Source: Anaerolineaceae bacterium (GTDB lineage Bacteria; Chloroflexota; Anaerolineae; Anaerolineales; Anaerolineaceae). Taken from it: a stretch of DNA of 64,000 nucleotides. The position numbers and the translations under genes are program-made. The notes under the pieces were generated by a model. The model saw only the letters and a list, made by a program, of their open reading frames with translations, was not told the origin of the DNA and did not search any database. Positions within the stretch are counted from its first letter, which is position 1; the number at the start of each line of letters is the position of its first letter. The stretch lies in contig JAENZD010000001.1 of the NCBI GenBank assembly GCA_016841445.1, positions 1,302,001 to 1,366,000 on the forward strand, given 5' to 3'. Below are positions 1-64,000 of this stretch, in pieces.

Positions 1-1
1 A

Positions 2-1399
2 CCGGGGCAGTCCACATTGGGCTTTATGCTTCCATATACGCCTCTGCACCAGCTTTTACTGCAGCATGAACAAGGTTATCCTGAGGTGCTGGTGATGACC
101 AGCGGAAACCTTTCTGAAGAACCGATTCTGCATGAGAACCAGGCTGCTCTGGAGAAGTTGTCGCATATTGCTGATGCCTTCCTGCTGCACAACCGTCCAA
201 TCCACCGACGGATTGATGATTCTGTATTCAATGTAGTTGATGGAAAACCCTACCCTAGCCGCAGAGCCCGCGGCTACGCACCAAATCCCATCCGGGTTTC
301 ACAACCGCTGCCTCAAATCCTGGCTGTGGGTCCACAGATGAAAAACACCTTTTGCCTGACACGTGAGAAATATGCCTTCCTAAGCCATTACATCGGTGAG
401 ATGGAAAACTGGGAAACATACCAGGATTTTCAAAAGGCTGTCCGCGATTATGAAAGACTTTTCAGGATAAAGCCATCTGCCATCGCATACGATCTTCATC
501 CTGACTATACAACCACAAAATATGCTATGAATAGGGCTGAAGCTGAAGGGCTGCCAACCTACGCCATACAACACCATCATGCCCACCTGGCAGCTGTCAT
601 GGCAGAAAATAAGGTTCCCCCAGATCAGGCAACAGCTGGATTGATCTTCGATGGCACCGGCTACGGCACTGACCGCACCATTTGGGGCGGTGAGGTTCTC
701 ATCGGAAGCGCTGAGGGTTTTACAAGGGCATATCATCTCAAACCGGTTCCCTTACCGGGCGGAGATGCCTCAATTCTCAAACCCGCAAGGATGGCTTTGA
801 GCACGCTTTGGGCATCCGGCATTCCCTGGAAAGAACATTTAGCACCGGTTCAAGCCTTATCAAATTCAGAATTGCGCGTATTGAATGAGCAGCTAGAAAA
901 GAAGATCAATACCCCAATGACATCCAGTATGGGGCGCTTATTTGATTCTGCTGCAGCCCTGATTGGTATTCGTGAATCGATCACCTATGAAGCACAAGCT
1001 GCAATCGAATTAGAAGCGCTGGCTGACCGAAATGAGATGGGGTATTATCCATGGGAAATTGATGAGCAATTAATTGATGTGAAAGCCGTTTTATTGGGTA
1101 TCCTAGCAGACCTATCAAAGAACGTGGCAAGCCCGGTCATCTCTGCTCGTTTTCACAATACAATAGCTCAAATTTCTTTACAAATTGCACAGAAAATCCG
1201 GCGAGATCACGATCTCGACCAGATTGCCCTCTCTGGCGGTGTTTGGCAGAATAAAATGCTGCTTGAGAAAACGTTGGATTTGCTGCGAAGTGAAGGCTTC
1301 AAACCCTTGATCCACAAGCAACTACCGCCAAATGATGGCTGCGTGGCTTTTGGGCAGGCGATGATAGCCGCTTACAAGTATACAGTTAATAAGGAGTAA
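2..1399 (+). CDS. hypF: HypF, carbamoyltransferase for [NiFe]-hydrogenase maturation (5' end outside window)
   Basis: HypF makes the thiocarboxamide that HypE turns into the CN ligands of the [NiFe] hydrogenase iron. About 465 of the usual 750-780 residues are present and the reading frame is open to the left edge. The first part is the end of the YrdC/Sua5-like domain (LPYTPLHQLL, then MTSGNLSEEP and RRIDDSV). The rest is the Kae1-like carbamoyltransferase domain, with the metal-binding HHHAHLA motif, the FDGTGYG nucleotide motif and LSGGVWQN near the C-terminus. It heads hypC-hypD-hypE with a 3-bp gap to hypC. The acylphosphatase and zinc-finger domains expected at the N-terminus should lie upstream of this window. 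Confidence 0.95.
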   Translation, partial: PGQSTLGFMLPYTPLHQLLLQHEQGYPEVLVMTSGNLSEEPILHENQAALEKLSHIADAFLLHNRPIHRRIDDSVFNVVDGKPYPSRRARGYAPNPIRVSQPLPQILAVGPQMKNTFCLTREKYAFLSHYIGEMENWETYQDFQKAVRDYERLFRIKPSAIAYDLHPDYTTTKYAMNRAEAEGLPTYAIQHHHAHLAAVMAENKVPPDQATAGLIFDGTGYGTDRTIWGGEVLIGSAEGFTRAYHLKPVPLPGGDASILKPARMALSTLWASGIPWKEHLAPVQALSNSELRVLNEQLEKKINTPMTSSMGRLFDSAAALIGIRESITYEAQAAIELEALADRNEMGYYPWEIDEQLIDVKAVLLGILADLSKNVASPVISARFHNTIAQISLQIAQKIRRDHDLDQIALSGGVWQNKMLLEKTLDLLRSEGFKPLIHKQLPPNDGCVAFGQAMIAAYKYTVNKE

Positions 1400-1402
1400 G
1401 AC

Positions 1403-1660
1403 ATGTGTTTGGGCATTCCTGGAAAAATTATTTCCATTAGCGAGGATCACGGCACAAAAATGGCACAAATTGATTTTGGTGGCGTGGTCAGGGAAGCGTG
1501 CATTGAGGTCATCCCTGAAGCAAAACCTGGGGATTGGACAATCGTTCATGCTGGCTTCGCTTTGAACCTCCTCAGCGAAGAAGAAGCGCAGGAAACCCTT
1601 GACATCCTCAGAGAAATGTCCAAGCTAGCGGAGCAAGAAGGTTTAAATTCAGATGATTGA
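1403..1660 (+). CDS. hypC: HypC/HupF-type hydrogenase assembly chaperone
   Basis: An 85-residue protein that begins MCLGIPGKI, the hallmark of HypC. Cys2 binds the Fe(CN)2CO unit passed from HypD to the hydrogenase large subunit. Length is normal for the family. It starts 3 bp after the hypF stop, with an upstream AAGGAG in the end of hypF as ribosome binding site, and its last 8 bases overlap hypD. The order hypF-C-D-E is a standard maturation operon. No hydrogenase structural gene is visible, so the target enzyme must be encoded elsewhere. Confidence 0.95.
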
Positions 1661-2762
1661 AAAGAATATCTCTGAGATTCTCAAGGGATATCGTGATGCT
1701 GATATGGTGAAAAGGGTAATTCATGAAATTCACCAACGAGTAACCCAACCATGGGCCATCATGGAAATCTGCGGTGGGCAAACACACGCCATTATGCAAT
1801 ATGGACTCGACCAGCTTTTACCCGATGAAATCGAACTGATCCACGGCCCGGGCTGCCCGGTGTGTGTGACCGCTTTGGAATTGATCGACCAGGCATTGTG
1901 GATCGCCGATCAAAATGATGTGATTTTCACTTCTTTTGGCGATATGCTTCGTGTACCTGGGTCGAAAGGTGACCTATTCTCAGCAAGGGCTTCTGGTAGA
2001 CAGGTGAGAGTGGTTTATTCTCCCCTGGATGCTGTCAGGATTGCTCAAGAAAATCCGGTAAAACAAGTTGTATTTTTTGCGATCGGGTTTGAAACCACTG
2101 CCCCAGCCAACGTTATGGCAGTCCTCCAGGCTGAAAAACTGGGCCTGGATAATTTTTCCATCCTGCCAGCAAATGTGCTGGTGCCCCCAGCCATGCATGC
2201 CATCCTGGGAAGCCCGAATAACCGGGTCCAGGGCTTCCTGGCTGCTGGGCATGTCTGTGCTGTCATGGGCTACTGGGAGTATCCAACCATAGCCCAGAAA
2301 TACAATACACCCATCGTGGTGACAGGGTTCGAACCGCTTGACCTCGTGAACGGTATTCTCCGAACAATCAAACTGCTTGAAGAAAGCCGGATTGAGGTTG
2401 AGAATGCCTATCCCAGGGCAGTCACCTTTGATGGAAACCAGGCTGCCCAGTCTTTGATCAAGAAAGTATTTCAACCGGTCGACCGGAAATGGCGTGGAAT
2501 AGGCAGTATACCTAACAGCGGGTATGGATTAACCAAAGCATACATGCATTATGATGCGTCCAATCGTTTCAATTCCGGAGATATTAAAACAGAGGAATCA
2601 AAAATTTGCATCGCCGGTGAGGTTTTGCGTGGGTTGAAAAAACCGTCGGAATGTCCGGCATTTGGGACTCTGTGTACGCCGCAATCTCCCCTCGGCGCGC
2701 CAATGGTTTCTTCTGAAGGTGCCTGCGCTGCTTATTATCGCTACGGCAGAAAGTCATCATGA
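1653..2762 (+). CDS. hypD: HypD, iron-sulfur scaffold of hydrogenase maturation
   Basis: A 369-residue protein that with HypC assembles the Fe(CN)2CO centre. The conserved [11 protein letters not shown] motif near residue 37 holds the catalytic cysteine, followed by [10 protein letters not shown] (around 65-75). The C-terminal cysteine cluster that binds the [4Fe-4S] is seen as [20 protein letters not shown] followed by [10 protein letters not shown]. The start overlaps hypC by 8 bases and the stop overlaps hypE as ATGA, which suggests translational coupling. The Gln in CGGQTH, where E. coli has His, is in my recollection a common family variant and not a defect. Confidence 0.95.
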
Positions 2763-3835
2763 CCGCAAACGAAACGACTCCCATCGAAATGCAAGGCCCT
2801 TCCTGCCCTATCCCCCATCACCACACGGAAACCGTTGTGATTGGACACGGCAGCGGTGGGCAGATGACCCAGGATCTGATCAGGAACATCTTTCAATCCC
2901 AATTGGGGAATGCTTTCCTGCTTGAAGGCAATGATGCCGCCAGAATTCCCCTTGAACAATTAAATGGAGAAATTGCAGTCTCAACAGACTCACATGTGGT
3001 GTCACCAATGTTTTTCCCCGGGGGAGATATCGGTCGCCTGGCCATCTGCGGAACAGTGAATGATGTTTCAATGTTGGGTGCGATTCCCCGCTTTATCACC
3101 GCTGGTTTCATCATCGAAGAAGGCTTTGCAATGGATTCGCTCAAGAATATCGTGAATTCAATGGCTCAAGCCTGCAATGAAGCTGGCGTACAAATCGTAG
3201 CCGGAGACACCAAAGTTGTTGAAAAAGGCAGCGTAGATGGATTGTTTATCAACACCGCGGGTCTCGGTATGATCCCAGCGGGAAGAAAAATCGGCGGTCA
3301 GTATGCAAAGCCTGGGGATGCTGTGCTGATCTCAGGTACGCTGGGTGATCACGGGATTGCAATCTTGCAAGCGCGTGGAGATCTGGGCTTTGAATCACAG
3401 ATCCTTTCAGATGTTGCCCCACTGAATAACATGATTGAAAGACTTCTTGATGAAATTCCGGAGGTGCATGTCTTGCGCGATCCCACACGAGGTGGATTAG
3501 CCACAACCCTCAAAGAGATTGCGTGCCAGAGCCAGGTGAGCATCAGGCTGCAGGAAGAATCCATCCCCATCAAGCCTGACGTCAATATTGCGTGTGAGCT
3601 GCTGGGCTTCGATCCATTGTATATTGCCAATGAAGGCAAGGTTATCATTATTCTGCCCGACCATTCCTCGGAAAAAGCGCTAGAAATCCTTCATAATTCT
3701 CCTTACGGGACTAATGCTATGCGAATTGGCGAGATTTTTCAGGAGGATCCTGGGCAGGTGCTTCTCGAAACGGTTTTTGGCTCGACCCGAATGCTTGATT
3801 TATTGGCAGGTGAGATACTTCCCCGTATTTGCTGA
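2759..3835 (+). CDS. hypE: HypE, carbamoyl dehydratase of hydrogenase maturation
   Basis: A 358-residue PurM-like ATPase that dehydrates the thiocarboxamide on its own C-terminal cysteine to a thiocyanate, the CN donor. The N-terminal [12 protein letters not shown] nucleotide region, the [15 protein letters not shown] motif near residue 243 and the invariant C-terminal PRIC are all present, so the catalytic cysteine is intact. It overlaps hypD by ATGA and is the last hyp gene. No clear terminator follows. A separate promoter for the next gene lies directly downstream. Confidence 0.95.
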
Positions 3836-3839
3836 TCGC

Positions 3840-3869
3840 TTGACCTTTTATCCCATTTCCTACTATACT
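3840..3869 (+). promoter_or_regulatory. Sigma-70-like promoter for the methyltransferase gene
   Basis: TTGACC at 3840-3845 and TATACT at 3864-3869 with an 18-bp spacer, 31 bp before the ATG at 3900. It starts just after the hypE stop, so the methyltransferase probably has its own transcription start. Confidence 0.5.
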
Positions 3870-3899
3870 TATTTCGAAATTATAAAATAAAGGAAAATC

Positions 3900-4700
3900 A
3901 TGAAAATCGACTACAAAGAAACTACCAGTGACCTCCAGACGAGAATTAACATCCATGATGCCTATGGTGCTCAGGACATTGATAAATGGATGCTCGATGT
4001 CCTCCCATTGAAGCAAGGCATGACCATACTTGATGTCGGCTGTGGATCAGGCAAGCAGTGCTTTTCTTATCTGGCTCATCTCAGCGGGAAAGCCAAGATC
4101 ACCGGTGGCGATGTTTCAGAATCCCTTCTGGAAAAGGCCAAAGAGGAAAATTTAAAGCTGGGAAAACGGGTGACATTCCAAACCCTCGACTTCAACAAGA
4201 AATTCCCCTTCGATGATAATACCTTTGATCTGGCATCCTGCTCCTTCGCAATTTATTACGCAGAAGATATCCCTTTCACAATTCAAGAAATGCATCGAAT
4301 TCTGAAACCAGGCGGTTACTTATTTACAACAGGCCCCATGCCTGAAAACAAGCAGATGTTCTATGACATCATCAAAGAAGCAACAGGCAAGGAAATTCCT
4401 CCCATGCCGGGCAGTTCACGATATGCCTCTGACATTTTAGGGTCGATCAAAGATCTTTTCTCATTAGTTGAAGTCCACATTTTCGAGAATCCTCTTATCT
4501 TCCCTTCTGTGGAACCTTTCCTGGATTATACACGTGCATCCCTGTCCGAAGACCGGCTCCTTTGGAATACTTTTTTCCAAACAAAAGAGGATTTTGAAAT
4601 GATTATGTCCAAAATTGCCAATATTGCCCTGAAGCGGTTCGATCAGGATGGGAAATTGGTGATGACCAAAGTCGTCGGTGGTTTTCTCGCAACAAAATAG
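3900..4700 (+). CDS. Class I SAM-dependent methyltransferase
   Basis: A 266-residue protein with a Rossmann-type methyltransferase domain. Motif I is ILDVGCGSGKQ (about residues 43-53). An acidic residue follows in GGDVSESLLEKA, and the post-motif region DLASCSFAIYYAEDIPFTIQEMHRILKPGGYLF is typical of UbiE/Methyltransf_11 proteins. AAAGGA lies a few bases before the ATG. The substrate cannot be told from sequence. The LmbE-type deacetylase gene follows 9 bp downstream, so the two may act on the same small molecule or glycoconjugate, which is inference only. Confidence 0.85.
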   Translation: MKIDYKETTSDLQTRINIHDAYGAQDIDKWMLDVLPLKQGMTILDVGCGSGKQCFSYLAHLSGKAKITGGDVSESLLEKAKEENLKLGKRVTFQTLDFNKKFPFDDNTFDLASCSFAIYYAEDIPFTIQEMHRILKPGGYLFTTGPMPENKQMFYDIIKEATGKEIPPMPGSSRYASDILGSIKDLFSLVEVHIFENPLIFPSVEPFLDYTRASLSEDRLLWNTFFQTKEDFEMIMSKIANIALKRFDQDGKLVMTKVVGGFLATK

Positions 4701-4709
4701 GGTTATCTT

Positions 4710-5360
4710 ATGAATCACAATATGACATTTTTTGGTGAAACAGTTTGTTTTATCGGCGCTCACCCGGATGATATTGAGCTGGGATGCGGAGCGTTCATTG
4801 CGGACATCGTTGACCAAACCAATGTGATCTGCGTTACTCTTTCAGACAACCAAAAAAATCCCCTTTTAAAGAATCTTGACAAAGAATATCACGATAGTAT
4901 GGCGATCCTTGGGGTTAAACCAGAAAATGTCTTCTTGCACGATTTCACAACACGCCGCTTCCAGGCTGCTCGTCAGGAGATCCTGGAAGTCTTAATCGAT
5001 CTGAAAAACCGCTATCATCCAGAGGTTGTTTTCGTCCACACCGACCAGGATATTCACCAGGACCATCAAACCGTGACCCAGGAATCTTTACGAGCTTTTC
5101 GTGGCACGACGCTGCTTGGCTTTGATGTGCTCCGTTCAAGTTATGGCTTTTTCCCACACTTTTTAGTTGAGGTCTCTGAAGAGGCAGTCGCTAAAAAAAT
5201 TAAAGCTCTACAAGCTTATAAAACGTACGCTGAAAAATATTATTTTGACGAAAATATCACACATTCAACCGCCATCCGCCATGGCGCGCTGGCAGAACGA
5301 CCCCTTGCAGAAGGTTTTGATATCTTGAGAATTGTAGGTCAATTCGGAGATAACTGCTAA
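4710..5360 (+). CDS. PIG-L/LmbE family N-acetylglucosaminyl deacetylase
   Basis: A 216-residue zinc-dependent deacetylase-type protein. The N-terminal IGAHPDDIELGCG (residues 12-24) supplies the His and Asp-Asp metal and catalytic residues, and HTDQDIHQDHQTV (about 110-122) supplies the distal His ligands. Family members remove acetyl groups from GlcNAc-containing lipids, mycothiol or bacillithiol precursors, and some antibiotics. The specific substrate here is unknown. It lies 9 bp after the methyltransferase and is probably co-transcribed with it. Its 3' end faces the Rieske gene. Confidence 0.88.
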   Translation: MNHNMTFFGETVCFIGAHPDDIELGCGAFIADIVDQTNVICVTLSDNQKNPLLKNLDKEYHDSMAILGVKPENVFLHDFTTRRFQAARQEILEVLIDLKNRYHPEVVFVHTDQDIHQDHQTVTQESLRAFRGTTLLGFDVLRSSYGFFPHFLVEVSEEAVAKKIKALQAYKTYAEKYYFDENITHSTAIRHGALAERPLAEGFDILRIVGQFGDNC

Positions 5361-5395
5361 TTCAAAATTTCAGCTGGTTGCACCACCCAATCTAT

Positions 5396-5713
5396 TTATT
5401 CTTCAACCCCAATATAAAGCATATTTTCTTCTACCTTGATCGGGTAAGAACTCACCCCCTTGACTGCGGGAAGAGTCAGAACCTCCCCTGTTCGAATATC
5501 GAAGCGAGCGCCATGTCTCGGGCAGATGATCTGATGGTTCTCAATTTCACCGTCCCCTAAGGGGCCATCATCATGGGTGCATACATCAGCTATCGCAAAA
5601 AACTCCCCATCAATATTGAAGAGTGCAACCGGCATGTCGCCAACCTCAATAAATAATCTTTCACCTTGAGGAAGCTCATCAACCTCACAAACAGGGTAAA
5701 ACTTTATTGCCAT
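5396..5713 (-). CDS. Rieske-type [2Fe-2S] ferredoxin (NirD/SUF-associated type)
   Basis: A 105-residue soluble Rieske domain with both cluster-binding boxes, CTHDDGPLGDG and CPRHGARFD, giving two Cys and two His ligands. There is no signal peptide or membrane helix, so it should be cytoplasmic. Genes of this type often sit next to sufBCD and are annotated as non-heme iron oxygenase ferredoxin subunits. Here it is the last gene in the minus-strand sufC-B-D-unknown series, but a strong hairpin separates it from the gene before it, so expression may be partly uncoupled. The electron partner is unknown. Confidence 0.9.
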   Translation of the reverse strand: MAIKFYPVCEVDELPQGERLFIEVGDMPVALFNIDGEFFAIADVCTHDDGPLGDGEIENHQIICPRHGARFDIRTGEVLTLPAVKGVSSYPIKVEENMLYIGVEE

Positions 5714-5737
5714 TCTAAAATAACCCTTTCAAACAAA

Positions 5738-5764
5738 CAGCGGTCATAATAAGAATGACCGCTG
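5738..5764 (-). terminator. Hairpin terminator or attenuator after the suf operon
   Basis: A perfect 10-bp stem, CAGCGGTCAT with ATGACCGCTG, and a 7-nt loop. On the minus strand it is followed by TTTGTTTG. It falls between the stop of the 97-aa gene (5790) and the Rieske start (5713). It may end most suf transcripts while letting some read through into the Rieske gene. Confidence 0.65.
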
Positions 5765-5789
5765 AATTGATCAGTATTGTTCCTACTTA

Positions 5790-6083
5790 TTAACTTGTTT
5801 GATAACCCGTTGGTCGGGCAGAATCTTTCTTAGCCTGCCTGATCAAATGTGATTCGAATGGGAACCATAAGATATGGTCAGGCACCATCCAGCCATCCGT
5901 TAGATAAACATTTGTTCTGAACTGTACTGCGACCATTTTCTCGTCAACCTGTACAACAATCCCTCTTGCCCAATCCCTGATCCTCTCCCCATTTTTCTCA
6001 TGATCGCATAAGACTTCAACGGGATCGCCAACCTGGAATGGCACATCTTCTTGTGGTGCTCGCATAAATGGAGATTTGGCCAT
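5790..6083 (-). CDS. Conserved small protein of unknown function in the suf neighbourhood
   Basis: A 97-residue soluble protein that I do not recognise. The start at 6083 is chosen because AGGAGG lies 5 bases upstream. A longer frame reaches 6137 without such a site. The sequence is rich in Val, Asp and Trp (DWARGIVVQVDEKMVAVQFRTNVYL) and reads like a small beta-rich fold, perhaps SH3- or Tudor-like, with no cysteines for a cluster. A short promoter-like element precedes it, and it lies between sufD and the Rieske gene. A role in iron-sulfur assembly is possible but rests only on position. Confidence 0.75.
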   Translation of the reverse strand: MAKSPFMRAPQEDVPFQVGDPVEVLCDHEKNGERIRDWARGIVVQVDEKMVAVQFRTNVYLTDGWMVPDHILWFPFESHLIRQAKKDSARPTGYQTS

Positions 6084-6139
6084 TAATCCTCCTGAATTAA
6101 TAAATATAAATAATTGATTTACTTGTATCCAACGCATCT

Positions 6140-6148
6140 ATTGTAGCA
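6140..6148 (-). promoter_or_regulatory. Extended -10 element before the 97-aa gene
   Basis: On the minus strand TGC precedes TACAAT, an extended -10 pattern, about 57 bp before the chosen start at 6083. No good -35 is seen. It could give the 97-aa gene expression independent of sufCBD. Confidence 0.3.
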
Positions 6149-6200
6149 GAAACGAGACGTTTTTTCTATTAGCAAAAGATATGAATTTATCAAAACTCTT

Positions 6201-7553
6201 TTAGCGATCTGCCATTTTCTCTTTAACCGCGTTCGCAAACCGATTTTGAACCCCTTCAAATGGAATTCTTGCCATTATGGGTGCAAAAAAACCCATAACA
6301 ATAAGTTGTTCCGCTTCTTTTCTTGGAATTCCTCGACTCAACAAGTAGAAAATTTCGTCTTCATCGATCTTCCCAACAGTCGCACCATGTGTACAGCGAA
6401 CATCATCTGCTAAAATTTCAAGGCCGGGAATTGAATCAGCCTGAGAGCCTTTGCTGAGAATCAAATTTCGGTTCGCCTGGTAACCATCCGTTCCTATCGC
6501 ACCAGGCGCAACATAGATCATCCCCTGCCAAACTGACCGGCTCTCATCCATCAGTGCACCTTTGTACAAGAGGTCGCTGGTGGTATTTGGCGCTAAATGG
6601 TTCTGCTGGGTGTCATGGTCTAAATGCTGATCACCGCTGGTGAAATAAAAACCTGACATACGTGCTGAAGCACCAGGCTCAACCAGGTCAATATCTGAAA
6701 AATTCTTTGTCAGATGAGTACCCATCGCACCAAATATCCACTCTAGGTTTGCATCTGCCATCACCCGAGCTCGTTCCCTCGTAAAAGACCAAACATTTTT
6801 TCCCCAGGATTGTAGTTCCACAAAGTTCAATCGTGCGTTTTTGCCAACATACAACTCAACGATACCATCATGCAGTAATTGCCTTTGTTCATTTTGAACC
6901 AGGGATGCTGATTCATGAACAAACGTCACCTTTGCCCCTTCTTCAACCCAGACCAGGATATGGTTGAAAAAAGCCTGATCCTCTCCATACCCCCAATAGA
7001 GGCTATGGATTGGATCGTTGATGGTAACATTCTTGGGTACATACAGAAGTACCCCGTCATGCGCCAATGCTGCGGCCAACGCAGTAAATTTATCCTCATT
7101 TGGACTGACGATTTGTCCAATTAACCGGTCTAATAGATCAGGATATTCCTTTTCAGCTGTCTGAAAGTCACAGAATATCACACCTGCATTTTCAAGTTCC
7201 GGGGTGATCCAATGTGCGTCTTCTACAGCACCTGAGATCAACTGGCCCGAGCGCTCTTCACCAACCGTGATCGGATCCATGAAACGATCTGGCGACCGGA
7301 CTGGATCACCTTTGTCTTGCCATAAAGTGAAACTTTCTGTCCTCAGATTGCGGATATCTGTGCGACGCCACGCCTCATCTTTCAGAGTTGGAAATGGCAA
7401 ATTTTCATAAGATTCCCATGCATCCTGGCGATATTTTAGTATGCGTTCATCACTTGTTTGAGGAATATCTTGTTTTGTGAATTTAAACTCGGATAATTCA
7501 AACTGCCTGGTGACAGATCTTTTACGAACCGTAATTTTTGGCGCAGTAGACAT
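6201..7553 (-). CDS. sufD: SufD, Fe-S cluster assembly scaffold component
   Basis: A 450-residue SufD of the SufBC2D scaffold. The N-terminal region contains EAWRRTDIRNL, and the C-terminal beta-helix ends with the family pattern CTHGATVGKIDEDEIFYLLSRGIPRKEAEQLIVMGFF, written here in two pieces as CTHGATVGKIDEDE and FYLLSRGI. The ATG at 7553 is preferred over the adjacent in-frame TTG at 7556. It follows sufB by 27 bp and is third in sufC-B-D. The conserved His near the C-terminus (THGATVG) that takes part in cluster assembly with SufB is kept. Confidence 0.95.
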   Translation of the reverse strand: MSTAPKITVRKRSVTRQFELSEFKFTKQDIPQTSDERILKYRQDAWESYENLPFPTLKDEAWRRTDIRNLRTESFTLWQDKGDPVRSPDRFMDPITVGEERSGQLISGAVEDAHWITPELENAGVIFCDFQTAEKEYPDLLDRLIGQIVSPNEDKFTALAAALAHDGVLLYVPKNVTINDPIHSLYWGYGEDQAFFNHILVWVEEGAKVTFVHESASLVQNEQRQLLHDGIVELYVGKNARLNFVELQSWGKNVWSFTRERARVMADANLEWIFGAMGTHLTKNFSDIDLVEPGASARMSGFYFTSGDQHLDHDTQQNHLAPNTTSDLLYKGALMDESRSVWQGMIYVAPGAIGTDGYQANRNLILSKGSQADSIPGLEILADDVRCTHGATVGKIDEDEIFYLLSRGIPRKEAEQLIVMGFFAPIMARIPFEGVQNRFANAVKEKMADR

Positions 7554-7580
7554 CAATAGGTATAATCGCTTTCTTTTCTT

Positions 7581-8993
7581 CTACCCGACGGACCCAATCA
7601 TTTGCAGTTGGATCAACCGGTTCATTTCAACCGCATATTCCATAGGCAGTTCTTTCACAAGCGGTTCAATGAACCCGGATACAACCATTGTCGTCGCTTC
7701 TTCCTGACTCATTCCCCTGCTCATTAAGTAGAATAACTGCTCTTCTCCCACTTTGGATACTGTAGCCTCATGACCCAATGAAACATCCTGGGCTTCAACA
7801 TCGATATAAGGATACGTATCAGTCCGCGATTCAGGATCTAGCAAAAGGGCATCACAAACCACATTGGATTTCGATCCCTCTGCTTCTGGCAAGATCTTTA
7901 AAAGCCCCCGGTAAGAGGAGCGACCGTTGCCTCTGCTGATGGATTTCGAAGTGACCTTGCTGCTTGTGTTAGGTGCAAAATGTATCGCTTTACCGCCTGC
8001 GTCCTGGTGTTGGCCTGGTCCCGCAAATGCAACCGAGAGAATCTCGCCATGCGCACCAGGTTCCATCAAATAGCATGATGGGTATTTCATTGTTGTTTTT
8101 GATCCCAGGTTGGCATCAACCCATTCCATTGTGGCATTCTCAAAAACCTTTGCACGCTGGGTGACAAGGTTGTAAACATTGTTTGACCAGTTTTGAATCG
8201 TCGTGTACCTGACACGGGCATTCTTTTTAACAATGATCTCAATCACACCGCTGTGGAAGGAGTTGGTGGTATACGTCGGGGCGGTACACCCTTCGACGTA
8301 ATGGACCTGTGCACCTTCATCAGCTATGATGAGCGACCGTTCAAACTGCCCAATATTCGCTGAGTTTAAACGGAAATAGGCTTGCAAAGGCAGGTCAACT
8401 TTGGTGTTTGGTGGGATATAGACAAATGATCCGCCTGACCAAACAGCACTGTTTAACGCAGCAAATTTATTATCCTGGATTGGGATGACCTTTGAAAAAT
8501 ATTCCCTAAAAATGTCTGGGTGCTGCCTGAGACCTTCTTCAATTGAAAGGAAAATAACACCCTGATCTTTCAACGCTTGATTAACATTGTGGTAAATCAT
8601 CTCAGACTCGTACTGAGCGCCAACACCCGCCAGGTACTTCTGTTCAGCCTCGGGGATACCCAATTTTTCAAATGTATTTTTGATCGTTTCGGGAACATCT
8701 TCCCACGTTTGACCTTCTGCATCCGTCGGTTTAACATAATAGAAAATATCATCAAGATCTAAGTCACTGAGATCAGCGCCCCAGGTTGGCATTGGCCTGG
8801 CTTGAAAATGCTCAAGAGCTTTTAACCGAAACTCCAGCATCCACTGAGGTTCACCTTTCATTGCTGAAATTTGCCTGACCACCTCTTCATCTAAACCTTT
8901 TCGACTTTTAAATACAAACGTATCTGGATCGCTGAATCCATATTGATAATCATCTAATTCATTTAAAAAACCGCTTTTCGGGTTCTTATCCAT
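7581..8993 (-). CDS. sufB: SufB, Fe-S cluster scaffold protein
   Basis: A 470-residue SufB of normal length. It carries [33 protein letters not shown] (in part PLQAYFRLN), [20 protein letters not shown] and the C-terminal [20 protein letters not shown] region. The cysteine in EGCTAP is the type proposed to help build the cluster. SufB is the main scaffold of the SUF system and works with SufC ATPase and SufD. It lies 22 bp downstream of sufC and 27 bp upstream of sufD, so the three are surely one transcript. Confidence 0.96.
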
Positions 8994-9015
8994 GCCTAAC
9001 CTCTATGCTTATTGT

Positions 9016-9792
9016 TCAGACCGATTGGGGCTGTACATACTTCTCACGCACCCAGTCGTACCCCTCATCTTCAAGTTTGAGTGCAAGTTCCTCACCCCCC
9101 GATTCGACGATCCGGCCATCAAACATAATATGAACAAAATCCGGTTTGATGTAATTCAGGATCCGCTGGTAATGTGTTATCACTAAGGCACCCATGTTGG
9201 GACCCTTAAGGGCATTCACGCCCTCGGAAACAATGCGAATAGCATCAATGTCCAATCCCGAGTCAGTTTCATCAAGGATAGCGAATGCGGGTTCCAGGGC
9301 TGCGAGCTGTAAAACTTCAGTTCGCTTCTTTTCACCTCCGGAAAAACCTTCGTTTAAGTAACGACCGCCAAATGTGTAATCCATTTCTAAAAGATCCATT
9401 TTGGATTTAAGCATTTTTCGAAAGTCCAATACGGAAATATCTTCTTGAGGGGGGGCAGCATGACGCCGCTGGGAGTTAATTGCTGTGCGGATGAAGTTGG
9501 CAACGGTCACACCAGGGATTGAAACGGGGTATTGAAACGCTAGGAAAAGGCCTGCCCGAGAGCGTTCATCAGGTGCCATTTCGAGAACACTTTTCCCATT
9601 TAAAAGAATGTCACCGCCCGTCACGTCATATTTGGGATGTCCCATGATCGTGTAAGCCAATGTTGATTTGCCGGTGCCATTCGGACCCATGATCGCATGT
9701 ACTTCACCCTGTCTCAAAGTTAAATTCAAGCCTTTGATGATTTGGGTATCCTCAATCGAAACTTGCAGATTCTTGATGATTAATTCTTGCAT
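9016..9792 (-). CDS. sufC: SufC, ATPase of the Fe-S assembly complex
   Basis: A 258-residue ABC-type ATPase. The Walker A is GPNGTGKST (about 36-44), the signature is [18 protein letters not shown] and the Walker B is [14 protein letters not shown], followed by the H-loop VITHYQRIL. It is the soluble SufC type with no transmembrane partner. As first gene of the minus-strand operon it sits directly behind a fully consensus promoter. ATP binding by SufC drives rearrangement of SufB-SufD during cluster formation. No cysteine desulfurase (sufS) or sufU gene is in the window. Confidence 0.96.
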
Positions 9793-9864
9793 TCAAACTC
9801 CATGAAAACTTGGATATTTTAATCCTAATTTATCTTATTTATCATATTTTTACTAAACAAACGA

Positions 9865-9893
9865 ATTATAGCATGTCAGAATTTTTGTGTCAA
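9865..9893 (-). promoter_or_regulatory. Consensus sigma-70 promoter of sufCBD
   Basis: On the minus strand TTGACA (9893-9888) and TATAAT (9870-9865) with a 17-bp spacer, both hexamers perfect, plus a TGC extended -10. A direct repeat of TGACA with a 14-bp period overlaps the -35 and spacer. The predicted start lies about 65 bp before the sufC ATG. A promoter this strong would need repression, so a regulator site such as for the nearby SufR-like protein is likely somewhere here. Confidence 0.8.
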
Positions 9894-9941
9894 TATTTAA
9901 TAAATTTATTATAAATATTATTTTGAGCGATTTAGACAATA

Positions 9942-9986
9942 AAAATAAGCACACTTTATTTATCTCAGCTAAAGCGTGCTTATTTT
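9942..9986 (-). terminator. Long hairpin terminator between the 54-aa gene and sufC
   Basis: AAAATAAGCAC at 9942-9952 pairs with GTGCTTATTTT at 9976-9986. After one mismatch the stem continues with CTTTA and TAAAG. The A-rich and T-rich ends make it work in either direction. It would stop minus-strand transcription from the 54-aa gene before it reaches the sufC promoter. Confidence 0.75.
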
Positions 9987-10084
9987 ATTAATTCGTCCTA
10001 TTTTTTACGTATAAATCTCTGATAAATCAAAAGCATCAGGGATTATGTAATAATCGGATTTTTAACAGACCTTATACGTAGGGA

Positions 10085-10249
10085 TTAGAGACCTTTGAGC
10101 AGCGTCGCAAGCAGCAGCAGCACCAAACCTAGAGCAATAACCCAAATCCCATACAATGCCACAGCCTCAATAAAAAAGAATGCAACACCAACGAGTAAAA
10201 GAATTAAACAAATATACCAGACGAGTTTTGTGGGGGCATTAGTCTTCAT
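10085..10249 (-). CDS. 54-residue membrane protein with two predicted helices
   Basis: A small gene with AGGAG 7 bases before its ATG at 10249. The product starts MKTNAPTKLVWYICLILLLV, continues through GVAFFFIEAVALYGIWVIALG and ends LVLLLLATLLKGL. It is nearly all hydrophobic, with one Glu between the two predicted helices and Lys at both ends. It has its own downstream terminator and a likely TATAAT at 10285-10290. I recall similar short membrane proteins from Anaerolineae genomes but know of no function. An open frame on the plus strand over the same bases is its shadow. Confidence 0.75.
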   Translation of the reverse strand: MKTNAPTKLVWYICLILLLVGVAFFFIEAVALYGIWVIALGLVLLLLATLLKGL

Positions 10250-10319
10250 TACAATCTCCTTATCAATAGTTGAATGATAATTTTATTATACATGAAAATC
10301 ATTAAGAATAGGATTAAAT

Positions 10320-10351
10320 ACTTTTATTTTGATAAAAGTCGATGATATAAT
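10320..10351 (+). promoter_or_regulatory. Promoter with inverted repeat before the LysM gene
   Basis: TATAAT at 10346-10351 lies about 42 bp before the ATG at 10393. A 7-bp inverted repeat, ACTTTTA (10320-10326) and TAAAAGT (10333-10339), covers the place where the -35 would be, so it may be an operator. The same intergenic stretch serves the divergent 54-aa gene. Confidence 0.4.
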
Positions 10352-10392
10352 TCATATGTAACATCAATTCACCTTAGTGAAAGGAACTATCA

Positions 10393-10935
10393 ATGGCTGA
10401 AAACGAAGAGAAAAAAGGGTTATTTAGTAAAGCGGTCGACGCTTTTTCAAGTCGAGACGAAAAAGAAATGATATCATCCTTAGAGGATGAACTTGCCAAA
10501 GCGAAACAAGAAGCCGAGGAAGCTAAAGAGCGTGCACAAACCCTTGTTTCACAGAATGTCGAAACAAGGGTAGACAAAATTAAGGTAAATAAAGCTTTAG
10601 AGACCGCTGAAAAGAAAATTGCTGACCTTGAAAAGAAGATGAGGGAAATGCTTGCCGCAGATCGTAAAGAGAAATTTGCACAGCGCGGCAGTAAGGCTGA
10701 AATGCTGCAGAAGAAACTTGATGAATTAAAACCCGCCATCATCACAAAACACACCGTAGAGTCCAACAACCAAACATTAAGCCACATCGCATTAAAGTAT
10801 TACAAGCATGCCACACCTCCCTATTGGCAGTATTTGCTGGAGCACAATAAAGAGGTATTAGACGGCAGTGAGAAAAATGTTCGTATGGGCATGGAACTGG
10901 TTATTCCTGAATTACCAGACGAATTGAAGGACTGA
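10393..10935 (+). CDS. Cytoplasmic coiled-coil protein with C-terminal LysM domain
   Basis: A 180-residue protein with no signal peptide. Residues about 20-118 are a highly charged coiled coil (EDELAKAKQEAEEAKERAQ and similar). From about 120 it has a LysM-like domain: KHTVESNNQTLSHIALKYY, then YWQYLLEHNKEVL and MGMELVIPELPDEL. The arrangement recalls the E. coli YgaU/Kbp type of cytoplasmic LysM protein more than a wall hydrolase, but there is no BON domain. The next gene begins 1 bp after its stop, so the two are co-translated partners. Function unknown. Confidence 0.85.
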   Translation: MAENEEKKGLFSKAVDAFSSRDEKEMISSLEDELAKAKQEAEEAKERAQTLVSQNVETRVDKIKVNKALETAEKKIADLEKKMREMLAADRKEKFAQRGSKAEMLQKKLDELKPAIITKHTVESNNQTLSHIALKYYKHATPPYWQYLLEHNKEVLDGSEKNVRMGMELVIPELPDELKD

Positions 10936-10936
10936 A

Positions 10937-11575
10937 ATGGCACAAAACCTGGATTTAAGCGCAATCTTCAGCACTGTTACCGATCAGCTTTCACAGAAGA
11001 AAGATTCGCTCAATGAAGCAGATGGTTATAATCATGACCACGGGGACCATATGGTACAGATCTTCGACCTGGTCCAAAAAGCTGTAGCAAAAAAGAAAGA
11101 CCAACCTGTTGCCGATCAATTGGCGTATGCCAGCCAGACGGTTAGCAAAAAAGCGGAAAGTGGATCTGCCAAACTGTACGCAGAAGGGCTTTCAAACGCG
11201 GCAAAACAATTTACAGGCAGTGATTTGAATGCTGGAAACATCGGAACGCTCGTACAAAGCCTGATGGGAGCAGAAAAACCTCAAGTAACTGAAAAGCCAA
11301 AGAAAAGTAAAGGACTTCTAGGGTCGTTACTCTCAGGGCTAACCGGCCAATCCAAGACAGAGTCCAGTGAAGAAAACAACCTGGGAATGGATGACCTTCT
11401 GCGAGCAGGCATGGCGTTCTATCAATCCAAGCAAGAAGGTGATCAAACAACTTCAGCCCTGATGGACGCACTGATGGCGGCCAGCCCTATGGGACAGTCA
11501 GCTCATCGATCTCAATCAGGAACGATTGTTGCCTCAACGATCATGGATTTTGTTAAAGGATTAAATAATAAGTAG
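10937..11575 (+). CDS. DhaL/DAK2-like domain protein of unknown function
   Basis: A 212-residue protein. Two stretches resemble the DhaL/DAK2 fold of dihydroxyacetone kinases: LNEADGYNHDHGDHMVQIF (about 24-42), close to the Mg-ADP-binding LDxxxGDGDxG motif, and AESGSAKLYAEGLSNAA (about 74-90), like the GGSSGPLY loop. The metal-binding Asp pattern is altered to NHDHGDH, so kinase activity is doubtful. A low-complexity linker (PKKSKGLLGSLLSGL) separates this from a second helical part. It is paired with the LysM gene and ends at a strong terminator. Confidence 0.7.
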   Translation: MAQNLDLSAIFSTVTDQLSQKKDSLNEADGYNHDHGDHMVQIFDLVQKAVAKKKDQPVADQLAYASQTVSKKAESGSAKLYAEGLSNAAKQFTGSDLNAGNIGTLVQSLMGAEKPQVTEKPKKSKGLLGSLLSGLTGQSKTESSEENNLGMDDLLRAGMAFYQSKQEGDQTTSALMDALMAASPMGQSAHRSQSGTIVASTIMDFVKGLNNK

Positions 11576-11594
11576 CGAGCACCAGTAGCTAATG

Positions 11595-11624
11595 AGAGAT
11601 GCCCTAACAGGCATCTCTTTTTTT
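11595..11624 (+). terminator. Rho-independent terminator of the LysM/DhaL-like operon
   Basis: Perfect 9-bp stem AGAGATGCC and GGCATCTCT around a CTAACA loop, followed by a run of T. It lies 20 bp after the stop at 11575. Confidence 0.93.
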
Positions 11625-11663
11625 GTTTTCTAAGGTTAATTTTTAAAATATTTATCTTATATA

Positions 11664-11693
11664 TTGACAAATTTATCTTCCGCATGCTAAAAT
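11664..11693 (+). promoter_or_regulatory. Sigma-70 promoter of the sufR-like gene
   Basis: TTGACA at 11664-11669 and TAAAAT at 11688-11693 with an 18-bp spacer and TGC before the -10, as in the sufC promoter. A short inverted repeat, GAATT-GGAT-AATTC at 11703-11716, sits at or just after the predicted start and could be an autoregulatory site. Confidence 0.6.
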
Positions 11694-11743
11694 CACATCG
11701 TTGAATTGGATAATTCCTGTCCTTATTTATTGGAAATTTACGA

Positions 11744-12367
11744 ATGAAGAATACTCGAGAAAAGATATTACAAACCCTGCTTGAAAATCCGGGGGCATCC
11801 ATTAATGATTTGGCTGACGCGGTAGGCATCAATGGCATTTCAATACGTCACCACCTGGCATCTCTTGAAACCAACGCCATGGTCACATCATCTGAAGAAA
11901 GGCATGGCGTAGGCCGCCCTCGTTTGGTTTATTCGCTGACAGAAAAAGGTCTTGAACATTTTCCAACCAGCTATATTCGCCTGAGTCAACAAATCATTAC
12001 CGCGATCAAAGATACGCTTGCAGAAGAGGATATTGAAGCAATTTTTACCTCGATAGGAAAATCAATCGCGAAGGATTATAAAGACCAGTTTGAGGGGAAA
12101 CCAATAGATAAGCAGGTAAAACTGCTGACCAAAATCATGTCAAACGAAGGTCATGTCCTCGAATGGCATAAGGTAAAAGATCATTACCAGATCATTGCTT
12201 ATACTTGCCCCTATCTGCAGCTAGGTTCAGATCACCCGGAAGTGTGTATCGTAGATCATACACTCATTCGTGAGGTACTATCCTATCCTGTCGAGATCGA
12301 GACTTGTAAGAACAAAGGGGATGATTTTTGCATATTCGAAATAATTCCTCAAAAGGAAGAACAATAA
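11744..12367 (+). CDS. sufR: SufR-like winged-helix regulator with four C-terminal cysteines
   Basis: A 207-residue DNA-binding protein. Residues 5-70 are an ArsR/DeoR-type winged helix (ILQTLLENPGASINDLADAV, then GVGRPRLVYSLTEKGLEHFP). The C-terminal domain has Cys155, Cys168, Cys188 and Cys196, giving CX12C, X19, CX7C. SufR proteins are [4Fe-4S] sensors that repress suf operons when clusters are sufficient. The CX12C pair matches the cyanobacterial form as I recall it, but the last spacings differ. The sufT-like gene follows by 1 bp, and sufCBD is 2 kb away, so control of that operon is the obvious proposal. Confidence 0.82.
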   Translation: MKNTREKILQTLLENPGASINDLADAVGINGISIRHHLASLETNAMVTSSEERHGVGRPRLVYSLTEKGLEHFPTSYIRLSQQIITAIKDTLAEEDIEAIFTSIGKSIAKDYKDQFEGKPIDKQVKLLTKIMSNEGHVLEWHKVKDHYQIIAYTCPYLQLGSDHPEVCIVDHTLIREVLSYPVEIETCKNKGDDFCIFEIIPQKEEQ

Positions 12368-12368
12368 A

Positions 12369-12716
12369 ATGAACAATGATAACCCGCCAAATTTACCTGA
12401 ATGGGAAATCGAAAATACACATCCGGATCTTGTCGATGCACTTGAAGAATCCCTGAGCAAGATCGTGGACCCCGAGTTAGGGCTCAATACCATCCAGCTT
12501 GGGTTGGTTCGCAACGTCCAAATGAAAGAAGATCATGCTGTTGTCACAATGATCCTGACAACCCCGTTTTGCCCATATGGGCCATCAATGATGGAGAGTA
12601 CCAGAAAGAAAGCAGAAGAAAGCCTGGGGATAACCACAAAAATAAATTATGGAACCGAAAACTGGGATCCCACTATGATGGAAGAAGGTCTGAATGATGA
12701 TTGGGGTTTATATTAA
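12369..12716 (+). CDS. sufT: SufT/MIP18-type (DUF59) iron-sulfur assembly factor
   Basis: A 115-residue DUF59 protein. It contains LEESLSKIVDPELGLNTIQLGLVRNV and the TPFCPYGPSM motif, whose cysteine is the conserved one in SufT, PaaD and MIP18 proteins. These help load or mature [4Fe-4S] clusters on target proteins. It lies 1 bp after the sufR-like gene, so regulator and assembly factor are co-expressed. There is no ParA/ApbC ATPase domain fused to it. The gene symbol is by family and not by proven orthology. Confidence 0.85.
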   Translation: MNNDNPPNLPEWEIENTHPDLVDALEESLSKIVDPELGLNTIQLGLVRNVQMKEDHAVVTMILTTPFCPYGPSMMESTRKKAEESLGITTKINYGTENWDPTMMEEGLNDDWGLY

Positions 12717-12785
12717 GATCTGAGTATCTATCAATGAGATAGATGTTATGGTTAACACCTGGAAATTCACTGCGAATTTAATCCT

Positions 12786-13109
12786 CTAACTAAACAACTT
12801 GATCAGTTTCATGCCGAATCCAATATTGCCAGATACTTTAATTTTCCCAAATAAATAGGCTTTCATGGGGTCTGTATTGCCCATCAACAAATCCGCTCCT
12901 AATTCAGCGTCTGCTTTGATGGTGAGATCTGGTTTTTCAATTTTCCCTTCTTCTACTTCACAGGTTTGATCCTCAATTTTGATCACCCAATTTGATGCCT
13001 GCTCCCCTGTAAAGATGCACTGGACAGATGCTGTTATTCCCAATGCTTTTTCCGGGTTGAAATGTTCTGGGATAGCTTTCATGATTTCACTGACTTGAGT
13101 TGTTCCCAT
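12786..13109 (-). CDS. SCP2 sterol-carrier-like lipid-binding protein
   Basis: A 107-residue SCP2 domain alone. KIEKPDLTIKADAELGADLLMGNTDPMKAYLFGKIKV (in part ADLLMGNTDPMKAYLFG) and the closing GNIGFGMKLIKLF are typical. The fold has a hydrophobic pocket for lipids or acyl-CoA. It is the last gene of the minus-strand feoA-feoB-methyltransferase series, 19 bp after the methyltransferase. Why a lipid-binding protein is tied to iron uptake is not clear. Confidence 0.88.
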   Translation of the reverse strand: MGTTQVSEIMKAIPEHFNPEKALGITASVQCIFTGEQASNWVIKIEDQTCEVEEGKIEKPDLTIKADAELGADLLMGNTDPMKAYLFGKIKVSGNIGFGMKLIKLFS

Positions 13110-13128
13110 ATGTTCCTTTCACTGACTT

Positions 13129-13695
13129 TCAAATTTTTGTAATGACAATCCTGGCGATCCCTTTTTCAATATAAATTTTCTGGTTTGATTCTCCGTCATA
13201 TCGGCACATTGCGGCAATTTTCTCTGGTGCGAGAAAATGGCTGCGCATCAACAAGATTTTTTCACCGAGTGCAACCAATTTCACCAGAAAATTCCTGATA
13301 TCAGGTTCTTCAATGATCATTTTTCCACCGTTCTTTAAAATCCTGAACATTTCATTCAGTGTTTTCTGCTGCTCTTTAACATGGTGAAACGCATCGACAA
13401 GAATGACCCTGTCAAAAGAACCATTGGGATAGGGTAAATATTCAGAGTGAGAATTGACACTTTGGAGACCTTTTTCCTGTGCTTTTCGCAGCATTTTAAG
13501 TGATGAATCAGCAACAACTGCAGAGTTGACGATCTTCCTGAAAAGGACTGACACCCGTCCAGTGCCGCCACCCACATCCAGAAGGCGGTGGTTTTCTTTT
13601 ACATCAGCTAATTCAACAATTCGCTGGTCTTGCCCCCGCCCAAAAACCAGGTCGTATATTGGACTAAGAAAATTGAAATGGTCAAAACCCTTCAT
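13129..13695 (-). CDS. SAM-dependent methyltransferase in the feo operon
   Basis: A 188-residue class I methyltransferase beginning MKGFDHFNFLSPIYDLVFG. The start at 13695 is preferred because GGGAG lies just upstream and the start falls 8 bp after the feoB stop. A longer frame to 13785 would run into feoB. Motif I is LLDVGGGTGRVS, and later motifs are DRVILVDAFHHVKEQ and FRILKNGGKMIIEEPD, as in UbiE-like enzymes. The substrate is unknown. A lipid or quinone-like substrate would fit the SCP2 neighbour, which is inference. Confidence 0.85.
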   Translation of the reverse strand: MKGFDHFNFLSPIYDLVFGRGQDQRIVELADVKENHRLLDVGGGTGRVSVLFRKIVNSAVVADSSLKMLRKAQEKGLQSVNSHSEYLPYPNGSFDRVILVDAFHHVKEQQKTLNEMFRILKNGGKMIIEEPDIRNFLVKLVALGEKILLMRSHFLAPEKIAAMCRYDGESNQKIYIEKGIARIVITKI

Positions 13696-13703
13696 GCTTC
13701 TCC

Positions 13704-15617
13704 CTAAAATATAATTTCCGCAACACCACGGGCAAACAGGCTGGCTGTTGTGGCAATCAGAACTGTTAGACCTGTGATATACCACATCGCCTTGTTCCCA
13801 AGTTCTTTGGTTATGACCATCATCGTCGCCAGGCAGGGTATATAAAAAACAACAAAAACCGCATACGTGATCATCTGCACAGGGGATAAAACCTGGGCGA
13901 AATCCATACTGCCCAATGCCTGTCCAAGCATCACCAAAGACAGCTCTTTTCGTAAGACACCAAAAATCAACGGAACACCCACTTCACTCGGCAATCCTAA
14001 TATCCATGAGATTGGGCGAATGATCGCATTGAGATAATAAGCAACATCAAAGAAGTTGAGAACAGCCAGGATAGCGCTGCCCAGGATCAAAAGCGGCCAG
14101 GCTTCAACGATGAATTCACGAATCCGCCACCAGGCTTTATTGAAAACAGTCCGTGCTGTAGGCACCCGATAGACCGGCATTTCAAGGATCAATCCTGGTG
14201 AGGTTTCTGGAACAATCCGTGATAGGAGTTTTGCTGTAACGGCTATGACAAATAAATTAAATAAATATATTCCAAGCGCAAGCACCGGCCCCAAATAGAA
14301 AGCAACCAACCCAAAAACAACCGACAAACGCGCGGCACAGGGTACCATGGTAGAAAGTGCTGCGGATATAAAACGCTCACGTTTATCTTCCAGGATGCGC
14401 GTGGACATGATCGCCGGCACGTTACAACCAAACCCTAAGATGAATGGAACAATGGATTTTCCATGCAGTCCCAACTTGTGCATGAGGGCATCCATCAGAA
14501 ATGCAATTCTCGGAAGGTAGCCGATATCTTCCAAAAGTCCAAGCCCAATCAGGAAAGGAACCAGGTATGGCAATACAATCGCCACACCGCCGGAAACACC
14601 CTGGATCAACCCGACTATTATCCTGGGAAGAAAATTCTGCGACCCGTTGAACAAGGACAAAACCCATCCCTCAAATTGTTCGAATAGCGACATTAACGGC
14701 GCTTCAATCCATCCGCCCACGCTGTAGACGGTTTGGAAGAAAATATACATGATGATGATCAATGCCAGGTATCCGAAAACCGGGTGAAGCAAGATATCAT
14801 CCAATTTATCCCGGAATGTTATTTTTCGTTTACCTCTTATGGTCACTGTTCCTGAAATTTGATCTGCCAGGTTGCTTCTTTCGCCGGTGATGATCCAATC
14901 CATGGTTCTCCCTCGCTGGTGATACAGGGAGTCTTGAACGTCTTTAAGATCAGCGGAAATATTGGGAAGCTGCTGTGTAATATCCTCTAAAATTTCCTTA
15001 TCACCTTCAACCAATTTGATCGCTAATGCCCTGGGGTTCAGATAAGACTTAACATCTTTAAGCTCGTTTTCCAGGATTACCAATGCCCTTTCGATATCCT
15101 GGCTGAATTCCGAGTAATTAGGTATTGCCTTTTTTTGACCTGTTTTATAGGCTTTAACAAACAGTGGTTGAATGCCCCGACCTTTTGAGGCAATCATTGG
15201 GATAACAGGGATCCCCAGAAAATTTGCTAACTTTTCCACATCAATATGAATGCCCAACCGGTCTGCTTCATCCATCATGTTGAGTGCGATGACCATAGGA
15301 ACAGCAAGTTCCATTAACTCCACTGTCATCGTCAATCCATGTGCGAGGTTAGAAGCATCGAGGACATTAACAACAACATCCACCTCGTTTGACCGGAGGT
15401 ATTTGATAACCTCCCGTTCTGCGGGGTTTGTCCCTGCTAAGGTATAAGTACCGGGCAAATCGACAACATCAACAACGTCACCTAACAAACGCACTTTGCT
15501 TTCGGTGAATGTGACAGTTGTTCCGGAAAAATTTCCTGTTTCTGCTTTATATCCTGCAACCTGGTTAAATAAGGTACTTTTACCGCAGTTGGGTTGTCCA
15601 ATTAAACCAATGCGCAT
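13704..15617 (-). CDS. feoB: FeoB ferrous iron transporter
   Basis: A 637-residue FeoB. The N-terminal G domain has GQPNCGKST, the switch region with DLPGTYTL, and NMMD. A linker domain follows, then a polytopic membrane part with two Gate repeats (EDIGYLPRIAFLMDALMHKLGLHGKS region, GFGCNVPA and PCAARLSV). It moves Fe2+ across the inner membrane. The ATG at 15617 overlaps the feoA stop as TGATG and is preferred over the TTG three bases earlier. Length is at the shorter end for the family, with no C-terminal FeoC-like part. Confidence 0.96.
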   Translation of the reverse strand: MRIGLIGQPNCGKSTLFNQVAGYKAETGNFSGTTVTFTESKVRLLGDVVDVVDLPGTYTLAGTNPAEREVIKYLRSNEVDVVVNVLDASNLAHGLTMTVELMELAVPMVIALNMMDEADRLGIHIDVEKLANFLGIPVIPMIASKGRGIQPLFVKAYKTGQKKAIPNYSEFSQDIERALVILENELKDVKSYLNPRALAIKLVEGDKEILEDITQQLPNISADLKDVQDSLYHQRGRTMDWIITGERSNLADQISGTVTIRGKRKITFRDKLDDILLHPVFGYLALIIIMYIFFQTVYSVGGWIEAPLMSLFEQFEGWVLSLFNGSQNFLPRIIVGLIQGVSGGVAIVLPYLVPFLIGLGLLEDIGYLPRIAFLMDALMHKLGLHGKSIVPFILGFGCNVPAIMSTRILEDKRERFISAALSTMVPCAARLSVVFGLVAFYLGPVLALGIYLFNLFVIAVTAKLLSRIVPETSPGLILEMPVYRVPTARTVFNKAWWRIREFIVEAWPLLILGSAILAVLNFFDVAYYLNAIIRPISWILGLPSEVGVPLIFGVLRKELSLVMLGQALGSMDFAQVLSPVQMITYAVFVVFYIPCLATMMVITKELGNKAMWYITGLTVLIATTASLFARGVAEIIF

Positions 15618-15841
15618 CAAGCAACCTCTACCTGTACCCGAGCGGCAATCCCCCGTCCTAATGCAACAGAACGCCCTTCAACATCCACCATGACAGGCCC
15701 ACCCATTGGCGCATAGCGTAAAATTTTCACCTCTCGACCAGGGCATATTCCCAATTGGCGTAGTTTGAATCCAACGCCTTTACCCCCCCTGTAATCAATA
15801 ACTGTCACAGTTTTACCTTTAGGTGCGTCTAATAATTTCAT
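15617..15841 (-). CDS. feoA: FeoA, SH3-like accessory protein for ferrous iron uptake
   Basis: A 74-residue FeoA: GGKGVGFKLRQLGICPGREVKIL followed by APMGGPVMVDVEGRSVALGRGIAARVQVE (in part GPVMVDVEGRSVALGRG). Small SH3-like domains of this type are needed for FeoB function. The ATG at 15841 has GAGG 6 bases upstream. It overlaps feoB by one base and heads the minus-strand operon from its own promoter at 15867-15895. Confidence 0.94.
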   Translation of the reverse strand: MKLLDAPKGKTVTVIDYRGGKGVGFKLRQLGICPGREVKILRYAPMGGPVMVDVEGRSVALGRGIAARVQVEVA

Positions 15842-15866
15842 TTAGCCTCATATAATTAGTTTATCA

Positions 15867-15895
15867 ATTCTATCTTTTTGACCTTATTCAGTCAA
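15867..15895 (-). promoter_or_regulatory. Sigma-70 promoter of feoAB
   Basis: On the minus strand TTGACT (15895-15890) and TAGAAT (15872-15867) with a 17-bp spacer, about 26 bp before the feoA ATG. I do not see a convincing 19-bp Fur or DtxR box over it. Confidence 0.65.
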
Positions 15896-15916
15896 GCCTC
15901 AAAATTCAAAATGCAT

Positions 15917-15940
15917 TTCAACGTAGTCTTTGCCGTTGAA
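15917..15940. promoter_or_regulatory. Inverted repeat between feoA and the alcohol dehydrogenase gene
   Basis: TTCAACG at 15917-15923 and CGTTGAA at 15934-15940, 10 bp apart, one helical turn. It lies upstream of the feoA -35 and also upstream of a TATAAT (15976-15981) for the divergent dehydrogenase. A shared operator is possible. There is no T-run, so it is not a simple terminator. Confidence 0.35.
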
Positions 15941-16031
15941 GGACTCAAAACCTGATTTAACACTCACCTGTACGATATAATATCAAGCAGAAAATCTAAT
16001 TTAAATTTTGAGGGATGATGTGTGAGGCACT

Positions 16032-17039
16032 ATGAAAGCTATTCTTTTACATGGTATCAATGATCTGAAAATGTTGGATATTCCAATCCCGCAACCTGCT
16101 CCTAATGAAATATTGCTGCGTACAGCTAGTGTCGGTATCTGCGGATCTGATGTGCATTATTATAAAGAAGGAGGGACAGGGGGTGCAGCCCTTGACAAAC
16201 CTTTTACGCTTGGTCATGAATTCTCAGCATATATCGAAAGCGGGAAAGATAAAGGTCGTCTCGCAAGTATAGATCCTGCACTAAGCTGTGGCGAATGTGA
16301 ATACTGTCTGGAAGGTAACCAAAATTTTTGCTTGAATTTGTCCTTTGCTGGTGCGGAAGGCATTGACGGCGGCTTGCGAGAATATGTTACCTGGCCGGAA
16401 AAAGCAGTCTTCCCGCTGCCGGAAAACTTCACACCTGAAGAAGGTGCTCTCCTGGAACCATTAGGGGTAGCAATTCATGCATTGCATTTGGGCAAGATCT
16501 TTCCCGGAATGGATGTTGGCGTATTCGGCGCTGGTCCGGTCGGTCTTCTGACCATCCAGATGGCCAAGGCAGCAGGTGCTGCTCGAATCTTCGTCACAGA
16601 TAAGCTCAGCCATCGTTTGGAATTTGCTAAAGAATGTGGCGCAACAGATATTTCACTTGCGGATGGATCAGAAGCGAAAAACATTTTGCAAGCAACCCAA
16701 ACACGCGGGCTGGATGTCGTTTTCGAAGCTGCGGGAGATGACGGTTCTGCTGTTGAAACTGCCGTTGAAACTTCAAAACGAGGTGCGACAGTCGTTGTGA
16801 TCGGCATACCCTCCGAAGATAAAACAAGCTTCACAGCATCTATTTCACGCCGGAAGGGACTGACATTTAAGATAGCCCGTAGGATGAAAAACACATATCC
16901 TACCGCAATAAATTTGGTATCCAGAAGAATGGTTAACCTTAAGCCGCTGATCACTCACCGGTTCTCACCTCAAGAATATCGCGAAGCCTTTGAAAAAGCA
17001 GCAAAACGGAAGGGAATCAAAGTTTTTATTAATTTCTGA
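16032..17039 (+). CDS. Zinc-dependent medium-chain dehydrogenase, polyol/sorbitol type
   Basis: A 335-residue MDR-family dehydrogenase. The catalytic zinc site is GICGSDVHYY and GHEFSAYIE. The structural zinc loop is CGECEYCLEGNQNFC. The Rossmann motif GAGPVGLLTIQMAKAAGA is followed by TDKLSHRLE, the acidic residue favouring NAD+. The closest family pattern is L-iditol/xylitol dehydrogenase or threonine-dehydrogenase-like enzymes. TATAAT at 15976-15981 may be its -10. It stands alone between feoA and the DUF89 gene, so the physiological substrate is open. Confidence 0.88.
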   Translation: MKAILLHGINDLKMLDIPIPQPAPNEILLRTASVGICGSDVHYYKEGGTGGAALDKPFTLGHEFSAYIESGKDKGRLASIDPALSCGECEYCLEGNQNFCLNLSFAGAEGIDGGLREYVTWPEKAVFPLPENFTPEEGALLEPLGVAIHALHLGKIFPGMDVGVFGAGPVGLLTIQMAKAAGAARIFVTDKLSHRLEFAKECGATDISLADGSEAKNILQATQTRGLDVVFEAAGDDGSAVETAVETSKRGATVVVIGIPSEDKTSFTASISRRKGLTFKIARRMKNTYPTAINLVSRRMVNLKPLITHRFSPQEYREAFEKAAKRKGIKVFINF

Positions 17040-17134
17040 AAAATCAAAAGATCTTTTTATGGTTAATAAGATATAAATTTGCATATTAATTTACAAGGTA
17101 TAACGACTTCACAATGAATAGAGGAAATATCCGA

Positions 17135-18310
17135 ATGACATCACCACTGCCGCCACTCATCATGACATCAGAACTTGGGTCCTTTGCACGCAAAACCATT
17201 GAAGAACGTAAGCCCATGATCATTGATCAAATTCTTTCCCATAATGATTACACACCTCAAATACGAAGGCGTCTCATTGACCTAAAAAACGAATTGATCG
17301 ATGGCACCGTAAAACCATTGGTCGAAAACGCCAGTGATCGCTCAACATGGGATGAAGATATCAATCCCTGGATCGGAAAGACCTGGTTGGAAATCCCCTG
17401 GTACCTGGCAGAAACGTTATTTTATCGCAAAGTCCTTGAAGCTGTGCAGTATTTTCAACCCGGTCCGTGGATGGGACAGGACCCACACGCTCGTATGAAA
17501 GAAAATGAGATCAAGGAAGCATTATCTGTTTTTATAGAAACTTATGAACCAATTTCAAATCAAACCAATTTAGAAAGCTTCTCAAAAGCCTGCTATAACG
17601 CACTTTGGGGGAACCGTGGTGATCTCAGCAACTTGCATGTCTTCGAAACGGATATGGGTGATCAACATGAAAAGATCATCCTCAACCAGGTAGGTGAAGC
17701 TTTTGCCTATCTGCAGAACAAAGACAATACCATTGCGTATATTTTCGATAACGTCGGCAAGGAACTTTTCTTTGACCTGGCATTGATCGACACGCTCCTC
17801 CAATCAGGACTGGCGGATTCTGTAACCTGTTATCTTAAGAACCAGCCATTCTTTGTTTCTGATGTAATGCCAAAGGATTTTCTGAGCGCTCTTGACCATC
17901 TTTCCTCCTCTGGGTCGAGTGCCGCTGAAGCTTTAGCATCCCGATTAACAACTGGGTTAAAATCCAAAAGAATCCGGCTTGAAGCACCACCATTTTTTAC
18001 TTCAGCACAGATGTATCGGGAAATGCCCAAAGCCCTCACATCTCAATTGGGGGAACACACGCTGGCAATTCTCAAAGGTGATGTAAATTATCGCCGCCTG
18101 TTTGGGGACAGACATTGGCCACCGACGACACCGGTAGCGAAGGCGGCTGGATTCTTCCCAACCAGTTTTATGAGTTTGCGAACATTAAAAGGTGAGATTA
18201 TCCTGGGGATAACCCCAGAGCTTTTCGCTAGTTTAAGAAATGATGCTGAACAAAACTGGATGACAAACGGCAAGCGTGGGATGATCACTTTTTATCAAAA
18301 AATCCAGTAA
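17135..18310 (+). CDS. DUF89/ARMT1-family metal-dependent phosphatase
   Basis: A 391-residue protein of the DUF89 family (damage-control phosphatase ARMT1-like). The catalytic region is FDNVGKELFFDLALID (about residues 207-222), with the Asp-Asn metal motif, and LKGDVNYRRLFGDRHW (about 318-333) near the end. The N-terminal DINPWIGKTWLEIPWYLAETLFYRKVLE region is also typical. Family enzymes dephosphorylate damaged or excess sugar phosphates such as fructose 1-phosphate. The ATG at 17135 is preferred since AGAGGAA lies about 9 bases upstream. An in-frame ATG at 17114 has only a distant site. Confidence 0.85.
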   Translation: MTSPLPPLIMTSELGSFARKTIEERKPMIIDQILSHNDYTPQIRRRLIDLKNELIDGTVKPLVENASDRSTWDEDINPWIGKTWLEIPWYLAETLFYRKVLEAVQYFQPGPWMGQDPHARMKENEIKEALSVFIETYEPISNQTNLESFSKACYNALWGNRGDLSNLHVFETDMGDQHEKIILNQVGEAFAYLQNKDNTIAYIFDNVGKELFFDLALIDTLLQSGLADSVTCYLKNQPFFVSDVMPKDFLSALDHLSSSGSSAAEALASRLTTGLKSKRIRLEAPPFFTSAQMYREMPKALTSQLGEHTLAILKGDVNYRRLFGDRHWPPTTPVAKAAGFFPTSFMSLRTLKGEIILGITPELFASLRNDAEQNWMTNGKRGMITFYQKIQ

Positions 18311-18361
18311 ACCAGATTAGCGTATCATTTCAAAGAATCAGACATTCATAACTGCAGTAAT

Positions 18362-18397
18362 CAATGCCTTGCTTCAGGCATTGATTCCATCTATAAT
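18362..18397 (+). promoter_or_regulatory. Promoter of the dnaE-type gene with an overlapping inverted repeat
   Basis: TTGCTT at 18369-18374 and a perfect TATAAT at 18392-18397 with a 17-bp spacer. The -35 lies in the centre of an 8-bp inverted repeat, CAATGCCT (18362-18369) and AGGCATTG (18376-18383). That is the position of a repressor operator. No T-run follows, which argues against a terminator for the DUF89 gene. It is not the CGAAC-N4-GTTCG LexA box. Confidence 0.6.
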
Positions 18398-18410
18398 AGG
18401 GATAGAATAT

Positions 18411-18440
18411 ATGTTCGAATTATTGGCTTTAGCCTCATGA
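18411..18440 (+). promoter_or_regulatory. Possible 9-codon upstream reading frame overlapping the dnaE-type start
   Basis: ATG at 18411 opens a nine-residue frame, MFELLALAS, whose TGA overlaps the gene's ATG at 18437 as ATGA. The main gene has no clear ribosome binding site of its own, so translation could be coupled through this leader. Evidence is positional only. Confidence 0.3.
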
Positions 18441-21400
18441 CAATTTCAATTCCTTTTATTCGCACCCATTCCTATTTCAGCTTCCTGGAATCCCTGCTCT
18501 CTCCAGAAGATATCGCAGCATGCACTTCTCAGAATAATAGCCTTGCCGTAGGAATGACAGATCATCGTTACTTAAGTGGTGCCTTGGAATTTTACGAAGC
18601 ATGTTCAAAGAGAGCTATCAAACCGATCATCGGGTTGGAAATTGATTTTGTTTTTCATAGCTTCCATGGAATCATCACATGCCTGGCAAAAGATATTTCA
18701 GGATGGACCAGTTTGTCTCGCTTGAGCAGCCTGATGTTAACGACCGATAAGCCTATCGATATATTGAATTTGGAGCACAATAACGAGGGCTTGATTTGTA
18801 TCCTGGGAGATCCTCGAGGAATCCTCAGGCGCATGCTCCTTACAAACACGCCACAACAAGAACAGATAACCTCATTAACAAAAAAGATCAAATCAATCTT
18901 CAAAGAAGACTGTTTCGTGGAAGTTCAACGGTATGCCAATGGACCCTTGAAGAATGAGATTGCCCTGCTTGAATTAGCCGCTGATCAAGAAATCCCCATT
19001 ATCGCAACACAAAACATCTTTTACAAAAATAAATCTGATGCCCCTCTTTACAAAACCCTGACCGCAGTAAAATCCAATAAAATACTGGATACAATCTCTC
19101 CAGAACAACTCCCACCAGGCAGTGCCCATTTTCCAGATAAGCATGACTTTATAAGTCGATACAAGGACCTCCCGGATGCCATCGAAAACCTAACTCAAAT
19201 CACAGAACGTTGTGATCTCAAGCTTCCTATAGGTGGAACGCAGTATCCTGTCTTTCAAACGCCGACTGGTGAATCACAGAGCGAATTTCTCCGGCGTAAA
19301 GCTTATGAAGGAGCAAAATCGATCTATAAGCAGATCACCCCTGAGATAGCGAATCGTCTGGATTATGAATTGGATATTATCACCAGCATGGGATACGAAC
19401 CCATCTTCTTAATCGTGGAAGATGTTCTCAACCATGCAAGGAGCCTGGGCATTCCGACTTCATCAAGAGGATCAGCTGCTTCTTCCCTGGTCGCCCACTG
19501 TTTAAATATTACGTCTCCTGACCCTTTGGCGTTAAATCTCTATTTCGAACGCTTTCTCAATCCCGCGAGGCGAAAACCACCGGATATTGACACTGATATC
19601 GACTCCAACCGCCGGGATGAAGTTATTCAATACGTCTTCGATAAATTTGGGAATGATAGGGTCGCAATGGTTGCCACAATCATGCGTTACCGGCCAAAGT
19701 CAGCCCTGGGGGATGTGGCTAAGGCTTATGGGCTTATACCGGAAACGATTCGGAGGCTTTCAAAGAAGTTACCATCATCTTATCGTTTCCAATCTGATAC
19801 TGATGAGCGTGAGATATTTACGCCCTTATTACGTGAAGCAACTATCCCAATCATAAAAAATATCGTAGCCGATGCTCAAAGGCTATTGGATATCCCAAGG
19901 CACCTTTCTGTCCACCCTGGGGGGATTGTTATCGCCCCTTTCCCTATCACAGACCTTGTACCTATCGTGCATTCGTCTTCACTGGATTTGAACCATTCCC
20001 AGTATGACCTCAACGGTATCGAAAAATTCGGTCTTGTAAAAATTGATTTGCTGGGCATTCGTGGGCTAACCGTTCTGGGAGAAGTCGCCAACCGTATCCA
20101 AACATGGCGATTAAGTGAATTTAAGGACGGACTTGAAGTCCTGGATTCCATCCAAGGTAACGACCACGAAACGGCTTCAACCGTTTCACAAGCTAAAACC
20201 ATTGGCTGCTTTCAGATTGAAAGCCCAGGGATGCGCTCTACTTTGCGAGAAATCAATGCAAAATCCATCGAGGACATCATGGCTGCTCTTGCGTTATATC
20301 GACCCGGCCCCTTAAGGGGTGGACTTAGGGATGCTTTTGTTCGCCGTTTCCGTGGCGAGGAACCTATCGAACATATCCACCCCTCGCTGGAAGGATTATT
20401 GGGAAGCACCTATGGTGTGATCCTTTACCAGGAGCAAGTCCTGAGGATTGCACACGAACTGGGAGGGTTATCCATTGCCCAGGCTGATATTCTTCGCAGG
20501 GCAATGAGCCATTTTGACCCAGGTGGTGTTATGGTCACTCTTCGAAAGAATTTTATTGAAGGTGCGCAGGCAAGACGGGGTGTCCCTCAACAGACTGCGG
20601 AGCGTATATGGGATATGATGGCTGCATTTGCTGGCTATGGTTTCCCGAAAGCCCATGCCGCATCCTACGCAAAGCTTGCCTGGAATTCAGCCTGGTGTAA
20701 AACGCATTTTCCTGCAGAGTTCATGGCTGCTGTTTTGGGTTTTGGTGGTGGATATTATTCACAAAGAATCTACATTATGGAAGCCAGGCGCCTTGGGCTT
20801 TCTTTAAATGCCCCTCATATCAACCACAGCAATCACCGTTTCAGGGTGAAATATCCGGGAGGAGAACCTGTGTTGTATATGGGACTGGATCAGGTTCGTG
20901 ACCTTACACAGCGAACGATTGAAGGCATCATAAAGAATCGTCCCTTCTCTTCATTTGAGGATTATTTGGTCAGGGTAAACCCCCATAAGAAAGAAACCCG
21001 GAATCTGATAAAATGCGGTGCTTTTTATGGGATCATTTCGATTCAAGATGGGTTAAACCGTCTTGAACGAGATCAAATCCCAGGACAAATGAATCTCTTT
21101 AGAACATTATCACCGGATGAAGAATGGGATCTTGATACAATCAGCATAGCACAGCAGGAAATTCTGGGTATAAGCCTGGCAATCTCTCCGCTGGAACAAT
21201 TTTCTGAACAAATCCAATCTTCGGGTGCAATATCGACTACTGAAGCCAGGGAGTTAATCGGCGAGAAAGTTATTGTAGCAGGGTTGCGCCAAACGCTGAG
21301 ACGTTTCAAAACAAAATCGAACCAGATGATGGCCTATTTAAATCTTGAAGATCTGGAGGGTTCGCTCGAGGTAATCATCCCCTCATGGCTGTATAAGCAA

Positions 21401-21514
21401 CATTATCTCACCCTCCGTGAATCAGGTCCTTTCCTCATCGAAGGTGTGATGGAAGCTGATAACGAACATCACCGGATTCGAATGACTGCCGCGAACATTA
21501 TACACCTTACATAA
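18437..21514 (+). CDS. dnaE2: Error-prone-type DNA polymerase III alpha subunit (DnaE2/ImuC-like)
   Basis: A 1025-residue C-family polymerase, about 130 shorter than replicative DnaE1. The order is an N-terminal PHP domain, palm with the catalytic PDID (residues 382-385), fingers, helix-hairpin-helix region, a beta-clamp-binding pentapeptide QMNLF at about 884-888, and a C-terminal OB fold (VIVAGLRQTLRRF). The tau-binding tail of DnaE1 is missing, as in DnaE2/ImuC translesion enzymes. The PHP motif that normally reads HxH is IRTHSYFS, so one metal-binding His is lost and PHP nuclease activity is unlikely. No imuA, imuB or lexA gene is adjacent. Confidence 0.88.
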   Translation: MTISIPFIRTHSYFSFLESLLSPEDIAACTSQNNSLAVGMTDHRYLSGALEFYEACSKRAIKPIIGLEIDFVFHSFHGIITCLAKDISGWTSLSRLSSLMLTTDKPIDILNLEHNNEGLICILGDPRGILRRMLLTNTPQQEQITSLTKKIKSIFKEDCFVEVQRYANGPLKNEIALLELAADQEIPIIATQNIFYKNKSDAPLYKTLTAVKSNKILDTISPEQLPPGSAHFPDKHDFISRYKDLPDAIENLTQITERCDLKLPIGGTQYPVFQTPTGESQSEFLRRKAYEGAKSIYKQITPEIANRLDYELDIITSMGYEPIFLIVEDVLNHARSLGIPTSSRGSAASSLVAHCLNITSPDPLALNLYFERFLNPARRKPPDIDTDIDSNRRDEVIQYVFDKFGNDRVAMVATIMRYRPKSALGDVAKAYGLIPETIRRLSKKLPSSYRFQSDTDEREIFTPLLREATIPIIKNIVADAQRLLDIPRHLSVHPGGIVIAPFPITDLVPIVHSSSLDLNHSQYDLNGIEKFGLVKIDLLGIRGLTVLGEVANRIQTWRLSEFKDGLEVLDSIQGNDHETASTVSQAKTIGCFQIESPGMRSTLREINAKSIEDIMAALALYRPGPLRGGLRDAFVRRFRGEEPIEHIHPSLEGLLGSTYGVILYQEQVLRIAHELGGLSIAQADILRRAMSHFDPGGVMVTLRKNFIEGAQARRGVPQQTAERIWDMMAAFAGYGFPKAHAASYAKLAWNSAWCKTHFPAEFMAAVLGFGGGYYSQRIYIMEARRLGLSLNAPHINHSNHRFRVKYPGGEPVLYMGLDQVRDLTQRTIEGIIKNRPFSSFEDYLVRVNPHKKETRNLIKCGAFYGIISIQDGLNRLERDQIPGQMNLFRTLSPDEEWDLDTISIAQQEILGISLAISPLEQFSEQIQSSGAISTTEARELIGEKVIVAGLRQTLRRFKTKSNQMMAYLNLEDLEGSLEVIIPSWLYKQHYLTLRESGPFLIEGVMEADNEHHRIRMTAANIIHLT

Positions 21515-21542
21515 TTGATCGATTGAGTTTCGTTATCATTTC

Positions 21543-21571
21543 TTGTCAGGAACTTGGGAAAGAAATATACT
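21543..21571 (+). promoter_or_regulatory. Sigma-70 promoter of the trehalose synthase gene
   Basis: TTGTCA at 21543-21548 and TATACT at 21566-21571 with a 17-bp spacer, 50 bp before the ATG at 21621. GGGAGG lies 6 bases before the start codon. Confidence 0.6.
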
Positions 21572-21620
21572 GAAATAGTAGTGTCACTTTTCTTGATAGT
21601 TAGCTAGATCGGGAGGCCAA

Positions 21621-23252
21621 ATGCCACAAAAAGAAATTCCATGGTATATGAACACAATTTTCTACCAAATTCAAATCAAGGCTTACTGTGATTCAAACAA
21701 TGACGGCATCGGGGACATCCCCGGTTTAATCAGTAAATTAGACTATATTAAGGACCTGGGCGTTGAGTGTATTTGGATAATGCCTATCTATCCTTCACCA
21801 ATGGAGGATGATGGCTATGATATTGCCGACTATTACGGTGTGCATCCGGATTATGGCACGTTGGCAGATTTTAAAGAATTGGTTGATCAAGCACACCAAA
21901 GAGGATTGCGCATCATAGCAGACCTGGTTCTCAACCATACTTCCGATCAACACTACTGGTTCCAGCGTTCCCGTACCGATCCTAATTCCAAATACAGGAA
22001 TTATTATGTTTGGTCAGATACTGATGAAAAATATGCTGATGCCCGGATCATCTTCCTGGATACGGAAGACTCAAATTGGGCGTTCGATGAGGAAGCCGGC
22101 ATGTATTATTGGCATCGCTTCTATTCATCCCAACCGGATTTGAATTATGACAATCCGGAAGTCCGTATGGAGATGAAGAAGGTGATGGATTTCTGGCTGG
22201 ATTTAGGCATTGATGGTTTCCGCGCCGATGCCGTTCCATATTTAATTGAGAGAGAAGGCACCAATTGTGAAAATCTCCCCGAGACTCATGCCATTTTAAA
22301 AGATTTCAGGGCTTACCTTGACGCAAATTATGAAGATAAGATACTTTTAGCTGAAGCAAACCAATGGCCAGAGGATGTCCGTCAGTATTTCGGTGAAGGC
22401 GATGAATTCCACATGGGGTTCCATTTCCCGGTAATGCCGCGAATTTTTATGGCATTAAGAAAAGGCGATGCCAGCCCCATTCATTGGATCATGGGAAAAA
22501 CACCTGAGATCCCTAATAATACCCAGTGGTGTACATTTCTGCGGAACCATGATGAATTAACCCTTGAAATGGTGACGGAGGAAGAACGGCAATGGATGTG
22601 GTCAGAATACGCTCCAGAACCCAGGATGAGGATAAATCTGGGCATTCGCAGGCGGCTCGCCCCGTTGTTGGATAACGATCAACGCAAGATCCTGCTGGCG
22701 AATGCATTGTTATATTCGCTGCCCGGTGCGCCAATCATTTATTACGGTGATGAAATAGGCATGGGAGATAATATTTGGCTGTTTGACCGTAATGGTGTAC
22801 GTACACCTATGCAGTGGGATGCAAGCATAAATGCTGGATTCTCTGACGCACCCCCGGAGAAATTATTTGCACCTGTGATCGATTCCCAAGAACATTCCTA
22901 TAAAGAAGTAAATGTAAAAAATGAAAAGCAAGATCCGGATTCGTTACTGAATAAAATGAAACATCTCATAAAAGTGCGTAAGACGAACCCCATATTCGCG
23001 TTGGGTGAATACGAATTTCTTGCCAAAGACCAGCCCGAATGCCTGGTAATTTTGCGGAAGTACCAAGATAGTTGTTTACTGTGTGCTCTTAATCTCACAC
23101 AAACTGCTCAAAACCTGGCAGTCGATCTTTCCAATTTCAAGGAGAGCAAACTGACAGATATAATTTCGGATCAGGATTTTGGAGAAGCCCAATCAGGCAT
23201 AACCATCATTGAATTAAGCCCGTATGATTTCAAGTGGTTATCAATTGGCTGA
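21621..23252 (+). CDS. treS: Trehalose synthase (maltose alpha-glucosyltransferase), GH13
   Basis: A 543-residue GH13 enzyme of the TreS type, which interconverts maltose and trehalose. The N-terminal WYMNTIFYQIQIKAYCDSN and DGIGDIPGLISKLDYI are typical of TreS. The catalytic triad is seen as nucleophile Asp203 in FRADAVPYL, acid/base Glu245 in AEANQWPEDV and Asp311 in RNHDELTLEM. It ends with a normal C-terminal beta domain and has no fused maltokinase (Pep2). No glgE or otsAB is in the window, so its likely role is trehalose as compatible solute or turnover of maltose. Confidence 0.92.
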   Translation: MPQKEIPWYMNTIFYQIQIKAYCDSNNDGIGDIPGLISKLDYIKDLGVECIWIMPIYPSPMEDDGYDIADYYGVHPDYGTLADFKELVDQAHQRGLRIIADLVLNHTSDQHYWFQRSRTDPNSKYRNYYVWSDTDEKYADARIIFLDTEDSNWAFDEEAGMYYWHRFYSSQPDLNYDNPEVRMEMKKVMDFWLDLGIDGFRADAVPYLIEREGTNCENLPETHAILKDFRAYLDANYEDKILLAEANQWPEDVRQYFGEGDEFHMGFHFPVMPRIFMALRKGDASPIHWIMGKTPEIPNNTQWCTFLRNHDELTLEMVTEEERQWMWSEYAPEPRMRINLGIRRRLAPLLDNDQRKILLANALLYSLPGAPIIYYGDEIGMGDNIWLFDRNGVRTPMQWDASINAGFSDAPPEKLFAPVIDSQEHSYKEVNVKNEKQDPDSLLNKMKHLIKVRKTNPIFALGEYEFLAKDQPECLVILRKYQDSCLLCALNLTQTAQNLAVDLSNFKESKLTDIISDQDFGEAQSGITIIELSPYDFKWLSIG

Positions 23253-23301
23253 TCTTAATTAAACAATGCGAAAATCCGTATTTTAGATTAGAATTGATCT
23301 C

Positions 23302-24738
23302 ATGGATCAGGAAAATAGACTGCAAACTTGGCTTTCTCAATACATCAAACCGCTCAGTCACAGCAGACGGAATGAAATCATTGAAAATATCCGGACGGCC
23401 TCATCTCCTGGTTTTGATTATTTTTTCCTCGTTGTTCTCTCAGGTTCCATAGCAACGCTTGGATTGATCAATGATTCACCGGCTGTGATCATCGGTGCCA
23501 TGCTTGTTGCACCCTTAATGTCACCCATACTTGGGATCGGGCTGGGTTCAATTACAGCCGACACCAAACTCGCCCGTAATTCTTTTACTGCATTGATCCG
23601 TGGGGCGATTTTATCGATCATCCTTTCTGCACTGTTGACCTTAGCGAATGTTTACCTGCCTTTTGTTCCATCCCTTCTCGAAGTTCCACATGAAATATTG
23701 AGCAGAACACAACCTACTCCCAACGACCTGATTATCGCCCTGGCTGGTGGCCTTGCTGCAGCCTATTCTCTTGCACAGCCGCACCTTTCTGCAGCATTAC
23801 CAGGTGTGGCCATCGCGACGGCACTCATGCCCCCTCTTTCCACCATTGGCATTGGCCTTGCTTTAGGCAGATGGGATATCGCAGGCGGTGCGCTCCTTCT
23901 TTTTATCACAAATGCAGTGACAATTGCCTTTGCCGCAACCCTTGTTTTCTTTTTGGAGGGATTCGTCCCCCGCTTCAAGAGGAAGGAAGGGAAACTACCG
24001 AAAACCCTTCTTGTAGCTGGTATTCTAACAGCACTCCTTTTGATTCCATTAACCATTCTCGGTGCCCGTCTGGTCACCCAAGCTCGTGAAAACCGCTTGA
24101 TTAATAATATCCTTGAAACTGAGATCGCTGAAATTCCCAATGCTGAATTAGTAGAACTAGATGTGATCCGTGCTGAACATGAAATCCAGATAGAAATGAC
24201 AGTTCGGTCTAATTTTCGTATGAGTTATTCTCAAGTCGTAGGTTTGCAAGAAGCATTGGTTTCAAGGTTGGAAGCCCCTGTTTCGCTCATTGTCAACCAG
24301 GTACAGGCTGAAACCCTTGATCCATTGCAGCCCCCGACGTTAACCCCAACCCCAACCCTTGGCCCAAGCCCCACCAGAACCCCTAGCCCAACCTCAACGC
24401 CTTCTTTTACACCGACACCGGAGCAACCAACCGATACGCCAACACCCACCTTTACGAGCACAGCGACGGATATCCCACCTTCGCCAACACCTCGGTTAGC
24501 CCTAGTCGTCAGCACAGGTTTTCCGCCTTATTATGATCTTTACCAGCAGCCCGGAGGTCCAGTCATTGCAAGGTTGCGAGTTAACGACCCGCTCTACGAT
24601 CTTCATGAAACTGCCCTTTATGATGGCTTGGTTTGGATCAAGGTCATGGATACTGAAGGGAGAATTGGCTGGTTTCCGGAACGTTATTTGAGCTATCCAA
24701 CCCTTACACCATCACCAACGGCAACTGTTATTAATTAA
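23302..24738 (+). CDS. DUF389 membrane protein with Pro/Thr-rich linker and C-terminal SH3-like domain
   Basis: A 478-residue protein. Residues about 35-235 are a polytopic DUF389 domain (TIGR00341 type: [20 protein letters not shown], then [20 protein letters not shown]). A soluble domain follows to about 340. Then comes a linker of roughly 55 residues made mostly of Pro, Thr and Ser, and a bacterial SH3-like domain ([20 protein letters not shown], then [19 protein letters not shown]). The linker and SH3 resemble outer-surface modules of other Chloroflexota proteins. The function of DUF389 is not known. The SH3 part should lie outside the membrane. Confidence 0.85.
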
Positions 24739-24755
24739 TATTTCAGGAGTTAAAA

Positions 24756-24917
24756 ATGTCATCTTACGAATGCATCGCTTGTGGTTATATCTACGATCCT
24801 GCTGAAGGGGATCCCATTGCCGGCATCCCCGCCGGGACCGCTTTTGAAGATCTACCCGATGATTGGCTTTGTCCCGATTGTGGATTGGGAAAAGAAGAGT
24901 TTGAGAAAATTGATTAA
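24756..24917 (+). CDS. Rubredoxin
   Basis: A 53-residue rubredoxin with both CxxC knuckles, CIAC at 6-9 and CPDC at 39-42, binding one iron. The body [20 protein letters not shown] and [10 protein letters not shown] is a near-textbook family sequence. CAGGAG lies 6 bases before the ATG. Rubredoxins serve as small electron carriers in anaerobes, often to oxygen- or peroxide-reducing enzymes. No partner such as rubrerythrin or superoxide reductase is next to it. It may be co-transcribed with the DUF389 gene 17 bp upstream. Confidence 0.95.
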
Positions 24918-25096
24918 TAATTTTTTGCAGAAATCAGCTTTTTCTCGCTTGTTCTCAAAAATGAAATAAATTTCATATCTGCTCTAAGTCAATAATTAGA
25001 TTAACCGATTTAACCGGCAGATTCTCTTCGCGTCTATATCTTGCATGTCGATTAAGTCCATGGAATGCTGTTTATTCACTCTGAAACGATTAAAAT

Positions 25097-25125
25097 TTGA
25101 CAAAACAATATCATTTATGGATAAT
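25097..25125 (+). promoter_or_regulatory. Sigma-70 promoter of the N-ATPase operon
   Basis: Perfect TTGACA at 25097-25102 and GATAAT at 25120-25125 with a 17-bp spacer. The predicted start is about 60 bp before atpD. The rest of the interval 24918-25096 shows nothing else I can name. Confidence 0.75.
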
Positions 25126-25141
25126 TAAGCAGAAATTTTAG

Positions 25142-27001
<1,860 letters not shown>

Positions 27002-27012
<11 letters not shown>

Positions 27013-27274
27013 AAAAGACTCATCAAAAATGAAATTATCTGCAAATTTCGCACTTACATCGATAGGATGGGAGTTGGCCCTGCCGATTTTTGGTGGACTG
27101 CTGATTGGACATCAGATCGATCGTCGTTTTGCTACTGGTTACACATTCACACTCATCCTGTTATTTGTCGGGGTTTTCGCCGGTTATTATAGCTTTTATA
27201 GATATATTGAATTGGAAATGTTGAGGAAAAAAGCAATAGACCAACACAAAGAAAAGGAAGATCAAGTCTCTTGA
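27002..27274 (+). CDS. atpQ: AtpQ/AtpI-like small membrane subunit of the N-ATPase operon
   Basis: A 90-residue protein with two predicted membrane helices: WELALPIFGGLLIGHQIDRR, then FTLILLFVGVFAGYYSFYRYI. The glycine-rich first helix ending in a charged turn is the AtpI/AtpQ pattern. In N-ATPase operons AtpQ and AtpR are thought to help assemble the c ring or bring in ions. The ATG at 27002 overlaps atpC. An internal ATG at 27029 is an alternative start. Confidence 0.8.
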
Positions 27275-27576
27275 CCATCATTATTTATTCTTTATGGATA
27301 TCCTCGGGTATAGGATTAGCCTTCTTATTTTTGAAATCCCAACAGTGGACTGTAGGTTTGGTCAATCCTGAAAAACCTAAGTTCAGCCAACGGGTCGTGA
27401 TAGGTGGTGCGATTGTTCGTTGGTTGATCATTACAGGCTTTTTAATGATTGCATTATATTTTTCTATATTTTCGATGTTAACGCTGTTTTTATCATTCCT
27501 GGTCAGCAGACTTCTTATATTGATCTTTTGGGATCAGACAGTGTTTTCAGACAATAAATTAAGTAAACAAAATTAA
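27271..27576 (+). CDS. atpR: AtpR-like membrane subunit of the N-ATPase operon
   Basis: A 101-residue protein with three predicted membrane helices. It starts with TTG in a TTGA overlap with atpQ, and no in-frame ATG exists early in the frame. AAGGAAG lies upstream. The R subunit of N-ATPases is small and poorly conserved, so the name rests on position between Q and a, length and membrane pattern (RVVIGGAIVRWLIITGFLMI). Confidence 0.75.
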   Translation: MTIIIYSLWISSGIGLAFLFLKSQQWTVGLVNPEKPKFSQRVVIGGAIVRWLIITGFLMIALYFSIFSMLTLFLSFLVSRLLILIFWDQTVFSDNKLSKQN

Positions 27577-27586
27577 GGGATTTTTT

Positions 27587-28276
27587 ATGGAATCTGTTGT
27601 CCCACAAGTTGTTTTCGAGATATTTGGACTGCCAATTACAAACACGGTGGTTTCTACCTGGGTAATGATGATCTTCATCATTATCTCTTCAGTCCTCATT
27701 CGAAAATACAAACCCAATTTAGGTGAAATGATTGTTGAGCTCATCAATAACATCGTCAGTTCAGTCATGCCTGATGGGACTCAATCATCTAAATTTCTGA
27801 CGGTTCTTGGTACTCTGGCAATTTTCCTCATCTTCGCAAATATTTTCAGCATTGTTCCCCGAATGGTATCCCCCACAGCAAATATCAATACAACCATCGG
27901 CTTAGCTGTAATTGTCTTTTTCTCTGTCCATGTTTATGGCATAATTGAAAAAGGTTTCTGGGGTTATTTTAAAGATCTTGCAACGCCTGTTTTCATCTTA
28001 CCGCTTGAAATTGTAAGTCAATTCTCACGGACAGTTTCGCTTGCAATTCGTCTCTTCGGTAATATACTCAGTACTGACCTGATCGTAGCAATAGTCTTCA
28101 TTCTTATCCCATTTATCGTTCCCCTGCCATTAGCTGCTTTAGGTATGCTGACAGGTGTGCTGCAGGCATACATTTTCCTTGTACTATCTTCGTTATATAT
28201 CGCATCCGGGATCGAAGTTCAGGAAATGGAGAAAGAACGTCGCAATTTAAAACAAGAATTAAAGCAATCATCTTAA
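27587..28276 (+). CDS. atpB: N-type ATPase a subunit
   Basis: A 229-residue a subunit with about five membrane helices. The essential stator arginine is in SLAIRLFGNILS near residue 156, and the last helix region LTGVLQAYIFLVLSSLYI holds the conserved Gln-Ala-Tyr. It forms the ion half-channels against the c ring. It is shorter than E. coli AtpB, as usual for N-ATPases. Confidence 0.92.
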   Translation: MESVVPQVVFEIFGLPITNTVVSTWVMMIFIIISSVLIRKYKPNLGEMIVELINNIVSSVMPDGTQSSKFLTVLGTLAIFLIFANIFSIVPRMVSPTANINTTIGLAVIVFFSVHVYGIIEKGFWGYFKDLATPVFILPLEIVSQFSRTVSLAIRLFGNILSTDLIVAIVFILIPFIVPLPLAALGMLTGVLQAYIFLVLSSLYIASGIEVQEMEKERRNLKQELKQSS

Positions 28277-28297
28277 CTTATGAAAGGATAAAACTAT

Positions 28298-28570
28298 ATG
28301 TGGCAACTTGATTCTCAAACACTAATCACTGTCTTAACCATCTTGGGCGCTATCATTGGCATCGTCTTAGGGGCTATCGTCCCCGCAATTATGGAGGGGA
28401 TGGCTGTAAAAAAAGCATTGGACGGCATCGCCCGGCAGCCCGATGCAGCCAATGACCTGAGAACAACACTCTTGATCTCTATGGCACTACTTGAATCAAC
28501 TGCGATCTATGTCCTGCTGGTCGTCCTTATCATTTTGTTTGCCAACCCGCTATTAGATCGGTTTTTCTAA
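28298..28570 (+). CDS. atpE: N-type ATPase c subunit with two membrane carboxylates
   Basis: A 90-residue hairpin protein. The loop is the conserved ARQPDA (45-50). The ion-binding Glu66 lies in LLESTAIYVL on helix 2, and Glu33 lies in IVPAIMEGMAV on helix 1, where the Na+-type c subunit of Ilyobacter has Gln. Glu-Ser-Thr after position 66 favours Na+ coordination. Two carboxylates per subunit are known from N-type rotor rings. Whether the ion is Na+ or H+ cannot be settled from sequence. AAAGGA precedes the start. Confidence 0.93.
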   Translation: MWQLDSQTLITVLTILGAIIGIVLGAIVPAIMEGMAVKKALDGIARQPDAANDLRTTLLISMALLESTAIYVLLVVLIILFANPLLDRFF

Positions 28571-28586
28571 AAACGAGGAGTTGTAA

Positions 28587-29375
28587 ATGCTGCTGGAAAT
28601 AGATCTAGTCACGATCCTGGCTGAGATAATAAACTTCCTGGTATTGGCAGTCGCGCTTTATTTTCTTCTGTTCAAACCCATGATGAAGCGGATTAATGAA
28701 CGTACTGAGGAAAAAGAAAAGAATTTGCAGGAAGCTCTTGAAAAAGAGGCGGAAGCAGAAGAAAAATTAAACACCATCGAAGCGCGACTATCAAATCTTG
28801 ATTCTGAAATTGAATCACGGCTGGAGAGCGCTTTCCAAAAAGCGCAGATAGAAAGAGAATCCCTGCTCAAGGCAACACGGGATGAGGCTGAAAAAATCTT
28901 GAGTGAAGCAGAAAATGAGGCTGCCAAACGTCAGAAGCAAGAGATAGAAGAACTCCAGGAGCACCTTGTTGACACGATCCTGGATATCAGTAACCAGATT
29001 CTAACCAAAACTTCCCCTGATTCTGTCCATGAAACGCTTGTTGAGGAGTTGAATGCTGAAATATGGGATTTAGGCAAAACCGATATGCGCCAGGTTCGAA
29101 CGATTAGAGACTCGCTTTCTGAACGTACCCCAACTGTCCACGTTGTCTCTGCAAAGGAACTCTCACCTGAACAACAGAGGTCCTTGGTGCGCACATTCAG
29201 TGCCTTAGCTGACAGAAATGTGAATATGGAAATTGAAGTTGATCCAAAATTAATTTCCGGTATTCGCGTTCGTATTGGAGATCTGGTTGTTGAAAACACA
29301 CTTGCTATAGAACTTGATGAACTTAAAGACGATGTCGTGAAGGCTTTGGAAGAGAGTATTAATGTCGAAGAGTGA
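28587..29375 (+). CDS. atpF: N-type ATPase b subunit fused to a delta-like C-terminal domain
   Basis: A 262-residue protein. One membrane helix (about 8-28) is followed by a long charged coiled coil to about 160, the usual b subunit. The last 70 residues read LSPEQQRSLVRTFSALADRN, then VDPKLISGIRVRIGDLVVEN, which is the C-terminal signature of delta/OSCP. The operon has no separate delta gene, and b-delta fusion is a known feature of N-ATPases. It overlaps atpA by 14 bases. Confidence 0.9.
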   Translation: MLLEIDLVTILAEIINFLVLAVALYFLLFKPMMKRINERTEEKEKNLQEALEKEAEAEEKLNTIEARLSNLDSEIESRLESAFQKAQIERESLLKATRDEAEKILSEAENEAAKRQKQEIEELQEHLVDTILDISNQILTKTSPDSVHETLVEELNAEIWDLGKTDMRQVRTIRDSLSERTPTVHVVSAKELSPEQQRSLVRTFSALADRNVNMEIEVDPKLISGIRVRIGDLVVENTLAIELDELKDDVVKALEESINVEE

Positions 29376-31041
29376 TAATGATTTTTCGACAAAATTAGAA
29401 GAAAAACTGGATACCCTTTCAAAGAAACTCAAAAAGGACATCCACTTATCAGAATCATCAGCAGATTTTCTGTCTTATGTAAAGCAACAGGTTGAAATAA
29501 ATCGGGAGATAAAACCTGATAAGAACATCAAGGCCATGATCGATTCACTCAACCAGCGAACGCGTCAACTGACCACGCGAGTTCGCTTTAAAGATGTCGG
29601 TACCGTTCAGCATATTGGAAACGGTGTCGCCACTGTCTCTGGTCTTCCAAATGTCTGTATTGATGAAATTGTTACTTTTCCCACAGGTGTTGAAGGTATG
29701 GCTCTCAACCTGGAGAAGAAAAGTGTCGATCTAATCATGCTGGGTAGTGAAAAAGGAATTCGCGGCGGGGACCTGGTTCAGGCAACCGGTGCACGTCTTC
29801 GAGTGCCAGTTGGTGCCCAATTACTCGGTAGGATCATCGATCCATTGGGAAATCCCCTGGATTCCGATGAAGCCATCGAAGCCAGTGAATACCGGTTTTT
29901 CTCAAAAATGGCGCCCGATGTCATTAAACGTTCACCGGTCAACCAGTCTCTTTTCACGGGAACAAAGATCGTTGATGCATTATTCCCAATCGGGCGAGGT
30001 CAACGTGAATTGATCATTGGTGATAGACAAACGGGTAAAACAACACTTGCAGTAGATACCATCTTGAGTCAAAAGAATATTGGCGTTCGCTGTATCTACG
30101 TCGCGATCGGTCAGAAAATGTCATCCTCCCTTTCGGTCATCGACACCATCCGGAAGAACGGTGCACTTTCCTATACTGCCATCATCCTCAGCAGCCCGGA
30201 TGATCAGCCGGCTCTGAGATATCTTGCGCCTTACACTGGTATGACAATGGCTGAATATTTCCTGGATCAGGGCCTGGATGTCCTTATCGTATTTGACGAC
30301 CTCAGCAAACATGCCAATGCCTATCGAGAATTAAGCTTACTTCTCAGGCGCCCTCCCGGACGTGAAGCATATCCGGGTGATATTTTCTATATCCATTCAA
30401 GGTTGTTGGAACGTGCATGTAAATTGAGTGATGAAAATGGTGGTGGATCCATAACCGCCCTTCCGATTGCTGTCACCCAGAACGGAAATATTGCCTCCTA
30501 CATCCCAACCAATTTAATCTCTATCACGGATGGGCAATTGGTCCTGGATAAAGATCTCTTCAACCAGGGTCAAAAACCAGCAGTTGATGTAGGACGGTCT
30601 GTTTCAAGGGTCGGTAGTGCTGCACAAGAGCTTGCAATGCGTGAATTGGTCGGGAATCTAAAATTGGAATTATCACAATTTGAAGAAGTAGAACACTTTA
30701 CACGTTTTGGAACCGAAGTTGATATGACTACCCGTCAGCAAATCATGAGAGGCAGACGAATATTAAATACATTTATCCAAAAACCCAACTCGCCATATTC
30801 GTTTTCAATGACCATCGTGATTTTATTTGCATTAAGTCGGGGTGTCATCAGCCGGGTTCCAGTAACAAGAATTGGCAAGTATGTTGACGACCTTCGCCAT
30901 TATTTCTCAAGCAATGAAAAGAAATTGCTTACAGACATTGCGAAAGAAGGGCGCCTGACGGTTACTATTACAGAAGAATTAAGTCATGTGCTCGGAAAAT
31001 TTACGGATCGTTGGGTAGAAGGAAAAGGACTGACACAATGA
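29362..31041 (+). CDS. atpA: N-type ATPase alpha subunit
   Basis: A 559-residue alpha subunit, about 50 longer than the usual 505-515, mostly from an N-terminal charged extension of some 65 residues. The P-loop is GDRQTGKTTLAVDTIL, and later motifs include DDLSKHANAYRELSLLLRRPPGREAYPGD (in part LRRPPGREAYPGD). The stop overlaps the next gene as ATGA. In standard N-ATPase operons the next gene is atpG, but here a PII-like gene lies between them. Confidence 0.93.
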   Translation: MSKSDNDFSTKLEEKLDTLSKKLKKDIHLSESSADFLSYVKQQVEINREIKPDKNIKAMIDSLNQRTRQLTTRVRFKDVGTVQHIGNGVATVSGLPNVCIDEIVTFPTGVEGMALNLEKKSVDLIMLGSEKGIRGGDLVQATGARLRVPVGAQLLGRIIDPLGNPLDSDEAIEASEYRFFSKMAPDVIKRSPVNQSLFTGTKIVDALFPIGRGQRELIIGDRQTGKTTLAVDTILSQKNIGVRCIYVAIGQKMSSSLSVIDTIRKNGALSYTAIILSSPDDQPALRYLAPYTGMTMAEYFLDQGLDVLIVFDDLSKHANAYRELSLLLRRPPGREAYPGDIFYIHSRLLERACKLSDENGGGSITALPIAVTQNGNIASYIPTNLISITDGQLVLDKDLFNQGQKPAVDVGRSVSRVGSAAQELAMRELVGNLKLELSQFEEVEHFTRFGTEVDMTTRQQIMRGRRILNTFIQKPNSPYSFSMTIVILFALSRGVISRVPVTRIGKYVDDLRHYFSSNEKKLLTDIAKEGRLTVTITEELSHVLGKFTDRWVEGKGLTQ

Positions 31042-31358
31042 AAATGGTGATGGTTGTAGTTCCTGCCAATACTGCGGATGCTGTACTTGATGCGCTTATT
31101 AACGCTGGCCATACAGCAACCTATGCTGAGACGCATGGGGGAATGCTGCAGCAAAGCCAATATTCGCTGTTTATTGCTGTAAAAAAAGAGCAGTTGGATG
31201 AGATTTTGGGGATTATCAAGGACAACTGTATGACTCGTGTAGAAATGAGCACACATACAACAGATGAAACAAAATCCTTTGGAAAATCACCGGTGACTGC
31301 GGAATTGGGTGGTGCAATAGCATTTATTTGGGACATTGATCGGATAGAAACTTTTTAA
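31038..31358 (+). CDS. PII-like protein related to DarA/PstA cyclic-di-AMP receptors, inside the N-ATPase operon
   Basis: A 106-residue protein. The start at 31038 is set by ATGA overlap with atpA. It aligns by eye along its length with B. subtilis DarA: a first strand MKMVMVVVP, then AGHTATYAETHGGMLQQSQY, LDEILGIIKDNCMTR matching LSLIKENCQKR, and ELGGAIAFIWDID matching EVGGATVFVLPVD. This is the PF06153 family (trimeric PII-like fold). Some positions I recall as ligand contacts in DarA (an Arg in strand 2 and the Asn-Thr after the GGF loop) are not kept, so the ligand may not be c-di-AMP. atpG starts 6 bp later. A regulatory or sensory link to the ATPase is likely from position. Confidence 0.8.
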   Translation: MKMVMVVVPANTADAVLDALINAGHTATYAETHGGMLQQSQYSLFIAVKKEQLDEILGIIKDNCMTRVEMSTHTTDETKSFGKSPVTAELGGAIAFIWDIDRIETF

Positions 31359-31364
31359 CAACTT

Positions 31365-32258
31365 ATGACAGATAATGTAGAGCGTGCGAAATCGCGCCTT
31401 GAAAATATTACAGCAATCGAACCATTACTGGCAGCCCTCAGGACAATCTCCATGGGAATGTGGCAGATTGCTCTAAAACGCATCGACCAGATCAGCGATT
31501 ATGAGAAGGAATTTTCTGATATTTTGTTTGAGATCTTGCCAAAGCTAAATAATCATTTGCGGCAGGCTAATAAAAGCCCCAATTCACCAAACATAACCGA
31601 TACAATCATTCTGCTGATTGGTACTGAGCGGGGGTTGTGCAGCAATTTCAATAGGCGCTTGATAGAAAAAAGCTTTGATTGGATCAAATCACACCACCTC
31701 TCATCCTATCACATTTGGGCGATGGGACAGCGGATTGTCCAGGATCTTGAAAGACGAAAGGTTAATATTAGCTGGCAAAAATCGCTTCCGACTGGTAGCC
31801 TGCTTGATTATAAAGACGCATTTTTACTTACGAAAGATTGGCTGGCAAAGTATGAAACTTTTGGATTCGACCGCTTCGTTATCATGTTCAATCAAGTCTC
31901 AAAAGGAAGTCAAACAGAATTTCATACTTTGACTCTTTTTCCCTTTGAATTTCACTTACCTGTTACAGAGGATGACAACAAAAAGGGAATATGGCCACCT
32001 TCTATTATCGAAACGCCACCTGAAGGGATATATCATCAAATAATTCAGCATTCATTAGCCGCCAGTTTTTATCGTGTCCTCCTGCAATCTGCTGCGGCTG
32101 AACATTCAACCCGTTACACAATAATGGAGGATGCAAAGGACAACGCTGACGATATCATGCTTGAACTGAACCAGGTGATCAATACTGAGAGAAAAAAGAA
32201 AATTACAAGGGAAATGCAGGCGTTAGCAGCTGCTTCAGGACTATTGGATAAGGATTAA
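31365..32258 (+). CDS. atpG: N-type ATPase gamma subunit
   Basis: A 297-residue gamma subunit, recognised by its ends. Near the N-terminus is RLENITAIEPLLAALRTISMGMWQIALKRI, seen in part as LLAALRTISMGMWQIALKR. The C-terminus has LLQSAAAEHSTRYTIMEDAKDNADDIM (in part AAAEHSTRYTIMEDA), which matches the family's SExxARxxAMxxATxNA region, and ends near KITREMQALAAASGLL. It is the rotor shaft. The middle is divergent, as in other N-ATPases. It is the last gene of the operon. Confidence 0.9.
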   Translation: MTDNVERAKSRLENITAIEPLLAALRTISMGMWQIALKRIDQISDYEKEFSDILFEILPKLNNHLRQANKSPNSPNITDTIILLIGTERGLCSNFNRRLIEKSFDWIKSHHLSSYHIWAMGQRIVQDLERRKVNISWQKSLPTGSLLDYKDAFLLTKDWLAKYETFGFDRFVIMFNQVSKGSQTEFHTLTLFPFEFHLPVTEDDNKKGIWPPSIIETPPEGIYHQIIQHSLAASFYRVLLQSAAAEHSTRYTIMEDAKDNADDIMLELNQVINTERKKKITREMQALAAASGLLDKD

Positions 32259-32317
32259 AGTCATTATATTAGTCCGTTCAATTTATTGTTTTGCAATCAT
32301 TTTAAGGAGAACTCGAT

Positions 32318-34009
32318 TTGACAACACAGAATTACTATACAATTGGCGTTGATTTTGGAGCGCGATCAGCTCAGGCAATATTAGTTGATGTCACCACCGG
32401 GAATTTAATTTCATCAGTGGATTATCAATATCCTTATGGTTTGATTACAGAAAACCTGCCGGGAAGTGATATTCAATTGGATCCGGGTTGGTCGCTGCAT
32501 CACCCGAAAGATTATCTCAACGCATTAAAAAGAGCGATCCCAAAGCTAATACGAGAGGGTGATGTACTTGCAGATCAAGTGATTGCATTGGGCATTGACT
32601 TTAAAGGCTCTACGCTCATCCCAACCACGTCAGATGGAACGCCATTGGCTTTGATCGAAGATTACAAAGATGAACCTCACGCCTGGCCCAAAACATGGAA
32701 GCACACTGCTGCCAGGGAGAAGGCGTCCAAACTTACTCAATTAGCTAGTGATCGTTTTGAAACTTTTTTAGATCGTTACGGCGGTCAAATTAACGCCGAG
32801 TGGTTCTTCCCAAAAGTCTGGGAACTCTATGACGATAATTCTTCACTCTATAACGCTGCAGATCGATTAATTGAGGCCGCAGATTGGATAGTTTGGCAGC
32901 TGACTGGCATAGAATCCAGAAATTTATGTGCGGCCGGATACAAAGGTTTATGGTCTAAAAGTGAGGGCTTTCCACTGGAAACCTTCTTCTCAGCACTGGA
33001 TCCTGACCTGACCAACGTCATCGACGACAAGATGAAGCGCGACATTATACAAATTGGTGAACAGGCCGGTGAACTTACAGAAGAAGCGGCAAAAATGCTT
33101 CATCTTGCACCCGGTACACCTGTCGCATCAGGCATGTTGAGCCCTTATACCGCCGTCCCAGCAGCTTCAGTGGCAGAACCCGGTAAAATGGTCTTGATGT
33201 TAGGTTCAAACTTTGAATTATTGGTGCTTGCTAAAAAAGAATACCGTGTGCCTGGTATGGCTGGTATGGTTGAAGATAGTCTCGTCCCTGGCTTGGTTGG
33301 CTATGAAGCAGAACAAGCTGGTGGAGGAAACCATTTTGAGTGGTTCATTAATAATGGCATTCCATCTGAATATGAACGCTTAGCCCGAAAGCAAAAAATC
33401 AGTCTTTTCAAATTAATGGATCAAAGGGCAGCAGAATTGGTCCCGGGAGAATCAGGCCTGGTTTGTTTGGATTGGTGGAATGGCAACCGCAGTATCCTTG
33501 CTGATCGGGAATTAACTGGATTGATTTTGGGCTTATCGTTGGACACCACACCCGAAGAAATTTATCGCTCTATCCTCGAAGCTGCCACTTTTGGCACACG
33601 CAAAATTTTTGAAACATTTATCGCCAGTGGCGTACCGATTAATGAGATCATTGTTGCTGGTGGGAAAACCATTCGGAACGAATTATTGCTTGAAATCCTT
33701 GCCAATGTAAGCCGAATGGAAATTAAAGTTACAGATACCCCACATACATCTGCACTGGGATCAGCAATGTATGCTGCCGTTGCCGCTGGAGAATCACGGG
33801 GTGGGTATGACACCATCCAGGAAGCAGCCCAAAAGATGGCTCATCTCAGTACAAAAACCTACATCCCAAACAATAATGATAAGAAGACCTATAATCGCCT
33901 TTATTCAGAGTACACCCTTCTTCATGATTATTTTGGTTACGGTCACAATAATGCTATGAAAAGGTTAAACACAATCAGAAATGCAATCATAGAGAAGAAA
34001 AATCGATAA
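32318..34009 (+). CDS. araB: Ribulokinase (FGGY family)
   Basis: A 563-residue FGGY kinase of the AraB type. The N-terminal phosphate-binding IGVDFGARSAQAILVDVTTG, the WPKTWKHTAA stretch, and the C-terminal VAGGKTIRNELLLEILANV are typical of ribulokinase. It phosphorylates L-ribulose. The start is TTG at 32318, with AAGGAGA 7 bases upstream. No araA or araD is nearby, so it may serve other ketopentoses or a scattered arabinose pathway. It ends at a clear terminator. Confidence 0.9.
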   Translation: MTTQNYYTIGVDFGARSAQAILVDVTTGNLISSVDYQYPYGLITENLPGSDIQLDPGWSLHHPKDYLNALKRAIPKLIREGDVLADQVIALGIDFKGSTLIPTTSDGTPLALIEDYKDEPHAWPKTWKHTAAREKASKLTQLASDRFETFLDRYGGQINAEWFFPKVWELYDDNSSLYNAADRLIEAADWIVWQLTGIESRNLCAAGYKGLWSKSEGFPLETFFSALDPDLTNVIDDKMKRDIIQIGEQAGELTEEAAKMLHLAPGTPVASGMLSPYTAVPAASVAEPGKMVLMLGSNFELLVLAKKEYRVPGMAGMVEDSLVPGLVGYEAEQAGGGNHFEWFINNGIPSEYERLARKQKISLFKLMDQRAAELVPGESGLVCLDWWNGNRSILADRELTGLILGLSLDTTPEEIYRSILEAATFGTRKIFETFIASGVPINEIIVAGGKTIRNELLLEILANVSRMEIKVTDTPHTSALGSAMYAAVAAGESRGGYDTIQEAAQKMAHLSTKTYIPNNNDKKTYNRLYSEYTLLHDYFGYGHNNAMKRLNTIRNAIIEKKNR

Positions 34010-34023
34010 TATCGATTGACTAT

Positions 34024-34055
34024 AAAGCACCTAAAAAAAACCTTAGGTGCTTTTT
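34024..34055 (+). terminator. Rho-independent terminator of araB
   Basis: Perfect 11-bp stem AAAGCACCTAA with TTAGGTGCTTT, then a T-run. It lies 14 bp after the stop at 34009. Confidence 0.95.
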
Positions 34056-34106
34056 GATTTAAGAATATTTCCGTAGATCAATCACTTGAATATTTTCGTT
34101 AACCCT

Positions 34107-34136
34107 TTCTTATTATTCTCTTAATCATGGTATAAT
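34107..34136 (+). promoter_or_regulatory. Extended -10 promoter of the sugar ABC ATPase gene
   Basis: TGG then a perfect TATAAT at 34131-34136, with a weak -35 (TTCTTA at 34107-34112, 18-bp spacer). The ATG at 34176 has TTGGAGGA upstream. Confidence 0.6.
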
Positions 34137-34175
34137 TTCCTCACTAAACTTTTTCAGATTGGAGGAACACATATT

Positions 34176-35288
34176 ATGGCAAGTGTAACATATAAAGATG
34201 TATGGAAGCGTTTCGGTGAAGTCGTCGCGTTGGAAAATATCAACATTGAGATTGACGACAAAGAATTCCTTGTCCTTGTTGGTCCATCAGGTTGTGGGAA
34301 AACCACAGCTCTCCGGTGCCTTGCAGGATTGGAAGATATTACCGAAGGTCAGGTCAAGATTGACGACCAGGTCGTCAACGACGTAGCCCCGAAAGACCGG
34401 GATATTGCAATGGTCTTCCAGAGCTATGCCCTTTATCCACACATGTCAGTTTATGACAACATGGCGTTTGGTCTTAAACTGCGAAAGGTACCCAAGGAAG
34501 AGATTCGAAAAAGAGTCAATGATGCAGCAGAAATCCTGGGTATTGAGGGCTTATTAAATCGGAAACCAAGGGAACTCTCAGGTGGTCAGCGGCAGCGTGT
34601 TGCCGTTGGTCGTGCTATCGTTCGCGAGCCTAAGGTGTTCCTCTTTGATGAGCCGTTATCAAACCTGGATGCAAAATTACGTGTTCAAACACGTGCGCAG
34701 ATCAGCAAACTGCACCAGCGGCTGCAAACAACTTTTATTTACGTGACCCACGATCAAACCGAAGCTATGACCATGGCAACCCGGATTGCGGTACTGAATA
34801 AAGGCATATTGCAACAACTGGATACCCCTCAGCAGCTTTATGATTATCCTGAGAACCTCTTTGTCGCCGGTTTCATTGGCTCACCCGCCATGAACTTCTT
34901 CAACGGCAAAATGGTAAAAGAAGGAGATGACCTGTTTGTTGATCTGGGTAGCTTTAAGGTAAAGGTTCCCAAGAATCGGCATGAAACCTATCAGCATCTG
35001 GTCGACCAGGAGATCATCTTTGGCATTCGTCCAGAAGATATCCACAACCCGGAGTATGCACCGCCGTCGATCATTGCAGAACCTGTCGATGTGAAGGTTG
35101 ATGTGACAGAACTAATGGGAAATGAAATCTTCTTATACCTGATGCATGGTGATCATAGTTTCGTTGCCCGCGTAGATCCTCGTACCCGTGTTGAGATGGG
35201 TGATGAGATCAGAGTTAGCTTCAATATGGACAATATGCACATCTTCGACCCGAACGCTGACCCGGATAATCCGGTCGCGGTCCGGTAA
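34176..35288 (+). CDS. ABC transporter ATPase, MsmX/UgpC/MalK family
   Basis: A 370-residue sugar-type ATPase. The Walker A is GPSGCGKTTALRCLAGLE, the signature is LSGGQRQRVAVGRAI, Walker B is VFLFDEPLSNLDAKLR and the switch His is in YVTHDQTEAM. The C-terminal 130 residues are the MalK-type TOBE/OB regulatory domain (FGIRPEDIHNP). It is alone with its own promoter and terminator and has no permease or binding-protein gene beside it. It therefore looks like a shared ATPase that energises several sugar importers, as MsmX does in Bacillus. Confidence 0.92.
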   Translation: MASVTYKDVWKRFGEVVALENINIEIDDKEFLVLVGPSGCGKTTALRCLAGLEDITEGQVKIDDQVVNDVAPKDRDIAMVFQSYALYPHMSVYDNMAFGLKLRKVPKEEIRKRVNDAAEILGIEGLLNRKPRELSGGQRQRVAVGRAIVREPKVFLFDEPLSNLDAKLRVQTRAQISKLHQRLQTTFIYVTHDQTEAMTMATRIAVLNKGILQQLDTPQQLYDYPENLFVAGFIGSPAMNFFNGKMVKEGDDLFVDLGSFKVKVPKNRHETYQHLVDQEIIFGIRPEDIHNPEYAPPSIIAEPVDVKVDVTELMGNEIFLYLMHGDHSFVARVDPRTRVEMGDEIRVSFNMDNMHIFDPNADPDNPVAVR

Positions 35289-35305
35289 CAAACACGCTAA
35301 CATTC

Positions 35306-35342
35306 AAAAAGGCGATCGAGAATGAAACGATCGCCTTTTTTC
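35306..35342. terminator. Bidirectional terminator between convergent genes
   Basis: Stem GGCGATCG (35311-35318) with CGATCGCC (35328-35335), flanked by A5 on the left and T6 on the right. It serves the ABC ATPase gene and the minus-strand DUF1461 gene, whose stop is at 35344. Confidence 0.93.
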
Positions 35343-35343
35343 T

Positions 35344-36027
35344 TTAATCATTAGGTTCCTGTTTTCTCTTTCTGCGGTTAAGAATAATGACTGAACCCGC
35401 CATGATTAAACTTAATAGTCCCACAAAAATAAAGGCATCTCGCCAAAAACGCAGGGGGAAAAGCCGGATTAAAGTGTCTGAGGTGTAGAACAACCACGTG
35501 CCGCTAGAAAAGAAAAGTTGGTGAAACCAGGTGAACAACTGATTGAAACTCAGAGCAACAAACAGCAGGATCGTTCCGATGAGTACGAAAACAGCCCAAC
35601 CACCGCGGAAGAATGCTTTTTGAACCATAGACTTATTCTTCATCAGAACTAGAACAATGGATAAGATCAGCAAGAGGATCATCCCACCAGCCAGCACATA
35701 GCGCATCAGCGTCACCAGATTCTTTACATCCTCCATATGGCTCAACTCACGAGCATTATATATCGGCTCGCCATTATCAAAAGCGAGATCCGCCAGATAA
35801 GAGATATCTTCGCTGTTAACAAGATAATTGATCGAAGGTTCAGACCATTTCAGCCGATCCTCTGTGGAAAACCCATAAGGATCCAAAGGGAAACCGGGCA
35901 TACTGTATTCGATTCGTGCAAATAACGGGGTCATCATCAAACGGATCGATAGCATCAAGACAATAAAAGGTATGATGACTGTGATCACCCAGCCGATAAT
36001 CTTAGAAAACGTATTTTTTTGTTTCAT
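35344..36027 (-). CDS. TIGR01906/DUF1461 integral membrane protein
   Basis: A 227-residue membrane protein with four predicted helices at about 11-33, 110-130, 142-162 and 192-218. The extracytoplasmic part between helices 1 and 2 contains YGFSTEDRLKWSEPSINYLV and ELSHMEDVKNLV, which are typical of the DUF1461 family. Function unknown. Its ATG overlaps the stop of the spermidine-synthase-like gene as ATGA, so the two are translated together. Confidence 0.85.
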   Translation of the reverse strand: MKQKNTFSKIIGWVITVIIPFIVLMLSIRLMMTPLFARIEYSMPGFPLDPYGFSTEDRLKWSEPSINYLVNSEDISYLADLAFDNGEPIYNARELSHMEDVKNLVTLMRYVLAGGMILLLILSIVLVLMKNKSMVQKAFFRGGWAVFVLIGTILLFVALSFNQLFTWFHQLFFSSGTWLFYTSDTLIRLFPLRFWRDAFIFVGLLSLIMAGSVIILNRRKRKQEPND

Positions 36028-37595
36028 TCCATATTTCCTATCTCTCCAGAAAGTATAAAATCTAGAACAATTTTATTGGTCACCCACTCAATAGGGGTCC
36101 GATCGTCGGTATAAACTTGTGTTAGGTCTGGTGTTGGCGCCTTGTGATAGATCGTGGTAGCCATCGCATCCATCAGCAACGGATGGATATCATCATTTTG
36201 TAAAGCCTTGAAATTCTCCACAAAGTTATCCCAACTCCCGGGTTGTTTTGTGGCAAAAACCATCGTATTGAACGAACTCGGTAAATCCATAGCAAAGATC
36301 GTAGGAAACACCTGGCGAATTGTGGTACCCAAATCGTTTACCAGGGTTCTGTCCAGGGGACTTCGCCCAATATTGATAACCATAACACCTTCAGGTGAAA
36401 GACGATCATAGACGATCTGGAAAAATTCAACCGTGGTCATATGCCAGGGGATATAAGGCGGTCTGTAAGCATCTATACTGATCACGTCATAATACGCTTC
36501 AGCGTGATTCAAACCCCACCGTCCATCCTCCACAAAGACCTCGAGATTCTCAGCGTTCATATCAAAATAAGTCCGACCAACATCAACAATTTTGGGGTCT
36601 ATCTCAAATCCATCAATCTGGACATCATCATATACTGCATTCACCTGCCTGGCAGTCGTACCGGCTGCCAATCCCACGATCGCCATTCGATCCAAAGAAT
36701 CCATATCATAGGTGGCGGCTGTAAAAAATGGGGCAACCAGAACTTGTGACCAAGGACCTTGATAATTTAATTCTGTAGCATGATAAATAGAATGCAAGCC
36801 CTGACCTTCATTCAAACGCAAATAGCGATAGGATCGGTCTTCAATCACCTGGATGTAATTGTATGATGATTCTGTTTCATAAATTAGATTTTGCGTCGCT
36901 TTATCAGATCCAGCTGCGCCAAAAAACCATAAAAATAAGAGGACGACTGGCATCCAGGCATAAGGCAGCCAGGGCTTAACCCCAACAAAAATCCAGTATC
37001 CACCAATCGCAATCAACATCAGTAGACTGCTGAAAAATAAAAATGTCCGGTATGTGCCCATTAATGGGATTAAGACCAACACAGGTAAGAATGTCCCTAT
37101 GAATGAACCCAGTGTTGATATCGCTGACAGCTTCCCAGCTGTTTTTCCAGCTGTTTGTGTATCTTTTATCGACAATTTTAGAGCAAATGGCGAAACCATA
37201 CCTATCAAAGTAACAGGAATGACAAACAGGATTAATATGGTTACAAAAGCTCCAACCAATATCCCCATTTGAAGCAGATCAAAGGCTGAAGATGACCAGC
37301 GCAGCAGCGGTCTGGAAATGATCGGTACCAATCCAACCATCAGACTCCCCCACAGCAATATCCGATAAAAAGTGCGAAAATCAGGGTGCTTGTCAGCAAA
37401 TTTGCCACCCAACCAGTAACCGACTGTCAGGTAAATGAGGATCAATCCAATCACACTAGCCCAAACCAGATTGCTGCTGCCATAGACGTTCCCAATCAAA
37501 CGGGATGCCGATAATTCGACTGCCAGTGCTGTCATCCCTGAAAAGAAGACCGTGATGAATAGATAATTTTTCTTCAAGAAGTGATGCTCCTTCAA
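36024..37595 (-). CDS. Multispanning membrane protein with C-terminal spermidine-synthase-like domain
   Basis: A 523-residue fusion. Residues 1-230 hold about seven membrane helices (FFSGMTALAVELSASRLIG, then VTLIGMVSPFALKLSI). The C-terminal half is a Rossmann domain of the polyamine aminopropyltransferase type: MAIVGLAAGTTARQVNAVYD, then IDGFEIDPKIVDVGRTYFD and SIDAYRPPYIPWHMTTVEF. The catalytic Asp expected in spermidine synthases is only loosely matched, so its real substrate is uncertain. It is co-translated with DUF1461 downstream. Such membrane-fused forms are widespread and not well understood. Confidence 0.85.
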   Translation of the reverse strand: MKEHHFLKKNYLFITVFFSGMTALAVELSASRLIGNVYGSSNLVWASVIGLILIYLTVGYWLGGKFADKHPDFRTFYRILLWGSLMVGLVPIISRPLLRWSSSAFDLLQMGILVGAFVTILILFVIPVTLIGMVSPFALKLSIKDTQTAGKTAGKLSAISTLGSFIGTFLPVLVLIPLMGTYRTFLFFSSLLMLIAIGGYWIFVGVKPWLPYAWMPVVLLFLWFFGAAGSDKATQNLIYETESSYNYIQVIEDRSYRYLRLNEGQGLHSIYHATELNYQGPWSQVLVAPFFTAATYDMDSLDRMAIVGLAAGTTARQVNAVYDDVQIDGFEIDPKIVDVGRTYFDMNAENLEVFVEDGRWGLNHAEAYYDVISIDAYRPPYIPWHMTTVEFFQIVYDRLSPEGVMVINIGRSPLDRTLVNDLGTTIRQVFPTIFAMDLPSSFNTMVFATKQPGSWDNFVENFKALQNDDIHPLLMDAMATTIYHKAPTPDLTQVYTDDRTPIEWVTNKIVLDFILSGEIGNME

Positions 37596-37898
37596 TAATC
37601 TTCGGTTAGAAAATTATAAATGAAAACTCACTGATAGATGCATTTTTCTAAATATTGGATCACAAATAACTTCTTGGCATCGCCTTACGTTACGTTATGA
37701 CAAAATATACAAGTAGTGGTCAACTGCTGGCTGCATACCAATTTAGGACACCAAGAGCGTTTCTAAGCGTTTTCCCGGAAGGTTTCATGTATTTATATGT
37801 AAATCCAGATAATTCCCGCTTATGACCTTTACTGTATGTTGTTGACCGATAAAGAATTTGTGTCCTTTTCTCCTTGTTCTCCAAAAAATAGAATATGT
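37596..37898. other. Gap without a supported gene
   Basis: About 300 bases upstream of the membrane spermidine-synthase-like gene. A minus-strand open frame crosses it and the tRNA, but its start lies inside the tRNA and it has no ribosome binding site, so I do not call it. The promoter for the 37595 gene should be near 37600-37680, but I cannot place it with confidence. Confidence 0.5.
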
Positions 37899-37925
37899 AA
37901 AAAGCCCAGTAAACTGGGCTTTTTA
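37899..37925 (-). terminator. Terminator of tRNA-Gln
   Basis: On the minus strand AAAAAGCCCAG, a TTTA loop, then CTGGGCTTTTT. It begins right after the tRNA 3' end, so the tRNA is a single-gene transcript. Confidence 0.93.
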
Positions 37926-37926
37926 G

Positions 37927-37997
37927 CTGGGGGTGAAGGATTCGAACCTCCATAAACAAATTCAGAGTCTGCTGTCCTGCCGTTAGACGAACCCCCA
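37927..37997 (-). tRNA. tRNA-Gln (anticodon CUG)
   Basis: A complete cloverleaf can be folded on the minus strand. The acceptor TGGGGGT pairs with ACCCCCA, followed by discriminator G. The D arm is GTC-TAACGGCAG-GAC. The anticodon loop is CTCTGAA with anticodon CUG. The T arm is GGAGG-TTCGAAT-CCTTC. The 3' CCA is not encoded. The anticodon stem GCAGA/TTTGT contains two G-U pairs, which is slightly weak but usable. Confidence 0.95.
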
Positions 37998-38104
37998 CTA
38001 ATCAAAACGTGGGCTATATTTTACCAAATCACCCAGAAACTATCAAGGGGTTAAAATGAATTTCCAGAACCAATATAAGATTAAGAAGAAAAGAAGTTGA
38101 CCAG

Positions 38105-39220
38105 TTACTCTTCAACCTGTTTATGGGAGCGCATAGCAACACTTTCCACCATTCCAATCCCTAACATCAAGGACAACAGAGAACTTCCGCCATAACTAAC
38201 AAAGGGCAAAGTTAATCCTGTAACAGGAATTACATTTAAATTCACACCCACATTGACGATGGTCTGGAAAAAAATCAGGAAACCAAATCCATAAGCAATT
38301 AACGAACCAAATATATCGGGGGCATTTTGTGAAATCCGCATACACCTGAAAACAACCAGTACCAACAGCAGGATCACCGCTGTTGCTCCTACAAAACCAA
38401 AATCAGCAGAAAGAACGGAGAAGATGAAATCTGTATGACGTACCTTGAGGAACCGGAGCTGCACTTGTGTTGACTGCATGTAGCCCTGGCCAAACCACCC
38501 GCCCGTTCCAATGGTGATTAAAGCCTGGTCAACATTATAAGTTTCACCATAGCGGGCGTCTGGATCGGGGAATAAAAAGTTAGTGATCCTGTCTCTCTGG
38601 TAATCTTCCAGAAAGGAGAACCCCGTTGCAACACCGATCAATAAAACCACCAAAACGATAGCAACAGTGATCAGAAGAAATTTTATCTTGATCCCGGTTA
38701 TCCAGAGCATCGCAGCCCAAATCACTAACAAAACAATGGTTGTACTGAGGTTTGGCTGCAAGAAGATCCAGATGACCAACCCACCTACCAGCAACCCGCT
38801 TCGCAAGATCGTTCGCAGGTTCAAGGATTTCTTGAAATTATTTGCAAAGAAGTTAGCTAACACCAATATGACCACAATTTTTGCAAGTTCAGCCGGCTGG
38901 ATCAAAATTGAGCCAACCTCCAACCAGCGAACCGAACCAAACCGGGCTTCCGCAGTGAAAACAAATAAGAGAAAACCAACGGTCACAAGATACATCGCCT
39001 GGATCAAGGTAATCCAGTATTTATAATCGACGGCTGCAACAACAAATAACACACCCAGGCTGATCAATAAAAAAGTCGTTTGACGCTGAGGATGATCCAC
39101 CAGATCAAAATTCCCCGCGATTGAACTGCGGATAAGTGCAATCCCAATAATGGAGAGAATAAGCGCTGCACCAAACAGCCAGAAATCAAAATTTTGCCAA
39201 ATACTACGCGAAGTTTTCAT
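38105..39220 (-). CDS. rodA: RodA, SEDS peptidoglycan polymerase
   Basis: A 371-residue SEDS-family protein with about ten membrane helices. Family marks include LQPNLSTTIVLLVIWAAMLW, YNVDQALITIGTGGWFGQGY and the C-terminal VIPVTGLTLPFVSYGGSSLL. RodA polymerises glycan strands for side-wall growth together with the class B PBP encoded just upstream. It is last in mreB-C-D-mrdA-rodA, 26 bp after mrdA. Confidence 0.95.
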   Translation of the reverse strand: MKTSRSIWQNFDFWLFGAALILSIIGIALIRSSIAGNFDLVDHPQRQTTFLLISLGVLFVVAAVDYKYWITLIQAMYLVTVGFLLFVFTAEARFGSVRWLEVGSILIQPAELAKIVVILVLANFFANNFKKSLNLRTILRSGLLVGGLVIWIFLQPNLSTTIVLLVIWAAMLWITGIKIKFLLITVAIVLVVLLIGVATGFSFLEDYQRDRITNFLFPDPDARYGETYNVDQALITIGTGGWFGQGYMQSTQVQLRFLKVRHTDFIFSVLSADFGFVGATAVILLLVLVVFRCMRISQNAPDIFGSLIAYGFGFLIFFQTIVNVGVNLNVIPVTGLTLPFVSYGGSSLLSLMLGIGMVESVAMRSHKQVEE

Positions 39221-39246
39221 AAAAGTTTATGGGCGTTGATTCCTGA

Positions 39247-41334
39247 TCAAGGTGTCCCAGCCGCATCAATCGCTTTAAGTTCGAAATATGCGTCAATCAC
39301 TCGTCTGGCGACGGGTGCAGATAAAGTTGAACCTTCGGTGCCGTTATATACAAAAGCCACCACGGCGATTTCAGCATTATCCCAGGGTGCATACCCTACA
39401 TACCAGGCATGTGCTGGCCATTCACCAAATTCACATAACCCCTTTGATTGAGCGACATCATCACAATATTCAGCTGTTCCTGTTTTACCTCCAGATTGAC
39501 TGGAATCATCCCTGAAAAGGGCTGCGTGCCGTTCAATATCATAGGAGCTTGCTGTTCCATCGGTCACAACGAGCCGCATCGCTTCATTTGCCAACTCAAT
39601 GACCCACGGTTCAACTGTTTTGGTTTCCCCTGTGGTTACATTTCCATCGTAGACATCAATTAACGGATCTTCGGTTATATCCCACCGGTAGCTAGGTTCC
39701 AGTTGTTGGGTTACCGTTCCATCTTTGGTAATTACTTCGTTGATAATCGTGAGATTCATCAATTTCCCACCATTGGCAATCGTAGCTATGGAATTTAATA
39801 CTTGCAGTGGGGTTGCTAAAACAAAACCCTGCCCTATTGCGGCAGTATAAGTGTCACCGGTAGCCCAGTTTTCACCAAGGTTTATTCGCTTCCAGGTTGG
39901 ATTTGGCACAAGGCCTTCCTGCTCACCCGGCAGCTCAATGCCTGTCAACGATCCGTAACCCAAAGCTTCGGCGTATTCACTCATCCGCCAAATACCTAAA
40001 CCACCATCGGGGACTTCATCTTCAAATCCACCAGCAACTTTATGCCAGTAAACATTGCAAGAGTAGGCCACTCCCCACTTAAAATTAACCATGCCATGCC
40101 CATTGCGATCCCAACACACAAATTGGCGTGGAACACCAGGATCATTTTCATAGAACCGCTGGACAACAGTGATCATGCCCGGGTCCTCAATTTCATACTC
40201 TGGTGTCACCACACCTTCATTGAGGATGCCTAACGCAGAGGTCATCTTATACACAGATCCCGGTGGATACTCGCCGGATATTGCATGGTTGAACAGCGGT
40301 TGTTGGGGGTCCTCACTGAGCTGCTCATAATAATATCCCGGTATCGCCTGTTCCATGCGGTTGTTCTCATAATTTGGGTACGAAACCAATGCTAAGATTT
40401 CACCCGTTTGAGGATTCATTGCGATTACCACACCACTGTTTGAGAGCGTTTCTCCAAAGTAATTATTCCAAAAATCAATTTCGCTGATCAGTGCTTCCCT
40501 TGCAATATTTTGAAGCCGAACATCGATTGTTAGGTAAACATTTTCGCCAGGGACGGGTTCCACGGGTTCAGATAAATTTCTTAATATTTCACCAGCAACA
40601 TTGACCTCAACGGTGCGCGTACCGTTGGTCCCCGCCAGGATTTCGTTTAGCGATTGCTCAACACCTGCATACCCCACTTTATCGCGGTTCGCGACAAATC
40701 CCTGTTCTACATAGTAATCCTCAAGGACCGCCGGGATAGGACCTAAAAAGCCGATGATTTCTGAGGTCAATTCACCGGTTGGGTACTGCCGAACCGCCGA
40801 AATTTCAACATCAACACCTGGCCAATCTTCCCGGTTTTCCATCACAACCATCGCAATATCCTGGCTGACATTGCACATCAACGCAGTTGATTGGTAGGGC
40901 CAGTTCGTATCCGCAATATAAACAACCTGAGAAATACCCAGTTCGTTAAAACAAGGTGTGAAGTTCCTGACAGTCTCTTCATCCGTATCACCCATGCTAA
41001 CAGGCATGTCGATCAGCTCGGATAGCTCTCGAAAAATGGCTTGCTGGTCGCCTTCGTCATCCGGTAAATAACCAGGGACAACGACGACATTGTACGATGG
41101 GACATTTTGTGCCAAAACAACGCCATTGCGATCATAGATCGTGCCGCGGATGGCTGGGTCACTGATCACTTGTGTTCGATTTTCTTCCGCCTGGGCAAAA
41201 AATCTTTCACCTTGCAGGACTTGAATATCAAATAATCGCAATATGTAATACCCAAACACTGTAGCTACTAATATAAAAAGCACTAAATAGCGCCAATTTT
41301 CAAATTTCTTCGTTCTTTGAGGAAAGATGTTCAT
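39247..41334 (-). CDS. mrdA: Penicillin-binding protein 2, elongation transpeptidase
   Basis: A 695-residue class B PBP. A single N-terminal membrane helix (about 15-33) is followed by the pedestal domain and the transpeptidase domain. The active-site motifs are SVYK in YPPGSVYKMTSALG, SCN in AYSCNVYWHKVAG and KTGT in GGKTGTAEYCDD. It cross-links side-wall peptidoglycan as partner of RodA. Its ATG overlaps the mreD stop, and its ribosome binding site lies within the last codons of mreD (GAGGAGGAG). Confidence 0.95.
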   Translation of the reverse strand: MNIFPQRTKKFENWRYLVLFILVATVFGYYILRLFDIQVLQGERFFAQAEENRTQVISDPAIRGTIYDRNGVVLAQNVPSYNVVVVPGYLPDDEGDQQAIFRELSELIDMPVSMGDTDEETVRNFTPCFNELGISQVVYIADTNWPYQSTALMCNVSQDIAMVVMENREDWPGVDVEISAVRQYPTGELTSEIIGFLGPIPAVLEDYYVEQGFVANRDKVGYAGVEQSLNEILAGTNGTRTVEVNVAGEILRNLSEPVEPVPGENVYLTIDVRLQNIAREALISEIDFWNNYFGETLSNSGVVIAMNPQTGEILALVSYPNYENNRMEQAIPGYYYEQLSEDPQQPLFNHAISGEYPPGSVYKMTSALGILNEGVVTPEYEIEDPGMITVVQRFYENDPGVPRQFVCWDRNGHGMVNFKWGVAYSCNVYWHKVAGGFEDEVPDGGLGIWRMSEYAEALGYGSLTGIELPGEQEGLVPNPTWKRINLGENWATGDTYTAAIGQGFVLATPLQVLNSIATIANGGKLMNLTIINEVITKDGTVTQQLEPSYRWDITEDPLIDVYDGNVTTGETKTVEPWVIELANEAMRLVVTDGTASSYDIERHAALFRDDSSQSGGKTGTAEYCDDVAQSKGLCEFGEWPAHAWYVGYAPWDNAEIAVVAFVYNGTEGSTLSAPVARRVIDAYFELKAIDAAGTP

Positions 41335-41840
41335 AGCTCCTCCTCTAATGGATAAACACGGCCAGATAAGTCACTGGCTATGGCGTAGATTGGAAGGGCA
41401 AATATCAAGTTCAACAGCACGCTGGGTAATATTACCATGTCAATGCTTTCTCCCCAAGATATGGGTGCACCTGTTACTTGCAAGGAAACAACATAAACAA
41501 CATGTTGAAAAATTGTTCCAATCATTGTGACAATAAACATAGCAAAAATCGGTGTTCGCCAAACTTTACTTTGAAGAAGTTTCGAAATTCCGACCACACC
41601 AACATATGTTATCAGCGGCGTAAAAAATGGCATCGCAGATACAATACTGACTAAGCTCCCAAAAATCAAGGCCCAGACCCAACTATTCTTAACCTGTGGT
41701 TGTAAAGACCATGCCGCAAGGAACAGGAGAAGAAGATCAGTTGTACCTGATAGTAAAGGCGTTTGAGAAAATATGGTTGTCTGCAAGATGTATAACACCA
41801 GCAGAGATAATCCACTTACAATGTGTGGCATGAGGTTCAT
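41331..41840 (-). CDS. mreD: MreD, rod-shape membrane protein
   Basis: A 169-residue protein with about five membrane helices, of normal length for MreD. The sequence is weakly conserved as in all MreD (LLLLFLAAWSLQPQVKNSWVWALIFGSLVSIVS in part LLFLAAWSLQP), so the call rests on size, helices and position between mreC and mrdA. Both ends overlap the neighbours by four bases. Confidence 0.88.
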   Translation of the reverse strand: MNLMPHIVSGLSLLVLYILQTTIFSQTPLLSGTTDLLLLFLAAWSLQPQVKNSWVWALIFGSLVSIVSAMPFFTPLITYVGVVGISKLLQSKVWRTPIFAMFIVTMIGTIFQHVVYVVSLQVTGAPISWGESIDMVILPSVLLNLIFALPIYAIASDLSGRVYPLEEEL

Positions 41841-42676
41841 TCCTCCGGGATCAAGGGAGAAATATCGACCGCTTCAAAATTAGTCACAATCAGAACAGCG
41901 TTGATACTCGAAAAATCAACGATTGGTTGGACAGATGCTGTTTGAAATAAAGCGTTTTCACGTCGTTGTGTTGATAAAACCTGGCCAATGAAAATATTCG
42001 GCGGATAATTCCCTCCCAGTCCTGAGGTCAAAACGACATCTCCCGCTTCAATAGTTTCATCAAGTGGAATCATATCCAATGAAACATCCCCGGTGAGTGA
42101 TCCCAGGAGTTGTACCTCAACTTCTGCCGATTGCAGCCTCACGTTGACAACTGAAGTCGAATCTGTGATCAATTTAACCCTGGCAGCACCAGCGATCACA
42201 GCGTCCACCCGCCCGACAAGCCCTTGCTGCGTGACGACAGGCATTCCGTATCGAATCCCGTCCTCTGAACCTTTGTCAATGATGATATATTGTAAAAATG
42301 GGCTGATCTCGCGTCCAATAACTGTCGCTGCAACGTACTCATATTGGGGATTAGTACGTCCAAAATCGAGTAATGCAAAACAAACCTGCGCTTCACCTAA
42401 TCGCTCTTCCATGACAATCAATTGTGTTTGGAGTTGAGTGACCTGGGATTCCAGAACGGTGTTCTGTTCCTGAAGCTGCGTTATCTCTCGGGGTGTTGTA
42501 AAAAAGTCACGAGCGGAGAGATACCTGACGGACAGCCAACTCTGAAATGAGATCAAAGGATTCAAAGAGAGGTTAAATATGGGTGTCAGATATCCACTCA
42601 ACGCCAGGAATAGCAATCCACTGACAACGAGGATGATCACAACGGTCTGAATATTCTTTGGGGTCAGGAATTTCAT
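41837..42676 (-). CDS. mreC: MreC, rod-shape periplasmic/extracytoplasmic scaffold
   Basis: A 279-residue MreC. One membrane helix (about 11-32) is followed by a coiled coil (EITQLQEQNTVLESQVTQLQ), then the double beta-barrel part with VIGREISPFLQYIIIDKGSE, GMPVVTQQGLVGRVDAV and DVVLTSGLGGNYPPNIFIGQV. It links MreB to the wall enzymes. It ends in ATGA with mreD and follows mreB by 63 bp. Confidence 0.95.
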   Translation of the reverse strand: MKFLTPKNIQTVVIILVVSGLLFLALSGYLTPIFNLSLNPLISFQSWLSVRYLSARDFFTTPREITQLQEQNTVLESQVTQLQTQLIVMEERLGEAQVCFALLDFGRTNPQYEYVAATVIGREISPFLQYIIIDKGSEDGIRYGMPVVTQQGLVGRVDAVIAGAARVKLITDSTSVVNVRLQSAEVEVQLLGSLTGDVSLDMIPLDETIEAGDVVLTSGLGGNYPPNIFIGQVLSTQRRENALFQTASVQPIVDFSSINAVLIVTNFEAVDISPLIPEE

Positions 42677-42739
42677 AAAATGATTGATCTTAAATCTTTA
42701 TCTCAATTTAACCTTAAACAGGTTAAAAACGATAGAGGG

Positions 42740-43813
42740 TTAAGATAAAGTTCGCTTTGCGGGTTCCCGCTCTAAGCCAACCAGAAAACTTGAGAAGACA
42801 CCCTTATTTTCCAGAATCATACCACACCCCCGTGCTACACAGGTCATGGGATCCTCCGCTACCCACACTCGCACTTTTAAATCAGCTGACAAGCGTTCGT
42901 CAAGATTCTTTAACTGAGCGCTGCCGCCAGCCAGACAAATACCATTATCTATCAAATCTGCAAGGATTTCAGGAGGGGCTTCATCGAGTGCGTCTCTAAT
43001 CGTCCTGACAATCACCCCTACCGAACTTGATATCGCTTCGCGAATTTCAACTGATGAAACCTCGATTGCCTCCGGTAATCCGGTGACAAGATTCCTGCCG
43101 CGAACATCGATCGTTAGCTCTTCCTTCAATGGGTAAGCTGAGCCAATGGCGATTTTAACTTTTTCAGCCATGCGTTCACCAATAAAAAGATTATATTTGT
43201 TTCTCAGGTAATTGATGATATCCTGATCAAGCTCATCACCAGCAACACGCAATGAACGTGAAACAACCACACCACCCATCGCCAATGCAGCAACCTCAGT
43301 TGTCCCTCCGCCAATGTCAACGATCATGGTGCCCTGTACCTCATTAACTGGAAGACCCGCACCAATCGCCGCAGCTGATGGTTCATAGATCATTATGACT
43401 TCACGTGCTCCAGCGGCCATTGCTGCGTCAAAAACAGCTCTTTTTTCAACTTCTGTTGCACCAGATGGAATGCCAACAACAACTCGAGGCTTAGGCAATG
43501 GCACGATACTTTGCTGATGAGCCTTTCCGATAAAGTACTCTAATAACGCTTGCGTAATCTCATATTCCGAAATCACACCATCTCTGAGCGGCCGCAGTGC
43601 GATCACATTTGCAGGGGTCCGGCCAACCATAGCTTTTGCCTGAGAACCAATCGCGATTGGTTCTCTGGTTCGTTTCTCAATAGCTACCCACGAAGGCTCA
43701 TTGATAACAATACCCTTGCCGCGAATATAGATAAGGGTATTTGCTGTACCCAAATCAATTCCGATATCCAGGGAAAATAAACCCCAAAACCAATTTAGTG
43801 GGGAAAAAGCCAA
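42740..43813 (-). CDS. mreB: MreB, actin-like rod-shape protein
   Basis: A 357-residue MreB. Phosphate 1 is IGIDLGTANTLIYIRGKG, and phosphate 2 is MIVDIGGGTTEVAALAMGG. The adenosine region is GICLAGGSAQLKNLDERL. The start is TTG at 43813, with AGGAG 8 bases upstream. The last 25 residues (GVFSSFLVGLEREPAKRTLS) extend past the usual end by about ten residues. It heads mreBCD-mrdA-rodA, so the cell is rod-shaped or filamentous. Confidence 0.96.
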   Translation of the reverse strand: MAFSPLNWFWGLFSLDIGIDLGTANTLIYIRGKGIVINEPSWVAIEKRTREPIAIGSQAKAMVGRTPANVIALRPLRDGVISEYEITQALLEYFIGKAHQQSIVPLPKPRVVVGIPSGATEVEKRAVFDAAMAAGAREVIMIYEPSAAAIGAGLPVNEVQGTMIVDIGGGTTEVAALAMGGVVVSRSLRVAGDELDQDIINYLRNKYNLFIGERMAEKVKIAIGSAYPLKEELTIDVRGRNLVTGLPEAIEVSSVEIREAISSSVGVIVRTIRDALDEAPPEILADLIDNGICLAGGSAQLKNLDERLSADLKVRVWVAEDPMTCVARGCGMILENKGVFSSFLVGLEREPAKRTLS

Positions 43814-43836
43814 GTGATGGTCTCCTCTTAAACAAG

Positions 43837-43860
43837 ATTGGTAATGAATTCATTACCAAT
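43837..43860. promoter_or_regulatory. Perfect 24-bp palindrome in the mreB leader
   Basis: ATTGGTAATGAA followed at once by its exact reverse complement, 24 of 24 positions, with no loop. It lies between the predicted mreB transcription start (near 43864) and the ribosome binding site. This is the size and symmetry of a dimeric repressor operator, for example of TetR or MarR type. As RNA it could also fold into a hairpin before the start codon. Confidence 0.7.
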
Positions 43861-43870
43861 AATGTTGGCA

Positions 43871-43898
43871 ATTATATCACATGATTAATTAATCTTAA
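43871..43898 (-). promoter_or_regulatory. Promoter of the mreBCD operon
   Basis: On the minus strand TGA then a perfect TATAAT (43876-43871), an extended -10, with a weak -35 TTAAGA (43898-43893) at 16 bp. The palindrome follows a few bases after the predicted start. Confidence 0.6.
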
Positions 43899-44061
43899 TA
43901 ATTATCAACTAGAGGAGTTTACCTTTATCAAACTTACCTGTCAATAATCGCAACTTCCTCTAATCTTGGGGAAGGGAAACATTTTTATCGGGATTTAGAT
44001 GATAAAATTAGGTATCGATGATCAATAAAGAGCTGAAACTACATGGTGAAAGGGCTTATGA

Positions 44062-44763
44062 ATGAGTGAAGCATTAAATCTTTTTCGTTTACAGAAATTA
44101 GATACCCGGATCGAAAAAAACCAATCACGGCTACAAGAAATTGAGAAATTACTCAGCGATGATCGTCGAGTCAAACGTGCGGAAAAACTGGTTCACCAAA
44201 CCAATGAGAGCGCAAAGCAGCTTCGTATCAAACTGCATATGATTGAAGACAAAGTCGAAGCCCAGAGAATTAAACGTAAAACGGACCAGGCATCATTGTT
44301 CAGCGGCAAAATCAAGAATCCAAAAGCGCTCCAAGACTTACAAATGGAATCGGAAGCCATCAAACGTTACATATCTAAATTAGAAGATGAACAATTAGAA
44401 GTCATGATTGAATATGAGGAAGCTGAAAAAGCGAAAAATCAAGCAGAGAAGGACCTTAAACAAGCAAAAGGAACTGCTGTAGAAGAAAATGCTGCTCTGG
44501 CAGGAGAAAAAAATAAACTGGAAGACGAATTAAAAACGATGCTGCGGGAAAAAGAGGCTGTCTTTCAGGCAATATCCCCACAAACATTAAAGTTATACAA
44601 CCAGCTGCGAAAAACAAAACGGGGTGTTGCGGTGACAAGTTTATCTGAGGGTAGTTGCGGCATTTGTGGACAAGCCTTAACACCAGCAGACATGCAATTA
44701 ATCAGGGCTTCAAATAATCTCGTGTTTTGCCCTTCTTGTGGAAGAATATTATTCGAGGGATAA
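44062..44763 (+). CDS. Coiled-coil protein with C-terminal C4 zinc ribbon (DUF164/CT398 type)
   Basis: A 233-residue protein. Residues 1-175 form a long antiparallel coiled coil (LFRLQKLDTRIEKNQSRLQ, then KNPKALQDLQMESEAIKRYI). The end is a zinc ribbon, CGICGQALTPADMQ and FCPSCGRILF, with four cysteines. The family is widespread and of uncertain role. The chlamydial member CT398/CdsZ binds sigma-54 and type III secretion factors. It is divergent from mreB. Its stop is 5 bp from that of the convergent yggT. Confidence 0.87.
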   Translation: MSEALNLFRLQKLDTRIEKNQSRLQEIEKLLSDDRRVKRAEKLVHQTNESAKQLRIKLHMIEDKVEAQRIKRKTDQASLFSGKIKNPKALQDLQMESEAIKRYISKLEDEQLEVMIEYEEAEKAKNQAEKDLKQAKGTAVEENAALAGEKNKLEDELKTMLREKEAVFQAISPQTLKLYNQLRKTKRGVAVTSLSEGSCGICGQALTPADMQLIRASNNLVFCPSCGRILFEG

Positions 44764-44768
44764 ACTGT

Positions 44769-45044
44769 TCAGCCAAAGCTTCGTAAGATTGCATTAAGGA
44801 TCATCCCAATGACCTGCAGCAGGATCATCAATATTACTGGGCTGAAATCAAAACCACCTACCGCAGGAACCATCTTTCGAATTGGATTAAGCATAGGTTC
44901 CATGACCGTACCCATGGCGTTTCGAACAGGGTGATAGCGATCCAGAAAAAAGCTCAACAAGGTATAGATAAAAATAAATAGTGTCAGGATGTCGATGGTT
45001 GTATTAATGATGATGATGCCAATTCTCATGTGATTCCATTTCAC
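44769..45044 (-). CDS. YggT family membrane protein
   Basis: A 91-residue protein with two membrane helices and the YggT pattern SFFLDRYHPVRNAMGTVMEPMLNPIRKMVPAVGG (in part MEPMLNPIRKMVP). It is next to yggS, as in many bacteria. YggT proteins are linked to osmotic stress and, in Gram-positives, to septum placement. The molecular role is not known. Confidence 0.9.
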   Translation of the reverse strand: MKWNHMRIGIIIINTTIDILTLFIFIYTLLSFFLDRYHPVRNAMGTVMEPMLNPIRKMVPAVGGFDFSPVILMILLQVIGMILNAILRSFG

Positions 45045-45059
45045 TCAATATAAATTGGT

Positions 45060-45803
45060 CTAAATTTCAGGCCTTTTCCCGAAAATCTCAGTCCCAATCC
45101 GGACGATCGTCGCACCTTCCTGGATAGCAACCTCATAATCAAAACTCGTGCCGATGGAAAGTTCATGCCAGGATATCTTTGACAGGTTGCTCTGCAGAAA
45201 TGCTTGCAACCGGTTCAGCTTCTTGTAAACGGGACGAGATTGTTCGGGGTCTTCAAATAACGGGGGCATGGTCATCAATCCCTGGACAGTCAGGTTTTCG
45301 TACAGCGTAATTTGGGTTAGCTGTGAAGCGAGAGTATCCCAATCCTTTTCGTCATATGCCGGAAACCCAAATTTGCTTTCCTCTCCAGTGAGGTTGATTT
45401 CGATCAGAACTGATATATTTTTCTCAAGTTCTCCTGCATACCGGTTCAAATATCTGGCGATTTTCAAACGATCGACCGAATGAACCTTATCGAAATACTC
45501 ACAAACCGTCCTGGCTTTCCGGCTTTGGATATGACCGATCATATGCCATTCAATATTTTGCTCAGTCTTAAGTGCCTGTATTTTCTCAACAGCCTGCTCA
45601 GGGTAATTTTCGCCAAAACAATTGAGCCCAGCTTTAATTCCAGCGCTGACCATTTCAATCGGCAGCAGCTTGGTCACCGCGACCAGTTTGATCTCATCAA
45701 TGGACCGTCCAGCTTTTTCCGCGGCAGATACCATTCTTGATTGCACCGACTTTAAGTTAATCTCTATTTGGGAGATTCTCTCCTGCAAGTCTTCCTGTGC
45801 CAT
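45060..45803 (-). CDS. yggS: YggS/PLPBP pyridoxal-phosphate homeostasis protein
   Basis: A 247-residue alanine-racemase-fold protein that binds PLP. The lysine is in LVAVTKLLPIEM (about 41-52), followed by CFGENYPEQAVEKI and WHMIGHIQSRKA, and GTSFDYEVAIQEGATIVRIG at the end. It has no enzyme activity in known members and buffers PLP and amino-acid pools. It sits between pgeF and yggT, a common arrangement. Confidence 0.95.
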   Translation of the reverse strand: MAQEDLQERISQIEINLKSVQSRMVSAAEKAGRSIDEIKLVAVTKLLPIEMVSAGIKAGLNCFGENYPEQAVEKIQALKTEQNIEWHMIGHIQSRKARTVCEYFDKVHSVDRLKIARYLNRYAGELEKNISVLIEINLTGEESKFGFPAYDEKDWDTLASQLTQITLYENLTVQGLMTMPPLFEDPEQSRPVYKKLNRLQAFLQSNLSKISWHELSIGTSFDYEVAIQEGATIVRIGTEIFGKRPEI

Positions 45804-45815
45804 TTGTCCCTCAAA

Positions 45816-46604
45816 TTAATTATCCAGGATTTTCATTAAAACACCAAACCGACCGGTTTTCCCATTTTCTTGTCTATGGGAGAACCAATCATCGAGATTA
45901 CAGGCTGTGCATAACCCGGCAGTTTCTATTTCTTTAACACCCGCAGATTCAAGCGTCGATCGGTTAGCCGCCCACAAATTAAGATATTTATGCCCATCAT
46001 GATCTTCAAAAAATTCATCAGCTTTTTCACCAAAATTTTCCCGAAATGAGCTGTAAACCTCAGGGCCAACTTCATAACAATTCTGGCATATCGAAGGGCC
46101 AATCCCCGCCAGGATATGCTCTGGTTTTGAGTCAAAACATGTTTGCATTTTCTCAACGGCTGCCTGTGCAATCTTTTGATTGGTCCCCTGCCAACCGGCA
46201 TGCACGATACCAATCACCTTTTTCTCGGTATCCATCAGAAGAATGGGAACACAATCCGCAAACCGCATAAACAATGTAATCTCCGGTTTATCTGTTAAAA
46301 TGCCATCTGCCTTCGAATGTAAAGTATTTGGTTCTCGCGGGGCTTCTCCACAGATGATACGAGTACCATGCACCTGCCAAACGTCGAGGCGAGAGGCATA
46401 ATCGTAATTAAAAACATGATAGATTTTCTCGTGATTCTTTAAAACTGCTTTCGGATCATCCCCAACCGTTCCGCCAGTGTTCAGGCTTTCAAAAGGTGGC
46501 TGGCTGAATCCGCCCCTTCTTGTGAGAATGGCATGAAATATGGGTTGCCTTTCAAAAATATCAAATTGAAAATAGCGAAGGCCACCTTTTTCTTTGAAGC
46601 CCAT
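45816..46604 (-). CDS. pgeF: Multicopper-oxidase-like laccase/purine nucleoside phosphorylase (YfiH/PgeF family)
   Basis: A 262-residue DUF152 protein. Metal and active-site residues lie in FMRFADCVPILLMDTE, GIVHAGWQGTNQKIAQAAVEKM (in part VHAGWQGTNQ) and TAGLCTACNLDDWFSHRQE (in part CTACNLDDWFSHR). Family members were called polyphenol oxidases. Some act as purine nucleoside phosphorylases or peptidoglycan-editing factors. It lies 12 bp before yggS and 3 bp after the DUF2085 gene. Confidence 0.9.
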   Translation of the reverse strand: MGFKEKGGLRYFQFDIFERQPIFHAILTRRGGFSQPPFESLNTGGTVGDDPKAVLKNHEKIYHVFNYDYASRLDVWQVHGTRIICGEAPREPNTLHSKADGILTDKPEITLFMRFADCVPILLMDTEKKVIGIVHAGWQGTNQKIAQAAVEKMQTCFDSKPEHILAGIGPSICQNCYEVGPEVYSSFRENFGEKADEFFEDHDGHKYLNLWAANRSTLESAGVKEIETAGLCTACNLDDWFSHRQENGKTGRFGVLMKILDN

Positions 46605-46607
46605 TTG

Positions 46608-47612
46608 CTATTCACGTCCTTCTTCATCAATCTGATCAGTCACGGCCGTTTTTAAATTCATTTCATACCGGTTATCTTTTACCGATTCCTCAAGATAGGG
46701 AAACCCAAACCAGGCAGTAGCCAGGCCAAAAAGTCCACCGGTCAGAGTTCTCAAAAATGGTGTGCTTTCCCTGAGCGGCAGCCAGCTAAAAATTGCAAAA
46801 CCGGATTGCCCAAGAAGTTGTGAGAATCCATCCAACCCAATCGGGCCCAACCCGATGATCAGCCAGAGATACCAGGGCAAAGGTTTAATCTTCTTGCCCG
46901 TTATTGAAAAAATAGCACCAAAAAGGAATATAAAACCATAAATAGCAACATCACGCTCACACAGGGCGATTTTATATCCAAGAGTTTCATTTCCAAGGAA
47001 ATCTCTGGCTGTTGCTAGGTCAAATTCGTCATGACCCGTCGCTTCAGAATAAGTCATAACACCTTCAACACCGGCCAGTTCTCTTGGATAGTAAGGTTGC
47101 TCGCCAAACAAGAAAAATGAGCGGAAAGCAAGTTGGTGGCAGAGAGGACGGTAAATCTTATAGATCGTTCTTCCTGGTTTCTCCCAACCTATCTGCATAA
47201 AAATGGGCGCTAGGACGGCCAAAAAGACGTAGAGAAAAGCAAAACCGTTCAAAATGACCATATAATGGTTCGAAAACCACCTTGAAAATCGGTCTGACTT
47301 TGTCATAGCAAGCGGTTTGGTGATACGTTCTTCCATAACTACATTTTTATTTGATTTAGCTTCCTTAAGTTTGGCATCCGCTTTTATGAATGCTGTTTCG
47401 ATCTCTGTAACATCAAATTCCCATAATAAGCGATAAATACCAATATCCAGAACAGGTGCCTTCTCCCCAAATTCCTCTGCTAAAATCTCATCTTCGTTGA
47501 TGTTGATTACGTGCAGTTGGTGTGGAAAGGATTCTTTGAATTGCTTTAAATCTGTTTTGATCTGATCAATTCTTGGGTCGTTAGCTGTTATATATAAAAT
47601 CACCTGTAACAT
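46608..47612 (-). CDS. DUF2085 membrane protein with an N-terminal thioredoxin-like domain
   Basis: A 334-residue fusion. The first 80 residues resemble the glutaredoxin-like DUF836 fold (VILYITANDPRIDQIKTDLK, ending with EKAPVLDIGIYRLLW) but have no active-site cysteines. From about 115 it is a multispanning DUF2085 domain with YRPLCHQLAFRSFFLFGEQ, ALCERDVAIYGFIFLFGA and GPIGLDGFSQLLG. It starts in a TAATG overlap with tlpA and follows ccdA, which suggests a thiol or metal role at the membrane. Function is not established. Confidence 0.82.
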   Translation of the reverse strand: MLQVILYITANDPRIDQIKTDLKQFKESFPHQLHVININEDEILAEEFGEKAPVLDIGIYRLLWEFDVTEIETAFIKADAKLKEAKSNKNVVMEERITKPLAMTKSDRFSRWFSNHYMVILNGFAFLYVFLAVLAPIFMQIGWEKPGRTIYKIYRPLCHQLAFRSFFLFGEQPYYPRELAGVEGVMTYSEATGHDEFDLATARDFLGNETLGYKIALCERDVAIYGFIFLFGAIFSITGKKIKPLPWYLWLIIGLGPIGLDGFSQLLGQSGFAIFSWLPLRESTPFLRTLTGGLFGLATAWFGFPYLEESVKDNRYEMNLKTAVTDQIDEEGRE

Positions 47613-48247
47613 TAATCGATACCCATCCTCTCAAGATACGTTGCCAATAAACTCTCTGTCAATTCACCAATATGCATCGCTTGCAGGTTACCCGCAGGAC
47701 CAACAAAATAGGTCGTTGGGAGTCCCCTGACCTTATAGCGTTCGCCAATAGAAGTATCAAGGTCAACCAAAAAAGTGATTGCATCTGAAAACTGAGAAGA
47801 AAATGATTTAACTACTTCTACCTCTTCTCCGCTGTTGATGGCTAAGACAACGAGTTCTTCAGCGTATTTTTCCCCAAATTCCTGGAAAATCGGCATTTCT
47901 GCGCGGCATGGAGGGCACCAGGTTGCCCAAAAATTGACAATCACAATTTTCCCTTGAAAATCCGATAATGATATTAAATCCCCATCAGGATTCATCAATT
48001 CAAAATCGGGGGCAGCGATTTCCGAATTTTCCTGGGTTTGCAATGCTTGTTCCTGGCTTTGCAATGATTGATCCTGGCTTTGCACTTGATCTTGTTCCGG
48101 TGATGGCGAAACCTTTTCTGTGGTTTGTGTTTCTTCGGATCCGGAACCGTCAAAAATCTCACCATTGATTAAGGCATAAATGACGAACCCTAAACCAATG
48201 ATCAGCACTACCACTAAACCTTCAACGATCCATTTGTGCTTTTTCAA
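47612..48247 (-). CDS. TlpA/ResA-type membrane-anchored thiol-disulfide protein
   Basis: A 211-residue protein. An N-terminal membrane helix (about 8-28) acts as anchor. A low-complexity Gln/Ser/Glu linker of about 45 residues includes a threefold 7-residue repeat. The thioredoxin domain follows, with NFWATWCPPCRAEMP as active site and RGLPTTYFVGPAG as cis-Pro loop. It reduces protein or cytochrome disulfides outside the membrane, with electrons from CcdA encoded 22 bp upstream. Confidence 0.93.
   Translation of the reverse strand: MKKHKWIVEGLVVVLIIGLGFVIYALINGEIFDGSGSEETQTTEKVSPSPEQDQVQSQDQSLQSQEQALQTQENSEIAAPDFELMNPDGDLISLSDFQGKIVIVNFWATWCPPCRAEMPIFQEFGEKYAEELVVLAINSGEEVEVVKSFSSQFSDAITFLVDLDTSIGERYKVRGLPTTYFVGPAGNLQAMHIGELTESLLATYLERMGID
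48031..48093. repeat. Three 21-bp tandem units inside tlpA
   Basis: Units start at 48031, 48052 and 48073, each beginning CCTGG-TTTGCA. They encode the Gln-rich heptad (such as SQDQSLQ) of the TlpA linker. The copies differ at a few bases. In-frame repeats like this can vary in number between strains. Confidence 0.8.
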
Positions 48248-48269
48248 AGCGTCTCCAAAGATTGCCGCA

Positions 48270-48995
48270 TTAAATACCGAAATCGATCAGTGAATCAAAT
48301 GTTATTAAACGCTGATAAATACCCAGGAACAGCATCACGCCAACAACAATCAAAAGTACACCCATAATGATTTGGGTAATTCGCATGGCTTTGTTGTATT
48401 TTTTTAATATTGTAGTGACCCAACCGACTCCGAGGGCAGCAACCAGGAAAGGGATAGCCATACCTATTGAATAAAAACTAAGTAAACCAATACCTAAACC
48501 AATATTTGCCTGCTGTACTGCCAATGTTAAAATTAATCCAAGGGTTGGTCCGACGCAAGGAGACCAACCTGCAGAGAAGAAAATTCCCATGACGAAAGAT
48601 GAAAAAAGGCTTCTCCCTTTACCAATTTTTGTTTGCGGGCGAATATCATAATCAAGGAAGGGGATTTTAATCAATTCAGTCATATGCAAACCGAATAAAA
48701 TAATCACAACTCCACCAATTTTTGCGAGAATATCCCTTGCTTCAAAGAAGAATTGACTTAATGCAGAAAAAGCTGCACCCAGGATGATGAAAACAAACGC
48801 AAAACCCAAAACAAAGAACAAGCCGTGGAGAAAGGTCAACAACCGTTCAGATTTTTTCCCCTGGTCAGCCTGGGAGAGAGATCTTCCGCCAAGGTACCCA
48901 ATGTAAGCAGGGACAAGCGAAAATACGCAGGGTGAAAAGAACGAGGCTAAACCCGCTAAGAACGCTAACCCTATCGAGACATTGAACCCATCCAT
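48270..48995 (-). CDS. ccdA: CcdA, transmembrane thiol electron carrier
   Basis: A 241-residue protein with six predicted helices. The two redox cysteines lie in FFSPCVFSLVPAYIGYL (helix 1) and GWSPCVGPTLG (helix 4). CcdA passes reducing power from cytoplasmic thioredoxin to membrane-anchored TlpA proteins. It is followed by tlpA. No other cytochrome c maturation genes are seen in the window. Confidence 0.93.
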   Translation of the reverse strand: MDGFNVSIGLAFLAGLASFFSPCVFSLVPAYIGYLGGRSLSQADQGKKSERLLTFLHGLFFVLGFAFVFIILGAAFSALSQFFFEARDILAKIGGVVIILFGLHMTELIKIPFLDYDIRPQTKIGKGRSLFSSFVMGIFFSAGWSPCVGPTLGLILTLAVQQANIGLGIGLLSFYSIGMAIPFLVAALGVGWVTTILKKYNKAMRITQIIMGVLLIVVGVMLFLGIYQRLITFDSLIDFGI

Positions 48996-49006
48996 ATATC
49001 TTTCCC

Positions 49007-50146
49007 TCAGCCTTCAATGACTTCTACAAGGGTTGATTTTTTGCCATCGCCAGCCATCCAATCACCAGGGAAATACGGCACGCCAGGCTCAGTCCATCGC
49101 CAGACCCATTTTGCATCCTCGGGACGGGCGTTGACACAGCCATGTGATCGTGCGGTTCCGTAGTAATTGTGCCAAAAAGTCGAGTGGACCGCTGCACCGT
49201 TGTTGTCGAATAAGGTTGTCCAACCGATACCTGGTATATCGTAATTACCGACCGCAGCGCCAGCGCTCATATGGGTTGAAAGCGATTTGCGCCAGATCGT
49301 ATGGACTCCAGGTGGCGTAAGCCATTTTCCTTCTTCACCAATCCCCCCTGTCGTGACTTTCGTATAAAAAACTTCTTTGCCATCTTCAAGGCAGGATAGC
49401 GTTTGATATCGAAGGTCTACCAGTACGCGTTTATTCCCGGCATCAGGATGAATAGGTGCAACATCTTCCGGTGTAATCTGCCGGCAAATTTCAGCATTTA
49501 CCCAGTATGAATCATCATAAGCCCCATATAATTGCTTCAGCAGATATTGTGTTTTCCCAGTTTCAGGACTTTGCCGAATACCATAAGCCCAGAACACCTG
49601 GGAATAATACAATCGTGGGCGAATCGTTTCTCGGATCCAATATTGATAGGATGCTTTTGATCCTGTTAGCTCCAGGTCAGTGAAAGGTGTGACAATCTCA
49701 ACCCACATGCCCGGGTTTCCATCCGATTGTATCGGGAATGCTGTAAGTGGTTGCTGCGGTAAATGTTGTGTCTTTTGCACATATTCTGCGTATATATAAC
49801 CGTCTGATGTCTCAACCCAACGCTGGTTGATTCGATTACCATCAATTTGAGAAGCAATAACTTCCTGCTTCCATTCAAATACATCGTCAAACCATGCAGT
49901 ACCCACAACCGGGGCATCCCAATAGGGTTCACTTTTAATATCAAAACGTGCGCCAGGATATCCAGCACAAATTCGGCCAAGCCATTTACCTTCCGGGAAA
50001 ATCGGCGTTTCAGGATCATCCTGGAGCAGGTTGATCCCCTTCGCTAATGCTCTTCCTGTGATTCCACCCGATAAGGCTAAGCCACCAAATGTTAATCCAG
50101 TAAGCTTTAGAAACTCGCGGCGTGATAATTGATCTTTATGTTTCAT
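49007..50146 (-). CDS. L,D-transpeptidase (YkuD) with Tat signal
   Basis: A 379-residue exported protein. The N-terminus has the twin-arginine motif SRREFLKLTGLTFGG followed by a hydrophobic stretch. The C-terminal YkuD domain has HSTFWHNYYGTARSHGCVNA with the catalytic Cys near residue 337. It should make 3-3 cross-links or attach proteins to peptidoglycan. ATG at 50146 is preferred over an in-frame TTG at 50167 because it places the Tat motif at the usual distance. It lies between hutH and ccdA. Confidence 0.9.
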   Translation of the reverse strand: MKHKDQLSRREFLKLTGLTFGGLALSGGITGRALAKGINLLQDDPETPIFPEGKWLGRICAGYPGARFDIKSEPYWDAPVVGTAWFDDVFEWKQEVIASQIDGNRINQRWVETSDGYIYAEYVQKTQHLPQQPLTAFPIQSDGNPGMWVEIVTPFTDLELTGSKASYQYWIRETIRPRLYYSQVFWAYGIRQSPETGKTQYLLKQLYGAYDDSYWVNAEICRQITPEDVAPIHPDAGNKRVLVDLRYQTLSCLEDGKEVFYTKVTTGGIGEEGKWLTPPGVHTIWRKSLSTHMSAGAAVGNYDIPGIGWTTLFDNNGAAVHSTFWHNYYGTARSHGCVNARPEDAKWVWRWTEPGVPYFPGDWMAGDGKKSTLVEVIEG

Positions 50147-50189
50147 AATCTGATTAAAATAATCCAATTTATCTATATTGTCAATAATT

Positions 50190-51728
50190 CTATGATATTT
50201 CTAATAATCTGTCAAAAATGCTGGTTTTTAGCTGATCAATTTCAGGACCCCACCAGGCATCACCGGCTTGATAGGCAACAACATCCCTGATCATTTTATA
50301 TGCCCTACCAGTACCCTCCCCAAAAACCACATCAGGGTTCTGCCGTAACCGCAGGTCCAATGCTCTAGCCGCAGTATAAAGCTCAATCGCTAAAACATGG
50401 GCAGTATTTGCAATGATCTCTCTCGTATGCCGGGCAGCGGTCATCGAATTTGCATTATGATCTTCTTGTTCCGCAGAAGTTGGCAGCGAGTGGACTGAAT
50501 CGGGTGTGGCAAGGGTTTGATTTTCCAACACTAGGGACGCTGCTGTATATTGAGGCATCATCAATCCAGAATTTAGTCCTGCTGCGGACAATCGGTCCAC
50601 CAGCATGGGCGGCAGGTCCGCATTGAGGTGACCATCCGTCAAGCGGAATGTGCGTCTTTCTGATATCGAGGAAATCTCCGTTATCGCTATTCCCAGGAAA
50701 TCCATCACCATCCCAACTGGTTCGCCGTGAAAATTTCCGCCAGAAACAGCAACGCCTGGGTCAAATAAAAGCGGATTATCTGTGGCAGCGTTGACTTCAG
50801 TCTCAATGATCTTTCTAACAAAATCCACTGTATCCCACGCCGCACCTTGCACTTGAGGCGCGCACCTCAGGGAATAGGCGTCCTGGACCCTTCCATATCC
50901 ATCTATCAAAGAACTATTCTTCGTGAGCTGGCGAATGATTTCAGCCACCCGTATCTGGCCTTTGTGCCCTCTTGCCTGGTGAAGCCTTTCATCAAACGCA
51001 CATGAACAGCCCATCACCGCTTCAAGCGACATCCCCAACGAAATTTCTGCGATCTTCAATAATTTTTCAGCATCGAAAACTGCTAATGCGGCTATGGCAG
51101 CAGAAAAAGTAGCACCATTATTTAAAGCCAAACCTTCTTTGGCCGCCAGGATCACGCGCTTTAAGCCTGCTCTTTTCATCGCTGCTTTACCAGAAAGGAT
51201 TTTGCCCTCAAACTTAGCCTGCCCTGATTCACTGTCAAGATCTTTTTCATCTGTTGTGATCACCAACGCAAGGTGTGATAACGGTCCCAAATCACCGGAT
51301 GAACCCAATGATCCCTGGGATGGGATAATCGGGGTAACATTGCGATTTAGCAACGCTAACAAGGTTTCCACAATCTCAATTCTTACCCCTGAATATCCTT
51401 TCGATAGGGTATTAGCTCGAACCAGAATCGCTGCTCTCACAACCTCATCCGATAATGCTTGACCTGTCCCAACAGCATGACTGAGGATTAGATTTCGGCT
51501 CAGCTTTGCAGAATCCTCAGAGGGAATTTGATGCTCGGCAAAAATACCAAAACCAGTATTAATACCGTAAACAGGATCCCCTTGCTCTACGATTGCATCC
51601 ACCCAACCCCGCGCTGTTTGTATCGCTTTTCGAGCCGAATTTGCCAACTCAACTTTAGCGCCATGCCGGGAAACCGCAACAATTTCCTCTATTGTCAATT
51701 GCTGGCCATCAATCATCACAGATTTCAA
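50190..51728 (-). CDS. hutH: Histidine ammonia-lyase-like MIO enzyme
   Basis: A 512-residue aromatic amino acid lyase family protein. YGINTGFGIFAEHQ (54-67) holds the catalytic Tyr, and ILSHAVGTG follows. The MIO-forming tripeptide is Ser143-Ser144-Gly145 in GSLGSSGDLGPLSH, where most members have Ala-Ser-Gly. GNFHGEPVGMVMDFLG and SAEQEDHNANSM are also present. It deaminates His to urocanate in the classic pathway, but no hutU, hutI or hutG is nearby, so another substrate is possible. The start is TTG with GAGGAG 7 bases upstream. Confidence 0.85.
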   Translation of the reverse strand: MKSVMIDGQQLTIEEIVAVSRHGAKVELANSARKAIQTARGWVDAIVEQGDPVYGINTGFGIFAEHQIPSEDSAKLSRNLILSHAVGTGQALSDEVVRAAILVRANTLSKGYSGVRIEIVETLLALLNRNVTPIIPSQGSLGSSGDLGPLSHLALVITTDEKDLDSESGQAKFEGKILSGKAAMKRAGLKRVILAAKEGLALNNGATFSAAIAALAVFDAEKLLKIAEISLGMSLEAVMGCSCAFDERLHQARGHKGQIRVAEIIRQLTKNSSLIDGYGRVQDAYSLRCAPQVQGAAWDTVDFVRKIIETEVNAATDNPLLFDPGVAVSGGNFHGEPVGMVMDFLGIAITEISSISERRTFRLTDGHLNADLPPMLVDRLSAAGLNSGLMMPQYTAASLVLENQTLATPDSVHSLPTSAEQEDHNANSMTAARHTREIIANTAHVLAIELYTAARALDLRLRQNPDVVFGEGTGRAYKMIRDVVAYQAGDAWWGPEIDQLKTSIFDRLLEIS

Positions 51729-51743
51729 GTCGTCTCTCCTCGA

Positions 51744-52451
51744 CTAAAATAATAGCAAACCCAGAAGTACAGAAACAAGGGGTACGGTGATATTATCAAT
51801 ATCTTCAAAGGGCAAAGATTCAACCAGGGTCGTTATAACTGCGATCAGGCCAATGGGAAACAAGTAGCTTTTGATTGGCTCAGGGAAAAAACCCTGCAAA
51901 ACAAAAACCCATAAGATTAAGATCGAAAAAACAAATCCACCAATCAACATAGTCAGGGAACCGGCAACACTTTTCTTTGGAGACCAGGGGAGTTTCTTAC
52001 TTTTGATCCGTTTCCCGATGAGATCCGCCATACCATCCCCGCCACATAAAAACATTAGTGCTACAATCCCTGAGGGCGAATCCCGCCAAAACAGGATGGT
52101 CAACAGAACAAATGCGAGACCGTAATAGAGAGGCCCTCTCAGGATCTCACGGCGATCTCCAGTTCTTGACATTGCGTCCACAGCCGATGGGTCACGAATC
52201 ACCCCAAACCCAACCAGGGCAAACTGCAGCGTAATGCCCAACGGGATAATTGCCGCAAGGAAAGGTGCAGAAGGTGTATCAGAAAAGAACAACCAGCATA
52301 AAACAAAAATTGGCCCAGTTCCAATATGGATGATTTTCCGGCTGATAGCGGATGGGATCCAGCCCTTGTGAGCAAAAAAATTATTGACCCTGAGCCAGGC
52401 TAAAGCAATGGCAAGTGTGATAATCAGTGCAATGAAATTATTCTGAATCAT
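51744..52451 (-). CDS. Phytol/dolichol kinase-like membrane protein (CDP-alcohol kinase family)
   Basis: A 235-residue protein with about seven membrane helices. The family pattern appears as SRKIIHIGTGPIFVLCW, FLCGGDGMADLIGKRIKSKK and LPWSPKKSVAGSLTMLIGG. Members phosphorylate polyprenols, phytol or farnesol with CTP. In bacteria this may recycle prenyl alcohols. It lies 15 bp before hutH and 27 bp after smpB in the same transcript direction. Confidence 0.82.
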   Translation of the reverse strand: MIQNNFIALIITLAIALAWLRVNNFFAHKGWIPSAISRKIIHIGTGPIFVLCWLFFSDTPSAPFLAAIIPLGITLQFALVGFGVIRDPSAVDAMSRTGDRREILRGPLYYGLAFVLLTILFWRDSPSGIVALMFLCGGDGMADLIGKRIKSKKLPWSPKKSVAGSLTMLIGGFVFSILILWVFVLQGFFPEPIKSYLFPIGLIAVITTLVESLPFEDIDNITVPLVSVLLGLLLF

Positions 52452-52478
52452 TCTCTCTGGACTGCTCCTGGAAAAATA

Positions 52479-52952
52479 TTAATCCTGATCTCGGTGTTTA
52501 CTGCGATGGTCAAGAACCCGGTCAACTTCCCGAGCCATATCTCGTTTTTTTATATCCTGGCGTTTGTCATACTGCCGTTTTCCTTTTGCCAGGGCTATTT
52601 CAAGTTTTGCCAGCCCATTTTTCAGGTACATCTTGGTTGGAACAATGGTCATTCCTTTTAACCTGACGCCATCCCACAAGGTATTAATTTCTCGTTTATG
52701 AAGTAATAACCGCCGCTCGCGTTCCGGATCATGGTTAAAAACACTCGCCTGATCATAAGGGGCAATATTCGCGCCCACCAACCATGCTTGTTTTCCATTG
52801 GTCCGAATATAAGATTCAGCTAAAGATACCTGTCGGGCTCTGATCGATTTGATTTCAGTGCCCTTGAGTTCAACACCTGCTTCAAACCGGTCAAAGAGTT
52901 CATATTCAAATTTTGCTTTTCTGTTTTGTGAAACGATTTTAATGCCATCCAT
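52479..52952 (-). CDS. smpB: SmpB, tmRNA-binding protein
   Basis: A 157-residue SmpB of normal length. NRKAKFEYELFDRFEAGVEL, GTEIKSIRARQVSLAESYI and LAKGKRQYDKRQDIKKRD are diagnostic. It brings tmRNA to stalled ribosomes. It appears to be the first gene of the long minus-strand run to yggT. I looked for tmRNA (ssrA) next to it and did not see one. Confidence 0.97.
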   Translation of the reverse strand: MDGIKIVSQNRKAKFEYELFDRFEAGVELKGTEIKSIRARQVSLAESYIRTNGKQAWLVGANIAPYDQASVFNHDPERERRLLLHKREINTLWDGVRLKGMTIVPTKMYLKNGLAKLEIALAKGKRQYDKRQDIKKRDMAREVDRVLDHRSKHRDQD

Positions 52953-53114
52953 AGTGCTTTATTTTAGCACAGACTGACTCATAGTAAAACCAGGCTGTAG
53001 AAATAGCCCTGTAACACCAATATTAACCGATTGACCAGTTAAGGCTAGATGAACGGTTGGTATAATTAACGCAAAATAAGGATTTTAAAAAGTATTAAAA
53101 GGGAGTTACAAATC

Positions 53115-54044
53115 GTGGAAATAACATTGGCATTGGGTGGTGGTGGGGTTCGCGGCGTTGCACACATTGGTGTCCTGAGAGCATTGGAACATAATAATCT
53201 AAAAATAAAAGCAATCGCTGGAACAAGTGCTGGTGGTTTGGTCGGTGCAGTTTATGCTGCCGGGTACAGCACAGAAAAGATTCAAGCAGCAATTGAAGAG
53301 TTAAACCAGAATCGTTCATTTTCTCGAAATTCGGATGACCACCCTTCATTGTTAGGTATATCCTGGGTCTCAAAGAAACTCTCAGAACTGTTGGGAGACA
53401 TGACATTCGACGACCTAAAAATTCCATATGCGGCAACAGCAGTCAGTCTTCAGAGCGGAAAAGAGATCATCCTACATGAAGGGAAGGTTCTGGATGCTGT
53501 ATGCGCAACAATCGCTATCCCAGGGGTATTCCCTAGCCAGGAAATCGGTGGAAGGGTTTTGGTTGATGGTGGCGTCCTCGACCCCGTTCCGGTCAGGCTC
53601 GCTCGTTGGATGCGGCCCGACCTGCCGGTTGTTGCCGTACAATTGCACACAATCCCGGAAGATTATGAGCCGGAAGAAGCCAGCTTTTCTCTTCCAATTC
53701 CGATACCAGGCCCCTCATCCATCATCGATAGGCTAACCCAACTGCGTCCTGTTCAGGCTTTTAAAATTTTCACCCGATCCATTGAAGTAAGTGGTCAACA
53801 TTTGACAGAATTAAACATGAAGCTCTACAGACCTGAGGTGATCATCTCACCCCCGGTTGGCCATATTGGTGTTCTCCAGAAAATGAATATTGATGAACTT
53901 ATAAAAATCGGCTGGGATACAACAAATGAAACAATAGAGCAGATAAAATCAGAGGCGAACTGGATGAAAAAGATCCAACGAAAAGTCAAACACCAGATCA
54001 ACCCCGAACCATACCCGGCGTATTGGGCTAACGTTAAAAAATAA
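53115..54044 (+). CDS. Patatin-like phospholipase (RssA/YchK type)
   Basis: A 309-residue patatin. The oxyanion loop is LALGGGGVRGVAHIGVLRAL, the nucleophile Ser lies in AGTSAGGLVGA and the catalytic Asp in LVDGGVLDPVPV. GTG at 53115 has GGGAG 9 bases upstream. No signal peptide is seen, so it acts in the cytoplasm or at the inner membrane face. It is followed 29 bp on by a second serine hydrolase, and the two may act on the same lipids. Confidence 0.92.
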   Translation: MEITLALGGGGVRGVAHIGVLRALEHNNLKIKAIAGTSAGGLVGAVYAAGYSTEKIQAAIEELNQNRSFSRNSDDHPSLLGISWVSKKLSELLGDMTFDDLKIPYAATAVSLQSGKEIILHEGKVLDAVCATIAIPGVFPSQEIGGRVLVDGGVLDPVPVRLARWMRPDLPVVAVQLHTIPEDYEPEEASFSLPIPIPGPSSIIDRLTQLRPVQAFKIFTRSIEVSGQHLTELNMKLYRPEVIISPPVGHIGVLQKMNIDELIKIGWDTTNETIEQIKSEANWMKKIQRKVKHQINPEPYPAYWANVKK

Positions 54045-54073
54045 ACTTTTTAAAACTGTAAGGCCTTTCAGTC

Positions 54074-54727
54074 ATGTCGTATGATCATGATCCTAAATCT
54101 ATAACCATCAGTGGGAGATCCTTTATGGTAAAGGAACCCCAAAACATCACGATGGATACTCGCCTGATGCTTTTATTGCATGGCCATCTCGGCAACGAAA
54201 AGGTAATGTGGATTTTAACCAAGCCCATCCCCGAAAATTATATTTTGCTCGCACCCCGTGCTCCTGTAAAAATGGGCCATGATCAATACAGCTGGCATGA
54301 GATCACACCGCAGTGGCCAGATCTTGAAACTTATCAATCGATCACAGAGAAATTACTCACCCAGGTTGACCTGTATGTTGAAGAAAATAATCTTGAAATC
54401 AATCAGTATGACCTGATGGGCTTCAGCCAGGGGGCGGTGTTAGCCTATGCATTGGCACTGCTTCATCCCCATAAAATTGGTAAGGTCGCTGCACTTGCTG
54501 GCTTTTTACCGCAATCCTGGAAGGATCATTTGGATGGTAAAACACTGCAAGGGAAGAATTTCTTTATTGCACATGGCACCCAGGATGAGGTCGTCCCACT
54601 CGAAAAGGCGAAATCAGCAGCAATTTGGCTAGAACAAAACAGCGCTCAGGTGACCTTTTGCACAGCTGAAACAGGCCATAAATTAAGCTCGAATTGTTTT
54701 CCAGGTCTGAGGGATTTTCTTAAATAA
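54074..54727 (+). CDS. Alpha/beta-hydrolase, carboxylesterase/phospholipase type
   Basis: A 217-residue serine hydrolase. The oxyanion part is MLLLHGHLGNEKVMW, the nucleophile is in LMGFSQGAVLAYALAL, the Asp is in AHGTQDEVVPLEKA and the His is in TAETGHKLSS. The pattern is that of the acyl-protein thioesterase/YpfH-like group. There is no signal peptide. It is probably co-transcribed with the patatin gene. Its stop faces the SH3 gene at 6 bp. Confidence 0.88.
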   Translation: MSYDHDPKSITISGRSFMVKEPQNITMDTRLMLLLHGHLGNEKVMWILTKPIPENYILLAPRAPVKMGHDQYSWHEITPQWPDLETYQSITEKLLTQVDLYVEENNLEINQYDLMGFSQGAVLAYALALLHPHKIGKVAALAGFLPQSWKDHLDGKTLQGKNFFIAHGTQDEVVPLEKAKSAAIWLEQNSAQVTFCTAETGHKLSSNCFPGLRDFLK

Positions 54728-54733
54728 TAGTTC

Positions 54734-55408
54734 TTATCGCCCACTGATCAGGGCGATCACAGCCATAAAAATACCTAAAGCACCAAGCCCGATAATGATC
54801 AATCCCATTGGGATTCCACCGATATTTGTATTTCCAACTTCTGTTGTGTAGGTCGGGATCTCCAGAGGAGCTGGTTCTGTAAAAGTAGGCAGTTGGGTCG
54901 CATTCGGTGTTATCAAGAATTGCGCTGCCAGTGTTGGATCAACAGTTTGGGTCATGTTAGGAGTCGATGTGGGTGGGGGCTCAACAATCGGAAGATTTCC
55001 TCCGAATAAAGTGACCAGGTTTCCGTAAACCCACGCTTTTCCACCCGGACCGCCAATATATTCAATCTGGATCCAATCACCATAACGTCCAATTGCATTA
55101 GCTTCCTGGTCAATCAATAAAACACCAACCAGTTCAGTCAGAGCACTCGGCCCAGAACGGACATTGATTTGGGTGTCATTCGCAGTTAATGCGTTGACAA
55201 TAACATACGGTCCTCTTGGGGTGCTCGTAACAGTGGCAATGACGCCCGTAGGTTGTTGAGGCAGCGGCCCTGCTTCGACAGCGCTAAGGAACGGCAAAGC
55301 CAGGCCAATCACAATTAATAGCAGCGGAACGATCACTCGAATCCACTGATTTTTCCTAAAAACAACATATAATCTATCTAAAATCATCGCAAACGGATTA
55401 TAATCCAT
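54734..55408 (-). CDS. Membrane protein with bacterial SH3-like domain
   Basis: A 224-residue protein. One helix at about 22-42, an SH3-like domain (INVRSGPSALTELVGVLLID, then WIQIEYIGGPGGKAWVYGNLV), a Pro/Thr-rich linker (about 142-190) and a second helix at the C-terminus (GLIIIGLGALGIFMAVIALI). The SH3 part should face outside and may bind wall or surface material. It is divergent from the zinc-ribbon gene 59 bp away. Similar modular proteins are frequent in Chloroflexota. Confidence 0.83.
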   Translation of the reverse strand: MDYNPFAMILDRLYVVFRKNQWIRVIVPLLLIVIGLALPFLSAVEAGPLPQQPTGVIATVTSTPRGPYVIVNALTANDTQINVRSGPSALTELVGVLLIDQEANAIGRYGDWIQIEYIGGPGGKAWVYGNLVTLFGGNLPIVEPPPTSTPNMTQTVDPTLAAQFLITPNATQLPTFTEPAPLEIPTYTTEVGNTNIGGIPMGLIIIGLGALGIFMAVIALISGR

Positions 55409-55467
55409 GATGTAGGTTTTAGAAAGTTAACGCTTTACAGGACAACATTAGGATTAGGACATAATTT

Positions 55468-56058
55468 ATGAGTGACACCCGTATCTACCATGGAGACATC
55501 AAGCCAAGTGATCTGGCTCGTGACCTCATTTCGCACTTTAATCGTGGGAACTACCGAGTACAACAAATCGGTCGTGATCCAAAAATAGCCATTCAAATTG
55601 CCACCCACCAATTCGCCCAATCTGGTGGTCAAACGGCGCTGACCGTCACAATACATCAAGTAGAAGATGGGATCTCCGTTCAGGTGGGTAAGCAAGCCTG
55701 GTTAGGGGTTGCTGCCAGCCTGGGTTTATCAGCGCTAAGTGCTCTTCGAAACCCGCTCACATTGCTTGGAAGGATCGATGACATTGCGCAGGATATTGAA
55801 TCGCTGCAATTGGATGAGGATATCTGGGAAGTGATCAATTACTCTGCTCGGCAGCATGGGGTTGGAACGGCACTTTCGGACCGCCTTAAGCGATACGTAT
55901 GCCCTTACTGCATTACTGCAAACCCGCCTGGTGAGGGAAACTGCGTCGCTTGCGGTGCTCCCCTTGGCGATATCCAACCAAGAACCTGCTTAAATTGTGG
56001 GTTCGTCGTCAGCAGCCTTGAAAGGGAATGCCCTAACTGCCATGCGAAATTAATCTAA
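55468..56058 (+). CDS. Zinc-ribbon protein of unknown function
   Basis: A 196-residue protein. The first 95 residues are a soluble alpha/beta domain (PSDLARDLISHFNRGNYRVQ), then a mildly hydrophobic stretch (WLGVAASLGLSALSALRNPL) that could touch the membrane. The C-terminus has two C4 zinc ribbons: CPYCITANPPGEGNCVACG, and CLNCGFVV with ECPNCHAK. I know of no function. It ends at a strong bidirectional terminator shared with zwf. Confidence 0.8.
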   Translation: MSDTRIYHGDIKPSDLARDLISHFNRGNYRVQQIGRDPKIAIQIATHQFAQSGGQTALTVTIHQVEDGISVQVGKQAWLGVAASLGLSALSALRNPLTLLGRIDDIAQDIESLQLDEDIWEVINYSARQHGVGTALSDRLKRYVCPYCITANPPGEGNCVACGAPLGDIQPRTCLNCGFVVSSLERECPNCHAKLI

Positions 56059-56073
56059 AAAGTAATCTGCTGT

Positions 56074-56107
56074 AAAAAACCGCTTGAATTACATCAAGCG
56101 GTTTTTA
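56074..56107. terminator. Bidirectional terminator between the zinc-ribbon gene and zwf
   Basis: Stem AAAAACCGCTTG with CAAGCGGTTTTT (12 bp, 8-nt loop). The A and T ends allow termination on both strands. Confidence 0.95.
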
Positions 56108-56125
56108 ATTTGACAAAAGGCAAGC

Positions 56126-57625
56126 CTAGATGCTGCGCCAAAAACACCCATCATCTTTAATAAAATCTTCTGCACCATGGGGACCTTGTGTCCCAGCTTC
56201 ATAAATAGGTAAATTACTGAGATCCTGGGATTCCCAGGCATCCATAATACTCTGCGTTATCCGCCAGGCTTCTTCAACTTCATCACTTCTTGTAAAGAGA
56301 GTCGCATCTCCCATTAACGAATCAAGCAGCAGCCTTTCATATGCTTCCGGTGGTTCTCCGCCAAATGCCTCCAGGTAGCTAAAACGCATCTTGACCGGTT
56401 CTATCATCATCACATTGCCTGGAACTTTCGCACCAAGATATAGTGTAATACCTTCATCAGGTTGAATTCGGATCACAAGCACGTTTGGGGCTTCCTCTGC
56501 CAGGTTCCGCTGCCCAAATAATGAGAGGGGTACCTGCGTAAATTGGATCGCAATTTCCGTCATACGCCTGGGCAGCCTTTTCCCAGACCGCAAATAAAAA
56601 GGTACACCTGCCCATCGCCAGTTATTAACAAATAGTCTCGCAGCAAGGTAGGTCTCTGTGGTTGAATCTGGGGCAACATCTACCTCATCCTTATAACTGG
56701 CAACGCGTTTCCCATCAATCGTACCCGAAACATATTGTGCTCTAAATGTGTTTGCTATGGCTTTTTCTTGTGAAAAACTGGCAATGGATTTGAGCACTTT
56801 AACTTTTTCATCTCTGACTGCCTTGGCATTGAATACCGCCGGTGCCTCCATCGCAGTGAGGCTTAACAATTGAAGCAAGTGATTTTGAAAAACATCTCGA
56901 ATGACACCAGCTTTATCATAATAACCTGCACGTGTGCCAACGCCTTCAGTTTCTGACATCGTTATTTGGATGTGGTTAATATACTTACGATTCCATAATG
57001 GCTCAAAAATACCGTTGCCAAACCGGAAAGCCAAAATATTTTGTACAGTTTCTTTGCCGAGGTAATGGTCCATACGGTAAATCTGTTCCTCGGAGAAGAC
57101 GGAATGAAGTTTATGATCCAGCGATTCGGCGGTCTCAAGGTCTCTACCAAAAGGCTTTTCCACAACGATCCGACGCCATCCATCAGGGCAAGTCTCCAGG
57201 TTGGATTTTCCAATATTTTCAACGATTGTCGCATACTGCCCGGGAGGTGTTGCCAGGTAGAACAAGGTGTTCTTCACACCAAGTCTTTTCAGCATTTGGT
57301 CTAATTTCACATACCCTTCAGGATCCTGGAATGTAGATTCCACATAAAATGCATTTTCCAACTGCTTTTGCAGAAGATCCTCTTGGATAGGCCGTGTCCT
57401 GCCATGCGCCATGACACCTTGCTTGAGAACATCCCGCATCTTGTCATGGCTCCAGGAGCGCCGCGCAAAGCCAATAATATAAAAAGGTGAAGGCAAACGG
57501 TCGTGTTTGAAGTTTTCATACAAAGCTGGCATAAGTTTACGCCTTGCCAGATCTCCCGTTACACCAAATATAACAATTGCCACACCCTCAGCACATGGAT
57601 CATTATTAATGTCAATTTCTGGCAT
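56126..57625 (-). CDS. zwf: Glucose-6-phosphate 1-dehydrogenase
   Basis: A 499-residue enzyme of the oxidative pentose phosphate pathway, making NADPH. The cofactor motif is IFGVTGDLARRKLMPALY. The active site RMDHYLGKETVQNIL holds the substrate-binding Lys and catalytic His region. The C-terminal part YLEAFGGEPPEAYERLLLD and MGDATLFTRSDEVEEAW is normal. No gnd or pgl lies next to it. It is divergent from prs, a link to ribose phosphate supply. Confidence 0.96.
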   Translation of the reverse strand: MPEIDINNDPCAEGVAIVIFGVTGDLARRKLMPALYENFKHDRLPSPFYIIGFARRSWSHDKMRDVLKQGVMAHGRTRPIQEDLLQKQLENAFYVESTFQDPEGYVKLDQMLKRLGVKNTLFYLATPPGQYATIVENIGKSNLETCPDGWRRIVVEKPFGRDLETAESLDHKLHSVFSEEQIYRMDHYLGKETVQNILAFRFGNGIFEPLWNRKYINHIQITMSETEGVGTRAGYYDKAGVIRDVFQNHLLQLLSLTAMEAPAVFNAKAVRDEKVKVLKSIASFSQEKAIANTFRAQYVSGTIDGKRVASYKDEVDVAPDSTTETYLAARLFVNNWRWAGVPFYLRSGKRLPRRMTEIAIQFTQVPLSLFGQRNLAEEAPNVLVIRIQPDEGITLYLGAKVPGNVMMIEPVKMRFSYLEAFGGEPPEAYERLLLDSLMGDATLFTRSDEVEEAWRITQSIMDAWESQDLSNLPIYEAGTQGPHGAEDFIKDDGCFWRSI

Positions 57626-57787
57626 GAAATACTCCGATTGATAAATTGAACGTTATATTGATTTAATCATGATAACCAAACCAATTTTACCTGATAATGG
57701 TCACGTGAGCCCTTACCTTTTCCTGTTTAGAAACTTACTTATAAATTTCCGCCTGCGCCTTGATCCATGTTGAAGTCTAAACACAAA

Positions 57788-57816
57788 TGATCGTGATGAT
57801 CACAATCAAATATAAT
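57788..57816 (+). promoter_or_regulatory. Promoter region of prs with inverted repeat
   Basis: TATAAT at 57811-57816, 46 bp before the prs ATG. An inverted repeat, TGATC-GTGAT-GATCA at 57788-57802, covers the -35 position. No good TTGACA is seen, so activation or repression at the repeat is possible. The rest of 57626-57787 shows no feature I can support. Confidence 0.4.
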
Positions 57817-57861
57817 ACAATATAGCAGTTGATTAAGAATCATTGGCATTAAGAGGTATCT

Positions 57862-58812
57862 ATGGCAGAGCATCCATTAAGAATTTTTACAGGCAGAGCT
57901 CACCCAGCTCTCGCAACGGAAATCGCTGACATTCTCAAAGTACCCCTGGGTAAATCAAAAACAAGGGTCTTTCCTGATAGCGAAACACACGTTACCATTG
58001 ATGAAGTTGTCCGTGAGCAAGACATTTTTATCGTTCAGCCCTGTAGTGAGCCAGTCAATGATCACCTCATGGAATTATTGCTGTACCTTGACGCATTTCG
58101 CCGGGCCAGTGTCCATTCCGTAAGCGTCGTCATGCCATATTTCCCCTATGCACGTCAAGACAGGATGGCAAAAGGCCGGGAAGCAATCAGCGCAAGAGTT
58201 GTCGCGAACCTACTTGAAAACCAAGGTGCTAATCGCGTGATCTATGTGGATATCCATAACCCTGCCATCCAGGGTTTTTTCAATATTCCTGTAGACCCCC
58301 TCACTGCTATACCTGTTTTGGCGAAATATTTTATGAAAGACGAATTCAAAGACTGTGTGATCGTCAGCCCTGATGTTGGCCGTGCTGGTGTTGCAGGCCG
58401 CTATGCTGAAATTTTAAACCTACCCCTTGTTGTCATGCATAAAAGGCGTACGTCTCCCACCGAGACACATACAACGCATGTTGTCGGTGATGTCCGCGGC
58501 AAACGACCCATTATTATCGATGATATGATGTCCAGCGGCAGTGTGCTGAAGCAAATTGATGCCCTTTTTGATGCTGGTGCAAAAGAGAAAGCTTATTTTT
58601 GTGTGACTCATCCCGTTTTATTACCTTCTGCCATTGATCTTTTGAATAATGATGACCGGATTGAGAAACTGGTTGTATCAAACACCATCAATATCCCTCC
58701 TGAAAAAAGCTCTCCAAAATTAGAGGTATTATCGATTGCCCCACTGCTTGCTGATATCATCAACCGGATTTATCACGGTACCAGTATTTCAAATTTATTA
58801 TTCCAGTTTTGA
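57862..58812 (+). CDS. prs: Ribose-phosphate pyrophosphokinase (PRPP synthase)
   Basis: A 316-residue class I PRPP synthase, making PRPP from ribose 5-phosphate and [17 protein letters not shown] and [13 protein letters not shown] hold the ATP-binding loop, HNPAIQGFF the metal site, and [20 protein letters not shown] the PRPP-binding loop. The N-terminal [14 protein letters not shown] is slightly unusual for the normal N-x-x-LA pattern. AAGAGG lies before the ATG. degV follows 48 bp later with its own good ribosome binding site. Confidence 0.96.
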
Positions 58813-58860
58813 ATCGGATTATAATAATTTTATTCATTCATTTTATCAGGAGGATTTATT

Positions 58861-59703
58861 ATGATTAAAGTCATTTCGGATACCACCTGCGGTCTACCCT
58901 TGAGTGAATTAGCCAACCTGGGGGTTGACGTAATTCCTCAAATCATCATTTTCGATGATCACCCTTATAGAGACGATTCTGAAATTGATACACCTACTTT
59001 CCTAGCAAAATTGCAAAATGCAAAAGAATTGCCCAAGACCGCTGCCCCACCCCCAGCATTGTATGAACCTTTATTTCGGGAATATGCTGAGCAAGGCTAC
59101 AGCATCATTATCCCCACCCCATCGTCTGATCTGAGTGGGACATTTCGATCCGCTGAGGTTGCCGCCGAGATGGTACCTGAGGCAGACGTGCATATCCTGG
59201 ATACCCGTACCGTCGCTGGTGGGCTTGGCGTTCTGGTAAAGAAAGCAAAAGCCTGGTCAGATAACGGCAAAGACCCGGAAACCATCATCCGTGATTTAAA
59301 ATCGCTGGCGAAGCGGGAAGTGGTTTATTTCTTGGTCGATACACTCGAATATTTGCACAAAGGGGGACGGATTGGAAAAGCCTCCTACCTGGTTGGCAGT
59401 GTCCTGCAGATGAAACCAATCTTAGGGATGGATGATGGTAAAGTGACCGCCATTGAAAAGCAGCGAACATCCCATAAAGCATTCAACCGGATCAAAGAGC
59501 TTGTGTTATCACAATGCCCTCACAATGAAGACGCATATTTAACGGTCAGTCACTGCGGTGGGCAGGAACGCGCCGAGAAACTAGCCCATGAACTGGGAGA
59601 AGCGCTGGGTATTATGAATGTACCGGTTTATGAAGTCCCACCCGCTATCGTTGTTCATGGTGGTCCCGGGATCATTTCTGTGAGTTTCTTTAAAGAAGAA
59701 TAA
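58861..59703 (+). CDS. DegV family fatty-acid-binding protein (FakB type)
   Basis: A 280-residue DegV protein. VISDTTCGLPLSELANLGVD, PTPSSDLSGTFRSAEVAAEM and VDTLEYLHKGGRIGKASYLVG are typical. FakB proteins hold a fatty acid for phosphorylation by the DhaL-domain kinase FakA. No FakA gene is in the window apart from the distant degenerate DhaL-like protein at 10937-11575. AGGAGG lies 8 bases before the ATG. Confidence 0.93.
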   Translation: MIKVISDTTCGLPLSELANLGVDVIPQIIIFDDHPYRDDSEIDTPTFLAKLQNAKELPKTAAPPPALYEPLFREYAEQGYSIIIPTPSSDLSGTFRSAEVAAEMVPEADVHILDTRTVAGGLGVLVKKAKAWSDNGKDPETIIRDLKSLAKREVVYFLVDTLEYLHKGGRIGKASYLVGSVLQMKPILGMDDGKVTAIEKQRTSHKAFNRIKELVLSQCPHNEDAYLTVSHCGGQERAEKLAHELGEALGIMNVPVYEVPPAIVVHGGPGIISVSFFKEE

Positions 59704-59723
59704 GGTTTAGAGAAAATATGTTA

Positions 59724-59764
59724 CGAGCTGTCCTGGAAAAATAAAGGACTGCTCGAATTATTTT
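59724..59764. terminator. Hairpin between convergent degV and iron alcohol dehydrogenase genes
   Basis: CGAGC (59724-59728) pairs with GCTCG (59751-59755), and the stem continues after a T-T mismatch with GTCC and GGAC. AATTATTTT follows on the plus strand. Confidence 0.6.
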
Positions 59765-60917
59765 AGAAAGATTCTACCAGGATGTCAGCTAAAGTTTCAT
59801 GGGTCAATTTCACCGGATTTTTTTGCATACTGGAAGCCTTAGCAGTCTTAATAATGATTTCATCAAAATCGTCTTGATCGATCCCGATTTTCCTTAAGCT
59901 CGGAATGGATAGCATCTCAGCTAAAGTTTTGATCCATTCGGTACCATCTTGGATCGTGGCAGATGGATCTCCCGTCACCCAGATTGCTACCTCACGAAAA
60001 CGGTGTAATAGTCCCTCTTCATCTTTCGTTTCAGAGATTGATTTGACATTGTATTTCATCACTGCCGGCAGCAAGCTGGCACAAATTTCACCATGTGGTG
60101 CACCAAACATCCCACCAATCACGCCCGCAAACCCATGCACAGCACCTAAACCGCTGTTCGCCAAACACAATCCACCAAATAAGCTCGTCAGGCACATATC
60201 TTCCCGTGCAACCTGGTTAGTTCCATCCTGATACGCTCGTAATAGAGATTTAGCACCTGCAAGAATACCTTGTCGGGCAAAGGAATCAGTCATTGGATTT
60301 GCTTTGTTTGAAACATAAGCTTCAATGCACTGTGTCAGTGCATCCATTCCTGTGCTCGCCGTCACTGAAGGGGGCATGGAATAGGTTAACGCCGGGTCAA
60401 TAACAGCAATCTTCGGTATCATCATCGGGCTGCGCATGCTGACTTTAACATGATGTTCTGGAGATAAAACCACCGCATTTCTGGTCACTTCTGTTCCCGG
60501 ACCTGCAGTTGTCGGTATGGCTATTAACGGTAAAGGTCGATTGGGTATCTTCTGACCACCACCGATCACTTCCAGGTAATCCAAAAGTTCACCCGGGTTC
60601 GTTAACATTGCTGCGACTGCTTTCGCTGTATCGATCACCGCGCCACCGCCGAAACCAATCACGAAATCACTTTCATGCGCCTTCCCTTTTTCGATTCCCT
60701 CATTGATAAGATCAATATCAGGTTCATGGGTCACATGATAGGTTTCGACATCCAAATCCTCATTCTTTAAATAAGTCATCAAGCCTGAAATGGAAACAGA
60801 ACCACTGCCGGATATTACAATGACTCTTTTTCCAAACCTGGTACACAGGGCACCGATCTTTTCAAGTGACCCGTTGCCAAACAGGATTTGTTCTGAGGTT
60901 GCAAATTCAAAATTCAA
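59763..60917 (-). CDS. Iron-containing alcohol dehydrogenase (group III)
   Basis: A 384-residue enzyme. The NAD-binding region is FVIGFGGGAVIDTAKAVAAM, with AIPTTAGPGTEVTRNAVV and MDALTQCIEAYVS. The metal ligands are in GAVHGFAGVIGGMFGAPHGE. The substrate could be a short alcohol, lactaldehyde, butanol or a diol. It starts 3 bp after the ABM-domain gene, and the two form an operon. Confidence 0.93.
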   Translation of the reverse strand: MNFEFATSEQILFGNGSLEKIGALCTRFGKRVIVISGSGSVSISGLMTYLKNEDLDVETYHVTHEPDIDLINEGIEKGKAHESDFVIGFGGGAVIDTAKAVAAMLTNPGELLDYLEVIGGGQKIPNRPLPLIAIPTTAGPGTEVTRNAVVLSPEHHVKVSMRSPMMIPKIAVIDPALTYSMPPSVTASTGMDALTQCIEAYVSNKANPMTDSFARQGILAGAKSLLRAYQDGTNQVAREDMCLTSLFGGLCLANSGLGAVHGFAGVIGGMFGAPHGEICASLLPAVMKYNVKSISETKDEEGLLHRFREVAIWVTGDPSATIQDGTEWIKTLAEMLSIPSLRKIGIDQDDFDEIIIKTAKASSMQKNPVKLTHETLADILVESF

Positions 60918-60920
60918 GAC

Positions 60921-61229
60921 TTACTCCCATCCCGTTTCACCAGGATAAATATTGCTATATACCATTTTAGATCTCGGAACAGCCATCATTTCCGCCACAA
61001 CTTGATTCCATCGTTGATAATGCCCTGTTTCCTTATGTTGGGCAGTGTCATCTTTAGTCCGGTAAGCCTCTACCAATATGAATTTATTGGTAGCGTCCGC
61101 CTCCTGGAGAAAGTCAAACCTCGCAATCCCAGGTTCCTGGATACTTGCCCTGGCATTTGCAATGGTCTCTTTGATAAATTGCTCTCTGAATTCAGGTTTT
61201 ACTTCAATGAAAACATGAACAATATACAT
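60921..61229 (-). CDS. ABM-domain protein (LsrG/quinol monooxygenase-like)
   Basis: A 102-residue dimeric ferredoxin-like fold protein: YIVHVFIEVKPEFREQFIKE, then RFDFLQEADATNKFILVEAY, and HKETGHYQRWNQVV. Such proteins include quinol monooxygenases and LsrG, which processes phospho-AI-2. Pairing with an iron alcohol dehydrogenase is seen in sugar and aldehyde catabolic loci. It is first in the operon, and the dehydrogenase start is 3 bp beyond its stop. Confidence 0.88.
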   Translation of the reverse strand: MYIVHVFIEVKPEFREQFIKETIANARASIQEPGIARFDFLQEADATNKFILVEAYRTKDDTAQHKETGHYQRWNQVVAEMMAVPRSKMVYSNIYPGETGWE

Positions 61230-61307
61230 GGTAAACTCCTGTAATACTGGTCTTTTTTAGATCTACTGCCCAGTATACTATGGATGGATAATCCTTTGGA
61301 GCTTGAG

Positions 61308-62015
61308 ATGAATTTTCAGAAACTTAATCTTGATCAATTTCTTCTATACCAGGATGACGATCTGGTCGTTATCAATAAACCGCCTAACCTCCTTTCCGTT
61401 CCTGACGGGTATGACCCGCAAATTCCCCATCTTCGTAAGATCCTTGAACCGCAATTAGGACCACTGTGGATGGTTCATCGTTTGGATAAAGAAACCAGCG
61501 GCGCAATGATCCTGGCTCGGAATGAAGATAGTCATCGCCAGCTGAATGCGGATTTCAAGGGGCGCATGATTGGCAAAACCTACCATGGATTGGTAACGCC
61601 TGTCCCCGACTGGCAGGAAAAAAATATCCAGTTGCCGCTAACGCCAAACGCCGATCGGAAACACCGCACTCGTGTTGAACCAACCAGTGGGAAATTTGCT
61701 CATTCGATCTGCAAGCTCATTAAGCGGTTTCCATTAGGTGTTCTAATGGAAATCCAAATATTGACAGGCATCACCCACCAGATTCGGGCGCATTTACGTG
61801 CTTATGACCTTGTCCTGTTTGGTGAAACGTTATATAACGCTGGTCTGTCCCCACAGCCGATAAAAATGGATAGGGTTATGCTGCACTCAAAGATGCTGGT
61901 GTTTTCCCATCCGAAAACCAAAGAAAGCTTAACGATTAAAGCCCCATATCCCGACGATTTTCGTGCTGCCTATACGAAGCTGCGTTTCACCACAGATCCG
62001 GATGAATTGATTTGA
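61308..62015 (+). CDS. RluA-family pseudouridine synthase
   Basis: A 235-residue enzyme. The catalytic Asp is in MVHRLDKETSGAMILAR (about 57-73). INKPPNLLSVPDG and GITHQIRAHLRAYDLVLFGE match the family. ATG at 61308 has GGAG 6 bases upstream and is preferred over the in-frame ATG at 61284. There is no N-terminal S4 domain, so it is closer to RluA/TruC than to RluD. The RNA target cannot be told. Its last 29 bases overlap the end of radC on the other strand. Confidence 0.9.
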   Translation: MNFQKLNLDQFLLYQDDDLVVINKPPNLLSVPDGYDPQIPHLRKILEPQLGPLWMVHRLDKETSGAMILARNEDSHRQLNADFKGRMIGKTYHGLVTPVPDWQEKNIQLPLTPNADRKHRTRVEPTSGKFAHSICKLIKRFPLGVLMEIQILTGITHQIRAHLRAYDLVLFGETLYNAGLSPQPIKMDRVMLHSKMLVFSHPKTKESLTIKAPYPDDFRAAYTKLRFTTDPDELI

Positions 62016-62685
62016 TCGATGTGATTCCTTTTGCTCCCACAACAACATGATCAAGGATTGGCATTTCTAACACCTGACCTGTTTCAACCAGCATCCGTGT
62101 CAGGTTGATATCTTCGGGACTGGGTGAAGGATCCCCACTGGGATGGTTGTGCACAATGATCAATGATGCTGCATTATGACGAATACCTGATTTATAAATC
62201 TCGGCTGGACGAACAGAGGATGAATTTAAGGATCCCCGGTAGAGCTGTTCAGTACGGATGTGGTGGTTTCGGCTGTCCAACAAAATGACCCACAATTCCT
62301 CTTGCTCTAGTCCAGCCATTTTATATTGAACTAGGTTTGCAACATCCTGTGGGCTTGTGATCAGAGGCCGATCTTCTGGTGTGAACCGGGAAATACGAAG
62401 CCCAAGTTCAATTGCGGCTTTAATTTGTGCCGCTTTGGCTTGACCCACACCATCGATATTGCACAACTCCGTGAAAGTAGCCTTTCGAAGGCCGGGCAAT
62501 CCGCCAAATTGGAACAGCAGCTTCTGCCCAATCTGAACCGCACTTGAACCTTTCATACCAACCCTCAACAGAATGGCGAGAAGCTCTGCATCATTCAGTA
62601 CACCTGCCCCCTGCTTTTCTAACCGTTCTCTTGGCCTTTGTGATTCTTCGATGTCCTTAATGCGATACCCTTCGTTGTTGTCCAT
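61987..62685 (-). CDS. radC: RadC-like JAB domain protein
   Basis: A 232-residue RadC/DUF2466 protein. The N-terminal helix-hairpin-helix part contains RERLEKQGAGVLNDAELLAI and NIDGVGQAKAAQI. The C-terminal JAMM metalloprotease-like motif is IVHNHPSGDPSPSPEDINLT, with both His and Asp. The historical link to DNA repair is not firm. It is divergent from the STAS gene. Confidence 0.94.
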   Translation of the reverse strand: MDNNEGYRIKDIEESQRPRERLEKQGAGVLNDAELLAILLRVGMKGSSAVQIGQKLLFQFGGLPGLRKATFTELCNIDGVGQAKAAQIKAAIELGLRISRFTPEDRPLITSPQDVANLVQYKMAGLEQEELWVILLDSRNHHIRTEQLYRGSLNSSSVRPAEIYKSGIRHNAASLIIVHNHPSGDPSPSPEDINLTRMLVETGQVLEMPILDHVVVGAKGITSIKSIHPDLW

Positions 62686-62790
62686 TTTGATTACCTCGCA
62701 CGGTTATGATTAAGAACCCAGCGGTTCAATACTTTCCGATCAATTCAATATTTCCAAACCAATGAAACAGATTTCTCTCATAAATCTACA

Positions 62791-62799
62791 TGATATAAT
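62791..62799 (+). promoter_or_regulatory. Extended -10 promoter of the STAS/RsbW operon
   Basis: TGA then perfect TATAAT at 62794-62799, about 30 bp before the ATG at 62829. The -35 is weak. Confidence 0.5.
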
Positions 62800-62828
62800 A
62801 ACATCAAATTAAAATTAACTGGTGATAA

Positions 62829-63173
62829 ATGGAATTTGCAGTCAAGAAATTTGAAAAATGCGATCTTATTACAATATCCGGAAGAGTTGATAGTTATACT
62901 GCACCGAATATCGGTATGCTATTGAAATCCCTGATTTCTGATGGCCAAATGAATATTGTCATTGACCTGGAAAAAGTATCATACCTCTCCAGCTCAGGGC
63001 TTCTGGTTTTCGTAAATGCACAAAAATCGCTCAATAAACAGAAGTGCGGCAGGATTCGATTTTCCGGGACATCGGAACTCATTTTTTCTGCCTTTTCATT
63101 AGCAGGATTTGATAAATTATTTGATTTTTACGCCAATACAACCTCTGCAGTGGAAAGTTTCAGGGAGTTTTAG
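62829..63173 (+). CDS. STAS-domain anti-sigma factor antagonist
   Basis: A 114-residue single STAS domain. LITISGRVDSYTAPNIGMLL and DLEKVSYLSSSGLLVFVNAQ contain the conserved phosphorylatable Ser region. In partner switching it binds the kinase encoded next, when dephosphorylated. The kinase gene begins 2 bp later. Confidence 0.92.
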   Translation: MEFAVKKFEKCDLITISGRVDSYTAPNIGMLLKSLISDGQMNIVIDLEKVSYLSSSGLLVFVNAQKSLNKQKCGRIRFSGTSELIFSAFSLAGFDKLFDFYANTTSAVESFREF

Positions 63174-63175
63174 CC

Positions 63176-63589
63176 ATGGCAATGCAAACCTTTCCCGGCA
63201 CTTTCAAAAGCCTCGAACCAATCAGCAAATTTATTGTGGAAAAAGCGAAGGATGCAGGCTTCTCAGCTAAAGATGTATATGCTATCCAAACTGCGGTTGA
63301 TGAAGCTTGTTCAAATGTCATTGACCATGCATACGGCGGAGAAAATCTTGGTACTATTAACATCAGGCTAAAAAATTTAAATAGCAAATTAAGCATCATT
63401 ATTTCAGATACGGGTAAACCATTTGATCCGGAAGACATCCCTGATCCGGATATCACCTCCCCGCTGGAAATTCGGAAAGAACGGGGGCTTGGGATCTTCT
63501 TCATGAAAAAATTGATGGATGAAGTTATTTTTGAGTTTTCACCTTCCGAAGGGAACAAGCTAACTCTCATAAAATATAAAGGTAGTTAG
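63176..63589 (+). CDS. RsbW-like serine kinase/anti-sigma factor
   Basis: A 137-residue GHKL ATPase. The N box is TAVDEACSNVIDHAYGG, the G1 box ISDTGKPFDPEDIPDPD and the G2 box RKERGLGIFFMKKLMDEV. It phosphorylates the STAS partner and may sequester a sigma factor or act on other targets. It lies between the STAS gene and a gene that starts 2 bp later. Confidence 0.93.
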   Translation: MAMQTFPGTFKSLEPISKFIVEKAKDAGFSAKDVYAIQTAVDEACSNVIDHAYGGENLGTINIRLKNLNSKLSIIISDTGKPFDPEDIPDPDITSPLEIRKERGLGIFFMKKLMDEVIFEFSPSEGNKLTLIKYKGS

Positions 63590-63591
63590 CA

Positions 63592-64000
63592 ATGCTTGAG
63601 CTCAAAAATGGTCAAAAACCTTCACTGCCATCCACGCAGGATATCTTATACTTAAGTGAACAAATAGCAGCGAACGTTTCCCTCGAGGGTCAGACCAAAA
63701 TTCTGCAAGATTTCCTTAATGAGCATTTCAAAGGGAAGTCACATATCGTTTTCAAATCACCCCGAAAATCTTTACCAATTTCATTTTCCTCGGAACATTT
63801 CCCATTTAACCCTGTTGATTTCTTTCAAAATGAATTTTCAGGAGATCACCTGATATTAAATGACAGTGATCGCGTCTTTTCGGTAACAAAGCTTAAGTAT
63901 GCCGATGAGTTATTTGGGCTGATCATTGTTGAATGGAATATTCCAATTGACGAATCCGTCCTTTATTCGCTTGATCAATTAGCACAGGTAACAAGTTTCA
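63592..64000 (+). CDS. Start of a likely GAF-type signalling protein (3' end outside window)
   Basis: 136 codons from ATG at 63592 to the right edge with no stop. The visible part is soluble and ends with YADELFGLIIVEWN and SLDQLAQVTSF, which resembles a GAF domain core. In similar loci the third gene is a PP2C/SpoIIE phosphatase with an N-terminal GAF domain that dephosphorylates the STAS protein. The phosphatase domain is not in view, so that is inference. TTAGCAATG at the start shows close coupling with the kinase gene. Confidence 0.7.
   Translation, partial: MLELKNGQKPSLPSTQDILYLSEQIAANVSLEGQTKILQDFLNEHFKGKSHIVFKSPRKSLPISFSSEHFPFNPVDFFQNEFSGDHLILNDSDRVFSVTKLKYADELFGLIIVEWNIPIDESVLYSLDQLAQVTSF

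Follow-up and report, generated by a model that had tools for sequence, protein, structure and literature searches.

A conserved inverted repeat at the predicted start of the mreB operon in a genus of Anaerolineaceae, probably the DNA image of a 5′-terminal leader hairpin

The window analysed here, a 64,000-nucleotide stretch of the genome of an Anaerolineaceae bacterium that, judged by MreB, has Brevefilum MAGs among its named close relatives, carries a rod-shape operon on its minus strand. The first gene, mreB (42740..43813; 357 aa, TTG start; MreB_Mbl, E=2.8e-132), is followed by mreC, a 169-aa ORF in the position of mreD that was without a Pfam match, a PBP transpeptidase gene, and a gene of the FtsW/RodA type. 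Along the mRNA strand, the leader presents a predicted upstream promoter, P1 (TTGACA-17-TAAACT, minus strand, 43916..43944, boxes recognized by eye), a predicted extended -10 element, TGTGATATAAT (P2, minus strand, 43871..43881, read from the sequence), a few nucleotides, the palindrome ATTGGTAATGAATTCATTACCAAT (43837-43860), a CTTG linker, a Shine-Dalgarno (SD) sequence, and the TTG codon. The -10 boxes of P1 and P2 are 45 bp apart, and the start predicted from the spacing of P2 is at ~43863-43864, about 3-4 nt 5′ of the sequence that, on the mRNA strand, reads as a hairpin with a 10-bp stem and a 4-nt centre. The conserved linker and SD occupy 43822..43836 on the minus strand, with the SD itself read as GAGGAG at 43827-43822, and the palindrome lies between the predicted extended -10 (43881-43871) and the SD, as the earlier sequence-only reading had placed it. 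In the genus leaders, no U-run was found 3′ of the hairpin, where CTTGTTTAA or something similar stands instead; an intrinsic terminator or attenuator was ruled out for lack of such a run. A search of Rfam returned no family at the gathering score, the best hit being folP at 23.8 bits against a threshold of 99, on the strand opposite to mreB.

The palindrome is exact and gap-free over its 24 bp. That such a match is very unlikely by chance, as the same reading had claimed, was borne out: only 0.0044 perfect palindromes of at least 24 bp are expected per 64 kb at the composition of the window, and none appeared in 200 Markov-1 simulations of it. With up to 3 mismatches allowed, the 24-bp sequence occurs at a single place in the 3.35-Mb genome, and in the genus mismatch-free sites are found at mreB, so that it is not a widely scattered repeat. 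The half-site ATTGGTAATGAA has four matches in the same genome, two of them being the palindrome itself and two being partnerless half-sites elsewhere. A second perfect 24-bp palindrome, GAGAACCAATCGCGATTGGTTCTC, lies within mreB at 43642-43665. It covers P-I-A-I-G codons, whose skeleton is itself near-palindromic when inspected by eye, and it showed no conservation among relatives.

The genus set comprised 16 genomes including that of the window, and a full-length mreB match with its leader could be read in 13 of them (the window, L036-L046, and L017); the other three (G002, G004, and G005) have completeness values of 81, 69, and 70. The comparison of mreB leaders in relatives, proposed at the outset as a check, placed the element directly 3′ of the extended -10 in all 13 leaders. 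The TG.TATAAT motif is present in every one, the boxes of P1 are recognizable by eye in 12, with a -10 located 42-52 bp upstream of the proximal -10, and the distance from the end of the stem to AAGGAG or GAGGAG is 9-11 nt in all 13, which leaves the SD outside the main stem. What is conserved is a pair of 10-bp inverted-repeat arms around a variable centre of 3-4 nt (AATT, TTG, TTA, GTTC, TGAG, TTT, TGTA, CACA, AAAC in three leaders, CCCC, and CCCT), the centre being 1 nt shorter in three of the 13 (L036, L037, and L040). As the centre is free across the genus, the perfect 24-bp symmetry is a peculiarity of this species, an accident of its own centre. The arms are 86% and 82% identical and the CTTG linker 84%, against 26% for the centre. 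Fourfold sites of mreB, recomputed on a codon alignment, are on average only 34% identical (range 23-87%), which argues that the element is under selection. Two middle pairs of the stem, G-C and U-A, are invariant.

For the closest mreB outside the genus (L047 in G078, 80%), the stem at this position is shorter, reading ATTGGTA-GCGA-TACCATT. In the mreB leaders of another lineage (L057, L104, and the Candidatus Mesolinea MAG L058), the corresponding position holds a perfect palindrome of 20 bp with a different sequence, ATTTGGAATTAATTCCAAAT. A covariance model, R1, run over 101 genomes gave strong matches only in the 13 genus genomes used to build it, and none of the 17 loci examined for its weak matches (L154-L170) contained mreB. 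The element is real, selected, and genus-wide.

The way in which the arms evolve bears on whether they act as RNA or DNA. In a pairing alignment of 13 rows, 12 of them distinct (A2), 95.0% of 120 stem cells are paired, compared with a mean of 92.4% after shuffling (8 of 500 shuffles as high), and three cells are changed on both sides, compared with 0.6 in shuffles (4 of 500 as high). When the structure is slid along the alignment, only 23-54% of cells pair. Over all 13 rows, six cells are changed on both sides, four of which still pair (L040; L043, L045, and L046) and two of which do not (L037 and L039). The compensatory changes fall in two pairs, A-U to G-C (L043, L045, and L046) and A-U to U-A (L040). 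As many pairs changed on both sides arose in 42 of 500 shuffles and an equal covariation score in 25 of 500, while for further pair types 471 of 500 shuffles did as well, so that these show no excess. One-sided changes, read on the mRNA strand of the 13 rows, comprise seven G-U, one A-C, and three transversion mismatches, the three plain mismatch cells sitting at the tip or in the interior of the stem. Parsimony on an mreB tree with several poorly supported nodes gave about six G-U events versus one A-C event, and one-sided sign tests gave 0.035 for 7:1 and 0.06 for the 6:1 events. Because a G-U on the mRNA strand is an A-C on the other strand, this bias points to RNA; at 7:1 it is small, and we take it as modest evidence. 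Overall, the pairing patterns constitute real but modest evidence for an RNA structure. The shorter centre in three species and the shorter stem in L047 point the same way, as they are hard to reconcile with a rigid dimer site and easy to reconcile with a hairpin. Nevertheless, the arms are conserved beyond what pairing needs, which suggests that something reads their sequence or that several constraints overlap.

In folding predictions, the first 34 nt had a mean z of -3.8 in 11 genus leaders versus -0.66 in 45 others (mononucleotide shuffles), in a survey that excluded 24 of 80 loci because no TATAAT was found in the last 70 nt or the leader was too short. Among the 45 usable leaders of other genera, eight reached a shuffle p<0.05 where 2.25 were expected; three of the eight are nearly identical, so no general rule of hairpins emerges in the family. 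With dinucleotide shuffles, the window leader had a z of -3.0, and whole-leader values over the 13 genus leaders ranged from -0.68 (L043) to -3.65 (L045), with a mean of about -2.0. The best fold lacked the hairpin in L043 for the whole leader and in L040 when coding sequence was added. Nor did 12 TATGNTATAAT sites inspected by eye reveal any genome-wide pattern of 5′ hairpins at extended -10 elements. Immediately after the hairpin, a weak 4-bp helix can form between CTTG (43836-43833) and the 5′ portion of the SD (43827-43824), abutting the main stem without a spacer; the window itself has three of the four pairs.

The explanation that best fits these observations is that the palindrome reflects, at the DNA level, a stem-loop formed at the extreme 5′ end of the mreB-operon transcript when the proximal promoter is used; this stem-loop would protect the rod-shape mRNA and perhaps tune its translation. 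We put the probability of this reading at roughly 55%. Transcription would start a few nucleotides before the palindrome, and the first ~24 nt would fold in the cell into a 10-bp hairpin, probably comparable to the 5′-terminal stem-loops of E. coli ompA and B. subtilis aprE. Such a hairpin would hinder 5′-end-dependent decay by an exonuclease of the RNase J type, and perhaps also the removal of the 5′ pyrophosphate, and would in this manner stabilize the transcript. An influence on the rate of translation may come in addition, if the hairpin stacks on the short CUUG/SD helix next to it. The genome encodes an RNase J-type protein (TIGR00649, 577.9 bits) and gave no match to RNase E/G, which makes 5′-end-dependent decay plausible. 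In both E. coli and B. subtilis, 5′ secondary structures and hairpins are reported to stabilize mRNAs (PMC3997798), including the ompA mRNA (PMC2777011), and, taken with the plausibility of 5′-end-dependent decay, this makes protection of the 5′ end the most likely role. The predicted overhang of 3-5 nt need not block an enzyme similar to the B. subtilis RppH, for which two unpaired 5′ nucleotides are described as sufficient and three or more as preferred (PMC3997798).

As a kind, the element is already known. In the leaders of E. coli ompA and papA and B. subtilis aprE, as described in PMC3997798, a hairpin likewise stands a few nucleotides from the 5′ end (a position that is predicted here), in a short leader, ahead of the SD and distinct from it. 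The mreB element differs from them in its sequence and gene, in arms that are conserved genus-wide, and in the second predicted promoter upstream. No mreB leader hairpin was found in searches of the open-licence PMC literature. Besides the conservation of the arm sequence, the modest covariation, and the overhang, it counts against a 5′-terminal leader hairpin that transcripts from P1 would carry it internally and that the element was not found in most other genera.

The sequence-only reading had instead proposed a dimeric repressor, bound just downstream of the start, that would block the proximal mreB promoter. That reading was right to see, where the rod-shape operon begins, a feature that is specific to mreB and selected, and neither of the two outcomes it had named as refuting was observed. 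The operator is less supported; the element was rightly spotted but probably misread. We still regard an operator as the main rival, possible if doubtful: the dyad at the predicted start site is near-perfect, the position is classic for a repressor, and the arm sequence is strongly constrained. The premise that direct repression of mreB would be non-standard was too strong, as BolA is reported to bind the mreB promoter of E. coli and to lower mreB expression (PMC10051749); that system likewise acts at the mreB promoter, and BolA was not found in the genome studied here. However, several features of the element do not suit an operator. The spacing of the half-sites is not constant, given that three of the 13 leaders have a centre reduced by 1 nt and that L047 has a shorter stem; one-sided changes are biased to G-U on the mRNA strand; and the CTTG linker is conserved although it is non-palindromic. 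The suggested search for a regulon was run with the half-site and also with the full site, and it yielded only mreB in the genome of the window, apart from the two lone half-sites, and across the 16 genus genomes mismatch-free sites lie at mreB only, the few sites with one mismatch away from mreB being in G000, G010, G013, and G015.

Neither a linked regulator nor further sites were found, although an unlinked regulator with a single site would escape such a search. The genes upstream of mreB differ between loci, and no regulator was seen travelling with the site: MoxR-type AAA ATPase and DUF58 genes are found in four loci examined (L036, L038, L039, and L045), and the window, L044, and L017 have a zinc-ribbon gene there. 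In the window, this gene (44062-44763, divergent from mreB) encodes a CT398/HP0958-like coiled-coil zinc-ribbon protein, a relative of which in H. pylori is reported to bind the flaA mRNA (PMC5947703). It was rejected as a partner of the element because it adjoins mreB only in those three loci; it lies about 2.7-2.8 kb from mreB in L037, L039, L040, and L041 and was not found within the flank (0.66-3 kb) in L036, L038, L042, L043, L045, and L046.

The arms recur elsewhere in the family, where they looked at first like support for an operator. The pattern TGGTAATG-N4-CATTACCA, i.e., the same 8-bp arms around a 4-nt centre, was found in 11 of 147 family genomes, at mreB in five genomes of the genus and with an ACCA/TGGT centre in six genomes that belong to four other genera. 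Of these six, five (G078, G106, G076, G023, and G176) have it on the locus of a GntR/UTRA regulator, and in the sixth, G079, about 2.4 kb of the same contig separates it from the GntR gene. Two of the weak R1 matches (L154 and L156) also led to TGGTAATGACCACATTACCA between the regulator gene and an RpiB gene. The regulator, which adjoins an RpiB-like isomerase in both loci examined, is present at 59% identity or more in 39 of 147 family genomes, and TGGTRRTGACCA or a sequence near it lies on GntR/UTRA loci of several Anaerolineaceae genera (L154, L156, and L202-L231). In 20 of 30 regulator loci, TGGTRRTGACCA is exact and in one orientation as the best match, a count that leans that way since the core was taken from best matches to a query containing it; in the rest it is close, and the far arm drifts. 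This site is likely an autoregulatory operator of a sugar regulon. The rpiB-linked site shares with the mreB element the arms TGGTAATG...CATTACCA and the 4-nt centre in six family genomes, but its best-kept core is TGGTRRTGACCA and its centre is constrained, whereas the centre of the mreB element is free. Moreover, the GntR core continues as ACCA, which is absent from every mreB centre, and TGGT-N4-ACCA occurs in none of the 13 elements. At E<=1e-40, the regulator itself was matched in none of the 16 genus genomes, eight of which are at least 90% complete. We therefore set it aside as the binder of the mreB element, although a GntR paralogue of like specificity is possible.

A leader RNA that serves mainly translational control, in which the hairpin stacked on the CUUG/SD helix tunes access to the SD, possibly with temperature or a protein ligand, appears improbable. 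It would account for the absence of a spacer between the two helices, for the 84% identity of the linker, and for CUUG/UAAG pairing in 97.9% of 48 cells over 12 distinct rows, a figure that is confounded by SD conservation. However, the second helix has just 4 bp with the conserved SD as its 3′ side, no Rfam family was reached at the gathering score, and the predicted SD accessibility ranges from 0.03 to 0.59 over the 13 genus leaders with no consistent pattern. Chance or a mobile repeat is a highly improbable origin: the palindrome inside mreB shows that an accident can produce one, but the leader element is kept in 13 of 13 leaders despite near-saturated synonymous divergence and occupies one place in the genome.

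A more elaborate proposal, which we consider rather unlikely, is that the rod-shape operon of the Brevefilum group has a cis-acting leader RNA dedicated to it. In this RNA, the 5′-terminal hairpin would be stacked on an SD-masking mini-helix, its sequence would also be read by a protein, and the ensemble would couple the life of the mRNA and the translation of MreB, MreC, PBP2, and RodA to growth.

From a biological perspective, if the 5′-terminal hairpin protects the mRNA as we propose, the rod-shape operon of a little-cultured lineage would be controlled through the life or translation of its mRNA, besides its promoter, and the element would be a compact 5′ stabilizer. A perfect palindrome at a start site, in that case, need not mean an operator.
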